Origin: an uncultured Arthrobacter sp. | Lineage (GTDB): Bacteria; Actinomycetota; Actinomycetes; Actinomycetales; Micrococcaceae | NCBI RefSeq assembly: GCF_947495145.1 | Contig: NZ_CANLXP010000027.1 | Coordinates: forward strand, 1-41,963 | Length of the DNA stretch: 41,963 nt | Reading direction: 5' to 3' | In this document: in pieces, positions 1 through 41,963 of the stretch | Layout of the letters: every line of letters begins with the position of its first letter | How positions within the stretch are numbered: the stretch's first letter is position 1 | Made by a program: the position numbers and the translations under genes | Notes under the pieces: generated by a model | Told to the model about the DNA's origin: nothing | The model's database searches: none | What the model saw: only the letters and a program-made list of their open reading frames with translations

Positions 1-7
1 GGAACAC

Positions 8-1519
8 TCAAGGGCAGCAAGGCCCCACACCCCGCCATGCCCGCACACCGCACAACCCGCCGAAACCGCAACCGGGCAACCCGCCACACCCAGCCGGTGG
101 ATTCAGGCTTAGCGCTGCTGTCTCCAGGTTCAGTGTCCGGTGATAGCGCAACACCAGTGCCGCCCACATTCGACGGGTTCGCGGTGAAAGATGCTCTTCC
201 GGTGTGCTGACGGGGTACCACTGTGCCTGTCGATCGAGTAGTTGGGCGGTTGCGTCTGCGGCAGCCGTCTGTCGCGACCAGGAAACATTCACCGCGTCCT
301 CCTCAGCCATGTGGCTTGCGGGGACAAAGCCGTCGAAGGCAAGGTGGGTGGATGCAGCCGACAGGGCGTCAAGCCTTGCCTGCGCAGTTGTCAGGCCGGT
401 GCCTGCGAACATCCGCTTCGACGTACCCGTCCCCACCGTTCCAGCCTCCGCCATTCCCATCGGCAGCTGCTCGAGCGATCCAGGCGTCGGTCCTTCAAAT
501 CGCGAAAACAACCCGGCCCAGAGTGGTTCCAAGGCGCCCAGTATCAGTTCCTCCTCCGCACCTACCGGATCGGTGGGCACGGGGTGCCATTTCTCACCGC
601 TGGACGTGTCCAGAGCAGTGAGGGTAGTAACCGGGTGCGGTTCCGAAACGAGGTCGGGCGAGGTGACCATGAACTGCGGCCGGTCTGCAAGCACCCGAAC
701 GGGGTCAAGCGGAGGCTTCGCGGCTGTTTCGGCAGCGTCAACCTCCCGGGCTACAGCCTTCAGCGTTGCGAGCACCAACTGAGCGGAAACGAGATTATGA
801 GCATAGGACTTCTCCACCGGCTCTGTTCCCGTCCGATCCGACCCCGCCTTGGACAACATCCACCGATGCACAGCATCGACGTCCTGGGGAAACGGCTGGG
901 CGTTGGTGGGCCCCGCTGCGTGCCAGCCACCTGCTGATACAGCCAGAACGGTCAGAACGCTTTCGTCTGGATCAGGTCGGGTACCGCCCGCCACTGTGCT
1001 GGAGCGGTGTACGAAGACGGTATCGACGCCGTCACCCGTCCCACGGGTTTCACTGGCAGTGACAATGGGAAAGCCTGTTTCAATGAAGGCGTCCCGTATA
1101 CATTCATTGAGGACTGTACTGGTGCCGGTAATACTGATTGCGGTTCGAGGCATTCGGGCAGCGGCGGCGCGTGGTCGCCTCGTGAGCTGCTCAAAGTGCT
1201 CCACCAGGCCAGGGTCGACCGCCGGCAACCCGTCTGTATCTTCCACTTCCCGGAGCAGGTCATGATCATCCAGTTGCGCCATGATGGAGCGGATCAATGG
1301 CCACCCCTGAGGAGGAAACAGTGTGACGAGCTCCTCCTTGTCGCAGCCGGCCATCAGTCGTGGCTCCATGACTGCCCAAACAGCCTCCGCCGTACTTCCA
1401 TTGATGACAACCGCGGCGCCTCCGGAACTGATTGCCACTCCCCTGGTGGGCATTACCCGCGAGCGGGCGGTGGACCGGAGTCGGACCGCGGTGGTGTCTA
1501 CTTGCTGAAACTCAAGCAT
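8..1519 (-). CDS. Thiopeptide-cluster F-protein (TOMM leader-peptide-binding / ocin-ThiF-like)
   Basis: This 503-residue protein starts at ATG (MLEFQQVDTT). Residues 1-90 look like a PqqD/RRE-type winged-helix domain, the fold that grips RiPP leader peptides. They are followed by a degenerate ThiF/E1-like region and a segment (FSRFEGPTPGSLEQLP) that resembles F-proteins of thiopeptide clusters. The family's role is to bind the precursor leader and present it to the YcaO cyclodehydratase, which makes thiazolines from Cys. The start codon lies inside the 3' end of the preceding gene (8-nt overlap), so translation is probably coupled. The last 32 or so residues are an abnormal Gly/Cys-rich tail encoded by a low-complexity GC-rich stretch. 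F-proteins I recall are near 600 residues, so this copy may be truncated or frameshifted at the window edge. No YcaO gene follows inside the window. Family assignment is an inference from motifs and context. Confidence 0.72.
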   Translation of the reverse strand: MLEFQQVDTTAVRLRSTARSRVMPTRGVAISSGGAAVVINGSTAEAVWAVMEPRLMAGCDKEELVTLFPPQGWPLIRSIMAQLDDHDLLREVEDTDGLPAVDPGLVEHFEQLTRRPRAAAARMPRTAISITGTSTVLNECIRDAFIETGFPIVTASETRGTGDGVDTVFVHRSSTVAGGTRPDPDESVLTVLAVSAGGWHAAGPTNAQPFPQDVDAVHRWMLSKAGSDRTGTEPVEKSYAHNLVSAQLVLATLKAVAREVDAAETAAKPPLDPVRVLADRPQFMVTSPDLVSEPHPVTTLTALDTSSGEKWHPVPTDPVGAEEELILGALEPLWAGLFSRFEGPTPGSLEQLPMGMAEAGTVGTGTSKRMFAGTGLTTAQARLDALSAASTHLAFDGFVPASHMAEEDAVNVSWSRQTAAADATAQLLDRQAQWYPVSTPEEHLSPRTRRMWAALVLRYHRTLNLETAALSLNPPAGCGGLPGCGFGGLCGVRAWRGVGPCCP

Positions 1520-2696
1520 TCGAACCCACCCAAGGCAGTGTCGGTCGCACGTCAGGCGATGCACGCTGCTGGCGCTCAATGGACCGCGCGACTGTGGTCT
1601 CCCAGGTTTCGCCGACCACCAGTTGCGCCGCCGTGGAGAAGAAGTACGCGAGTGAATACCGCTGCAAGGGAGTGATTCCCATGACCGGCAGGAGCTCGAA
1701 GAAGTTGTTGATGAGGAAGCGGTAGGCAGCGAAGTCAGTGCCATTGCCCAGCTTGGTGAAATCAAGTTTGCGGAAGGCCCGGTGAAAGTCACTGTAGTTG
1801 CGGTCATCCGATCCGCTCCACTGCACCGCGGTCGCGTCGCCGAACTTCCGTGCCTGCGTAAGGCGGTCCGGGTGCGGATAGGGCAGGATGTCACCGGTAG
1901 CGGCGAGCTCCATCGCCCTCGGGAGCGAGCCTCGTACCCAGCTAAGCCACCCGTCCAGCACCGGATCGCCGGAGAGCTCTCCGGGTTGCAGGTCGGACGC
2001 CATCTGAAGAACGCTCGACAGATCCGACTCCTGCTCGCGGAAGCTTCCCTCCAGAACGCGTTGCAATTGACCATCCGCGTCAGCCCAATAGAAGTACTCC
2101 TTCCAGTGGGAGAGAAACGCCTGATACCCCGAGACGAGCCCCCACTGCGGATAGGAAACAGCTAGCGCAGCCATCCCGCGGAACGCGCTACTGAAGGCGT
2201 GCCCTCCGTCCAGAATCGAGTGATCCGCAGTCAAGACATTGCGCAGTCCGTCGCCGATGATCCTGCCCTTCAGCTCGATCGCGGAACGACTGCGCAGGAA
2301 TGTATCGACCGGTTCCTCATGAATGATGCGAAGGGAGTTGTCTGGTTCCAGAGGCAGATAAGGCGGCTCGGTGAGTTCCAGTCGTCCAAGTTCTTTGGAT
2401 AGGACTTCGTACTGGGCAGGGTCGATAGCGCGGCGGGAAGGGTGGCAGTCGAGGAACAGGCTGATGCTTCCCGCCAGGCGTGGTACTAGCTTCGCCAGCA
2501 CTCCTGCTTCGCCGTGGATATAGAGCGTACTGTGAGGTCCCAACCGCCAATGCGACTGAATCCAGGCGGCGTTCACGCCGTCCATCGCCTGTGCCTGAAA
2601 AACCAGCGGCAAAAGGCAGGTGGCCAGCAACTCCTGCTTGGCGTCGTCGTAGTAGGTCACTTGGAGGCCCACAAAGGCCTTGATTGATTCAGGCAC
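1512..2696 (-). CDS. Thiopeptide-type bacteriocin biosynthesis protein (split LanB C-terminal/SpaB_C, TbtC- or TbtD-like)
   Basis: This 394-residue protein is a stand-alone SpaB_C-type domain. It has the C-terminal pattern NNFFELLPVMGITPLQRYSLAYFF that is typical of thiopeptide LanB C-terminal proteins. In thiopeptide pathways one such protein eliminates glutamate from glutamylated Ser/Thr to give dehydroamino acids (TbtC role). A shorter paralogue forms the central pyridine by [4+2] cycloaddition (TbtD role). Only one copy is visible here. Its length and its place directly after the glutamylation protein favour the TbtC role, but TbtD cannot be excluded. The GTG start (VPESIKAFVG) has GGGAGA seven nt upstream and overlaps the preceding stop by 8 nt (GTGCCTGA). 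A longer reading to 2873 exists, but it has no comparable ribosome site and would run deep into the preceding gene. Confidence 0.78.
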   Translation of the reverse strand: MPESIKAFVGLQVTYYDDAKQELLATCLLPLVFQAQAMDGVNAAWIQSHWRLGPHSTLYIHGEAGVLAKLVPRLAGSISLFLDCHPSRRAIDPAQYEVLSKELGRLELTEPPYLPLEPDNSLRIIHEEPVDTFLRSRSAIELKGRIIGDGLRNVLTADHSILDGGHAFSSAFRGMAALAVSYPQWGLVSGYQAFLSHWKEYFYWADADGQLQRVLEGSFREQESDLSSVLQMASDLQPGELSGDPVLDGWLSWVRGSLPRAMELAATGDILPYPHPDRLTQARKFGDATAVQWSGSDDRNYSDFHRAFRKLDFTKLGNGTDFAAYRFLINNFFELLPVMGITPLQRYSLAYFFSTAAQLVVGETWETTVARSIERQQRASPDVRPTLPWVGSNA

Positions 2697-5283
2697 GACT
2701 TTCTCCCTGTGTTGTGGATATCTCGAAGAACAGCTCGGCGGCATGTCGCCCGGTTCCGGTACTGACGCCCTCGGTGGACGGGTGGGGATGAAACTCTTCG
2801 GCCAGCAGCGTGGGTCCAAGCTGGCGGGTGCGCTTCGCTGCGCCCGCCACATGAAGGCGGCTGAGGAAGTCAAGGTGCTGCGGGCGGGGGCTCATCGCGC
2901 GCTCCACCGGTGTGATCTGACGTCCGAACAAAGGCCGCACGAACACCTCATCGGGTATGCCCGCGGCCCGTCGTCGTACATTAACCTCGCGGAAAGCTTC
3001 AGCCGGCAGGGAATCCGGGTCGGGGATCAGGAGATTCCGTTCAACAGCGAACCGCCGGCGGAACAGCAGAAGATCGCGATGAGTGATTCTCGGAGACGCT
3101 ATGACTTTCCCCGTGCCCGCGTGTAACCGTTGGTGCAGATCCAGCGTCAATTCGCTGAAGGAAAAATACGGGGCACCCGAAATCATGGCGAGTAGCATCT
3201 CGTCGCTGGGAAGAGCATGCGGCACCAGGAAGCCTGTATACAGGACGTCAATAGGATCGCCGGTCCGCTTCTGGTGAAGCTTGAGGCCCGCAGCACTATG
3301 GACCAACTCAAGGTCCTCGATACGGAGGGAAGCCGCAGCAGAGCTCTGCTCATCGGTGAGGTGCAGCTCCTCCTGCGCCAGTAGCGGGCTGAGATTGGCG
3401 TTGAACCCCAGTGTCGAGCGCATCTGAACTGTGCGCTCCCCCGGGGGAGCAACCGACTGAAAAGCGCCGCTCAGGACCTCGCTTACCAGCTCGGGTTGGT
3501 CTTTGAGGAACCTGCTGAAATAACGGCCGCGGCCACCATAAATGTGGTTTACGACCAGCTGGGTGCCGTCTGTCTGGCCGAACACCGACATGGAACGGCG
3601 GTAGGACCATTCACGCTCAGGGATGAGTGAAGCAATGCGGTATAGCACCGCTGTGTCGATGGCCACGTCGGAGTTTCCGCTGCTCGCCAATTCGATGAGG
3701 TGGTCAGCTGCGATGCGTCGGGCGGCGAGCAGGTCGGCAATCCCTGCAGACTCGGCCGGTGATTCTCCTGCGAGCAGCGCCTGGGTCAGGGGGAAAGCTT
3801 CGTATGCCTTTGCCGCAAATCCGCGCAGATCCGAGCACCGACCACCAACGCCGTATTCTCCGACGAACACGGTTTCCAATGCGGCGGCAAGGACTCGCTG
3901 ATCGTCCTGTGCGACCAGAAGGGGCAGGAGGGTCTCCATATCGGCCGCCCAGCCCGTAATCATCTCGCCGGCCGCATTGGCGCCGGTGGCGACATAGCTG
4001 TCCTCGACGAGCGGATTCTCGAGGTGGTCGACCTCGAGGGAATCTGCCCACATTCGCTGCACCTTCTCAACGGTTACCACTCGTTCAGCGCCAGAGCCAG
4101 CGCTAAATCCAACCAGTGCCTGCTCAGTAGCGTCGAGGGCGTCGGTGAGCCGCGCAGCAGCTGCACCGGAAAATCGGCTGACATACTTTCTCCATTGAAG
4201 GAGGTAATCTTCCGCCTGCTCGTTCACAGGGAAGTAGGGAACGAGGAGTCCTCTTGCTGCAAGGGTGGCGGTCAGCTTCTCTGCTTGTTCAGCATCCCAG
4301 CCGAACTGTTGGCGAATGTTGTCCCTGAGTAGGTCCAAAGGAGTTGGTTCGCACAGGATCGTTTGGAGCCCTGCCCACACCCCTCTCCAGGCACCATCCA
4401 GGGCCAGGCTTACGTCGTCTTCAATGAAGGTGTCAGCTTTCATCCCGGCAGCCGGCAGGCGCCAGAGCCGCCGTCGGACAGTCAGGACTCCGTCCCGCTC
4501 ACGAATGCCGTCTGCTATCTTCCACTGCACTTTGAGCGCATCGACGGGGTCCGAGACCAACTGGCGTGCGGCCTGACGGACAAAGAGTCGCCGCAGCTCG
4601 ATCCTGCTTGTCCAGCTGACCCCTTCCGGGTGAACCAGGGCGTCGTCGACATCAAGCTGGTGGAAACGTGTGCCGGTGTAGAGAGAGAAGGGGCTGACTT
4701 TGGTGCAGGATCGGGAAAAGTACTGCACGAGGGAAGGCTCGGATTTGCGCAATCTCTTGGTGAGCTGACCCTGGGCCTCAGCACGCGAGCGCACGGCCCG
4801 GAAGAGCGACGAATTGGTCATCGCGACGCTTCTTTGAACGTCCGGGTCGGCGGTCCAGTCAGTCAACACGGCCCGTTCTCCGTCTAGTGCTGCGGAGTAG
4901 GAGGCATCGAGCTGTGCCTGAAGCTCCGCGGTGTGCCGCCAGCTGCCGAACCATTCCTGCAGGCCATCAATCCTGGGCACGTCCGAATGTTCCCTCAGCA
5001 CAAGACGCGAGTTCCTGTTGTTGAATACATCCCGCTTGACCGGAATCAGGAAGGAGGATCGGTGTGCGCCGCTGAGTTCACACTGACGGGCGAGCCTCTC
5101 CACCAGGGGCTGGCGAAGAATATTGCGAAGGGCCTGCTCCCTGATCAGCTGCTCGATGAGTTCCCTGTCAGCTGCCGAATGCTCGCTGGACCGCAACTGG
5201 GAGTGAGGATAGAGGTTGACCCGCGAAACCCAATAAGGGCTGGTTGTGAGGCGCACTTTCTCCGCCAGGATTGCGTTATTCAC
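2689..5283 (-). CDS. LanB-type dehydratase N-terminal (glutamylation) protein, TbtB-like
   Basis: This 864-residue protein matches the N-terminal half of lantibiotic dehydratases (Lant_dehydr_N), which use glutamyl-tRNA to glutamylate Ser/Thr side chains of a precursor. Recognisable stretches include RLTTSPYWVSRVNLYP near the N-terminus, PSLVQYFSRSCTKVSPFSLYTGT near residue 190, and VFVRPLFGRQITPVERAMSPRPQHLDF near the C-terminus, typical of this family. The elimination domain is absent and is supplied by the next gene, which is the split arrangement of thiopeptide clusters rather than the fused one of class I lanthipeptides. The GTG start has AAGGA about 8 nt upstream and overlaps the permease stop by 8 nt (GTGAATAA). 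The substrate is inferred to be the Ser-rich precursor at 7143-7337. It acts in the cytoplasm. Confidence 0.88.
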   Translation of the reverse strand: MNNAILAEKVRLTTSPYWVSRVNLYPHSQLRSSEHSAADRELIEQLIREQALRNILRQPLVERLARQCELSGAHRSSFLIPVKRDVFNNRNSRLVLREHSDVPRIDGLQEWFGSWRHTAELQAQLDASYSAALDGERAVLTDWTADPDVQRSVAMTNSSLFRAVRSRAEAQGQLTKRLRKSEPSLVQYFSRSCTKVSPFSLYTGTRFHQLDVDDALVHPEGVSWTSRIELRRLFVRQAARQLVSDPVDALKVQWKIADGIRERDGVLTVRRRLWRLPAAGMKADTFIEDDVSLALDGAWRGVWAGLQTILCEPTPLDLLRDNIRQQFGWDAEQAEKLTATLAARGLLVPYFPVNEQAEDYLLQWRKYVSRFSGAAAARLTDALDATEQALVGFSAGSGAERVVTVEKVQRMWADSLEVDHLENPLVEDSYVATGANAAGEMITGWAADMETLLPLLVAQDDQRVLAAALETVFVGEYGVGGRCSDLRGFAAKAYEAFPLTQALLAGESPAESAGIADLLAARRIAADHLIELASSGNSDVAIDTAVLYRIASLIPEREWSYRRSMSVFGQTDGTQLVVNHIYGGRGRYFSRFLKDQPELVSEVLSGAFQSVAPPGERTVQMRSTLGFNANLSPLLAQEELHLTDEQSSAAASLRIEDLELVHSAAGLKLHQKRTGDPIDVLYTGFLVPHALPSDEMLLAMISGAPYFSFSELTLDLHQRLHAGTGKVIASPRITHRDLLLFRRRFAVERNLLIPDPDSLPAEAFREVNVRRRAAGIPDEVFVRPLFGRQITPVERAMSPRPQHLDFLSRLHVAGAAKRTRQLGPTLLAEEFHPHPSTEGVSTGTGRHAAELFFEISTTQGESRA

Positions 5284-6139
5284 CAGTCTCGTCCTTCGCC
5301 GATTTGCGCTGGGTGAACCCACGGGGTTCTTTCTCGGAAGCCCACTTGAAGAGCTTCAAGGAGAAGAAGGCTCCTACAGCGCCCCAAGCGAGCAACAGCA
5401 GCATCGCCTCGATGTCCCAGGACGGTCCGCTGTGGGACAGCGCTCGCGTGAACAACGCCATCAGCGGTTTACCGGGTAGCAGGGCCAGAATGCCGTCAGC
5501 GGTTTCTCCCAGTGAGAGGGCGAAGAAGGCTCCCGAGAGGAACGCCATGGGAAAGAAGATTCCATTGACAATGGGAACCGCTGAGTCGGCATTTGGCGGG
5601 ACGAGCGAAAGCGCAGTCCCCAGTGGCGCGATGCAGATGAAGCCGATCATCGTCGCACCAAGGAGCATCGGGAGCCGGTCCACAATGAGGTCCACTCCGA
5701 GGCCAAGGGTGCCGATCAGGGTAAGCGTCACGAAAACCACAGCCAGTGTGACCAGGGCGTTGACGAGGAAAGCTCCCGTCACTGCGCTTGGAGACACGGG
5801 CGTAGTCCTGAACCGTTTGAAGAGTCCGTGGTGCCTCCGGATTGCCAGACCGATGGCAACGTTCGCGAACGCGACCGAGAGCAGTGCGAAGGTCAAGACT
5901 CCCGCGTAGCTGTAGTTGCCCTGGGTTATCTGATTCGATTCCAGGCTAAGAACGACCGCGGATTGGTCGCGGTAGGCAAATCCGAAGCCCACGTAAAACA
6001 TGACGGGCAGCAGAACGATGAAGGCAAGGGAGATGATCGATCGCCAAAAGTCCTTGAACTCCATTTCCACATGCAGGAGGAATGATCGGACGAAAGTGCC
6101 CTGGTTGTGGACGGCTGCAGCGGTTGTAGCACTCATCAT
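5276..6139 (-). CDS. ABC-2 type transporter permease of the thiopeptide cluster
   Basis: This 287-residue integral membrane protein has six or so hydrophobic segments: SIISLAFIVLLPVMFYVGF, YAGVLTFALLSVAFANVAIG, two central segments, IVNGIFFPMAFLSGAFF and LLLLAWGAVGAFFSL. The central RRHHGLFKRFRTTPVSP motif before TM3 is characteristic of ABC-2 (DrrB-like) export permeases. It pairs with the ATPase encoded immediately upstream, whose stop overlaps its start by 4 nt (ATGA). AGGAGG precedes two consecutive ATG codons, so the start may be the first (6139) or the second (6136). Context suggests export of, or self-immunity to, the thiopeptide product. Confidence 0.86.
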   Translation of the reverse strand: MMSATTAAAVHNQGTFVRSFLLHVEMEFKDFWRSIISLAFIVLLPVMFYVGFGFAYRDQSAVVLSLESNQITQGNYSYAGVLTFALLSVAFANVAIGLAIRRHHGLFKRFRTTPVSPSAVTGAFLVNALVTLAVVFVTLTLIGTLGLGVDLIVDRLPMLLGATMIGFICIAPLGTALSLVPPNADSAVPIVNGIFFPMAFLSGAFFALSLGETADGILALLPGKPLMALFTRALSHSGPSWDIEAMLLLLAWGAVGAFFSLKLFKWASEKEPRGFTQRKSAKDETGE

Positions 6140-7047
6140 TTGCCTCCTGTGGTGGCTGCTGGTTCGAGCAGGTTCGCGTAGGCGTCATCCAGGCTCGGCG
6201 GGATGACTGTCAAACCTTGTATGGGCTGGTCAGTTTCACTGGACCAGCGCTGGAGAGCAGCCATCAGCTGGTCCTGATCGTGCGTTTCGTAGTGCACAAA
6301 GCCGCCGCTAACCTGGCCTCCCGTGGGAAGCGAAGCCTGCTCGATTCCGCTCAACAGAAAGCGGACCTGAGTCGTCGAATGTGAACCGGCGATGATGTTT
6401 TCAGGTGACCCGGACGCGATGAACTGCCCAGCGGCGAGGACATGAATGGTATCTGCCAGGTCCTGCACTTCGTCCAGGTCGTGAGAGGTGAGGATCACAG
6501 TGGTCCCGCTTGAATTCACTTCCCGAATGAGCTCCCTGATGTTGCGGCGTGAGAGCGGATCCAGACCCGTAGTCGGCTCGTCAAGGAAGAGGATTTCCGG
6601 ATGGCCGACCAACGCGAGCGCAATATCCAGACGCCTCCGCATGCCCCCTGAAAGCGTCCGGACCAGACCGTTCTGCTTGTCCTCCAGCCCCACCTTCCGC
6701 AGGACTTCCCCCAGGTCCATGGGGTGTGCGTAATACGACGCCTGCCGTCGAAGCAGGTCACGGGACGAGATGCCCGGTTCGAGCATGGTCTGCTGGAGCA
6801 CCACGCCCATTCTCCGCCGTAGCAAACGGAAGTCACGACGGTCGGCGGGATCCAGGCCGAGCACGCTGAGGTGCCCGCCGGTGCGCATGCGGTGGCCCTC
6901 CAGTATCTCAACGAGCGACGTTTTGCCGGCCCCGTTGGGACCAAGCAACGCAACGACCGCTCCAGCCTCAACGGAAAGGTCGATACCTTGGAGAACAGGG
7001 GTTGCCGAGTAAGCCTTTACTAGGCCTACGGCGTTGATTGCTTTCAC
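6136..7047 (-). CDS. ABC transporter ATP-binding protein of the thiopeptide cluster
   Basis: This 303-residue protein is a DrrA/CcmA-type ATPase. It has Walker A GPNGAGKTS (residues 36-44), the Q-loop in GVVLQQ, signature LSGGMRRRLDIALA, Walker B ILFLDEPTTGLD and the switch histidine in TSHDLDEV. A C-terminal extension of about 90 residues after the nucleotide-binding domain is typical of drug-export ATPases. The GTG start (VKAINAVGLV) has GAGGAA seven nt upstream. An in-frame extension to 7203 would run into the precursor gene and is rejected. It energises the permease encoded just downstream. An 11-14 bp hairpin lies between the precursor gene and this one and may set relative expression. 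Confidence 0.9.
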   Translation of the reverse strand: MKAINAVGLVKAYSATPVLQGIDLSVEAGAVVALLGPNGAGKTSLVEILEGHRMRTGGHLSVLGLDPADRRDFRLLRRRMGVVLQQTMLEPGISSRDLLRRQASYYAHPMDLGEVLRKVGLEDKQNGLVRTLSGGMRRRLDIALALVGHPEILFLDEPTTGLDPLSRRNIRELIREVNSSGTTVILTSHDLDEVQDLADTIHVLAAGQFIASGSPENIIAGSHSTTQVRFLLSGIEQASLPTGGQVSGGFVHYETHDQDQLMAALQRWSSETDQPIQGLTVIPPSLDDAYANLLEPAATTGGK

Positions 7048-7077
7048 TTGATGTTCCTCATTTCCTTGAACCTTGTG

Positions 7078-7129
7078 GTGCCTGCCGGGCGCCCTGGATG
7101 TCATGCCACCGACGACGCCCGGCAGGTAC
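7078..7129 (-). terminator. Hairpin between precursor gene and transporter genes (possible attenuator or leaky terminator)
   Basis: CCTGCCGGGCG at 7081-7091 pairs perfectly with CGCCCGGCAGG at 7116-7126. Three further pairs including one wobble extend the stem, around a 24-nt loop. No U-tract follows in the minus direction, so a strong intrinsic terminator is unlikely. A partial terminator or mRNA-stabilising hairpin would let the precursor be made in excess over the enzymes, as is common in RiPP operons. Confidence 0.55.
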
Positions 7130-7142
7130 ACCGGATGTGGGA

Positions 7143-7337
7143 CTAGCCGCAGGACCCGGACGAGCAGCACGAACTGCTGCCGCAACAGGAGGTTGAGCTG
7201 CATGAACTGGAGCCGCTGGTTGCGCCGGTTTCAGGCACAGCTACCGCCTCCCGAACCGACATGACTTCGAGTCCCTCGAAATCCATGTCGGGCAGTGCAA
7301 TGACAGGTGCTGTGGTGGTGCTGTCGATAGTGCTCAT
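7143..7337 (-). CDS. Thiazolylpeptide-type bacteriocin precursor peptide
   Basis: This 64-residue peptide has an acidic leader with the DFEGLEVMSVREAVAVPETGA pattern, which matches the thiazolylpeptide precursor family (TIGR03892-like), where a (M/L)PE-x-GA motif precedes the core. If cleavage falls after PETGA, the core is the last 25 residues and contains only Ser (13), Cys (6), Gly (4) and Thr (2), for example SSSCSSTSCCG. The Cys residues would be candidates for thiazoles and the Ser/Thr for dehydroamino acids or, with suitable ring donors, a pyridine. The ATG start has AAAGGGGAG just upstream. A promoter and operator-like palindrome lie 65-95 nt upstream. It is the first gene of the minus-strand cluster. 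The family call is strong; the cleavage site and final structure are inferred. Confidence 0.9.
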   Translation of the reverse strand: MSTIDSTTTAPVIALPDMDFEGLEVMSVREAVAVPETGATSGSSSCSSTSCCGSSSCCSSGSCG

Positions 7338-7390
7338 TACTCCCCTTTATGTGTTCGGTACCGGCGGTGACTACCCCAGTAACCGTTGTG

Positions 7391-7429
7391 TTGACAAGAT
7401 GAGACTAGCGGTTGACAAGTAATTGTCAA
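7391..7429. promoter_or_regulatory. Operator-like inverted repeat TTGACAA-N4-TTGTCAA plus an extra half-site
   Basis: A perfect 18-bp palindrome (TTGACAAGTAATTGTCAA) occupies 7412-7429, and a further direct TTGACAA lies at 7391-7397, 21 nt away (two helical turns). The same TTGAC...GTCAA architecture recurs upstream of the XRE-TPR regulator gene at 7791-7807. It is a candidate binding site of that regulator. This is inference from sequence symmetry and repetition. Confidence 0.55.
7402..7429 (-). promoter_or_regulatory. Promoter of the thiopeptide precursor operon
   Basis: On the minus strand TTGACA (7429-7424) is followed after 16 nt by TAGTCT (7407-7402), a sigma-70-like pair. The predicted start of transcription is near 7395, giving a leader of about 55 nt before the precursor ATG. 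The -35 hexamer lies inside the 18-bp palindrome at 7412-7429, so a factor bound there would compete with or contact RNA polymerase. Confidence 0.55.
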
Positions 7430-7458
7430 TTATTGTTGAAGAAGTGACACAAAGACAC

Positions 7459-7496
7459 AAAAAACCGGGCTGGAGTTACCAGCCCGGCTTGTTTTT
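7459..7496. terminator. Bidirectional intrinsic terminator
   Basis: CCGGGCTGG (7465-7473) and CCAGCCCGG (7479-7487) form a perfect 9-bp stem with loop AGTTA. A run of six A precedes it and GTTTTT follows, so on the minus strand the stem is followed by six U. It would terminate the minus-strand repeat-peptide transcript before the precursor promoter. Confidence 0.88.
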
Positions 7497-7526
7497 GTGC
7501 GCACCCGCCGAACCGGCGAGCATCGT

Positions 7527-7733
7527 CTATCGAAGTACTCCCCCGCCTCCCAGTGGCCAATCCCCGATTCCACCCAACGGCCAGTCACCTATTCCACCGA
7601 GCGGCCAGTCGCCGATGTGCTGTGGGATACCGCCCGGGACATGGGTTGATTCGATGCTTGTCGGGTGCGGGTGCGTCGCACTTCCAGCCTCGGAGTGATG
7701 CAGTGATGCAACCAAGAGCAATACTTCGAACAT
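7527..7733 (-). CDS. Small peptide with three IGDWPLGG repeats; candidate pheromone precursor
   Basis: This 68-residue ORF starts at ATG with GGGGGA eight nt upstream. It has a short hydrophobic N-terminus (MFEVLLLVASL), a His/Thr/Ser-rich middle, then three perfect tandem copies of IGDWPLGG (residues 40-63) and the tail GGVLR. The 24-nt DNA copies differ from one another at 4, 6 and 7 positions, and every difference is synonymous in this frame. The opposite-strand reading of the same DNA changes Asn/Ser, so this frame appears to be the selected one. The gene is divergent from the XRE-TPR regulator and is followed by an intrinsic terminator. The best guess is an exported precursor that is cut into identical short signalling peptides. 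A multi-core RiPP substrate or a small secreted peptide of other function is also possible. I do not recognise a family. Confidence 0.66.
   Translation of the reverse strand: MFEVLLLVASLHHSEAGSATHPHPTSIESTHVPGGIPQHIGDWPLGGIGDWPLGGIGDWPLGGGGVLR
7545..7616 (-). repeat. Three tandem 24-nt coding repeats (IGDWPLGG)
   Basis: The copies on the minus strand occupy 7616-7593, 7592-7569 and 7568-7545. Codons differ (for example Gly GGC/GGT/GGG, Leu CTC/TTG/CTG, Ile ATC/ATA/ATC) while the amino acids are identical. This indicates an old repeat maintained by selection on the peptide rather than a recent slippage product. Confidence 0.9.
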
Positions 7734-7790
7734 GTAGTTTCCCCCAAGAAGTGACGTGTAGTAGAATTTTGTCTAGTAGCTGATCGCTGG

Positions 7791-7830
7791 TTGACACGCT
7801 TAGTCAAACGGGGGCCGCTTCGGTTGTCAA
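7791..7830. promoter_or_regulatory. Operator-like repeats between repeat-peptide gene and regulator gene
   Basis: TTGAC-N7-GTCAA occupies 7791-7807 and a further TTGTCAA half-site lies at 7824-7830. Both sit in the 140-bp divergent intergenic region (7734-7873). They resemble the palindrome over the thiopeptide precursor promoter. A possible -10 (TAGAAT, 7762-7767) for the rightward gene lies upstream without a convincing -35, so the exact promoters here remain unclear. Confidence 0.45.
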
Positions 7831-7873
7831 TGGGTACCGTCGGACTGGTTCCGGCCGGCCAGAAGGAGTCATA

Positions 7874-9097
7874 GTGACTTTCGGAGAAAAACTTCGGGAA
7901 GCGCGGGTAGCCAAAGGGCTGACCCAGAACGAGCTAGGCGGGGGCAAGTACTCAACCAGCTATGTGTCGCTACTGGAGCGAGCCCAGCGGCAGCCCACCC
8001 TGGCCATGACGCGGCATTTCGCCGACATACTGGGAATCGAGCCGGACACCGTCGCGCAATGGATCGGTTCTCCAGAACCGGATAGCGGCGGACTGTCGGC
8101 AGCTGTCCTCCATGCAACCAGTGCCGCAAATCTCAAGGACCATGCACTTGCTGCGTCCGAAGCTGAATATGCAGCCAGCCTGGCAAAAGAGCAGATGAAC
8201 ACGGCTGTCTGGTGGAACATGACTGCCGTGCAGGCTGAAGCGTATTTGGCGCTTGGAAGGTTTGATGAGGCCGTCGCCACCCTGGAAGAACTGCTGGAAC
8301 ATCCCACTACCCTCGCTCAGCCGGAACTGCATGCCACCGCCCTGGTGAGGTTGTCCGCCATCAAGCGAGCCACAGGCGACTTGGAGGACGCAATCGCCTT
8401 GGCACGCGCCGCAACCGGAGTCTCCAGGAGCCTCCCGGAACATTCGGCTACGCGCCTCGAATGCGGCTACGTGCTTGTTGCGGCACTGGCGGTTCGGGGC
8501 AATCTCGATGAAGCGTGGCAGCACGCATCTGATTTGGCGCTCGTCGACCAGTTCCCCGAGGTGCCTTCGCTGTCCATAGGACGTGCAGCGTGGGTCGTGG
8601 GCAACGTAGCCTTCCGACGGGGAGATGTTGAAACCGGCCTCAAACAACACCGGCTCGCAGCAGAGCACATCACACCGCAGGCAGACATCGGCATGTGGGC
8701 GCAGTTCAATCGAGCGAGTGCCTCCCGGCGACTGGCGGCGGGTATATCCGATGAGGACGTCGAGCAATGTATTGAGAACGCTGTACTCGGACTTCGCATT
8801 GCGGGCACCGCTGAAGAACATCTGGAACTTGCCCTGACCAGAGCACACCTACACAGCTCGCGCGGGGAATTTGAAGCAGCGAAACCACTACTTTTCGAAG
8901 TTCAGGAAAAAGCGGCAGGACTCGAATTCGAAGCCGCCGGGCTGCTGGAACTCCTGCTCGGCCGATACTACGCAAATGTTGAGGATCTCGAGGCGGCCAG
9001 GACTCACTACATGAAGGCCGCGAAATTGTATTCGGACGCCAGCGCATCCGATGTTGCTTCTCACGTTTTGGGCGAGCTGATGGACATCGCTTCCTGA
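7874..9097 (+). CDS. XRE-family regulator with TPR domain (RRNPP-like)
   Basis: This 407-residue protein has an N-terminal HTH_XRE domain (residues 4-58: FGEKLREARVAKGLTQNELGG, then STSYVSLLERAQRQPT, where the recognition helix sits). The remainder, residues 80-400, is helical tetratricopeptide-like repeats, for example ALGRFDEAVATLEELLEHP, RGNLDEAWQHASDLALV, RGEFEAAKPLLFEVQEKA and VEDLEAARTHYMKAAKLY. This two-part architecture is that of Rgg/PlcR/NprR-type receptors, where the TPR groove binds a short imported peptide. Actinobacterial XRE-TPR proteins without known peptide ligands also exist. GTG start with AAGGAG at good spacing. It is divergent from the IGDWPLGG repeat peptide and close to the thiopeptide operon, with TTGAC...GTCAA palindromes at both places. 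Regulation of the cluster is inferred. Confidence 0.85.
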   Translation: MTFGEKLREARVAKGLTQNELGGGKYSTSYVSLLERAQRQPTLAMTRHFADILGIEPDTVAQWIGSPEPDSGGLSAAVLHATSAANLKDHALAASEAEYAASLAKEQMNTAVWWNMTAVQAEAYLALGRFDEAVATLEELLEHPTTLAQPELHATALVRLSAIKRATGDLEDAIALARAATGVSRSLPEHSATRLECGYVLVAALAVRGNLDEAWQHASDLALVDQFPEVPSLSIGRAAWVVGNVAFRRGDVETGLKQHRLAAEHITPQADIGMWAQFNRASASRRLAAGISDEDVEQCIENAVLGLRIAGTAEEHLELALTRAHLHSSRGEFEAAKPLLFEVQEKAAGLEFEAAGLLELLLGRYYANVEDLEAARTHYMKAAKLYSDASASDVASHVLGELMDIAS

Positions 9098-9138
9098 AAT
9101 AAGTGCCACCGTTATCAAACCCTATGAAAGGTCAACCC

Positions 9139-9405
9139 ATGGAGTACATGCCCTGGTTCGCTTGGATCGCTATTGCCGGAATCATTGCGTTTGCCATTAC
9201 ACAAGTGGCGGTACAGATGGGCGGGAGACGGTCGGCGTCCAACAACGATCAACTGGTACGCACGATGCAGGCAACCCAGGAAACCAATCGCGCGCTGCTT
9301 GCCAGAGTCGAGCAGATCGATGGCCGACTGGCAAACCTGGAAACGCTCGGTTCCACAGACGCCGCCCTGCAGGATCGAGCCACATCGCAGGAAAACAAAA
9401 GCTAG
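9139..9405 (+). CDS. Small membrane protein with coiled coil
   Basis: This 88-residue protein has one N-terminal membrane segment (MPWFAWIAIAGIIAFAITQV) followed by a predicted helical coiled-coil stretch (NNDQLVRTMQATQETNRALLARVEQIDGRLANLE). The topology is probably N-out with a short cytoplasmic helix. The start was set at MEYMPW because AAAGG lies seven nt upstream; an in-frame ATG 7 codons earlier is possible. It lies 41 bp after the XRE-TPR gene and may be cotranscribed with it. I recognise no specific family beyond a conserved actinobacterial small membrane protein, and function is unknown. Its stop codon overlaps that of the convergent gene in a CTAG palindrome. Confidence 0.7.
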   Translation: MEYMPWFAWIAIAGIIAFAITQVAVQMGGRRSASNNDQLVRTMQATQETNRALLARVEQIDGRLANLETLGSTDAALQDRATSQENKS

Positions 9406-9653
9406 TTCATCGAACGTTGGGCCCGCTTGCGCAGCTCGGTCCGCTGCAGGTCTGTAAAGGACCGCCATTGCGCAGCAGTGAGCTGCAAATACGGAAGTAG
9501 CCGCTGGTCCGCCTCGGAGATCACGGTAACCGCGCGGGCCACGGGCGCCACGTGATCACTGCTCCGACGTCGCGGTGCAGCAAAGGACGCAACGAGCACC
9601 ATCAAGGCCGCAGCCGCCATGATTGCCAGCGCTCCGATGATTTCTACGCTCAT
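9402..9653 (-). CDS. Small membrane protein, function unknown
   Basis: This 83-residue protein starts at MSVEII, with a full AGGAGG five nt upstream. It has a single hydrophobic helix (IIGALAIMAAAALMVLVASF) followed by an Arg-rich stop-transfer sequence (APRRRSSD) and a soluble helical tail (ADQRLLPYLQLTAAQWRSFTDLQRTELRKRAQ). It is convergent with the preceding small membrane protein, sharing the CTAG stop overlap, and divergent from the rtcB-like gene. No function can be assigned from sequence. Confidence 0.72.
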   Translation of the reverse strand: MSVEIIGALAIMAAAALMVLVASFAAPRRRSSDHVAPVARAVTVISEADQRLLPYLQLTAAQWRSFTDLQRTELRKRAQRSMN

Positions 9654-9775
9654 GGATCCTCCTGCGGACGGTGCCTCGACGGAGTCACCGGGAGGGCATG
9701 ACTTCATCGTTTCCTCCGCGCCTTGGGGAAACATTGGTTGAAGCCTGGGTGCCGGTGCAGGACGATGGGACCACC

Positions 9776-10945
9776 ATGGAAAACGTCAGCCCCAGGTACG
9801 TGAACTTTGCGAGCGTCCTTGACCCGCAGACGCGGGCACAGAACCTCAAGACGGCGTCCATGCCGTTAATTTATCCGCATCTCGCGAGCATGCCGGATGC
9901 TCATCTGGGGAAGGGAGCCGCCGTCGGTTCGGTCATCCCGACCCTCGGCGCAATCATTCCCGCGGCAGTCGGTGTGGACATCGGCTGCGGCATGATCGCC
10001 GTGCGCACGCAGTTCAGCGTCGGCGATTTGGAAAGGCTGGACCGAAAGATACTTCGCCAGTCGATCGAGCGGGCCATCCCGCTCTCGGCAGGGCACAACA
10101 ACAAGCGCATCGTTGATTCAGCTGAACCACGCGTCGAGCGGCTGGCACGGGAAGCTGACAGCGCTGGGTTCGATCCGGCGTCGTACTCCAAGCAGTGGGC
10201 GCTGCAGTTGGGCTCGCTCGGATCCGGCAACCACTTCATCGAGGTGAGCCTCGACGAGAATGACGACGTATGGCTCTTCCTCCACAGCGGATCGCGCGGT
10301 GTCGGAAACAAGATCGCCCAGCGGCACATCCGGGTGGCCCTCGAGCAGTGCCGGAAGCGCAACATCACCCTGCCGGACAATGACCTGGCCTACCTCACCG
10401 AAGGCGACGACGAGTTCGAGGAGTACATCCGCCAGCTCCGGTGGGCGCAGGACTTCGCGCTGCTGAACCGCGAGGAAATGATGGACCGCGTCATACATTG
10501 CGTTACGCAATGGGCCGGGAGGGCGGTTCAGGAGCGGGAGCGCATCAACTGCCACCACAACTACACGGCTCAGGAAACCCACTATGGCAAGCAGGTGTGG
10601 CTGAGCCGGAAGGGAGCGATCGACGCCTCTGAGGGGCGGCCGGGGCTTATTCCCGGCTCAATGGGGACCGCTTCCTATGTGGTCGAAGGACTGGGCTTCG
10701 CGCCGTCGCTGAATTCGGCTCCGCACGGCGCCGGCCGTGAGTACAGCCGGTCTGCGGCGCGGCGCACCTTCACGCGCGACCAGCTGAGGCAGGCAATGCG
10801 CGGCATCGAGTACCGCGACACTGACGCCTTCATCGATGAGATTCCGGCCGCCTACAAGGACATTGACGTGGTGATGGAGGATGCCCGCGACCTCGTACGC
10901 GTCCGGCACACCCTGCGCCAGATCGTGAACGTCAAGGGCGACTGA
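9776..10945 (+). CDS. rtcB: RtcB-family RNA ligase (3'-phosphate / 5'-OH RNA ligase)
   Basis: This 389-residue protein carries the RtcB hallmarks: MPDAHLGKG, VDIGCGMIAVRT (Cys71, Mn2+ ligand), SLGSGNHFIE, HSGSRGVGNK, NCHHNY, PGSMGTASY and SAPHGAGR, with the His that is guanylated near residue 317. RtcB joins RNA 3'-phosphate or 2',3'-cyclic phosphate ends to 5'-OH ends using GTP and Mn2+, in RNA repair or tRNA processing. The start MENVSPRYVN was chosen because actinobacterial homologues begin at this motif and have about 390 residues. In-frame starts at 9698 (ATG) and 9671 (GTG) would add up to 35 residues. No archease or RtcA/RtcR gene is adjacent. Confidence 0.92.
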   Translation: MENVSPRYVNFASVLDPQTRAQNLKTASMPLIYPHLASMPDAHLGKGAAVGSVIPTLGAIIPAAVGVDIGCGMIAVRTQFSVGDLERLDRKILRQSIERAIPLSAGHNNKRIVDSAEPRVERLAREADSAGFDPASYSKQWALQLGSLGSGNHFIEVSLDENDDVWLFLHSGSRGVGNKIAQRHIRVALEQCRKRNITLPDNDLAYLTEGDDEFEEYIRQLRWAQDFALLNREEMMDRVIHCVTQWAGRAVQERERINCHHNYTAQETHYGKQVWLSRKGAIDASEGRPGLIPGSMGTASYVVEGLGFAPSLNSAPHGAGREYSRSAARRTFTRDQLRQAMRGIEYRDTDAFIDEIPAAYKDIDVVMEDARDLVRVRHTLRQIVNVKGD

Positions 10946-10952
10946 GCGCAGC

Positions 10953-11714
10953 TCAGTTTCGGGGCAGTCCCTGGAAGTCGTTGAAACTGTAGACGTGCAG
11001 CCCCGCGAATGCGCCGGATCCCTCAATAGAACGCACCAATCGAGAAGGATCGTACGACGACGACGCCAGTGCCATGCGCAGCAGCGAACCGCTGCGCCGG
11101 GCGAATTTGAGCGACGGACCGACCCCGATGCGTCCGGCGAGTGAGACCAGGCGGGTGCGCCGGACCCTTCCGGGGACCCCTGCCCATATCGGGACGGTCA
11201 CGCCGTCGGTCCTGAGGCGGGTGATGTAGTCGCTGAGGACTTCGCCGGAGAAGCACATCTGGGTGACCGCCCACGCGCCGAGTTCCTGCTTCTTGAGCAT
11301 CAGTTGGGTCAGTTCGGGCTCCGGAATTGTCGGGTGGCCTTCCGGGTAGGCAGCGAAGCCGGTCTGGAACCCGCCCAGGTCGGCGATCTCCTCCATGAGC
11401 GCGACGCTCCAGGCGTAGGGTCCGACGGGCTCCTGCGCGTCGCCGGCGATCACGAAGATGTCCCGCACTCCGGCGTCCGCGAGGCGAGCCGCGTACTCCG
11501 CGAGCTGCTGCTTCGATTCGATCGACCGCGCTGCAAGGTGCGGCACGGCCCGGTAGCCAGCAGCGGCAAGCTCAACCGCAAGGTCCACCGTCTTTGCCGG
11601 GCCGTGGTGCGGAAGGCAGGTGACGGCGACCGTTGCCGGTGGTGAGAGATGGCGTTGCAGCTGAGAGAGAACGTCAGCGCCCGGGATAACCTCAACCGTG
11701 AGCTGGGGGCCCAT
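10953..11714 (-). CDS. Methylenetetrahydrofolate reductase-like protein
   Basis: This 253-residue protein belongs to the MTHFR TIM-barrel family. Typical elements are the N-terminal TVAVTCLPHHG strand, AVPHLAARSI (substrate/flavin contact), IFVIAGDAQEPVGPYAWS, GFAAYPEGHP and ITQMCFSGEVL-like TQMCFS. MTHFR reduces 5,10-methylene-THF to 5-methyl-THF with FAD. It is shorter than E. coli MetF (about 296 residues), and the Arthrobacter-type short forms occur with glycine or methylglycine catabolism genes. It is the last gene of the gcvP-gcvT-sdaA operon; its ATG follows the sdaA TGA with no gap (TGAATG). It may dispose of methylene-THF from glycine cleavage. Whether it is the main MTHFR of the cell is unknown. 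Confidence 0.8.
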   Translation of the reverse strand: MGPQLTVEVIPGADVLSQLQRHLSPPATVAVTCLPHHGPAKTVDLAVELAAAGYRAVPHLAARSIESKQQLAEYAARLADAGVRDIFVIAGDAQEPVGPYAWSVALMEEIADLGGFQTGFAAYPEGHPTIPEPELTQLMLKKQELGAWAVTQMCFSGEVLSDYITRLRTDGVTVPIWAGVPGRVRRTRLVSLAGRIGVGPSLKFARRSGSLLRMALASSSYDPSRLVRSIEGSGAFAGLHVYSFNDFQGLPRN

Positions 11715-13088
11715 TCAGCATTCCACGACGTTCAGGGCCAGCCCGCCACGGGCGGTTTCCTTGTACTTGTCCATCATGTCGGCACCGGTTTCACGCATCG
11801 TCTTGATCGCAGCGTCGAGCGAGACGAAGTGCTGCCCATCCCCGCGGACCGCCATCCGCGCTGCCGTAATCGCCTTCATGGCTCCCACGGCATTGCGCTC
11901 GATGCAGGGTATCTGCACCAGTCCGCCGACCGGATCGCAGGTGAGACCGAGGTTGTGCTCAATGCCGATTTCAGCCGCGTTCTCAACCTGCTCCGGCGTG
12001 CCCCCCAAAACCTCCGCCAGTCCTGCGGCGGCCATTGCACATGCTGAACCAACTTCCCCCTGACAGCCGACCTCGGCACCGGAAATGGAGGCGTTCTTCT
12101 TGAAGAGGGCACCGACAGCAGTGGCGGCAAGCAGGAAACGGACGACACCGTCGTCGTCGGCTCCGGGAACGAAGTCCGTGTAGTACTTCAGGACGGCCGG
12201 GATGATGCCGGCGGCGCCGTTGGTGGGAGCGGTGACCACGCGGCCGCCGGCGGCGTTCTCCTCGTTCACTGCAAGCGCGAACAGGGTGACCCATTCCATG
12301 GTGCTGAGGTGATCGTTGGGATCCGCTTCCTTGCGGAGCAGTTCCAGCTGCCGAGCAGCACGACGCCGGACGTGCAGACCGCCAGGAAGGATCCCGCTGT
12401 TGGTTGACCCACGGCGGACGGTGTCCTGCATGACGTCCCAGATTTCGAGCAGCCCGTTGCGGACTTCCTCCTCGGACCTGGCTGCCAGCTCATTGGCCAG
12501 CACGATCCCCGAAAAGGACTTTCCCGTCGCTGCTGCAATGCCGAGCAACTGCTCGCCCGATTCAAACGGGTAGGGAATGGCAACGGTTTGCTCCGCGGAC
12601 AGGTCGGTGCCGATCTGGTCCTCGTCCAGAACGAACCCGCCGCCCACCGAGTAGTATTCACGGGCTAGCAAAAGAATGTCCTCAGCGTTATATACCGAGA
12701 AACGCATACCATTGGTGTGGTAGTCCAGCCGCTGCTTGCGGTGCAGAACAAGGTCTTTCTCCGGATCAAAAGCTACGTCGTGTGAGCCGGCCAGACGAAG
12801 GATCTTCGTCTCCGAGATTTCCTCCACACGAGGTTCAGCGCGTTCCGGATCGGTGAGATGCGGCTGCTCGCCCTCGAGCCCCAGGATCACGGCCTTTACG
12901 GTTCCGTGCCCGTGACCGGTGACGCCCAGCGAACCGAACAATTCAGCGTCAACGTGGTGGACCTGATCAAGCAGCCCCTGCTCCACCACCATCCGGGTGA
13001 AGAGATAGGCCGCCGTCATGGGCCCGCCCGTGTGGGAACTGGACGGCCCGATCCCGATCTTGAAGAGGTCGAAGGCGCTGATGGTCAT
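11715..13088 (-). CDS. sdaA: L-serine ammonia-lyase (iron-sulfur, single chain)
   Basis: This 457-residue protein has the beta domain at the N-terminus ([23 protein letters not shown]) and the alpha domain behind it ([16 protein letters not shown], then [23 protein letters not shown], which holds cluster-binding Cys, and [23 protein letters not shown]). It deaminates L-serine to pyruvate and ammonia using a 4Fe-4S cluster, in the cytoplasm. The length matches single-chain family members. The ATG overlaps the gcvT stop by 4 nt. Under glycine-riboswitch control it would remove serine formed from glycine plus methylene-THF by serine hydroxymethyltransferase, turning glycine into pyruvate. Confidence 0.95.
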
Positions 13089-14197
13089 GAGCGGCCCGGA
13101 CGCTTGTAGAACGGCAGCCCGACGACGGTGAAACCTTCCGGTCGGCCGCGCAGGTCAACCTGCAGCTCCGTACCCGGTTCGCTCAGCGCTGTGTCAACGT
13201 AAGCGAGGGCAACCGGGAACCCGAGGGTGGGGCTCGGGAGGCCGGACGTGACGGTACCGACAGTCTGACCGTCCGAGACGACGTCGTACCCTGCACGGGC
13301 GGACCGCCGTCCGTTGCCCTGCAAGCCAACCAGCTTTCGCGCCGGCGTCTCGCTCTTGAGCGGCTCCAGCACGGAGCGGCCCACAAAGTTCTCGGTCTTC
13401 TTCAGGCTGACGACACCGCCCAGCCCTGCTTCGAACGGATTCGTCTCGAGTCCGAGCTCATGACCGTACAGCGGCATTCCGGCTTCGAGGCGTAGCGAGT
13501 CCCGCGAGGCCAGACCGCAGGGCGCCAGACCATGGTCGGTTCCTGCCTCGGTCACGGCTTTCCACAGTTGAACGGCCTGCGCGTTCTCAATGAAAAGTTC
13601 AAAGCCATCCTCGCCGGTGTAACCGGTGCGGGCAAGAAGCACCGGCTGCCCTGCCAGCTCCACGCGAACGGCGGCGTAGTACTTGAGCGAGGTGATGGCG
13701 TCCTGGTCTGCGGCCGGCGCCATAGCGAGCAGGATTGCCTCCGCGTTAGGTCCCTGCACCGCAATGAGCGCAGTGTCTTCCGACTGGTCCTCCACAGTGA
13801 CGTCGAAGTCGGCGGAACGCTGCTGCAGTTCGGCCGCCACCGTATCGGAGTTCGAGGCGTTGGGAACCACGAGGAACTGATCCTCGGCGAGACGGTAGGT
13901 GATGAGATCATCGATCACTCCACCGTTCTCGTTGCAGATGAGGGAGTATTTCGCCTTCCCCACCGCCATGATTGCCATGTTCCCCACGAGGGCGTAGTTG
14001 AGGAACTCCGCTGCCTGCGGCCCGCTCACCATGACCTCGCCCATGTGCGAAAGGTCGAAGATGCCGGCAGCCCGGCGGACGGTGTGGTGTTCCTCCAATT
14101 CGCTGCGGTACTTCAGGGGCATCTGCCAACCGCCGAAGTCGGTAAAGGCCGCGCCGAGTTCCTGATGCTGCGCATACAGCGCTGTCTGCTTTGTCAT
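13085..14197 (-). CDS. gcvT: Glycine cleavage system aminomethyltransferase (T-protein)
   Basis: This 370-residue GcvT homologue has [62 protein letters not shown] and the Arg/Glu-rich [21 protein letters not shown]. It releases ammonia from the aminomethyl-lipoyl H-protein and transfers the one-carbon unit to THF, giving 5,10-methylene-THF. ATG start with AAGGAA six nt upstream, 9 bp after gcvP. No gcvH is present in this operon or window, so the H-protein must be encoded elsewhere. Confidence 0.96.
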
Positions 14198-14206
14198 GGC
14201 CGTTCC

Positions 14207-17068
14207 TTAGTCTTCGAAGTCAGCTGCGTTGTCCTCGAAAGCTTCGAGGGGTGGGCAAGAGCACACAAGGTTCCGATCACCGTGCGCGCCGTCGATGCGG
14301 CGGACCGGCGGGAAGTACTTGTCGTGGCGCAGCTTGCGCAGCGGGAACGCCGCCAGTTCGCGGGAGTAAGCCTGCGACCAGTTGTCGCTGATGAGCGCCT
14401 GCGCGGTGTGGGGCGCCTGGCGAAGCGGGCTTTCCTCCAGCTGCCATTCACCCGTTCCCACCCGGTCGATCTCGTTCCTGATGGCGATCATCGCGTCAAC
14501 GAAGCGGTCCAGCTCGCCGAGGTCCTCGGACTCCGTGGGTTCAACCATAAGCGTGCCGGCAACCGGGAAACTCAGGGTCGGAGCGTGGAAGCCGTAGTCG
14601 ATGAGGCGCTTGGCCACGTCCTCGGCCGTGACACCGGTCTTCGCCGTCAGAGCGCGAAGGTCCAGGATGCACTCGTGCGCAACGAGGCCGTTCTCGCCGG
14701 AGTAGAGCACCGGGAAGTGCTCGTTCAGGCGGGCGGCAACGTAATTGGCCGCAAGGAGGGCTGACTTGGTGGCGGCCGTGAGGCCCTCGCTGCCCATCAG
14801 CGCGACGTAAGCCCAGGAGATGGGCAGAACGCCTGCCGAACCAAAGCGTGACGCCGAGATGGGAACGCCGGACGTCTTGCTGTCTTCTGCCCCTGATGCG
14901 ATGTTCGCGTCGCCGGGCAGGAACGGGGCAAGGTGCTCCGCCACCGCTACCGGGCCGACGCCGGGACCGCCGCCGCCGTGCGGAATGCAGAAGGTCTTGT
15001 GCAGGTTCAGGTGGGAAACGTCTCCCCCGAACTCACCCGGCTTGGCGAGGCCGACCAGCGCATTGAGGTTTGCGCCGTCGATGTAGACCTGACCGCCCGC
15101 ACCATGCACCTGGTCGCAGACCCAGCGAACGTCTTCCTCGAAAACGCCGTGCGTGGACGGGTAGGTGATCATGATGGCGGACAGGGAGTCCTTGTTCGCC
15201 TCGATCTTGGCTTGAAGGTCGTCATGGTCGATGTTGCCGTTCCCGGCGGTCTTCACAACCACGACCTTCATGCCGGCGAGCACCGCCGAGGCGGCGTTGG
15301 TCCCGTGGGCGGACGACGGGATCAGGCACACGTTTCGCGCCTCATCGCCGCGGGAGAGGTGATAGTTGCGGATGGCCAGCAGACCGGCGAGTTCGCCCTG
15401 GGAACCGGCATTCGGCTGGATCGACACCCTGGCGTAGCCGGTGATCTCGGCAAGGCGATCCTCCAGGTCACCAATCAGTTGGCGCCAGCCCTCGGTCTGG
15501 TGCTCCGGCGCAAACGGGTGGATGGTCGCGAACTCGGGCCAGGAAATCGGCTCCATCTCAACCGTGGCGTTGAGCTTCATGGTGCAGGAACCCAGCGGAA
15601 TCATGGTCCGGTCCAGGGCCAGGTCGCGGTCCGAGAGCCCGCGCAGGTAGCGCATCATCTGGGTTTCAGAACGGTGCAGCGAGAACACGGGATGGGTCAT
15701 GTACGACGACGTACGCTGCAGTTCCGCAGGAATTCTCATCCCCGGCCCGGCCTCTGCTTCGACTGGCAGGTCGACGCCGAAGGCCTCGGCAACCGCCTGA
15801 AGGTGGGCGTCTGTTGTGGTCTCATCACAGGAAATGCCGACATGGTCGGCGTCCACCATCCGCAGGTTGATGCCCCGCTCCTCGGCCTTGCTGACAATGC
15901 CGTCAGCCTTGCCCTCAACCTTCACCAGAAGCGTGTCGAAGAACGAGTCATGAACAATTCCGGGAAGAGCCTCGGCGAGCTTGGCTGCCTTGGCGTGGAC
16001 GCGTTCGGCGATCGCCTTCAACCCGTCAGGGCCGTGATAGACGCCGTACATGCTGGCCACGATCGCGAGCAGCGCCTGGGCGGTACAGATGTTGGACGTC
16101 GCCTTCTCGCGACGGATGTGCTGCTCGCGGGTCTGCAGTGCCAGGCGGTAGGCGGGTGCGCCGTCGGCGTCCTTGGACACACCGACAAGGCGACCGGGAA
16201 GCATGCGCTCGAGGCCCTTGCGGACAGCCATGTACGCGGCGTGCGGTCCGCCGAAGAACAGCGGTACACCGAAACGCTGCGCGGAGCCGACGGCGATGTC
16301 CGCGCCCTGCTCGCCCGGAGGAGTGATCAGGGTCAGCGCGAGAAGGTCCGCTGCGACCGTCACCAGGGCGCCGCCGTCGTGGGCTTTCGCGATGATGTCG
16401 GTGGAGTTTCGCAGCGCGCCTGAGGTTCCGGGCTGCTGGAGGACGACGCCGTTGATGTCACCGTCGGGCAGTCCATTGGAAAGATCAGCAATTTCAATCT
16501 CGAAACCAAGCGCTTCGGCACGGCCCTGCACGACGGCGATGGTTTGGGGCAGGCAGTCGGCGTCCAGCACCGTACGGCCCTTGTTCTTGCCGGAGCGGCG
16601 CATGAGGAGGACAGCTTCGGCCACGGCGGACGCTTCATCGAGCAGGGAAGCGTTGGCGATGGGCAGCGCGGTGAGGTCCTGCACCATGGTCTGGAAGTTC
16701 AGGAGCGCTTCGAGGCGGCCCTGCGAGATCTCGGGCTGGTACGGCGTGTAGGCGGTGTACCAGGCAGGAGATTCAAGGACGTTGCGGCGGATCACGGGAG
16801 GGGTGACGGTGTCGTAGTAACCCTGACCGATCATCTGGACGGCGGTCTTGTTCTTCGCCGCGATGCTGCGCAGTTCCGCCAGGACCTCCGACTCGCTCAA
16901 CGCAGACGGCAGGTCGAGGCCCTCGTTGATGCGGATGCTCGCCGGTACCGCAACGTCAACGAGCTTATCCAGGCTGGGATAGCCGAGGACCTTGAGCATC
17001 TGCTCGGCGTCGTCGGAGCGCGGACCGATGTGGCGGTCCGAGAAAGTTGATTCCGTCTGGTGTGTCAT
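14207..17068 (-). CDS. gcvP: Glycine dehydrogenase, decarboxylating (P-protein)
   Basis: This 953-residue single-chain P-protein starts with [22 protein letters not shown]. It contains the PLP-binding Lys (about residue 691) in [16 protein letters not shown], the glycine-rich loop after it, and [15 protein letters not shown]. It decarboxylates glycine and passes the aminomethyl group to lipoylated GcvH. The length fits the fused alpha/beta form. ATG start with GGAG six nt upstream. It is the first gene after a tandem glycine riboswitch, so transcription of gcvP, gcvT, sdaA and the MTHFR-like gene should respond to glycine. Confidence 0.97.
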
Positions 17069-17121
17069 AGGAACTCCGTAGATCAGTGTCCGCTCGGGAT
17101 GCGCGGACAGATGGTCGGGTT

Positions 17122-17318
17122 CCTCCCCACTCTGTATTGGACCTGAGAGATTCCGTGAACATGCCGTTCACATTGCACCGTCGGTGAGCACAACCAGTGG
17201 GTTGTGCCGCTTTCCAGAGTTGCCTCTCCGCTGCGGTGCTGGGCCTGAGAGATTCCTGGGGAGGATTTGCTCCTACGGCGCCTGCCGGCTGTGTGTCAAC
17301 GGCAGAACTCTCCCGCTG
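17122..17318 (-). ncRNA. Tandem glycine riboswitch
   Basis: On the minus strand two aptamer-like units follow each other. The first runs from GCGGGAGAG through GCCGTAGGAGCAA to GGAATCTCTCAGGC. The second runs from CGGAGAGGCAACTCTGGAAAG through CACCGACGGTGCAA to GGAATCTCTCAGGTCC. These are the conserved glycine-aptamer segments. The array lies between the promoter at 17342-17370 and gcvP. As in other gcv operons it is expected to turn expression on when glycine is high. I did not fold the expression platform. Confidence 0.92.
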
Positions 17319-17341
17319 CGGGTCAAGGGCGTTAAAAAATG

Positions 17342-17370
17342 TAGCTATTCAGTTGTGTGATCGTGACCAA
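17342..17370 (-). promoter_or_regulatory. Probable promoter of the gcvP operon
   Basis: On the minus strand TTGGTC (17370-17365) is spaced 17 nt from TAGCTA (17347-17342). Transcription would start a few nt before the first glycine aptamer, the expected position for a riboswitch leader. Confidence 0.5.
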
Positions 17371-17410
17371 GCTTACTCTTCGCCTTCCCGTGCGGGAAAT
17401 GGTTGAGGTG

Positions 17411-18481
17411 TCAGCCTGCGAGCGTTTCCGGCTGATTCAGGCTGTTGAGCTGGCGCACTGCCTGAACGGCCGCAGCCCGGCCAGCCCTCGTGGCGCCGAG
17501 CGTTGATGCCGAAGCGCCATAGCCAACGAGGAGCACCCGCTCATCCTTCAGCACCCTCACGCCGTCCATACGGATGCCGCCGCCGGGTTCGCGGAGCTTC
17601 AACGGTTTCAGGTGGTCCAGGGCAGCGCGGAAGCCGGTCGCCCAGAGAATGGCGTCAACCAAAACGGTTGTACCGTCGTCGAGCTCTATGCCTGTTTCGG
17701 TGATTCTCTTCAGCGGGCCCTTCGACCGGAGGATGCCGGCGTCGATCCCGGCCTGGTACTGGTCGGTGAGGGGAAGTCCCGTTACGGAGACCACGCTCGA
17801 CGGCGGAAGTCCGGCTTTGGTGCGCTCATGAACCTTGCGTTCGACGTCACGGCCCCACTCGGAGTCGAACGTCCGGTCCGTGAAGAGCGGCGGACGGCGC
17901 GTTACCCACGTGGTCGTGGCGCCGACGTCGGCCAGCTGGAGAAGGAACTGGACTGCTGAAGTTCCGGCGCCGACCACGACGACGGACTTGTCGCGGAACT
18001 CCTCTGCGCTGACGAAGTCATGCGTGTGCAGCTGGCGGCCGCGGAACAGGCTTCGTCCGGGGTAGTGGGGCCAGTACGGGCGGTCCCAGGTGCCTGTGGC
18101 ATTGATCAGAAGCCGTGTTCGCAGCGTTCCTGAGTCCGTGTGGACGGTAAGGGCGCCTTCGTTCCCCTCAACCTTCTCCACCCTGACCGGTCGACGCACC
18201 TTGAGCCCGAATTCTTGTTCATAGGACCGGTAGTAGCGAGTGACAACTGACGACGCCGGCTCGCTCGGGTCGGGTGTGCCCAGTTCCATGGCGGGAAGGT
18301 CGTGAATGTTGTGAGCTGTTCCAAAGGTCAGGGAGTCCCAGCGGTGCCGCCAGGCGCCGCCCGGTCCCTCGTTGGCGTCGAGGACAGCGAAGTCACGATC
18401 CGGCCGGAGACCTTGTCGCTGCAGGTGGTAGGCAGCGGAAAGCCCCGCCTGACCGGCGCCGATGACCACGACTTGCAGCAC
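17411..18481 (-). CDS. NAD(P)/FAD-dependent monooxygenase-like oxidoreductase
   Basis: This 356-residue flavoprotein starts VLQVVVIGAGQAGLSAAY (FAD-binding GxGxxG). It has a second Rossmann motif VVVVGAGTSAVQFLLQL (NAD(P)H) near residue 165 and the ATG-type motif ILWATGFRAALDHL. This is the layout of flavin-containing or Baeyer-Villiger-like monooxygenases (CzcO/TrkA type) and related oxidoreductases; the substrate is unknown. The GTG start was chosen for its AGGAGG at ideal spacing; an in-frame ATG 7 codons upstream lacks this. It stands alone on the minus strand between the crtI-like gene and the gcv promoter. Confidence 0.8.
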   Translation of the reverse strand: MLQVVVIGAGQAGLSAAYHLQRQGLRPDRDFAVLDANEGPGGAWRHRWDSLTFGTAHNIHDLPAMELGTPDPSEPASSVVTRYYRSYEQEFGLKVRRPVRVEKVEGNEGALTVHTDSGTLRTRLLINATGTWDRPYWPHYPGRSLFRGRQLHTHDFVSAEEFRDKSVVVVGAGTSAVQFLLQLADVGATTTWVTRRPPLFTDRTFDSEWGRDVERKVHERTKAGLPPSSVVSVTGLPLTDQYQAGIDAGILRSKGPLKRITETGIELDDGTTVLVDAILWATGFRAALDHLKPLKLREPGGGIRMDGVRVLKDERVLLVGYGASASTLGATRAGRAAAVQAVRQLNSLNQPETLAG

Positions 18482-18566
18482 GCTGAACCTCCTCGATCCC
18501 ATTCCCTGGAATGGAACGCGATGTGAGGTTCGAATGTTCCTTCAACGGCGCTGGACCGCGCAGCAG

Positions 18567-20012
18567 CTAAGCCGCCGGTGACAGATCGGGCATCGGCAGC
18601 CCGAACACATCCTTCAGTGCCAGTTTTGCCGCGTGATAACCACCCATGCCGTGAACACCCGGACCGGGCGGCGTCGAAGCCGAGCACAAATACAGGCCCT
18701 TCGCCGGCATCCGCCAAGGGTTCGGGCCAAACGACGGACGCGCCAGCAGCTGCGGGATGGTCACGGCACCACCGCTGAAGTCTCCTCCGACGTAGTTCGC
18801 GTTGTGCTGCTCCAGTTCGGCCGCCGTCGTTGCGTGTGAACGCACGACGATGTCGCGGAAGCCGGGAGCGAAGCGCTCGATTTGCCGCACGATGGCGTCG
18901 GTCATGTCCTGTGTGGACCCGTTGGGCACGTGACAGTACGTCCACAGAACGTGACGCCCGTGGAGTGCGCGGGATGAATCGAACAGCGAAGGCTGGGAGA
19001 CCAGCACGTACGGCTTTTCAGGATGGCGTCCAGCTGCCACGTCGGCTTCGGATGCAGCGACCTCAGCCCTGGTACCGCCTGCATGGACTGTGCCGGCCGT
19101 TCGTACTTCGTCGTTTGCCCACGGCACAGGACCGGAGAGAATGAAGTCCACCTTGCACGCGCCGTCGCCGAAACGGAACCGGTCCAGGGTGGAGAGGTAG
19201 CTCTGCGGGAGCCGATCACCAGCCAGGCCGCCAACCGCCCCGGGAGAAACGTCGAGCAGGACCGCCCGCGCGTCGTCGAACTCGCCGACCGATTCAATTC
19301 GGCGGGCAGTGTGGATGGCCCCTCCGTGCGCCCTGATGTCGTCGGCCATCGCAGTTACCAAAGCCTGCGATCCACCGACCGGAATGGGCCAACCCACCGC
19401 GTGGGCCAACGCACCGAGCGTAAGACCGGCACCGGCGGCTGCAAGGGCGGGCAAGGGCGCGACCGCGTGTGCAGCAACACCGGTGAACAGCGCCGACGCC
19501 TCTTCAGTGGAGAAACGCAGGTTCCACAGGGGTGATCCCTGCTCCAGGGTGCGCACGCCGAGCAGCGCAGCCGCCACCGGGTGCCGCGGGATGCGCAGGA
19601 ACTGGTTCAGTCCTGTATCCACCACGCCATCGATGCGCTGCACGAGCGGACGCATCAGCCGCCGCCACGCTTGACCGTCCTTGCCCAGCCCCAAAGCAGT
19701 GCGTCCAAGATCGCGGTAAGCGAGGCCGGCACGCCCATCATCGAGTGGGTTCGCATAGGACAGCTCAGGAACCACGAAGGGAATCCGCTCCGAGAGGCCA
19801 AACTCGCGGAAAAAAGGCGAAGCGAGCGCCATCGGGTGAACGGCCGAACAGATGTCATGGAAATGCTGCGGTTCTAGGAGTTCCATGGTGCGCGATCCAC
19901 CGCCGAGAGTCCGCTCGGCCTCGAAGACTTCTACGCTCAGCCCGGCCCGTGCCATCACGACGCCGGCCGCCAGACCATTCGGTCCGGCACCAACAATCGC
20001 GACGTCTGCCAT
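18567..20012 (-). CDS. CrtI-family (phytoene dehydrogenase-like) FAD oxidoreductase
   Basis: This 481-residue protein begins MADVAIVGAGPNGLAAGVVMARAG, the FAD dinucleotide-binding motif, and ends with the C-terminal FAD motif GLYLCSASTPPGPGVHGMGGYHAAK, which is the signature of CrtI-like desaturases and isomerases. It is distinct from carotenoid-cluster CrtI and more like the phytoene-dehydrogenase-related NAD(P)/FAD oxidoreductases of unknown substrate. No other carotenoid gene is nearby. The start was set at MADVAIV, where AAGGAA lies seven nt upstream and the FAD motif is at the expected distance. It follows the femX-like stop by 2 nt and is probably cotranscribed with it. Confidence 0.85.
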   Translation of the reverse strand: MADVAIVGAGPNGLAAGVVMARAGLSVEVFEAERTLGGGSRTMELLEPQHFHDICSAVHPMALASPFFREFGLSERIPFVVPELSYANPLDDGRAGLAYRDLGRTALGLGKDGQAWRRLMRPLVQRIDGVVDTGLNQFLRIPRHPVAAALLGVRTLEQGSPLWNLRFSTEEASALFTGVAAHAVAPLPALAAAGAGLTLGALAHAVGWPIPVGGSQALVTAMADDIRAHGGAIHTARRIESVGEFDDARAVLLDVSPGAVGGLAGDRLPQSYLSTLDRFRFGDGACKVDFILSGPVPWANDEVRTAGTVHAGGTRAEVAASEADVAAGRHPEKPYVLVSQPSLFDSSRALHGRHVLWTYCHVPNGSTQDMTDAIVRQIERFAPGFRDIVVRSHATTAAELEQHNANYVGGDFSGGAVTIPQLLARPSFGPNPWRMPAKGLYLCSASTPPGPGVHGMGGYHAAKLALKDVFGLPMPDLSPAA

Positions 20013-20014
20013 GG

Positions 20015-21109
20015 CTAGTTCCTTACCTCGGATCGGCCGGTCCGCAGCTTCGATAACGACGACGCCGCTCCCATCAGGAGCGCCCGCCCCTTTGCCGGTG
20101 CCTCCCTGCGAAACGAGAGCAACCCGGCGACAGCCCGGTATTTCGCCGCGTTCAAAGGGATGTCGTACGTGGTCGGAATATCTACTACGTTTTTCGAGAA
20201 GTTCCGCTTGAACGTCGTCACGTTGACCAACTGCGGGTAGTTCTCGCTCACAATGCCCGTGAGCCCACACGCGGCATTACCGGCCGCCTTCAGTTGCTTG
20301 AATGCCTCCCACAGCAACAGGTACGGCGCAAAGGTCTTTCGCGCATCGTGTGTGCTGCCCGCGAAGTAATAGACCGAATAGCCGCGGTACTCGGTGGTGA
20401 TCAACCAGCTCACAGCCCGGCCGTCCACGTAAGCAACCAGAAGCCGAAGATAGTCCCCCAGCCCGGAAAGGAGCTTCTCGTAGTATTCAGGGCTGAAGCT
20501 GGAGAACCCGTCGCGCTCCGCCGTCTCCTGGAGTATCGGAAAAAGGTCTCTCCGGAAGATATCAACCCACTCGGCCCGCTCAATCGTGCGCACTTCGACG
20601 CCCGATCGCTCCGCCCGCCGAATACTGTTCCGCGCGTTGGGGCGGAAGGACTTGAAGATTTCGTCCTCGCTCGGCCTCAGATCAACGACGATTTCGCGTT
20701 CATACCAGCCGTGCTCGATCGGACCATCCGCAGGAGCCTGCGGACTCTTTACCTGCATGCGGACATAGAGCGGGTTGGTACCCGGGTCTTCAGCGAACTG
20801 CTGCTGGACCGTACGCATAAGGCGAAGCTCGGCAACAGGTGAACGGTCTGCAAACCAGACCGGACCGTTGATCGCAACCAGCGATTCACGAAACCTGCGC
20901 CGCACCCGAAGGAGGCTCATCATCACGACGGGTGCACCGCCGTCGTCGTAGTACGCCCATAGCCCATAGGGCTCCCGCCCGAGACTCCGCTCGAAGTCTG
21001 CCCACTGCGGAGTCTGTTCGAGGGGAATGACGACGTCGGGATGAGCCGAAGCCAGCGCCTCAAAGGCCTCGGGCGTAAGGCGTTCGGCGCGGAAGGCAGG
21101 TGCAGTCAC
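20015..21109 (-). CDS. FemX/FemAB-family peptidoglycan-bridge aminoacyltransferase-like protein
   Basis: This 364-residue protein has the two GNAT-like lobes of FemABX ligases, with TPQWADFERSLGREPYGLWAYYDDG in lobe 1 and FKSFRPNARNSIRRAERSGVEV, followed by YYFAGSTHDARKTFAPYLLLWEAFKQLKAAG, in lobe 2. Fem enzymes transfer amino acids from aminoacyl-tRNA to the stem-peptide Lys of lipid II at the inner membrane face, forming the interpeptide bridge. Micrococcaceae peptidoglycan carries such bridges. The GTG start overlaps the upstream stop by 4 nt (GTGA). The specific amino acid is not deducible. Confidence 0.86.
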   Translation of the reverse strand: MTAPAFRAERLTPEAFEALASAHPDVVIPLEQTPQWADFERSLGREPYGLWAYYDDGGAPVVMMSLLRVRRRFRESLVAINGPVWFADRSPVAELRLMRTVQQQFAEDPGTNPLYVRMQVKSPQAPADGPIEHGWYEREIVVDLRPSEDEIFKSFRPNARNSIRRAERSGVEVRTIERAEWVDIFRRDLFPILQETAERDGFSSFSPEYYEKLLSGLGDYLRLLVAYVDGRAVSWLITTEYRGYSVYYFAGSTHDARKTFAPYLLLWEAFKQLKAAGNAACGLTGIVSENYPQLVNVTTFKRNFSKNVVDIPTTYDIPLNAAKYRAVAGLLSFRREAPAKGRALLMGAASSLSKLRTGRSEVRN

Positions 21110-22575
21110 TGGGGGTCTCTCGGTGCGGTGAGGTTCGGGCCCGGACGGGACCCGCTCAAGCCTACCGGAGCGGACGCCTTCCGATCGGGAGCCAGGTTGA
21201 AGGGGCCGCCGGCAGGATCATCAATGTCCAACCGGCGAACCGGATCATATTCCGGCTCAAGCATGTTCTGCGCCACCCGGTAGAGCAGGTACCCGGTAAC
21301 GAGAAGACGCACCAGAATGGCGGTGGTGAAGTAAGCGGGATCGATGTTGTTCTCGACCGGGCCTGAGGACACCTGGCGGGCGACGAACATCCAGTACGCC
21401 CACCAGTGAAGTACCTCGACGAGTTGCCAGATGAATAGTATTCTCCAATCGACATATGTGAGCGCCAGAAAGGGCAGCAGCCACAGGGTGAGTTCGGGCG
21501 AGTAGTCCGGCAGGACCAGGACGAGGGCTCCGATTAAAAGGAGAATCACTTGTGGCAGCCGAGGCCGCCGGGAAGCCCGCAACACCAACAGCGTTATGAG
21601 CGCTGCCAGTACGGCGAATGCGACAAAAGCCAGGATGCCTGTTATCTCAGGCGAAAGTGTTCGAAGGCCGAGTCGTTCCGCAAGCAGGTTGTAGCCCGAC
21701 CAGAGCGAGGAAGAAATTCCGATGCGCGCTGGATCGTACTCCCATGGGAGCGCCAGTGCCCTGGCCGGACCAAAGGGGACGACGGTAAGCAGCCAGATCG
21801 CAGCCATGGATCCGCCGGTTACCAGCGGTGCGCGGAAACGCCCGGTACGCACCGCCAGCAACACGATTGCGGCGAACACGAGGAGCACGTGAATGCTGAA
21901 ACCTGCACCGAATCCCAGCAGGACACCGGAAAGTACATAGCGACGTTGAGCGAACAGCCACACGGCCAAGACGCTGAGCAGAACGGAGAGCAGCGTCCAA
22001 CCGGAGGTGGCAGTGAGGATCGCGATCGGAGCCAGGGCAACGATGGCTGCGTCCCAGGGACGTCGGCTCGCCAACCGAATCGTGACGAAAACCGTTCCGA
22101 TCCACACAGCTGCGATCAACACCGCGTTCAGATCGAAGTACTGCACTACGGATTGGGTTTGCACTATCCCGGCCGCGGAGGTCGGGACCAGCAGCACAAG
22201 CAGTCCCGCCAAGACGCCAACAAGCAACGGGCCATCGAAGGTGGACCCTTCGGCGAACGGAAGCAGGCCGCTTCCAAGCCCCTGGAACTGGAACGCTTCC
22301 GTCCAGTCGGAGTAGCAGGCCCGATAGAACTGTTCCGGCCGCACCCAACCGTCAGCCCGGCAGGGAGCCTTGACCAGCACCGCGAGAACAGCGGCCGCCG
22401 TCGTCATGAGAATGAGAACCCGCTGCACGGTGAAAACCGCCGGACGCACCCGCCCAGGTGCCGCATGCCGGCCCAACGGACCCCCGACCACTTCCGTCAG
22501 TTTCCTCAGCAGCACGTCCTTGCGCGACGGTACGGAGATGCTGACCGGGTGGCGCGCACCTGCCTCATCCTCCAT
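21106..22575 (-). CDS. Polytopic membrane protein, probable GT-C/GT87-type glycosyltransferase
   Basis: This 489-residue protein has about ten to twelve hydrophobic segments, beginning VQRVLILMTTAAAVLAVLVK, and a large loop after TM1 containing CRADGWVRPEQFYRACYSDW. The fold looks like the DUF2029/GT87 group of polyprenyl-phosphate-sugar-dependent transferases. A comparable membrane protein (Rv0051) lies near ino1 in Mycobacterium tuberculosis. ATG start; first gene of the operon with the femX-like and crtI-like genes. Cell-envelope glycosylation is a plausible role, but donor and acceptor cannot be inferred. Confidence 0.72.
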   Translation of the reverse strand: MEDEAGARHPVSISVPSRKDVLLRKLTEVVGGPLGRHAAPGRVRPAVFTVQRVLILMTTAAAVLAVLVKAPCRADGWVRPEQFYRACYSDWTEAFQFQGLGSGLLPFAEGSTFDGPLLVGVLAGLLVLLVPTSAAGIVQTQSVVQYFDLNAVLIAAVWIGTVFVTIRLASRRPWDAAIVALAPIAILTATSGWTLLSVLLSVLAVWLFAQRRYVLSGVLLGFGAGFSIHVLLVFAAIVLLAVRTGRFRAPLVTGGSMAAIWLLTVVPFGPARALALPWEYDPARIGISSSLWSGYNLLAERLGLRTLSPEITGILAFVAFAVLAALITLLVLRASRRPRLPQVILLLIGALVLVLPDYSPELTLWLLPFLALTYVDWRILFIWQLVEVLHWWAYWMFVARQVSSGPVENNIDPAYFTTAILVRLLVTGYLLYRVAQNMLEPEYDPVRRLDIDDPAGGPFNLAPDRKASAPVGLSGSRPGPNLTAPRDPQ

Positions 22576-22795
22576 AGGTCGAAAGCCTAGCGAAAGCCTC
22601 CAACCACGGCGCCTGGATCCAGCAAAAAAAACTTCCGGGACTTACCCTCCGCAGAAGGGGTCAAGGGGAATGAGTGGGCACCAACGGGTGTTCCCAATAA
22701 CAAGTAGACTGTGTTAGCTGTGGATTTCGCCGAGGGCAAGGGCAATAGATGTCTCAGTCCGAGCGGTTACAAGATGCGCGTAAATGAGGAGAACA

Positions 22796-23881
22796 GTGGG
22801 AACTAACCCCATTCGGGTAGCAATTGTCGGTGTCGGAAACTGTGCGGCGTCCCTGGTACAGGGTGTGCAGTACTACAAGGATGCGGACGCTGCGGCCAGC
22901 ATCCCCGGCCTGATGCATGTGGAGTTCGGCAAGTACCACGTCAACGACGTGCAGTTCGTTACTGCTTTCGACGTTGACGGCAAGAAGGTCGGCCTGGACT
23001 TGGCAGATGCTATCGGGGCCAGCGAGAACAACACCATCAAGATTGCTGACGTGCCCGCCACCGGGGTGAAGGTGCAGCGTGGACCCACACTCGATGGTCT
23101 GGGCAAGTACTACCGGGAAACCATTGTTGAATCAGATGCTGAGCCGGTTGACGTCGTCGCCGAGCTCAAGGCCTCGCAGGTCGACGTTCTGGTCTGCTAC
23201 CTGCCCGTCGGTTCCGAAGCAGCAGCCAAGTTCTACGCGCAGTGCGCCATTGACGCGGGCGTCGCTTTCGTCAACGCCCTTCCGGTCTTCATCGCAGGCA
23301 CCAAGGAGTGGGCAGACAAGTTCACCGAAGCCGGCGTCCCGATCGTCGGAGACGACATCAAGAGCCAGATCGGCGCAACCATCACGCACCGTGTCATGGC
23401 CAAGCTGTTCGAAGACCGCGGCGTCACCCTGGACCGCACGTACCAGCTGAACGTCGGCGGCAATATGGACTTCAAGAACATGCTCGAGCGGGATCGCCTT
23501 GAGTCCAAGAAGATTTCCAAGACCCAGGCCGTCACCTCCAACGTCGAGGCCGAACTTCACGCCGACGACGTCCACATCGGTCCGTCCGACTACGTCGCCT
23601 GGCTGGATGACCGCAAATGGGCGTTTGTCCGCCTTGAAGGCCGCAACTTCGGTGATGCTCCCGTATCGCTTGAGTACAAGCTCGAAGTGTGGGATTCCCC
23701 GAACTCGGCCGGTGTAATCATCGACGCTATCCGAGCGGCAAAAATTGCCGCAGACCGCGGCATCGGCGGCCCGATCCTCTCGGCATCCAGCTACTTCATG
23801 AAGTCGCCGCCGGAGCAGTACAACGACGACATCGCCCGGGAAAAGGTCGAGGCGTTCATTCGCGGCGAGGTCGAACGCTAG
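22796..23881 (+). CDS. ino1: Inositol-3-phosphate synthase (myo-inositol-1-phosphate synthase)
   Basis: This 361-residue enzyme begins [22 protein letters not shown] (NAD-binding motif) and contains the actinobacterial Ino1 sequences [48 protein letters not shown] and [14 protein letters not shown], with [13 protein letters not shown]. It converts glucose-6-phosphate to inositol phosphate using NAD+. The product feeds phosphatidylinositol and mycothiol, which links it to mshA in this window. The GTG start was chosen because GAGGAG precedes it by 4 nt; the ATG four codons earlier overlaps this site. A strong terminator follows. Confidence 0.96.
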
Positions 23882-23898
23882 AACGATGCGCTTTCCAC

Positions 23899-23928
23899 AA
23901 CGCCCCCGGCTCAAAGGCCGGGGGCGTT
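23899..23928 (+). terminator. Intrinsic terminator after ino1
   Basis: AACGCCCCCGGC and GCCGGGGGCGTT form a perfect 12-bp stem around loop TCAAAG, followed by only a short TCTGG, so the U-tract is weak. The hairpin ends 4 nt before the GTG start of the following transporter gene and includes its only G-rich ribosome-site candidate. Confidence 0.8.
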
Positions 23929-23932
23929 TCTG

Positions 23933-24940
23933 GTGTCCAGGTTCCCGCGGTTGACCGGCCGTATCCCGCCGATCCTTCCCGGCGTGGCAGTCTGTCTCGC
24001 CGGTGCGGTGCTGTCCTGGCTCCTGAGCCGACTGCTTCCGGGGGCCAGCCCGCTGCTGATCGCCATTCTGTTGGGTGCAGTCTGGGGTAACCTGCTGCCG
24101 GTCCCCGCCCTCCTGCACAAAGGCGTCGGGGTGTCCGCCAAGAATCTGCTCCGCGCCGGCATCGTACTGCTTGGCCTTCAGCTTTCCCTCTCGGCGGTCC
24201 TTGAACTGGGACCCGGCGCGCTGCTGATCGTCCTGCTTTCCGTTGGCGTCACCTTCGCCGCCACACTATGGTTCGGGAAGCTCCTTGGCATCAGCTTCGC
24301 GCAACGCCTTCTCATCGCTTCCGGATTCTCCATCTGCGGTGCTGCGGCGGTCGCGGCAACGGAAACCGCTGCAGGTGCTAAGAAGACGGAAGTCGCCACC
24401 GCTATCGGTCTGGTGGTGCTTTTCGGAACCCTGATGATTCCTGCCGTCCCTTTTCTGGGTGACCTGCTGGGACTTTCCGACACAACTCTCGGGATCTGGA
24501 TCGGCGCTTCCACCCATGAGGTGGCGCAGGTTGTCGCTGCGGGCGATGCTGTGGGAAGTTCAGCACTTGCCGTGGCAGTCACTGTGAAGCTTGCCCGGGT
24601 CCTCACGCTGGCTCCGATTACAGCGGGAATCGCCCTGCACGTCCGCCGGAAAGGGTTGGGCACCGGTGGCACCTTCCCGCCAATAGTGCCGTTGTTCATC
24701 GTGGGGTTCGTGGCGGCGATGCTCTTGCGCACCGCCGAGGTCCTGCCGCCGAGTGTCCTCGAAATTGCGCAGATCCTGCAGACCCTCCTGTTATCAGCTG
24801 CAATGTTCGCCCTGGGGCTTGGGGTCGAGCTGAGAAGTTTGCTCCGGGTAGGCAGGCGCCCTGTCCTGCTGGGCCTCCTCGCCACCCTGGTTATTCTCGT
24901 CGTATCCCTGATCGGGACGGTGGTTCTTCCCCTCGCATGA
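23933..24940 (+). CDS. YeiH/UPF0324-family membrane protein (putative sulfate exporter family)
   Basis: This 335-residue protein has about ten membrane segments, starting IPPILPGVAVCLAGAVLSWLL, and the family's conserved stretches LLRAGIVLLGLQLSLS, SGFSICGAAAVAATE and WIGASTHEVAQVVAAGDAVG. The family is annotated as putative sulfate exporter; the true substrate is uncertain. The GTG start immediately follows the ino1 terminator stem, and no other start fits before TM1, so its ribosome site would be folded in the hairpin if transcribed through. It may have its own promoter inside ino1 or be leaderless. Confidence 0.85.
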   Translation: MSRFPRLTGRIPPILPGVAVCLAGAVLSWLLSRLLPGASPLLIAILLGAVWGNLLPVPALLHKGVGVSAKNLLRAGIVLLGLQLSLSAVLELGPGALLIVLLSVGVTFAATLWFGKLLGISFAQRLLIASGFSICGAAAVAATETAAGAKKTEVATAIGLVVLFGTLMIPAVPFLGDLLGLSDTTLGIWIGASTHEVAQVVAAGDAVGSSALAVAVTVKLARVLTLAPITAGIALHVRRKGLGTGGTFPPIVPLFIVGFVAAMLLRTAEVLPPSVLEIAQILQTLLLSAAMFALGLGVELRSLLRVGRRPVLLGLLATLVILVVSLIGTVVLPLA

Positions 24941-25140
24941 TCGGCAGCTACATCGGTATCGCGATTGCCTTCATTTCAGGACTATCCGAGCCGACCTACT
25001 CGCCGGTAGGGGCTGACCGCCTGGGAGAAGCTGCGGTATGTTGATCGAAGGACGGCCTCGGTTACCGTTCCTGCAGTTCACTTCATTACCGTCTGACCGC
25101 ACGGCGAGCTACCACAAGGGAAACCCGTCATGCTCATAAA

Positions 25141-25500
25141 TACAACCCGGCCATCGGCAGCGCCATGTCGTGGTTGATGACCATCACACATCACAGAGCC
25201 GTTGACAGGGTACGCAGCCAACAGGCCAGCGCCGACCGGGAATTCAGGTGGGGTACCGCCAATCAGTTCCCCGGGCACGACGTCGTCGCAGAAACCGTTG
25301 CTGACCGCATGGAAGCGCAGGCACTGATCCGGTGCCTCCGCGAGCTTTCACCTCTTCAACGGGAAGCGATCTCCCTCGCCTACCTCGACTGCCTCACCTA
25401 CCGGGAAGTAGCCGCTCATCTTTCCAAGCCGGCAGCAACCGTAAAGTCGAGAATCAGGGACGGACTGAAGCAGCTCCGGACTCGTATGGACGAGGCCTGA
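25141..25500 (+). pseudogene. ECF sigma factor remnant (SigK-like, N-terminus missing)
   Basis: From YNPAIGSAMSWLMTITHHRAVDRVRSQQ onward the frame matches the end of region 2 and all of region 4 of an ECF sigma factor: RCLRELSPLQREAISLAYLDCLTYREVAAHL followed by the recognition helix KPAATVKSRIRDGLKQLR. The residues before about 25141 do not resemble sigma region 2, and no start codon or ribosome site exists upstream in frame; the first ATG (25165) lies within the motif. About 70-80 N-terminal residues, including the core-binding part, are therefore missing. No anti-sigma gene follows. 24941-25140 holds nothing recognisable. This is best read as a decayed gene. Confidence 0.75.
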
Positions 25501-25568
25501 GAAGTGGCCCCGAGCAGACTGACGGTGGAGGATCCGTTTCCAGACTGGGTAACAGGCTGAACTGAGCG

Positions 25569-26765
25569 TTACGCCTCCACGTCTCCGCGTGCGGCCGCGA
25601 ACGCTGCCACGCAGTCTTCGATGTCTTCGGTGCTGTGGGCGGCGGAGAGCTGGACACGGATTCGCGCGGCGCCCTTGGGCACCACCGGGTAACTGAAGGC
25701 AATCACGTAAACGCCGTGTTCCAGCATGCTGTCCGCCACCCTTGCCGCCAGGGCGGCATCACCGAACATGACCGGGATGATGGCGTGCTCACCCGCCAGC
25801 AGGTCGAAGCCTTCCTCGGTCATCCGACGCCGGAAAAGGGCGGCGTTTTCGCCCAACCGGGCGCGAAGGTCGGCGCTGTTCTGGACCAGGTCCAGTGCCG
25901 TGAGGGTTGCAGCGACGATCGATGGGGCCAGTGAATTGGAAAACAGGTACGGACGCGCACGCTGCCTCAACAGCTCCACGATCTCCCGCCGACCCGCCAC
26001 ATAACCGCCTGAGGCGCCGCCCAAAGCCTTACCGAATGTGCCCGTGTAGATATCGACCCGATCGGAAACGCCGGCATGCTCCGGTGTTCCCGCCCCGGTC
26101 GCTCCCATGAAACCGACTGCGTGCGAATCGTCCACCATCACCATGGCGTCATACCGCTCGGCCAGGTCACAGATTTCCTTCAGCGGAGCCAGGTACCCAT
26201 CCATGGAGAAAACGCCGTCAGTGACAACCAGACGGCGGCGGGCACCGGAGGCCTCCTGCAGCTTGGCCTCCAGATCAGCCATGTCGCGATTCGAATACCG
26301 GAACCGCTGCGCCTTGCTGAGCCGGATGCCGTCAATGATCGACGCGTGGTTCAGCGCGTCGGAGATGACCGCGTCCTCAGCGTTCAGCAGTGATTCGAAC
26401 ACTCCACCATTGGCGTCAAAGCATGAGGAGAACAGAATGGTGTCCTCAGCTCCGAGGAACTGCGACACGCGCTGCTCCAGCCGGAGGTGCAGGTCCTGCG
26501 TGCCGCAGATGAACCGGACTGACGCCATCCCGAAGCCACGGTCATCCAGCGCGCCCTTCGCCGCCTCGATAATCGCAGGGTGATCCGCCAGGCCAAGATA
26601 ATTGTTCGCGCAGAAATTCAACACTCGCGCGCCCTCGGCATTTCCGAGCGCCGCGCGAATGGAATTCGACTGAGGTGACGAGATGGTCCGTTCGTGCTTG
26701 TACAACCCGGCGTCCCGGATTTCCTGCAGCTCTGACTGAAGCTGATCCCGCACTGAAACAAACAT
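25569..26765 (-). CDS. kbl: 2-amino-3-ketobutyrate CoA ligase (glycine C-acetyltransferase)
   Basis: This 398-residue alpha-oxoamine synthase contains [51 protein letters not shown] and the PLP-lysine motif [18 protein letters not shown]. It splits 2-amino-3-ketobutyrate with CoA into glycine and acetyl-CoA, the second step of threonine catabolism. ATG start with GAGG upstream; 11 bp separate it from tdh, so the two are cotranscribed. The length fits the Kbl family. Confidence 0.95.
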
Positions 26766-26776
26766 TCGCTACTCCT

Positions 26777-27820
26777 CTAGATGGCCGACCAGTCAAGGAC
26801 TACTTTTCCGCTGCGTCCGTTACGTGCAATGGTGAAGCCTTCCCGCCAGTCCGACGCCGGAAGCACGTCGGTTACCACGCTCGCCACAGCATTGCGCAAC
26901 CGGTGGTTGGACTGCAGCATCGCGGACATGGCATACCACGTCTCAAACATCTCCCGCCCATACACACCCTTCAGGGTGAGCATGTGCGTGACCACTTTCC
27001 CCCAGTCGATCGTGATATCCCGGGAAGGCAGGCCCAGCATCGCTATCCGGCCGCCATGATTCATGTTCTCGATCATCTCAGGCAGCGCCGTCGGGTGCCC
27101 GGACATCTCCAACCCAATATCGAAGCCTTCCACCATGCACAGTTCACGCTGCGCCTCGGTGATCCGCATCCGGCTCACATCCACGGCGAGGTCAACCCCG
27201 ATCGACCGGGCGAGGTCCAACCGCGGTTCGGACACGTCCGTAATGGCGATGTTCCGCGCACCCGCGTGCCGGGCAACAGCGATAGCCATCAGACCAATCG
27301 GACCCGCGCCGGTGATCAGCACGTCCTCACCCACCAAAGGGAAGCTCAACGCCGTATGAACAGCGTTACCGAACGGATCGAACACCGCGCCAAGCTCAGG
27401 AGTCACAGCATCATGGTGCACCCACACGTTGGTCTCCGGGATCACCACGAACTCAGCGAACGCGCCGTCCCGCTGCACGCCGACGCTGACCGTCCGGATA
27501 CACATCTGACGGCGGCCGGCCCGGCAGTTTCGGCAAATACCGCACACGATATGCCCCTCACCGGAAACCCGGTCACCCACCCGGACATCATGAACCCCGT
27601 CGCCGAGTTCAACCACCTCACCGTAGAACTCGTGCCCCGGAATCAACGGCGCCTCAATCATCCCCGCAGCCCAGGCATCCCACGACTCAATATGCAGATC
27701 CGTCCCGCAAATACCCGTCGTCAAAACCCGGATCTTCACCTCACCAACACCCGGCACAGGCTCCGGCCGATCCACAAACTCGAACCCAGCCCGAGCACCG
27801 GACTTGAACAACGCCTTCAC
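26777..27820 (-). CDS. tdh: L-threonine 3-dehydrogenase
   Basis: This 347-residue zinc-dependent medium-chain dehydrogenase has catalytic Cys38, Thr40 and His43 in TGICGTDLH, followed by PGHEFYGEV. Structural-zinc cysteines lie in [15 protein letters not shown], and the NAD motif is [17 protein letters not shown]. It oxidises L-threonine to 2-amino-3-ketobutyrate, which kbl downstream cleaves. GTG start. It belongs to the minus-strand group fhs-tdh-kbl, with 35 bp between fhs and tdh. Confidence 0.96.
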
Positions 27821-27855
27821 TCAAAAATCCCTTCGTCTGTATCGCCCAACGGTGC

Positions 27856-29547
27856 TCAGAACAAGCCAATCGCGCCGCCGTCGTCGTCCACGTCCATGCG
27901 AAGCGCGCCCGGCTCCTTCGGCAGGCCCGGCATGGTCATGACCGCACCCGTAAGGGCGACGATGAATCCGGCGCCCGTCTTGGGTATCAGGTCGCGAACG
28001 TGGAGGGTGAAGCCCTCAGGGGCACCGAGCCGCGTGGGGTCGTCGGAGAACGAGTACTGGGTCTTAGCCATGCACACGGGCATCGCATCCCACCCGTTCG
28101 CCTGGATCTCCGTGAGGCGACGAAGCGCGGCCGTGGAGAAGTCGACGTCGCAGGCTCCGTAGATTTCCTGCGCAATCGTTCGGATTTTCTCCTCGACGGA
28201 AAGCTCCAACGGATAGAGGTGGCGGAAGGAACGGGGGGCCTCAAGTGCGGAGAGGACCTTCGCGGCGAGCTCATCCCCGCCCGGCCCGCCACCGCCCTCG
28301 CCCCAGATGTCAGCGACGGCGGCACTGATGCCCTCCGCAGCACACCACTGCAGCAGCCACGCGAGTTCCTCATCGGAGTCGGTGGCAAACTTGTTGATAG
28401 CCACAACCGGCGTGATTCCAAACTTCAGCACGTTTTGGACGTGCCGCCGCAGATTCACGACACCGCGTCCCACAGCCGCGACATCCGGCTCACGTAGATT
28501 CTCTTTCGCCACTCCGCCGTGCATCTTCAGTGCACGGATGGTCGCAACAAGTACGACGGCGTCCGGCGCCACGTCCGCTGCCCTCGCCTTGATATCCATG
28601 AACTTCTCGGCGCCCAGATCCGCGCCGAAGCCGGCTTCTGTCACCACGATGTCCGCGAGGTTATGCGCTGTCCGGGTAGCAATGACCGAATTGCAGCCGT
28701 GCGCGATATTGGCGAAAGGGCCACCATGGACCAGCGCGGGCGTGCCGGCGATCGTCTGCACGAGATTGGGTTTGACCGCATCCCGCAGCAGCAGGGTGAG
28801 CGCGCCCTCGACGCCGAGGTCTGCGACTGTGACAGGCTTCCGGTCATAGGTGTATCCGATGGTCATGCGCGCAAGCCGACGCCTGAGATCGGCAAGATCG
28901 GTGGCGAGGCAGAAGACCGCCATGACCTCCGAGGCCACCGTGATGTCGAATCCATCCTGGCGCGGAATCCCCTGGGTGGGCCCGCCGAGTCCGATCACCA
29001 CATCCCGCAACGCCCTGTCGTTCACGTCAAGCACGCGCTTGAACGTAATCCTGCGCGGGTCGATGTTCAGGGGGTTGCCCTGGTAGATGGAATTGTCCAC
29101 GAGTGCCATCAGCGTGTTGTTGGCGCTCGTAATCGCGTGGAAGTCTCCGGTGAAGTGGAGATTGATGTCCTCCATCGGCAGCACCTGCGAGTACCCGCCT
29201 CCGGTTGCTCCACCCTTCATTCCCATAACGGGTCCAAGGGAAGGTTCCCGTAGCGCAACCATCACCCGCTGGCCGGCACGTGACAGGGAATCCGCCAGGC
29301 CCACCGTACAGGTGGATTTGCCTTCGCCGGCCGGAGTGGGACTCATGGCGGTGACCAGTACTACTTGCCCCTGCGCCTTCCCAGGAACACGAGGAAGCTT
29401 CGACGTGTCGATTTTCGCCTTGTACCGCCCGTACAGTTCCAGCGCCTCGGAAGGAATTCCCGTAGCGACTGCAATCTCCTCGATGGGACGGATGCGGGCT
29501 GCTCGTGCAATGTCGAGGTCGGACACAGGGGCGTGGATAGACGTCAT
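27856..29547 (-). CDS. fhs: Formate-tetrahydrofolate ligase
   Basis: This 563-residue enzyme has the family's ATP loop [16 protein letters not shown] (residues 69-84), [33 protein letters not shown], and the conserved C-terminal [22 protein letters not shown]. It forms 10-formyl-THF from formate, ATP and THF. The start [17 protein letters not shown] was chosen by family alignment; GGAGGG lies about 10 nt upstream. An extension to 29625 is open but has no support. Together with tdh, kbl and the gcv operon it belongs to one-carbon metabolism. Confidence 0.95.
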
Positions 29548-29654
29548 CGTCTTGAATCCCTCCGGGGTGCTGGCTGGACTGTGGGCGCTCGGGTACGAGC
29601 TCACGTCCAATCTACCAGCGCCCACAGGAGCGGGCCTGCCATCCTTCGGCGCTG

Positions 29655-30422
29655 TCAGGCCAGCCCGGCACGCTCGAGAATGTAACGGGTCATGGGCTCG
29701 TATAGGCCGGGGCAGAGATTGTCATCCAGTGGCACGGCTACCTCCAGCTGCCCCTGCGCTTCGGAGACAAACAGGCCGGGATCATTGCAGTCCGCGAAGC
29801 CCAGGGTCGGGATGCCGGCTGACGCGGCATGGCCTGCCCAGCCATGATCGGCCACCACGAGTTGTGGGAGCGGCGCGCCCTGCGACGCGAGCAGCGTCAG
29901 GCTGAGCCGCATCGGCTCCGGATAGTGGGTGTGGACGAGCCCGCCGTACTGGTGCCAGGCCAGAACCCCGAACAGTTGCCTGATGTCGCCGTCACCGAAA
30001 GGCTGCCCCTCCGGCACCTTCACCACAGTCGCCCCGCCCCGCTCCGCGGCAGCAGCGAGTGCAGCGTGAACGGGCAGCAACCCTGCCGGATGCCCCGTGG
30101 CGAAAAGGATGCGGTGTCCCGCACGCACGGCCTCGCCGAACCGGTCCGCGAACCGGTCAAGGGCGGCGACACACTTGACCGCGTCAATCGTGTCCTGACC
30201 CTCAAGGTGATCACGGTCAACACTGGTGCCGACGCGCTCATGCATCAGGTCGAAAACCTCATCCAGGCTCCACTGCCGGGTGAGCCGCACGCCGAACTCG
30301 AGGTGCTCGTTGCCGTCGAGGAACAGCTGCATGTGCCGCAGATTGTCCTGCCGTGGTGTGGCCACTTTCCCGGTAATACCCACTGAGTCGAGGTAGCTGG
30401 CAAGTTCCGCGGCGGCATTCAC
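29655..30422 (-). CDS. Conserved actinobacterial protein, putative phosphatase
   Basis: This 255-residue soluble protein has conserved-looking blocks [53 protein letters not shown] and [14 protein letters not shown] remember a group of actinobacterial proteins with these blocks annotated simply as phosphatase, but I cannot identify catalytic residues with certainty. The His/Asp-rich blocks (HTHYP, ADHGW, ADCND) could bind metal. GTG start. It lies 78 bp downstream of mshA on the same strand, and the pairing may be functional or merely positional. Confidence 0.6.
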
Positions 30423-30500
30423 CCGTCCATCCTAGGCACAGCAGCCTGCAACGGGAGCATGCGGATTGCATGGAAAGCGTGAAGGATTACCCGCCGCCGT

Positions 30501-31745
30501 TCAGACCGGCGCGCCCTCATGCTGCTCGACGGCGGTGCGGTAGCTCTGCGCTGTAAACAGCGCCGTCCGCTGCCAACCGAAAGCCAGGGCGTGCACCGCC
30601 GCATTGGCGCCCAGCGTGCGCCGCATGCCGCCGTCGTCGTGCAGGGCTTCCAGCGCCGCAGACCAAAGCGCGGCGCCGTGACCATCCACGAGGATGCCGG
30701 TACGCCCGTCGCTTATTGCCTGCGGGAGGCCGCCCACGTTCGCCGCCAGCACCGGAGTTCCGCAGGCCTGCGCCTCCAGTGCCACAAGACCGAACGATTC
30801 GCTGTAGGACGGCATGGCAACGACGTCGGCCGAGCGGAACCAGTGCGCCAGCTGCGCGGGCAGAACGGGCGGGTAGAGGCGGACCACGTCCTGAAGCTTG
30901 AGGCGGTTGATCAGCGGCTGCAGTTCAAGCGCCTCGGCGCCGCTCCCGGAACCGATGATGCTCACCTGCAGCGGGATGTCGGGGCGCCGCGACAGCAGGT
31001 CGGCGGCGGCCTCAACGAGCAGGTGGGGGCCCTTCAGTTTTTGAATGCGCCCGGCGAAAACCACGTGGAACGCGTCCGCGGCGAACTGTAGTCCTTCCCG
31101 TGACGCAGGCCGGTCCAGCGCATTGAAGATATCCAGATCCACACCCGGCGCCACGATGTCGATTTTCTCGGCGCCTGCTCCGTACAGCGATTCCAGCTCG
31201 GCGGCTTCGGTGCTGGTGTTCGCAATCAGGCGGGCAGCGCCGTCGACGATGGTTTGCTCACCGATGATGCGCGACTCGGGTTCCATAGCCCCACCGGCAT
31301 GGAGGCGGAGGTTCTTCACCCGTGCCATGGTGTGCATCGAGTGGACCAACGGCAGGTTGAGGGATTCAGCGACGGTAAGGCCAACAATTCCGGAAACCCA
31401 GTAGTGCGAGTGGATGACATCGAAATGCCCGTCCGCGAGAAGATCGGTTGCGTCGGCAATGGCGTCAGCCAGGTCATCCGAGAGCTCTGGAAGTGCTTCC
31501 TTCGGTACCCGGCGGGTGGGGCCGGCAATGAGGTGGCGCACCAGAACGCCCGGGCCGAGTTCCTCGATGTGGGGTTGTCCGTCGGCTGCCGCGCGCGTGA
31601 AGATTTCGACGTCGATACCCACCTTGGCAAGCTCCAGGGCCACTGAGCGGACATAGACGTTCATTCCGCCGGCATCTCCGCCGCCGGGTTGATCGAAAGG
31701 CGATGTGTGAAGCGACAGCATCGCCACGCGCTTCACGGGGGTCAC
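30501..31745 (-). CDS. mshA: D-inositol-3-phosphate glycosyltransferase (mycothiol biosynthesis)
   Basis: This 414-residue GT4-family enzyme has LSLHTSPFDQPGGGDAGGMNVYV at the N-terminus and DVIHSHYWVSGIVGLTVA. It also has VVAPGVDLDIFNA, VVFAGRIQKLKGPHLLVEA, and the nucleotide-sugar motif MPSYSESFGLVALEAQACGTPV. MshA transfers GlcNAc from UDP-GlcNAc to inositol-3-phosphate, the first step of mycothiol synthesis. The GTG start (VTPVKRVAML) follows AGGGAGGG at ideal spacing and matches homologue starts; the ATG six codons earlier at 31763 is an alternative. The substrate comes from ino1 in this window. Confidence 0.94.
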   Translation of the reverse strand: MTPVKRVAMLSLHTSPFDQPGGGDAGGMNVYVRSVALELAKVGIDVEIFTRAAADGQPHIEELGPGVLVRHLIAGPTRRVPKEALPELSDDLADAIADATDLLADGHFDVIHSHYWVSGIVGLTVAESLNLPLVHSMHTMARVKNLRLHAGGAMEPESRIIGEQTIVDGAARLIANTSTEAAELESLYGAGAEKIDIVAPGVDLDIFNALDRPASREGLQFAADAFHVVFAGRIQKLKGPHLLVEAAADLLSRRPDIPLQVSIIGSGSGAEALELQPLINRLKLQDVVRLYPPVLPAQLAHWFRSADVVAMPSYSESFGLVALEAQACGTPVLAANVGGLPQAISDGRTGILVDGHGAALWSAALEALHDDGGMRRTLGANAAVHALAFGWQRTALFTAQSYRTAVEQHEGAPV

Positions 31746-31824
31746 TAGCCCTCCCTTCGCCATTCATGCCGGTGTGCCCTGCCTGCACTTGCCCTTTGCC
31801 GTTCTTGACCTTATAACGCCCGCG

Positions 31825-31947
31825 TCACCCGCTACATTCCGGGACCGGGCAGGGCAAAACGGACCAACGATGCGTTCGGTCCGTTAAAGGCGGAAGCCCG
31901 CGCTGGGAAGCGCGGGCTTCTCCTGGAGTGGCACCGATGACTTGCAT
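31825..31947 (-). CDS. Possible 40-residue peptide ORF upstream of mshA
   Basis: An ATG with AAGGAGGA five nt upstream opens a 40-codon frame beginning MQVIGATPGEARASQRG. The coding stretch runs through the hairpin at 31893-31920, and the rest has no obvious composition bias, so it could be a chance frame after a real ribosome site, or a short leader whose translation affects the hairpin and mshA expression. It follows the small gene at 32006-32332 on the same strand. Low confidence. Confidence 0.25.
   Translation of the reverse strand: MQVIGATPGEARASQRGLPPLTDRTHRWSVLPCPVPECSG
31893..31920. terminator. Perfect 12-bp hairpin between small ORFs and mshA
   Basis: GAAGCCCGCGCT and AGCGCGGGCTTC pair perfectly around a four-base loop. 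On the minus strand it is followed by CCGCCTTTAAC, a weak U-tract, so it could terminate the small-ORF transcript or attenuate read-through into mshA about 150 nt downstream. Confidence 0.6.
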
Positions 31948-32005
31948 CAGTTCCTCCTTCGCGGATCGACAGGAAGCGGCAGGACAGGCCGCATGGACGC
32001 ACCGG

Positions 32006-32332
32006 TTACTTGATGAACAGGTGATGCTGCGGCAGTGCGTAGGACTGGGCGTTTTCCCAGGCATTCTCGACTGACGACTCCTGTATTCGCTTCCAGAAGG
32101 AAACACTTTCCCGGAGTTTCTTGATCATGAGGTACACCTCCTCTCTTTGCGTGAAGTTCGGCATCACCGCTGCAGAGTCGACAAGCTCGGCTGAAGATTC
32201 TTCAACCGGACTGTCGAGGCGGGTGAGGTTGCCGGACATGATGAATTCCCCCTGTGAATGCGGCTGTGCATCGACCTGGGCCGTGGTGCGCTCGCTGGAG
32301 ATGGGGGCGGAAAGAACCTGGGAATCAGGCAT
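32006..32332 (-). CDS. Small acidic-then-basic protein, unknown; possible internal 40-residue peptide
   Basis: One frame of 108 codons has three plausible starts, each with its own ribosome site: ATG at 32332 (TAGGAGAC), ATG at 32239 (GGGGGA; begins MSGNLTRLDSP) and ATG at 32128, preceded by a full GAGGAGGTG. The last gives a 40-residue peptide (MIKKLRESVSFWKRIQ...HHLFIK) with an amphipathic, Lys/Trp-containing N-terminal half. The longer forms add an acidic Ser/Glu-rich stretch resembling a leader. I recognise no family. It could be a RiPP-like or leaderless antimicrobial peptide, or a small regulatory protein. No modification gene is adjacent. It is flanked upstream by a terminator and downstream by a hairpin. 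Confidence 0.5.
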   Translation of the reverse strand: MPDSQVLSAPISSERTTAQVDAQPHSQGEFIMSGNLTRLDSPVEESSAELVDSAAVMPNFTQREEVYLMIKKLRESVSFWKRIQESSVENAWENAQSYALPQHHLFIK

Positions 32333-32407
32333 GGGTGTCTCCTAGAAGGGTGGTTCGACTAATGGGAAATGCGCAGGGGCGGGCCCTGGAATTCGTGATA
32401 AGGACAC

Positions 32408-32428
32408 GAAAAAAGGCGGATTCCGCCT
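32408..32428 (-). terminator. Short intrinsic terminator on the minus strand
   Basis: AGGCGG-ATT-CCGCCT is a short hairpin whose A-run on the plus-strand left side gives six U after the stem in the minus direction. It lies between the 22-residue ORF at 32501-32569 and the small gene starting at 32332, as an attenuator would. Another inverted repeat (ACTTCTC 32453-32459 / GAGAAGT 32476-32482) lies just before it. Confidence 0.6.
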
Positions 32429-32500
32429 GACACAAAAAGGGATGAAAGAGAGACTTCTCCCGGAACGAATTAAGAGAGAAGTGCCGTTTTCAGCAGGAAA

Positions 32501-32569
32501 TTAGTGCGCAGCGACGGCGGAGGCTGGGCGGGTTCGCGCGGCCATCATGCCGCCGAAAAGATTAATCAC
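32501..32569 (-). CDS. Possible 22-residue leader peptide
   Basis: A GTG codon with GGAGGTGG seven nt upstream opens a 22-codon frame ending in TAA: residues include INLFGGMMAARTRPASAVAAH. Size, strong ribosome site and the terminator about 75-95 nt downstream are the layout of an attenuation leader. The peptide has no run of a single amino acid that would identify the regulated pathway. A longer in-frame reading (to 32737) exists but has no ribosome site. Tentative. Confidence 0.35.
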   Translation of the reverse strand: MINLFGGMMAARTRPASAVAAH

Positions 32570-32797
32570 CGAATCCCACCTCCACTTCTTACTAGCGCTT
32601 ACCTGGACAGTGCTAAAACAAAGGAAGATTGAGATCTCCCAATGGCACTTCTCAAAGTTACCCCACACAGAGCGTCGCCGACTAGCTCTTTCCTGAAAAT
32701 TCCCAAAGATTTTTTCCGGGCGGGAATAGGACGGCATTTCAGGCGCAATGTGTCGCTGCAGCGCTAGGCTGACCGGGGATCCGAGGAGAGGAAACGG

Positions 32798-33958
32798 GTG
32801 GTATCAGCACGTCTTCGCGAGGTCGATGCCCTGCGCAGCTTCGCACTCGGCGGCATCCTCATGGTCAACATCTGGTTCTTCGCTGATCCTTTCACCCTCG
32901 CGGGGGAAATAAACCCGGATCACCGCTCTGCGGCCGACCAAGCCGTCCGGTTTGCCGTTGCTGCTCTTTTCGAGGCGAAGTTCTACCTGCTTTTTTCCTT
33001 CCTGTTCGGCTACAGTTTCGTGCTCCAGTGGCGAGCCGCTGATGCTGCGCGGGCGTCCGCGATGCAACGCATGATCCGCCGCCTCGTTGCGTTGTTTGTC
33101 CTCGGACTACTGCACGGCATCCTGCTGTTCTTCGGTGACATTCTGCTGACGTACTCACTCATGGGCCTGATCCTGCTCGCCACCCACTCGATGCGTGCGT
33201 CCTCAGCGGCCATTGCTGGAAGTGCACTCATCGGACTTCTTGGATCCCTCATTCTGGTGGTCGGCCTTTTCATCGCCGCTGCCGCGACGGGCGTCCCCGC
33301 TTCCACCGTGCCAGTGGAGCCAGGGGCGCTTATTCGAAGCCCTGGATCCGCGTTCGCTGCCAACGCAGGGAACTTCTTCGAGACGGTCGCCAGTGTGGTG
33401 TTCCTTCAAGGTCCGCTCTCGCTGGGCATGTTCTACCTCGGCCTTGCGGCCGGCCGGGCCAGAATCCTGGAGCGGCGGCTCTCAAAGCGCGTCCTGACTA
33501 CGACGGCGGCGGTCGGCCTTCCCCTCGGCCTCACCGCCGGAGCTTTCCAGGCCTATCTGACCACCTACGGCGACGGCGAACGCTTCAGCGTGCTGGCGTT
33601 CGGCATCTCTACCCTCACCGCGCCGTTACAGACAGCCGGATACGCGAGCCTTCTCCTGCTCTTTTTCCGCACGACGGCGGGAATACGCCTCTGTGCCTTC
33701 CTTGCGCCGGCAGGCCGCATGGCGCTCACCAACTACCTCATGCAATCGGTGATCATGGCTCTCATTTTCACCGCCTACGGGCTTCGGCTCTCCGGTCAGC
33801 TGCCGGCCGCCGCAGTGGCGGGCATCGCCGTCGTCGTCTTTGTTGCCCAGCTGATCTGCAGCCGGATTCTGCTTGCCCGCACAGGCGTGGGCCCGGCGGA
33901 GTGGCTGCTGCGCCGTATCACTTACGGCGGCCGGCGGCAGCCTGCTGCGCGGAACTAG
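32798..33958 (+). CDS. DUF418 / YeiB-family membrane protein
   Basis: This 386-residue polytopic protein begins LREVDALRSFALGGILMVNIW and contains FYLLFSFLFGYSFVLQW, LLHGILLFFGDILLTYSLMGLIL and the C-terminal LAPAGRMALTNYLMQSVIMALIF, all hallmarks of the DUF418 (YeiB) family. The function of the family is unknown; acyl or membrane-lipid transfer has been suggested from its heparan-alpha-glucosaminide acetyltransferase-like topology. GTG start with GAGGAGAGG upstream. It is convergent with the histidine phosphatase gene, and both stop codons lie in one CTAG. Confidence 0.9.
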   Translation: MVSARLREVDALRSFALGGILMVNIWFFADPFTLAGEINPDHRSAADQAVRFAVAALFEAKFYLLFSFLFGYSFVLQWRAADAARASAMQRMIRRLVALFVLGLLHGILLFFGDILLTYSLMGLILLATHSMRASSAAIAGSALIGLLGSLILVVGLFIAAAATGVPASTVPVEPGALIRSPGSAFAANAGNFFETVASVVFLQGPLSLGMFYLGLAAGRARILERRLSKRVLTTTAAVGLPLGLTAGAFQAYLTTYGDGERFSVLAFGISTLTAPLQTAGYASLLLLFFRTTAGIRLCAFLAPAGRMALTNYLMQSVIMALIFTAYGLRLSGQLPAAAVAGIAVVVFVAQLICSRILLARTGVGPAEWLLRRITYGGRRQPAARN

Positions 33959-34602
33959 ATGTTCCAGCGAAGGATGGCGGGAGTCCGCTTGTCCCATCCC
34001 AGCGCACATACCGCAGCCGTACCCAGAATGAAGCGTCGCCCCTCCACCGGCTCGAACTCCAACCAGCGCGCCGTAAGTACGCGGAGGAAGTGGCCGTGCG
34101 CCACCAGGAGCGCATTCCGCACGGGGGTTGCCCCCGGGTCCTGGTCCGCGGGCGTGCCGCAACCGGCCTGAACGCGGGAGATGATCCGGTCGGCACGAGC
34201 CGCCACCTGGTCCAGCGTCTCCCCGTTGGGCACCCCGTCCTTCCAGATCAGGTAGCCAGGATTCTCCTGGCGGATCATGGCGCTGTTGCGGCCCTCGTTG
34301 TCGCCGTAATCCCACTCGTGGGCGTATGGGAGAACCTCGGCGTCAGGGAATCCGGCCAGCTCCGCCGTGCGTCGCGCACGCTGCAGCGGTGAGGTGAATA
34401 CCAGGTCGAACTCGACGCCCGCGAGCCGGCTCGCTGCATCCCGTGCCTGCTGTTCGCCGGCCGGTGTCAGCGCGAGGTCGGTCAGCCCGGTGTAGTTGCC
34501 ATCGCGTGACCATTCTGTTTCACCGTGGCGCAGCAACCAGAGGTACGGCAGCGGAGTGCCGGCAGCTGTCAGGTCCGCCGCAGCAGCACCGGACTGGCTC
34601 AT
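33955..34602 (-). CDS. Histidine phosphatase family protein (phosphoglycerate mutase-like)
   Basis: This 215-residue protein carries the catalytic RHGETEW (Arg25, His26), FTSPLQRARRTAEL, EWDYGDNEGR (catalytic acid region) and VAHGHFLRVLTARW with the second His. Members dephosphorylate a variety of small molecules or sugar phosphates; the substrate here is unknown. ATG overlaps the pcnA stop by 4 nt, so the two are translationally coupled. Confidence 0.93.
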   Translation of the reverse strand: MSQSGAAAADLTAAGTPLPYLWLLRHGETEWSRDGNYTGLTDLALTPAGEQQARDAASRLAGVEFDLVFTSPLQRARRTAELAGFPDAEVLPYAHEWDYGDNEGRNSAMIRQENPGYLIWKDGVPNGETLDQVAARADRIISRVQAGCGTPADQDPGATPVRNALLVAHGHFLRVLTARWLEFEPVEGRRFILGTAAVCALGWDKRTPAILRWNI

Positions 34603-36044
34603 GATGCATCTCCGGGGGCTTCGGGCTGGCTGGCCCACCAGAGACGAAGCTTCGACTCGGCTTCCTCAGGCGTGTGCGGACCATGTTCCATGCGTTCCTC
34701 CAATAGAAAGCGGTACGCCCTTCCTACTACCGGGCCCGGCCGAATGCCCAGCAGGGCCATAATCTGTTGCCCGTCCAGATCAGGACGGATCGACGCAAGC
34801 TCCTCCTGCTCGGCGAGCGCCGCGATGCGCGTCTCGAGGTCGTCATAGGCGAAGGCGAGCCGCTCAGCCTTGCGCCGGTTGCGTGTTGTTACATCCGACC
34901 GCGTCAGCCGGTGCAGCCGCTCAAGCTGCGGCCCGGCGTCGGTGACGTAGCGGCGCACCGCCGAATCGGACCAGCCGGCCTCACCGTACCCGTAAAAACG
35001 CATGTGCAGCTCCACCAGCCGTGCCACTGCCTTGATGGTGTCATTGTCGAACCGCAGCGACTTCATCCGCTTCGCCGTGAGCTTCGCGCCGACCACGTCA
35101 TGGTGGCGGAAACTGACCGCTCCGGTTGATTCGAATCGCCGTGTTGCCGGCTTGCCGACGTCGTGCATCAGGGCAGCAAACCGCAGGACGAAATCAGGGG
35201 CCGGCACGGCGCCGTCGTCATCGGTTTCCAGCTCACATGCCTGCTCCAGCACGGTCAGCGAGTGCTGGTAAACATCCTTGTGCCGGTGATGTTCGTCCAT
35301 TTCCAGGCGAAGCGCAGGCACCTCCGGGAGGATGTGGTCGGCCAGCCCGGTGGAAACCATCAGGTCAACCCCGCGCCGCGGGTGCGCACCGTTGATCAGT
35401 TTGGTCAGCTCGTCGCGGACGCGCTCGGCGGAGATAATCGTGATCCGCTCCGCCATGACGGTCATTGCCTCCCGGACTTCCGGCGCCACTTCCACTCCGA
35501 GCTGCGATGCAAACCTTGCGGCGCGCATCATGCGGAGCGGATCATCGGAGAACGACGACGACGGCGCCCCCGGAGTGCGCAGCAGGCTCGCATGGAGGTC
35601 CTTCACTCCGCCGTACGGGTCCACGAGTTCGAGTGAGGGCAGCCGCAGCGCCATGGCGTTGATCGTGAAGTCGCGGCGAAGGAGATCATCCTCCAGGTTT
35701 GTACCGAACGCGACCACGGGCTTGCGCGAGGACGGGTCATAGGCCTCGGCGCGGTAGGTGGTGACCTCGATAGTGAAGGAGGCCTTGCGCAGGCCGATGG
35801 TTCCGAACTCACGGCCGATTTCCCAAAAGGCGTCGGCCCAGCGCCGGATAACCGCGATCGTCTGGTCCGGGTCGGCGTCCGTCGTGAAATCCAGGTCCGG
35901 GGACGAACGCCCCAGGAACAGGTCCCGGACCGGCCCCCCCACCAGGGAAAGTTCATGACCGGCGTCAGCGAAGAGCCGACCGAGCTCAGTAACCACCGGC
36001 GGAAGCGGGGCGGTCAGCGCGGAGTTTTCCAACAGGTGCACCAT
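34599..36044 (-). CDS. pcnA: CCA tRNA nucleotidyltransferase
   Basis: This 481-residue protein has the class II nucleotidyltransferase motif SLVGGPVRDLFLGRSSPDLDFTTDA (GG at 36-37, Asp50 and Asp52), RRDFTINAMAL, the head-domain DDPLRMMRAARFASQLG and an HD domain (RFAALMHDVGKPATR). It adds or repairs the 3'-CCA of tRNAs. The order pcnA divergent from a NUDIX gene and followed by murJ and trxB-trxA matches the origin-proximal region of other actinobacteria. ATG start; the intergenic 36045-36216 carries divergent promoters. Confidence 0.95.
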   Translation of the reverse strand: MVHLLENSALTAPLPPVVTELGRLFADAGHELSLVGGPVRDLFLGRSSPDLDFTTDADPDQTIAVIRRWADAFWEIGREFGTIGLRKASFTIEVTTYRAEAYDPSSRKPVVAFGTNLEDDLLRRDFTINAMALRLPSLELVDPYGGVKDLHASLLRTPGAPSSSFSDDPLRMMRAARFASQLGVEVAPEVREAMTVMAERITIISAERVRDELTKLINGAHPRRGVDLMVSTGLADHILPEVPALRLEMDEHHRHKDVYQHSLTVLEQACELETDDDGAVPAPDFVLRFAALMHDVGKPATRRFESTGAVSFRHHDVVGAKLTAKRMKSLRFDNDTIKAVARLVELHMRFYGYGEAGWSDSAVRRYVTDAGPQLERLHRLTRSDVTTRNRRKAERLAFAYDDLETRIAALAEQEELASIRPDLDGQQIMALLGIRPGPVVGRAYRFLLEERMEHGPHTPEEAESKLRLWWASQPEAPGDAS

Positions 36045-36204
36045 AGTTCTTTAAGCGTGCCAGAGATCAGCCCAAACACCATTACGGGCTGCTTGGAACG
36101 GGCAAAACCTCGACGACGAAACCATCGGCGCGGCAACACGCCGAGCGATCTGCATCGTGGCGTGGACAGCGCGTGGGCGGTCATCATCGCCCGGTAAAGG
36201 TAGT

Positions 36205-36210
36205 TAGAGT
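36205..36210 (+). promoter_or_regulatory. -10 element for a probably leaderless NUDIX transcript
   Basis: TAGAGT ends 6 nt before the NUDIX ATG at 36217. If used as -10, transcription would start at or next to the A of ATG, giving a leaderless mRNA, as is common in actinobacteria. No good Shine-Dalgarno sequence precedes the ATG. The -35 is not evident. Confidence 0.4.
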
Positions 36211-36216
36211 GGGGTC

Positions 36217-36747
36217 ATGGACCGTCCCGTTCCGAGCGCCCCGAAGCGCACCCCATTGACAGCGTCAATGGGTCGAACAGGCGCGCCCCTGATCCACCAG
36301 GCCCTTCCCACCGTCGAGGAAGTGTCAGCCGGCGGAATCGTCGTCGACCCCTCAACTGACCTGCTCAATGTGGCAATCATCGCGCGGTTGAACCGGGGTG
36401 GACGCCTCGAATGGTGCCTGCCCAAGGGCCATCCCGAAAACCAGGAGAACAACGAGCAGGCAGCCGTGCGGGAGATTGAAGAGGAAACCGGAATTCGCGG
36501 CAGGGTCCTCACAGCGCTCGGCAGCATTGACTACTGGTTCACCGTGAGCGGGCACCGGGTCCACAAGACGGTCCACCACTTCCTCCTGATCTCGACCGGC
36601 GGGCATCTGACCATCGAGAATGACCCCGACCACGAGGCCGTCGATGTCGCATGGGTGCCGCTCGCCGATCTCGGCCGTAAGCTCTCCTTCCCGAATGAGC
36701 GGCGCATCGCCGACCTCGCCCGCGAGATCCTGCCCCAATACCTCTGA
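36217..36747 (+). CDS. NUDIX hydrolase
   Basis: This 176-residue protein has a complete Nudix box at residues 71-93 (GHPENQENNEQ, then AAVREIEEETGI), fitting GX5EX7REUXEEXGU, with the VEEVSAGGIVV strand before it. It hydrolyses nucleoside diphosphate-linked compounds; the substrate is undefined. It is divergent from pcnA and 71 bp upstream of murJ, the same neighbourhood as MutT4 (Rv3908) in M. tuberculosis. Confidence 0.93.
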   Translation: MDRPVPSAPKRTPLTASMGRTGAPLIHQALPTVEEVSAGGIVVDPSTDLLNVAIIARLNRGGRLEWCLPKGHPENQENNEQAAVREIEEETGIRGRVLTALGSIDYWFTVSGHRVHKTVHHFLLISTGGHLTIENDPDHEAVDVAWVPLADLGRKLSFPNERRIADLAREILPQYL

Positions 36748-36818
36748 TCCGCAGCCCGTCGCCCGGCGGAGCAGTCGGTTACCGGCGTCGTCGGGTATTG
36801 GTGAGACGATAAGTCACG

Positions 36819-38546
36819 ATGTCTGATACCAACACCGCCTCAATACCGGTCCAGGATGCGGGCGTGGTCCCCGGTCGCCGTCCAACTCCAGCCGGCAATG
36901 TACCGCCCACCGATTCAACAGCACGCTCAAGCGCAATCATGGCTGCGGGCACGCTGGTATCTCGCATACTCGGGCTTGTCCGGGTTGCCCTCCTGGCGAC
37001 GGCGATCGGCACGGCGGGCGCCGTATCCGACCTCTTCCCGGCAGCGAACAACCTGCCCACCTACATTTTCCTGATGATCGCCGGCGGGGTGTTCAACGCG
37101 GTGCTGGTACCGCAGATCATCCGGGCGAGCCGGCAGGAAGACCGCGGCTCGGACTTCGTCAGCCGCCTCATGACGCTCTCCGTGGTTGTCCTGTTCATCC
37201 TCACCGTGCTGATCACGCTTGCAGCACCGTTCCTGGCGGACCTGCTGACCAACGTGTCCGGTGACGCGCTGGCGCTCACCACGATCTTCGCTTACTGGTG
37301 CCTGCCGCAGATCTTCTTCTACGGGCTTTACTCGATCATCGGCCAGGTCCTCAACGCCAACGGATCCTTCGGACCCTATATGTGGGCTCCCGTCGTCAAC
37401 AACATCGTCTCGATCGGCTTCCTCATCGCCTTCATTGTGATGATGGGGGCCGAGCGCACCACCGGTCATACGCCTGATACCTGGACGTCCACCCACACCT
37501 TGCTTCTTGCCGGAGGAACCACCCTGGGCATCGTGGTCCAGGCGCTTGTACTGATTGTCCCGCTGCGCAGGCTGCGTCTTGGCCTTCGGCCGAAGTTCGG
37601 TTGGCGCGGGGTCGGGTTGGGGAAGACGGGGCGGTTGGCGTCCATCACGATCGTGACCATGCTGATCGGCAACGGCCTCTACATGGTGAATCAATGGGTG
37701 GCCACGATCGCCACAGAGGCACGGACCAACCTGCCCGACGACGCCTACATCGCGGGTCTGACCAACCTGGATATCGGTTCGCTGGTGTATGTTCTGCCGC
37801 ACTCCGTAATCGCGCTGTCACTGGCCACCGTCATGTTCAACCGCCTCGCCGCCGCGCACTCCCAGGACGATCTTGGAACCACGAAGGAAACACTTTCGCT
37901 CGGTATGCGGACGATCGGCGTCGCGACCGTTTTCGGCGCAGCAGCCCTCCTCGCCCTGGCGGCGCCGCTGGGCATGGTCTTCTCCGGCGGGATCCGTGAA
38001 GGCGGCGCCCTCAATGCGCTGATCATTACCCTGCTCGCGGTCGGGGCGCCCTTCCTGAGCGCGAACTTCTTCCTCAACCGGGTCTTCTATGCCGCTGAAG
38101 ACGCAATCACGCCGCTGAAGATTCAGCTCATCCTCTCTGTCACGGGCGTTGCGCTGGCCCTCACAGCGAGCCTGTTTGAGCCCGCCCTGATTGTGCCGAT
38201 GCTTGCCTTGAGCTTCACCCTCGGAAACATTGTGGCCGTGGTCGTCAGCCACCTTTTTCTTGTGCGGAAGATCGGCAGATACGGTGCGGGGCATATCTAC
38301 GACGTCCACGTCCGCCTCACTATCGCCGGTCTGGTGTCTGCTGCCTTCGGCGCGGCTCTGCTGTGGTTCTTCGGCGCCTACCAGGCGGACGGATTCGTCT
38401 GGCAGTCGGTGGCTAGCGCCGTCGTCGTACTTCTGATTGCCGGACCGCTGATGTTTGCGGTCTATGTAGGGATGCTGAAGGTCCTGCGCGTAACCGAGCT
38501 GAGCGACTTCCTCGCTCCACTGCTGACACGCTTTCGACGTCGGTAA
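36819..38546 (+). CDS. murJ: Lipid II flippase MurJ (MviN family)
   Basis: This 575-residue protein has a cytoplasmic N-terminal tail of about 35 residues, then about 14 membrane segments of the MVF flippase fold. Landmarks are AAGTLVSRILGLVRVALLATAIG, FPAANNLPTYIFLMIAGGVFNAVLVPQI, YSIIGQVLNANGSFGPYMWAPVVNNIV and FFLNRVFYAAEDAITPLKIQ. It translocates the peptidoglycan precursor lipid II across the membrane. Unlike M. tuberculosis MviN (Rv3910), it has no fused pseudokinase and extracellular domain; these appear as the next gene, 82 bp downstream. Confidence 0.94.
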   Translation: MSDTNTASIPVQDAGVVPGRRPTPAGNVPPTDSTARSSAIMAAGTLVSRILGLVRVALLATAIGTAGAVSDLFPAANNLPTYIFLMIAGGVFNAVLVPQIIRASRQEDRGSDFVSRLMTLSVVVLFILTVLITLAAPFLADLLTNVSGDALALTTIFAYWCLPQIFFYGLYSIIGQVLNANGSFGPYMWAPVVNNIVSIGFLIAFIVMMGAERTTGHTPDTWTSTHTLLLAGGTTLGIVVQALVLIVPLRRLRLGLRPKFGWRGVGLGKTGRLASITIVTMLIGNGLYMVNQWVATIATEARTNLPDDAYIAGLTNLDIGSLVYVLPHSVIALSLATVMFNRLAAAHSQDDLGTTKETLSLGMRTIGVATVFGAAALLALAAPLGMVFSGGIREGGALNALIITLLAVGAPFLSANFFLNRVFYAAEDAITPLKIQLILSVTGVALALTASLFEPALIVPMLALSFTLGNIVAVVVSHLFLVRKIGRYGAGHIYDVHVRLTIAGLVSAAFGAALLWFFGAYQADGFVWQSVASAVVVLLIAGPLMFAVYVGMLKVLRVTELSDFLAPLLTRFRRR

Positions 38547-38628
38547 GCCGCAGCCCTGCGCGTACACGCGGTCAGCCCGAAAGTGACCGGTAGCATTGGT
38601 ACAAATTATCCACATCCGGGAGGAACAC

Positions 38629-40134
38629 GTGCCAGAAGCAGTAGACGTCGGCTCAGTGCTGGGCGGCCGGTACAAGGTCACCGCTTACGTACTGGCCTCT
38701 GCTGAGAAGGACCTGGTGCTTGACGGTGTCGATCAGGTGCTGAATCGGCCTGTCAGCATTCTGGTGGCTTCGCCTTCCAACGCCGGCCAGGTTGCCACGA
38801 GCGCGCGCGAGGTTGCTACGGGTGAGCGGGCAGGCAACATTCAGGTCCTTGATCTCGGGATCACCGACGCGGGCACCTACCTGGTCACCAACCGCGCACC
38901 GGCTGCCGACCTCCTGGATCTCGTTATCCAGCAGGACGCCCCCTACATTGAACCGTTCTTCACGGACACGCTCGGTTCCGAGATCTTCGGTGTTGCCCGT
39001 TCCACGGAGCCTGAGACCTATGAGGACGACGACTGGGATCACCATGAGCAGGAACGGCGCCTCTCACGCCTCCCCAAAGCCAGGATGCCGCGCTTCGGGC
39101 GAGGTGCCGCTGCCGGTGCTGCCGGTGGGGCTGCCGCGGGCGCCGCGGCCGCGTCCGGGCAGGCTGACCCGGGCACCGCACCACAGGACATTTCCTCCTC
39201 GCGCCCAGCGGGCGGCAACGCCAGTGTTCCACCGCCGCCAAGCGCCCCTCCCCGTGCCACCTCCGCCGACGAGCGGAACGAGCGACCGAAGGTGTCGGTC
39301 TGGTCGGAGGACGATTACGACCAGGCGGACGACATCTCCTCCCAGCGGCCGGCGTCGCGTTTTCCTGCCGCCGCTGCGGCCGGAGGAGCTACGGCTGCCG
39401 GTACACAGCACGACGACGACGGTCCCTACGAGGACTACGACGACGATGAAGACCGCGAGAACAATCCTCGCTTCACACGGCTGCTTGTAGGCATTGTCCT
39501 TGCTCTGGTGATCGTCGGTGCCGTGATACTTGCTGTCACCCAGCTGCGGCCCATTTTCGATCCGCCGGTAGCAAACGAGAACCCGACAACCGAAAGCAGT
39601 GTTGAAGCCACGGAGAGTCAGGGTGCCTCGCCGTCGGATTCCGGATCTGCTACGCCAACACCGGAACTTGTACCTCCGGTCGCTGCGGGTGTCACGCGCC
39701 TGGTGCCCGACAATCCTGAGCTGAACTCCCAGACGGACGGGGACCTCGGTGCCATCATCGATGACAATCCCGCAAGCTTCTGGGGCAGTCTCGTGTACGC
39801 CAATGAGACTTTCGGTGGACTGGCTCAAAACCTCGCGCTGGTGGTTGAGCTGGAGGAGCCCTCAAGCATCTCCGAGATCCAAATCGAACAGTTGAATAGC
39901 TCGGGTGGCAGCTTCACCGTCTTGCTGAACGACGAGCCGACACTGGAGGGTGCCACCCAGGTCGCACAGTCGGGTTTCACCGGACCGTCCGTGACGTTCA
40001 ACGTGCCGCAGACCGATGGTGCTCCTCCGACAGCGCAGTACGTGATCGTCAACTTCACCCAACTGCCGCGGCTTTCCAACGTCCAGGCGCAGTACCCCTG
40101 GGGCATGCGCATCGCCGAGATCAACGTCTCCTAG
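38629..40134 (+). CDS. MurJ-linked membrane protein with pseudokinase-like N-terminus and extracellular discoidin-like domain
   Basis: The 501-residue protein has four parts. Residues 1-110 resemble the start of a Ser/Thr kinase fold (GSVLGGRYKVTAYVLASAEKDLVL) but lack catalytic motifs. Residues 130-280 are a low-complexity Ala/Pro/Asp-rich stretch. One membrane helix follows at about residues 285-306 (LLVGIVLALVIVGAVILAV). The extracellular C-terminal domain (VTRLVPDNPELNSQTDGDLG, then DDNPASFWGS... ALVVELEEPSSISEIQIEQL) resembles a carbohydrate-binding or F5/8-type beta-sandwich. This is the domain order found fused to MviN in M. tuberculosis, where the phosphorylated pseudokinase recruits FhaA. 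GTG start with GGAGG six nt upstream. The homology to that fusion is my inference. Confidence 0.72.
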   Translation: MPEAVDVGSVLGGRYKVTAYVLASAEKDLVLDGVDQVLNRPVSILVASPSNAGQVATSAREVATGERAGNIQVLDLGITDAGTYLVTNRAPAADLLDLVIQQDAPYIEPFFTDTLGSEIFGVARSTEPETYEDDDWDHHEQERRLSRLPKARMPRFGRGAAAGAAGGAAAGAAAASGQADPGTAPQDISSSRPAGGNASVPPPPSAPPRATSADERNERPKVSVWSEDDYDQADDISSQRPASRFPAAAAAGGATAAGTQHDDDGPYEDYDDDEDRENNPRFTRLLVGIVLALVIVGAVILAVTQLRPIFDPPVANENPTTESSVEATESQGASPSDSGSATPTPELVPPVAAGVTRLVPDNPELNSQTDGDLGAIIDDNPASFWGSLVYANETFGGLAQNLALVVELEEPSSISEIQIEQLNSSGGSFTVLLNDEPTLEGATQVAQSGFTGPSVTFNVPQTDGAPPTAQYVIVNFTQLPRLSNVQAQYPWGMRIAEINVS

Positions 40135-40254
40135 AATCCGGGCGCGGATCCTCCACCGCACGGAATAACAGCGGTAGGCCTGTCGTTGTTGCAAATGATC
40201 GCGACCGGACTCAGAAGTTCGATCGCCCTCACCGATAGAAAGGTTCCTCAACCC

Positions 40255-41289
40255 GTGAGCACTGACACTAAGGTCGCTGGTAGCGCGCCTGGCGATATCC
40301 GCGACGTCATCATCGTCGGATCCGGTCCGGCTGGATACACCGCCGCGGTGTACACCGCCCGGGCCAATCTTTCACCGCTGTTGATTGCGAGCTCAGTCAC
40401 CGCTGGCGGAGAGTTGATGAACACCACTGACGTCGAGAACTATCCGGGTTTCCCCGACGGTGTCATGGGTCCTGACCTGATGGAGAACTTCGAGAAGCAA
40501 GCCGCGCGTTTCGGGACCGAGATTCTCTTTGAGGACGTCACTTCAGTCGATCTGGAAGGTGATGTAAAAACGGTCACCATCGGGACTGGAGAGACGTTCC
40601 GGGCCCGGTCAGTCATCATCTCCACGGGATCGGCCTACCGTGAGCTCGGTCTGGAAGATGAGAAGCGCCTGTCCGGCCACGGAGTCAGTTGGTGCGCTAC
40701 CTGTGACGGCTTCTTCTTCAAGGATCAGGACATAGCTGTTATCGGTGGAGGAGATTCCGCCATGGAGGAAGCCCTCTTCCTGACCAAGTTCGCCCGCTCA
40801 GTGACCGTCGTGCATCGACGTGATTCGCTTCGTGCATCGCGGATTATGCAGGACCGCGCACTGGCACACGAGAAGATTCGATTCGAGTGGAATGCTGAGG
40901 TGACAGCCATTCACGGCACCGAAAAGGTCACCGGCCTGACTCTCGGGAGCACTGTCGATGATTCGACCAGGGAACTTGCAGTCACCGGCGTCTTTGTGGC
41001 CATTGGTAATGACCCGCGGATCGACCTGGTCAAGGATCAGCTCACGCTGACTGACGAAGGAACGATCGCTGTACTGGGGCGCACCTCCAAGACGTCCCTG
41101 CCGGGCGTCTTCGCCGCCGGTGACGTCATCGATCCGACCTACCGCCAGGCCATCACCGCCTCGGGCTCCGGCTGCGTCGCGGCCATCGACGTTGAGCACT
41201 ACCTCGCGGATCTTGGCGACAGTGTAGACACTGCGGCAGAAGTACCGACACCCGTGTCTGAAGAAGTATCTGAGACGGCATCCGTCTAA
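40255..41289 (+). CDS. trxB: Thioredoxin-disulfide reductase
   Basis: This 344-residue flavoprotein has the FAD motif DVIIVGSGPAGYTAAVYTARA, the redox-active WCATCDG (Cys147 and Cys150), the NADPH motif IAVIGGGDSAMEEALFL and GVFAAGDVIDPTYRQAITASGSGC. It reduces thioredoxin with NADPH. A C-terminal extension of about 25 residues, Glu/Thr/Ser-rich, follows the usual end. The GTG start (VSTDTKVAGS) has AAAGG upstream. It lies 23 bp from trxA. Confidence 0.97.
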   Translation: MSTDTKVAGSAPGDIRDVIIVGSGPAGYTAAVYTARANLSPLLIASSVTAGGELMNTTDVENYPGFPDGVMGPDLMENFEKQAARFGTEILFEDVTSVDLEGDVKTVTIGTGETFRARSVIISTGSAYRELGLEDEKRLSGHGVSWCATCDGFFFKDQDIAVIGGGDSAMEEALFLTKFARSVTVVHRRDSLRASRIMQDRALAHEKIRFEWNAEVTAIHGTEKVTGLTLGSTVDDSTRELAVTGVFVAIGNDPRIDLVKDQLTLTDEGTIAVLGRTSKTSLPGVFAAGDVIDPTYRQAITASGSGCVAAIDVEHYLADLGDSVDTAAEVPTPVSEEVSETASV

Positions 41290-41312
41290 CCCTCGAGAAG
41301 GAGTGAAAGAAC

Positions 41313-41636
41313 ATGAGTAATACCAAGGAAGTAACTGACGCCTCATTCGAAGCGGACGTAATCAACGCTTCGAAACCAGTCATGGTTGATTTCTGGGCAG
41401 AGTGGTGCGGTCCTTGCCGCAAACTGTCGCCAATCCTTGATGACATCGCCTCCGAGCACTCGGAGAAGATCGACGTCGTGAAGCTTAATGTGGATGACAA
41501 TCCCGCCACGGCTGCCAAGTACGGAATTACCTCAATACCCGCCGTCTACGTATTCAGCGGTGGTGAAGTTGCTGCAACTTCGATCGGCGCCAAGCCGAAG
41601 CAGGTACTGGAGCAGGAGTTCGGTCAGTTCCTTTAG
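41313..41636 (+). CDS. trxA: Thioredoxin
   Basis: This 107-residue protein has the thioredoxin fold with active site WCGPC (Trp31-Cys35), MVDFWAEWCGPCRKLSP, the cis-Pro loop TSIPAVYVF and the C-terminal helix. It is the dithiol reductant paired with trxB immediately upstream. ATG start with AAGGAG. A terminator hairpin follows. Confidence 0.97.
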   Translation: MSNTKEVTDASFEADVINASKPVMVDFWAEWCGPCRKLSPILDDIASEHSEKIDVVKLNVDDNPATAAKYGITSIPAVYVFSGGEVAATSIGAKPKQVLEQEFGQFL

Positions 41637-41651
41637 TACCAAGGAGTGCAC

Positions 41652-41690
41652 AAGGCCGGGTAGCCCAGTGGGCCACCTGGCCTTCTTCTT
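41652..41690 (+). terminator. Intrinsic terminator after trxA
   Basis: AAGGCC (41652-41657) pairs with GGCCTT (41679-41684). Between them GGT/ACC and GCCC/GGGC extend the stem with one wobble and one mismatch around loop AGT. CTTCTT follows as a moderate U-rich tail. Confidence 0.75.
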
Positions 41691-41712
41691 GCCCTGGATA
41701 AGAGGCGTACGT

Positions 41713-41728
41713 CGTTTCACGTGAAACG
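41713..41728. promoter_or_regulatory. parS centromere-like site
   Basis: CGTTTCACGTGAAACG is a 16-bp perfect palindrome whose 14-bp core GTTTCACGTGAAAC is identical to the bacterial parS consensus bound by ParB. Its place just after trxB-trxA fits the origin-proximal region, where parB/parA usually follow. No ParB coding sequence is visible before the window ends. Confidence 0.88.
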
Positions 41729-41886
41729 GCCCTCGAGCTAAAGCAACCAACCCGTGCAGTGGTGGCTTCACGCGATGAACCTCGGGAGGCTTCCTAACAC
41801 AAGTCCTCAGCAAAACCCGTCATGCATCGTTCCAGACTTCTATAGGTTGACTTCAGGTTGTCTACAACGCTGGCGGCAGTCCGGCA

Positions 41887-41963
41887 GGTCAAGTCCCGTG
41901 GAGTGGTGTAGCCGGTCTGTGGGTTTTCGAGGTTGTTGAGGGTTAGAAGTTGTGGTTCTCGGA
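41887..41963. mobile_element. Possible end of an insertion sequence (IS256-like), cut by window edge
   Basis: The stretch starting GGTCAAGTCCCGTGGAGTGG reminds me of the terminal inverted repeats of actinobacterial IS256-type elements, followed by non-coding end sequence. It lies where parB would normally be expected to begin. The rest is outside the window and no transposase codons can be confirmed, so this is tentative. The interval 41729-41886 holds nothing else recognisable. Confidence 0.3.

Follow-up and report, generated by a model that had tools for sequence, protein, structure and literature searches.

Why does a thiopeptide cluster carry, beside its own precursor gene, a second small gene encoding three copies of one octapeptide, divergent from a gene for an HTH-TPR protein? 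This question is raised by the 41,963-nt stretch of DNA analysed here, hereafter called the window (Table 1). The answer that we consider highly probable is that the two divergent genes form a pair for peptide signalling between cells (quorum sensing), which the thiopeptide cluster carries and which acts by the mechanism set out below. The multi-copy peptide and its RRNPP-like receptor are supported because similar pairs occur in the genus, the family and the phylum and because peptide and receptor residues change together.

Table 1. Positions in the window of the genes and sites discussed in the text.
Feature	Positions	Strand	Remarks
Lantibiotic-dehydratase-type enzyme, thiopeptide cluster	2689..5322	-	PF04738, E 1.7e-11
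ABC-2 permease, thiopeptide cluster	5276..6139	-	Kept in G010
ABC transporter ATPase, thiopeptide cluster	6136..7203	-	Overlaps thiopeptide precursor by listed start; true start probably further in
Thiopeptide precursor, candidate target	7143..7337	-	PF19409 Thiopep_pre, E 1.6e-14
Palindrome TTGACA-N5-AGTCAA, candidate operator	7791..7807		Between precursor and receptor
Palindrome TTGACA-N6-TGTCAA, candidate operator	7412..7429		About 75 nt before thiopeptide precursor start
Terminator-like stem of pheromone precursor	7462..7490	-	12 pairs, then T-run
Candidate pheromone precursor ORF	7527..7733	-	68 aa; three IGDWPLGG units behind a hydrophobic N-terminus
IGDWPLGG copy 3	7545..7568	-	Read from sequence
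IGDWPLGG copy 2	7569..7592	-	Read from sequence
IGDWPLGG copy 1	7593..7616	-	Read from sequence
Ribosome-binding site GGGGG of pheromone precursor	7741..7745	-	Read from sequence
HTH-TPR receptor/regulator	7874..9097	+	407 aa; divergent from precursor

A sequence-only reading of this DNA had proposed a 68-codon gene with three identical IGDWPLGG octapeptides under selection, and both points held. The ATG at 7733 is the first start in frame, and the C-terminus consists of the three contiguous units followed by GGVLR. Between the 24-nt copies there are 4, 6 and 7 pairwise differences, and all eight variable sites are synonymous (8/8, P ~1.5e-5, assuming that one in four single changes is synonymous), which supports selection on the peptide. 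The ribosome site and the terminator-like stem listed in the same reading are present (two terminator stems were found in 7100-7900 against 0.8 expected from shuffles); a sigma-70 promoter scan of 7100-7900 gave no match. The N-terminus is hydrophobic as claimed, but the leader MFEVLLLVASL has no basic residue and is not Sec-like, unlike the Sec-type leaders of its relatives. The ORF has no match in Pfam, no cysteine and no Cys/Ser-rich core matching thiopeptide precursor models. Its only database relative among 20 scored candidates, a protein of 54 aa (P0001), keeps the MFEVLLL.ASL start and IGDWPLGG/IGDWPL units around a divergent middle. Only a single genome and a single metagenome protein gave the exact unit IGDWPLGG.

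The product of the divergent gene has the HTH plus TPR architecture attributed to it earlier, with Pfam matches to HTH_31 (E 2.1e-8) and to TPRs. Its AlphaFold2 model (pLDDT 93.2, pTM 0.86) belongs to the same fold class as the RRNPP(A) receptors. Such receptors, as described in part of PMC10075063, have 250-500 aa with TPRs, a range that includes the 407 aa of this protein. They carry an N-terminal HTH or, as in Rap, none, and the HTH_31 receptor and the TPR-only paralogue described below correspond to these two forms. Profile matches to PlcR (1e-6) and ComR run through the HTH only, and none of the NCBIfam families given for five of the receptors is an RRNPPA receptor family.

We then looked at how widely such precursors occur in the family. 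Scanning with a DNA pattern of two GNWP/GDWP units 6-36 nt apart gave hits in 83 of 395 genomes, which belong to 18 of the 32 genera of the family, versus 27 of 395 for the backwards control, some matches being chance or simple repeats; within the genus the pattern was found in 10 of 38 genomes (control, 5/38). A receptor relative lay within 1.5 kb in 40 of the 48 pattern loci from the genus and family scans, some of which overlap the same array. Two candidates (L040 and L129) were rejected as precursors, since in neither do two GNWP/GDWP units share an open frame, and two others (L136 and L146) look like chance matches. Four loci (L128, at about 1476-1685, L133, L140 and L141) have repeated GNWPDPM-type units and no receptor within 1.5 kb; these orphan ORFs have no Sec-like leader, the first of them beginning MSTHAPLS, and they are possibly decoys or alternatively exported precursors.

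A receptor alignment scan of named genomes confirmed 249 relatives, and the best 80 of the 249 were taken. A divergent leader-bearing precursor was observed beside 65 of these 80, that is, beside all 65 receptors outside the window's genus group. The leaders are Sec-like by eye and by a hydropathy filter, and the units are mostly [IVTS]GNWPD, chiefly IGNWPDPM or VGNWPDPM, with exceptions that include L193, where three of the four units read IGIWPDPM or similar, and L205 (SGNWPYPV). Spacers vary, whereas the units are identical within the precursor in 51 of 58 cases. In a first count, 51 of 56 precursors were uniform versus 15.6 on average, and 25 at most, after shuffling of units among precursors. 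Differences between units of the same precursor were synonymous in 282 cases versus nonsynonymous in 36, a count that still requires WPD in the ORF; a search pattern with a fixed core gave 269:15 and was set aside. Tandem-repeat short ORFs beside relatives of the regulator, and synonymous change between their repeats, were two of the checks put forward in the sequence-only reading. By eye, related pairs adjoin what look like purine-synthesis genes, and no thiopeptide was seen there.

In the window's own genus the system takes a second form. A receptor search in 57 genomes gave a match in 43, and same-genus genomes have, along with HTH-TPR orthologues, one or two TPR-only paralogues. Beside the TPR-only genes lies a small divergent ORF that has a ribosome site and a hydrophobic MKK..LLL-type leader and ends for example in VNNWPY, VGSWPF, IDDWPH or tandem VGNWPD; in the window's own genome, three VGNWPD copies lie between two TPR genes on contig 29. 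A TPR-only paralogue from this locus had no HTH match, and its model (pLDDT 92.0) shows helical hairpins from the start with no HTH ahead. With one filter applied to 42 TPR-only receptor genes in 35 loci (L052-L086), an upstream leader ORF with WP in its last 16 residues was found for 39 of the 42 (shuffles: mean 0.27, maximum 1). The downstream control gave 7/42, probably because the precursor of the next receptor sits there in paired loci. Three genes lack such an ORF: L063 is a true miss; in L052 and L056 the sequence ahead of the gene is only ~220 and ~80 nt long.

In L052 (3199-4920) and L066 (6630-8231), a gene for a GGDEF-EAL protein with a HAMP-like start follows the TPR-only gene on the same strand. 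The distance is 3 nt in L066, where the protein is Pfam-annotated; in the window's own genome there is an intervening stretch with a small ORF. This placement hints at control of cyclic-di-GMP by the W-P peptide.

Another group consists of 15 more distant HTH-TPR orthologues (L152-L166), close to the window's genus and 43-59% identical to the window receptor, with no adjacent gene for a W-P-ending peptide by the filters used (0/15). A conserved regulator next to a broken repeat frame had been named in the sequence-only reading as evidence against a pheromone; these orthologues come in addition to the one closer case (G010) considered below. These orthologues may listen to the peptide of the TPR-only locus, or may have another role.

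Does the receptor follow the peptide in evolution? Across 65 receptors of the Arthrobacter group (the window's own pair is outside this set), position 1 of the peptide is I in 37, V in 20, T in 6 and S in 2. At receptor positions 125, 130 and 165 (window numbering), we observed M-L-H in 37 of 37 I-type and I-W-Q in 19 of 20 V-type receptors; T- and S-type receptors are mixed. On a receptor tree built with FastTree, the test columns being left out, peptide position 1 changed nine times. Among 248 receptor columns tested, columns 125, 130 and 165 changed on the peptide-position-1 branches in 6/7, 6/7 and 6/8 cases (P 1e-7, 1e-7 and 4e-7). Position 8 of the peptide changed five times, and columns 194 and 200 co-changed with it in 4/6 cases (7e-6). 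In TPR proteins the A helices line the groove; in the AlphaFold2 model the position-1 columns lie in helices 2A, 2B and 3A and the position-8 columns in 4A.

One receptor (L172) has an I-type peptide and the pocket MLAVH inside a V-type clade with the pocket IWGIQ. Compared with three sisters it is 90-100% identical per 30-residue block outside residues 119-179, versus 60-87% within them. A second peptide/pocket contrast (L226) is less clean. We read these cases as exchange of a receptor-specificity segment together with the signal; such exchange of a tract could bring passenger columns along, so that single contacts are not proven by the co-change.

More distant relatives were also found. Order-wide, TPR relatives occur in 26 of 396 genomes; the repeats there include VGDWPH in six copies (L108) and VGGSWPT in two or three (L114, L115). 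L112, L113 and L116 have receptors and no W-P leader ORF by the filter used. Phylum-wide, HTH-TPR matches at E 1e-15 were obtained in 30 of 396 genomes, and an upstream leader ORF with W-P near its end in 15 of 27 new loci (shuffles 0.34; downstream 1/27), by a filter fixed after inspection of part of the same loci. In 17 of these 27 the profile match covers half the length or less, in many cases the HTH alone. Class-wide, with a match at 1e-20 in 56 of 296 genomes, a fresh set (L269-L290) gave a W-P leader ORF in 12 of 22 loci (shuffles 0.18; downstream 0/22) by a motif (W.?P or P.?W among the final 12 residues) that is looser than the family filter. Examples are an end PDWPGMCC and a two-copy DIGWP precursor. 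Six of the 12 positives (L277, L279, L281, L282, L284, L289) are mutually close relatives, and some hits look weak (L285 and the first ORF of L283). By these filters 12 of the 27 phylum-wide and 10 of the 22 class-wide loci have no W-P leader ORF.

Several distant leader ORFs end in cysteine, for example in APWPHCC: CC or HC after the W-P motif closes those of L246, L248, L261, L271, L277, L279, L281, L282, L284 and L289. These terminal cysteines may matter for processing.

Taken over the phylum, we lean towards regarding these loci as a peptide quorum-sensing class of Actinomycetota in its own right. It would combine HTH-TPR or TPR-only receptors with mostly divergent Trp-Pro leader peptides, the pheromone being single-copy and C-terminal or amplified to six or more. 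Its pherotype would switch by replacement of a two-repeat receptor segment together with the peptide, and both an antibiotic cluster and cyclic-di-GMP enzymes would have recruited it.

What links the pair to the thiopeptide? Palindromes of the form TTGAC-N6..9-GTCAA occur twice in the window versus 0.16 expected, with two or more in 4 of 100 shuffles. In the whole 3.55-Mb genome TTGACA-N5/6-WGTMAA occurs in two places, those given in Table 1 (backwards control, 2). TTGAC-N7/8-GTCAA occurs in three places (backwards control 4 per strand) and, in G010, in six (control 0); it is found at the receptor and at the thiopeptide positions in both genomes. An imperfect palindrome, TTGACA-N5-TGTAAA, lies at most 300 nt before the receptor in 65 of 65 related loci, but it was read off those same sequences, so that this count measures conservation among related loci and is not an independent test. 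It was found beside 0 of 15 receptors without a peptide gene (L152-L166), 0 of 17 TPR-only receptors and 2 of ten further HTH loci, both Arthrobacter-type. Among perfect palindromes with 6-nt arms common to Arthrobacter intergenic regions, none is widely shared (best 12/65). The density-dependent control of the thiopeptide that had been proposed would act through the palindrome shared by the two sites, which is the one observation that points to it.

G010 is the genome in which the regulator is conserved and the repeat frame lost: its receptor is 78% identical to that of the window (dN 0.13 / dS 2.47, dS being saturated) and the whole peptide gene is absent. This counts against the sequence-only interpretation; the dehydratase gene is reduced to a remnant there and most of the thiopeptide precursor is absent too. 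The ABC genes (81 and 90% identity over aligned parts) and both palindromes are kept. G010 thus looks like a listener that retains transport, and perhaps immunity, under receptor control.

We propose that the 68-aa precursor would be exported and cut to IGDWP-containing oligopeptides, which would re-enter through an oligopeptide permease; five SBP_bac_5 proteins are encoded in the window's genome. Once imported, the peptide would bind to the HTH-TPR protein in the concave groove of its TPRs, and the liganded receptor would act differently at the TTGACA-N5/6-WGTMAA palindromes, of which one precedes the receptor/precursor genes (autoregulation) and the other the thiopeptide operon. As a guess at the sign, the free receptor would repress and the peptide relieve repression, an arrangement that we favour because, judged by eye, the palindrome before the thiopeptide precursor falls on a possible -35 box.

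The main competitor of this proposal accepts a real peptide-receptor unit and limits its target to its own and the precursor gene, the place beside the thiopeptide cluster being incidental. The purine-synthesis-like surroundings of related pairs speak for it, as does the presence of the thiopeptide dehydratase gene in only 1 of 38 genomes of the genus, the window's own. But one of the only two matches to the degenerate palindrome in the genome precedes the thiopeptide precursor, and in G010 TTGAC-N8-GTCAA is also found before the thiopeptide site, along with the ABC genes and the receptor; we regard an incidental neighbourhood as unlikely, if quite conceivable. A purely intracellular role, the translated ORF acting as a small inhibitor of the TPR protein with neither export nor cell-to-cell signalling, would suit the window leader, which is not Sec-like, and the orphan multi-copy ORFs without such a leader (L128, L133). 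We judge it improbable, since the leaders of the relatives are Sec-like and units with variable spacers fit extracellular cutting.

Repeated identical cores occur in multi-core RiPPs, and a RiPP enzyme lies near, as does an ABC transporter, so the peptide could be such a product or a secreted toxin and the HTH-TPR gene its regulator or immunity gene. The thiopeptide has a separate precursor, no RiPP-modifying enzyme stood out in the inspected ORF lists around related precursors, and peptide residues co-change with receptor residues, which makes this reading very improbable in our opinion. That the ORF is a chance or non-coding repeat, already disfavoured, is hardly credible: the narrow occurrence of the exact unit and its absence from G010 would agree with it, but every variable site is synonymous, a ribosome site and a terminator are present, and similar units stand beside related receptors in many genera.

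By analogy, the W-P pair appears to work like RRNPP(A) quorum sensing of Firmicutes (NprR-NprX, PlcR-PapR, Rap-Phr, AimR-AimP), the relation in sequence running through the HTH only. An RRNPP-like receptor in an actinobacterium, as first suggested from the window, is supported by the gene pairs in relatives and by the co-change. Both systems have an adjacent small gene for a leader-bearing propeptide and an HTH-TPR or, as in Rap, TPR-only receptor of the same fold class. They differ in that the present one is found in Actinomycetota and the known one in Firmicutes, in that sequence matches to PlcR and ComR are confined to the HTH, and in that the present TPR-only receptors lie shortly ahead of a GGDEF-EAL gene in both loci examined. 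To our knowledge, the pheromone core [IV]G[ND]WP-x is unlike those of known pheromones, and a literature search with six peptide strings returned one unrelated paper. Rgg-SHP and ComRS of streptococci have the same receptor architecture, an HTH plus helical repeats, and a short hydrophobic precursor that resembles the MFEVLLL start of the window precursor; in sequence, the only relation to them that was seen is in the HTH. The gamma-butyrolactone system shares with the present proposal the control of antibiotic production by a signal in Actinomycetota but uses a small-molecule signal and a TetR-type receptor, with no peptide gene.

Known precursors had been described in the sequence-only reading as usually single-copy; this has to be corrected, since parts of PMC9765709 and PMC11343458 report multi-copy propeptides as common with AimR, NprR, Rap and PlcR. 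PMC9765709 also describes RRNPP(A) receptors without a peptide gene as 'eavesdroppers', and reports that the propeptides of Rgg and ComR showed no duplication of pheromone units, a difference from the present precursors. Gamma-butyrolactone signalling controls antibiotic production in Streptomyces (excerpt of PMC4748050), and cell-cell signalling in Actinomycetota is typically small-molecule based according to sections of PMC10075063 and PMC4748050. Among the literature matches listed, drawn from open-licence papers without preprints so that absence weighs little, none concerned an actinobacterial RRNPP or W-P pheromone, and RRNPP(A) quorum sensing was found described only in Firmicutes.

A peptide system in Arthrobacter and its relatives would make peptide quorum sensing in the phylum directly testable with synthetic peptides, through the visible pheromone core, the predicted groove contacts and the candidate operators. 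It may offer a handle on silent antibiotic clusters, and the natural series of pherotype switches lends itself to the study of how signal specificity evolves.

Two further regions of the window flank these genes. Beside the thiopeptide dehydratase, at the contig end, two large minus-strand ORFs that overlap each other (688 and 453 aa; 8-2873) gave no Pfam match at 0.01. Right after the receptor gene there is a small ORF (9103-9405, plus strand) with a hydrophobic start and a likely ATG at 9124 or 9139, the beginning of which falls in a stretch conserved in G010.
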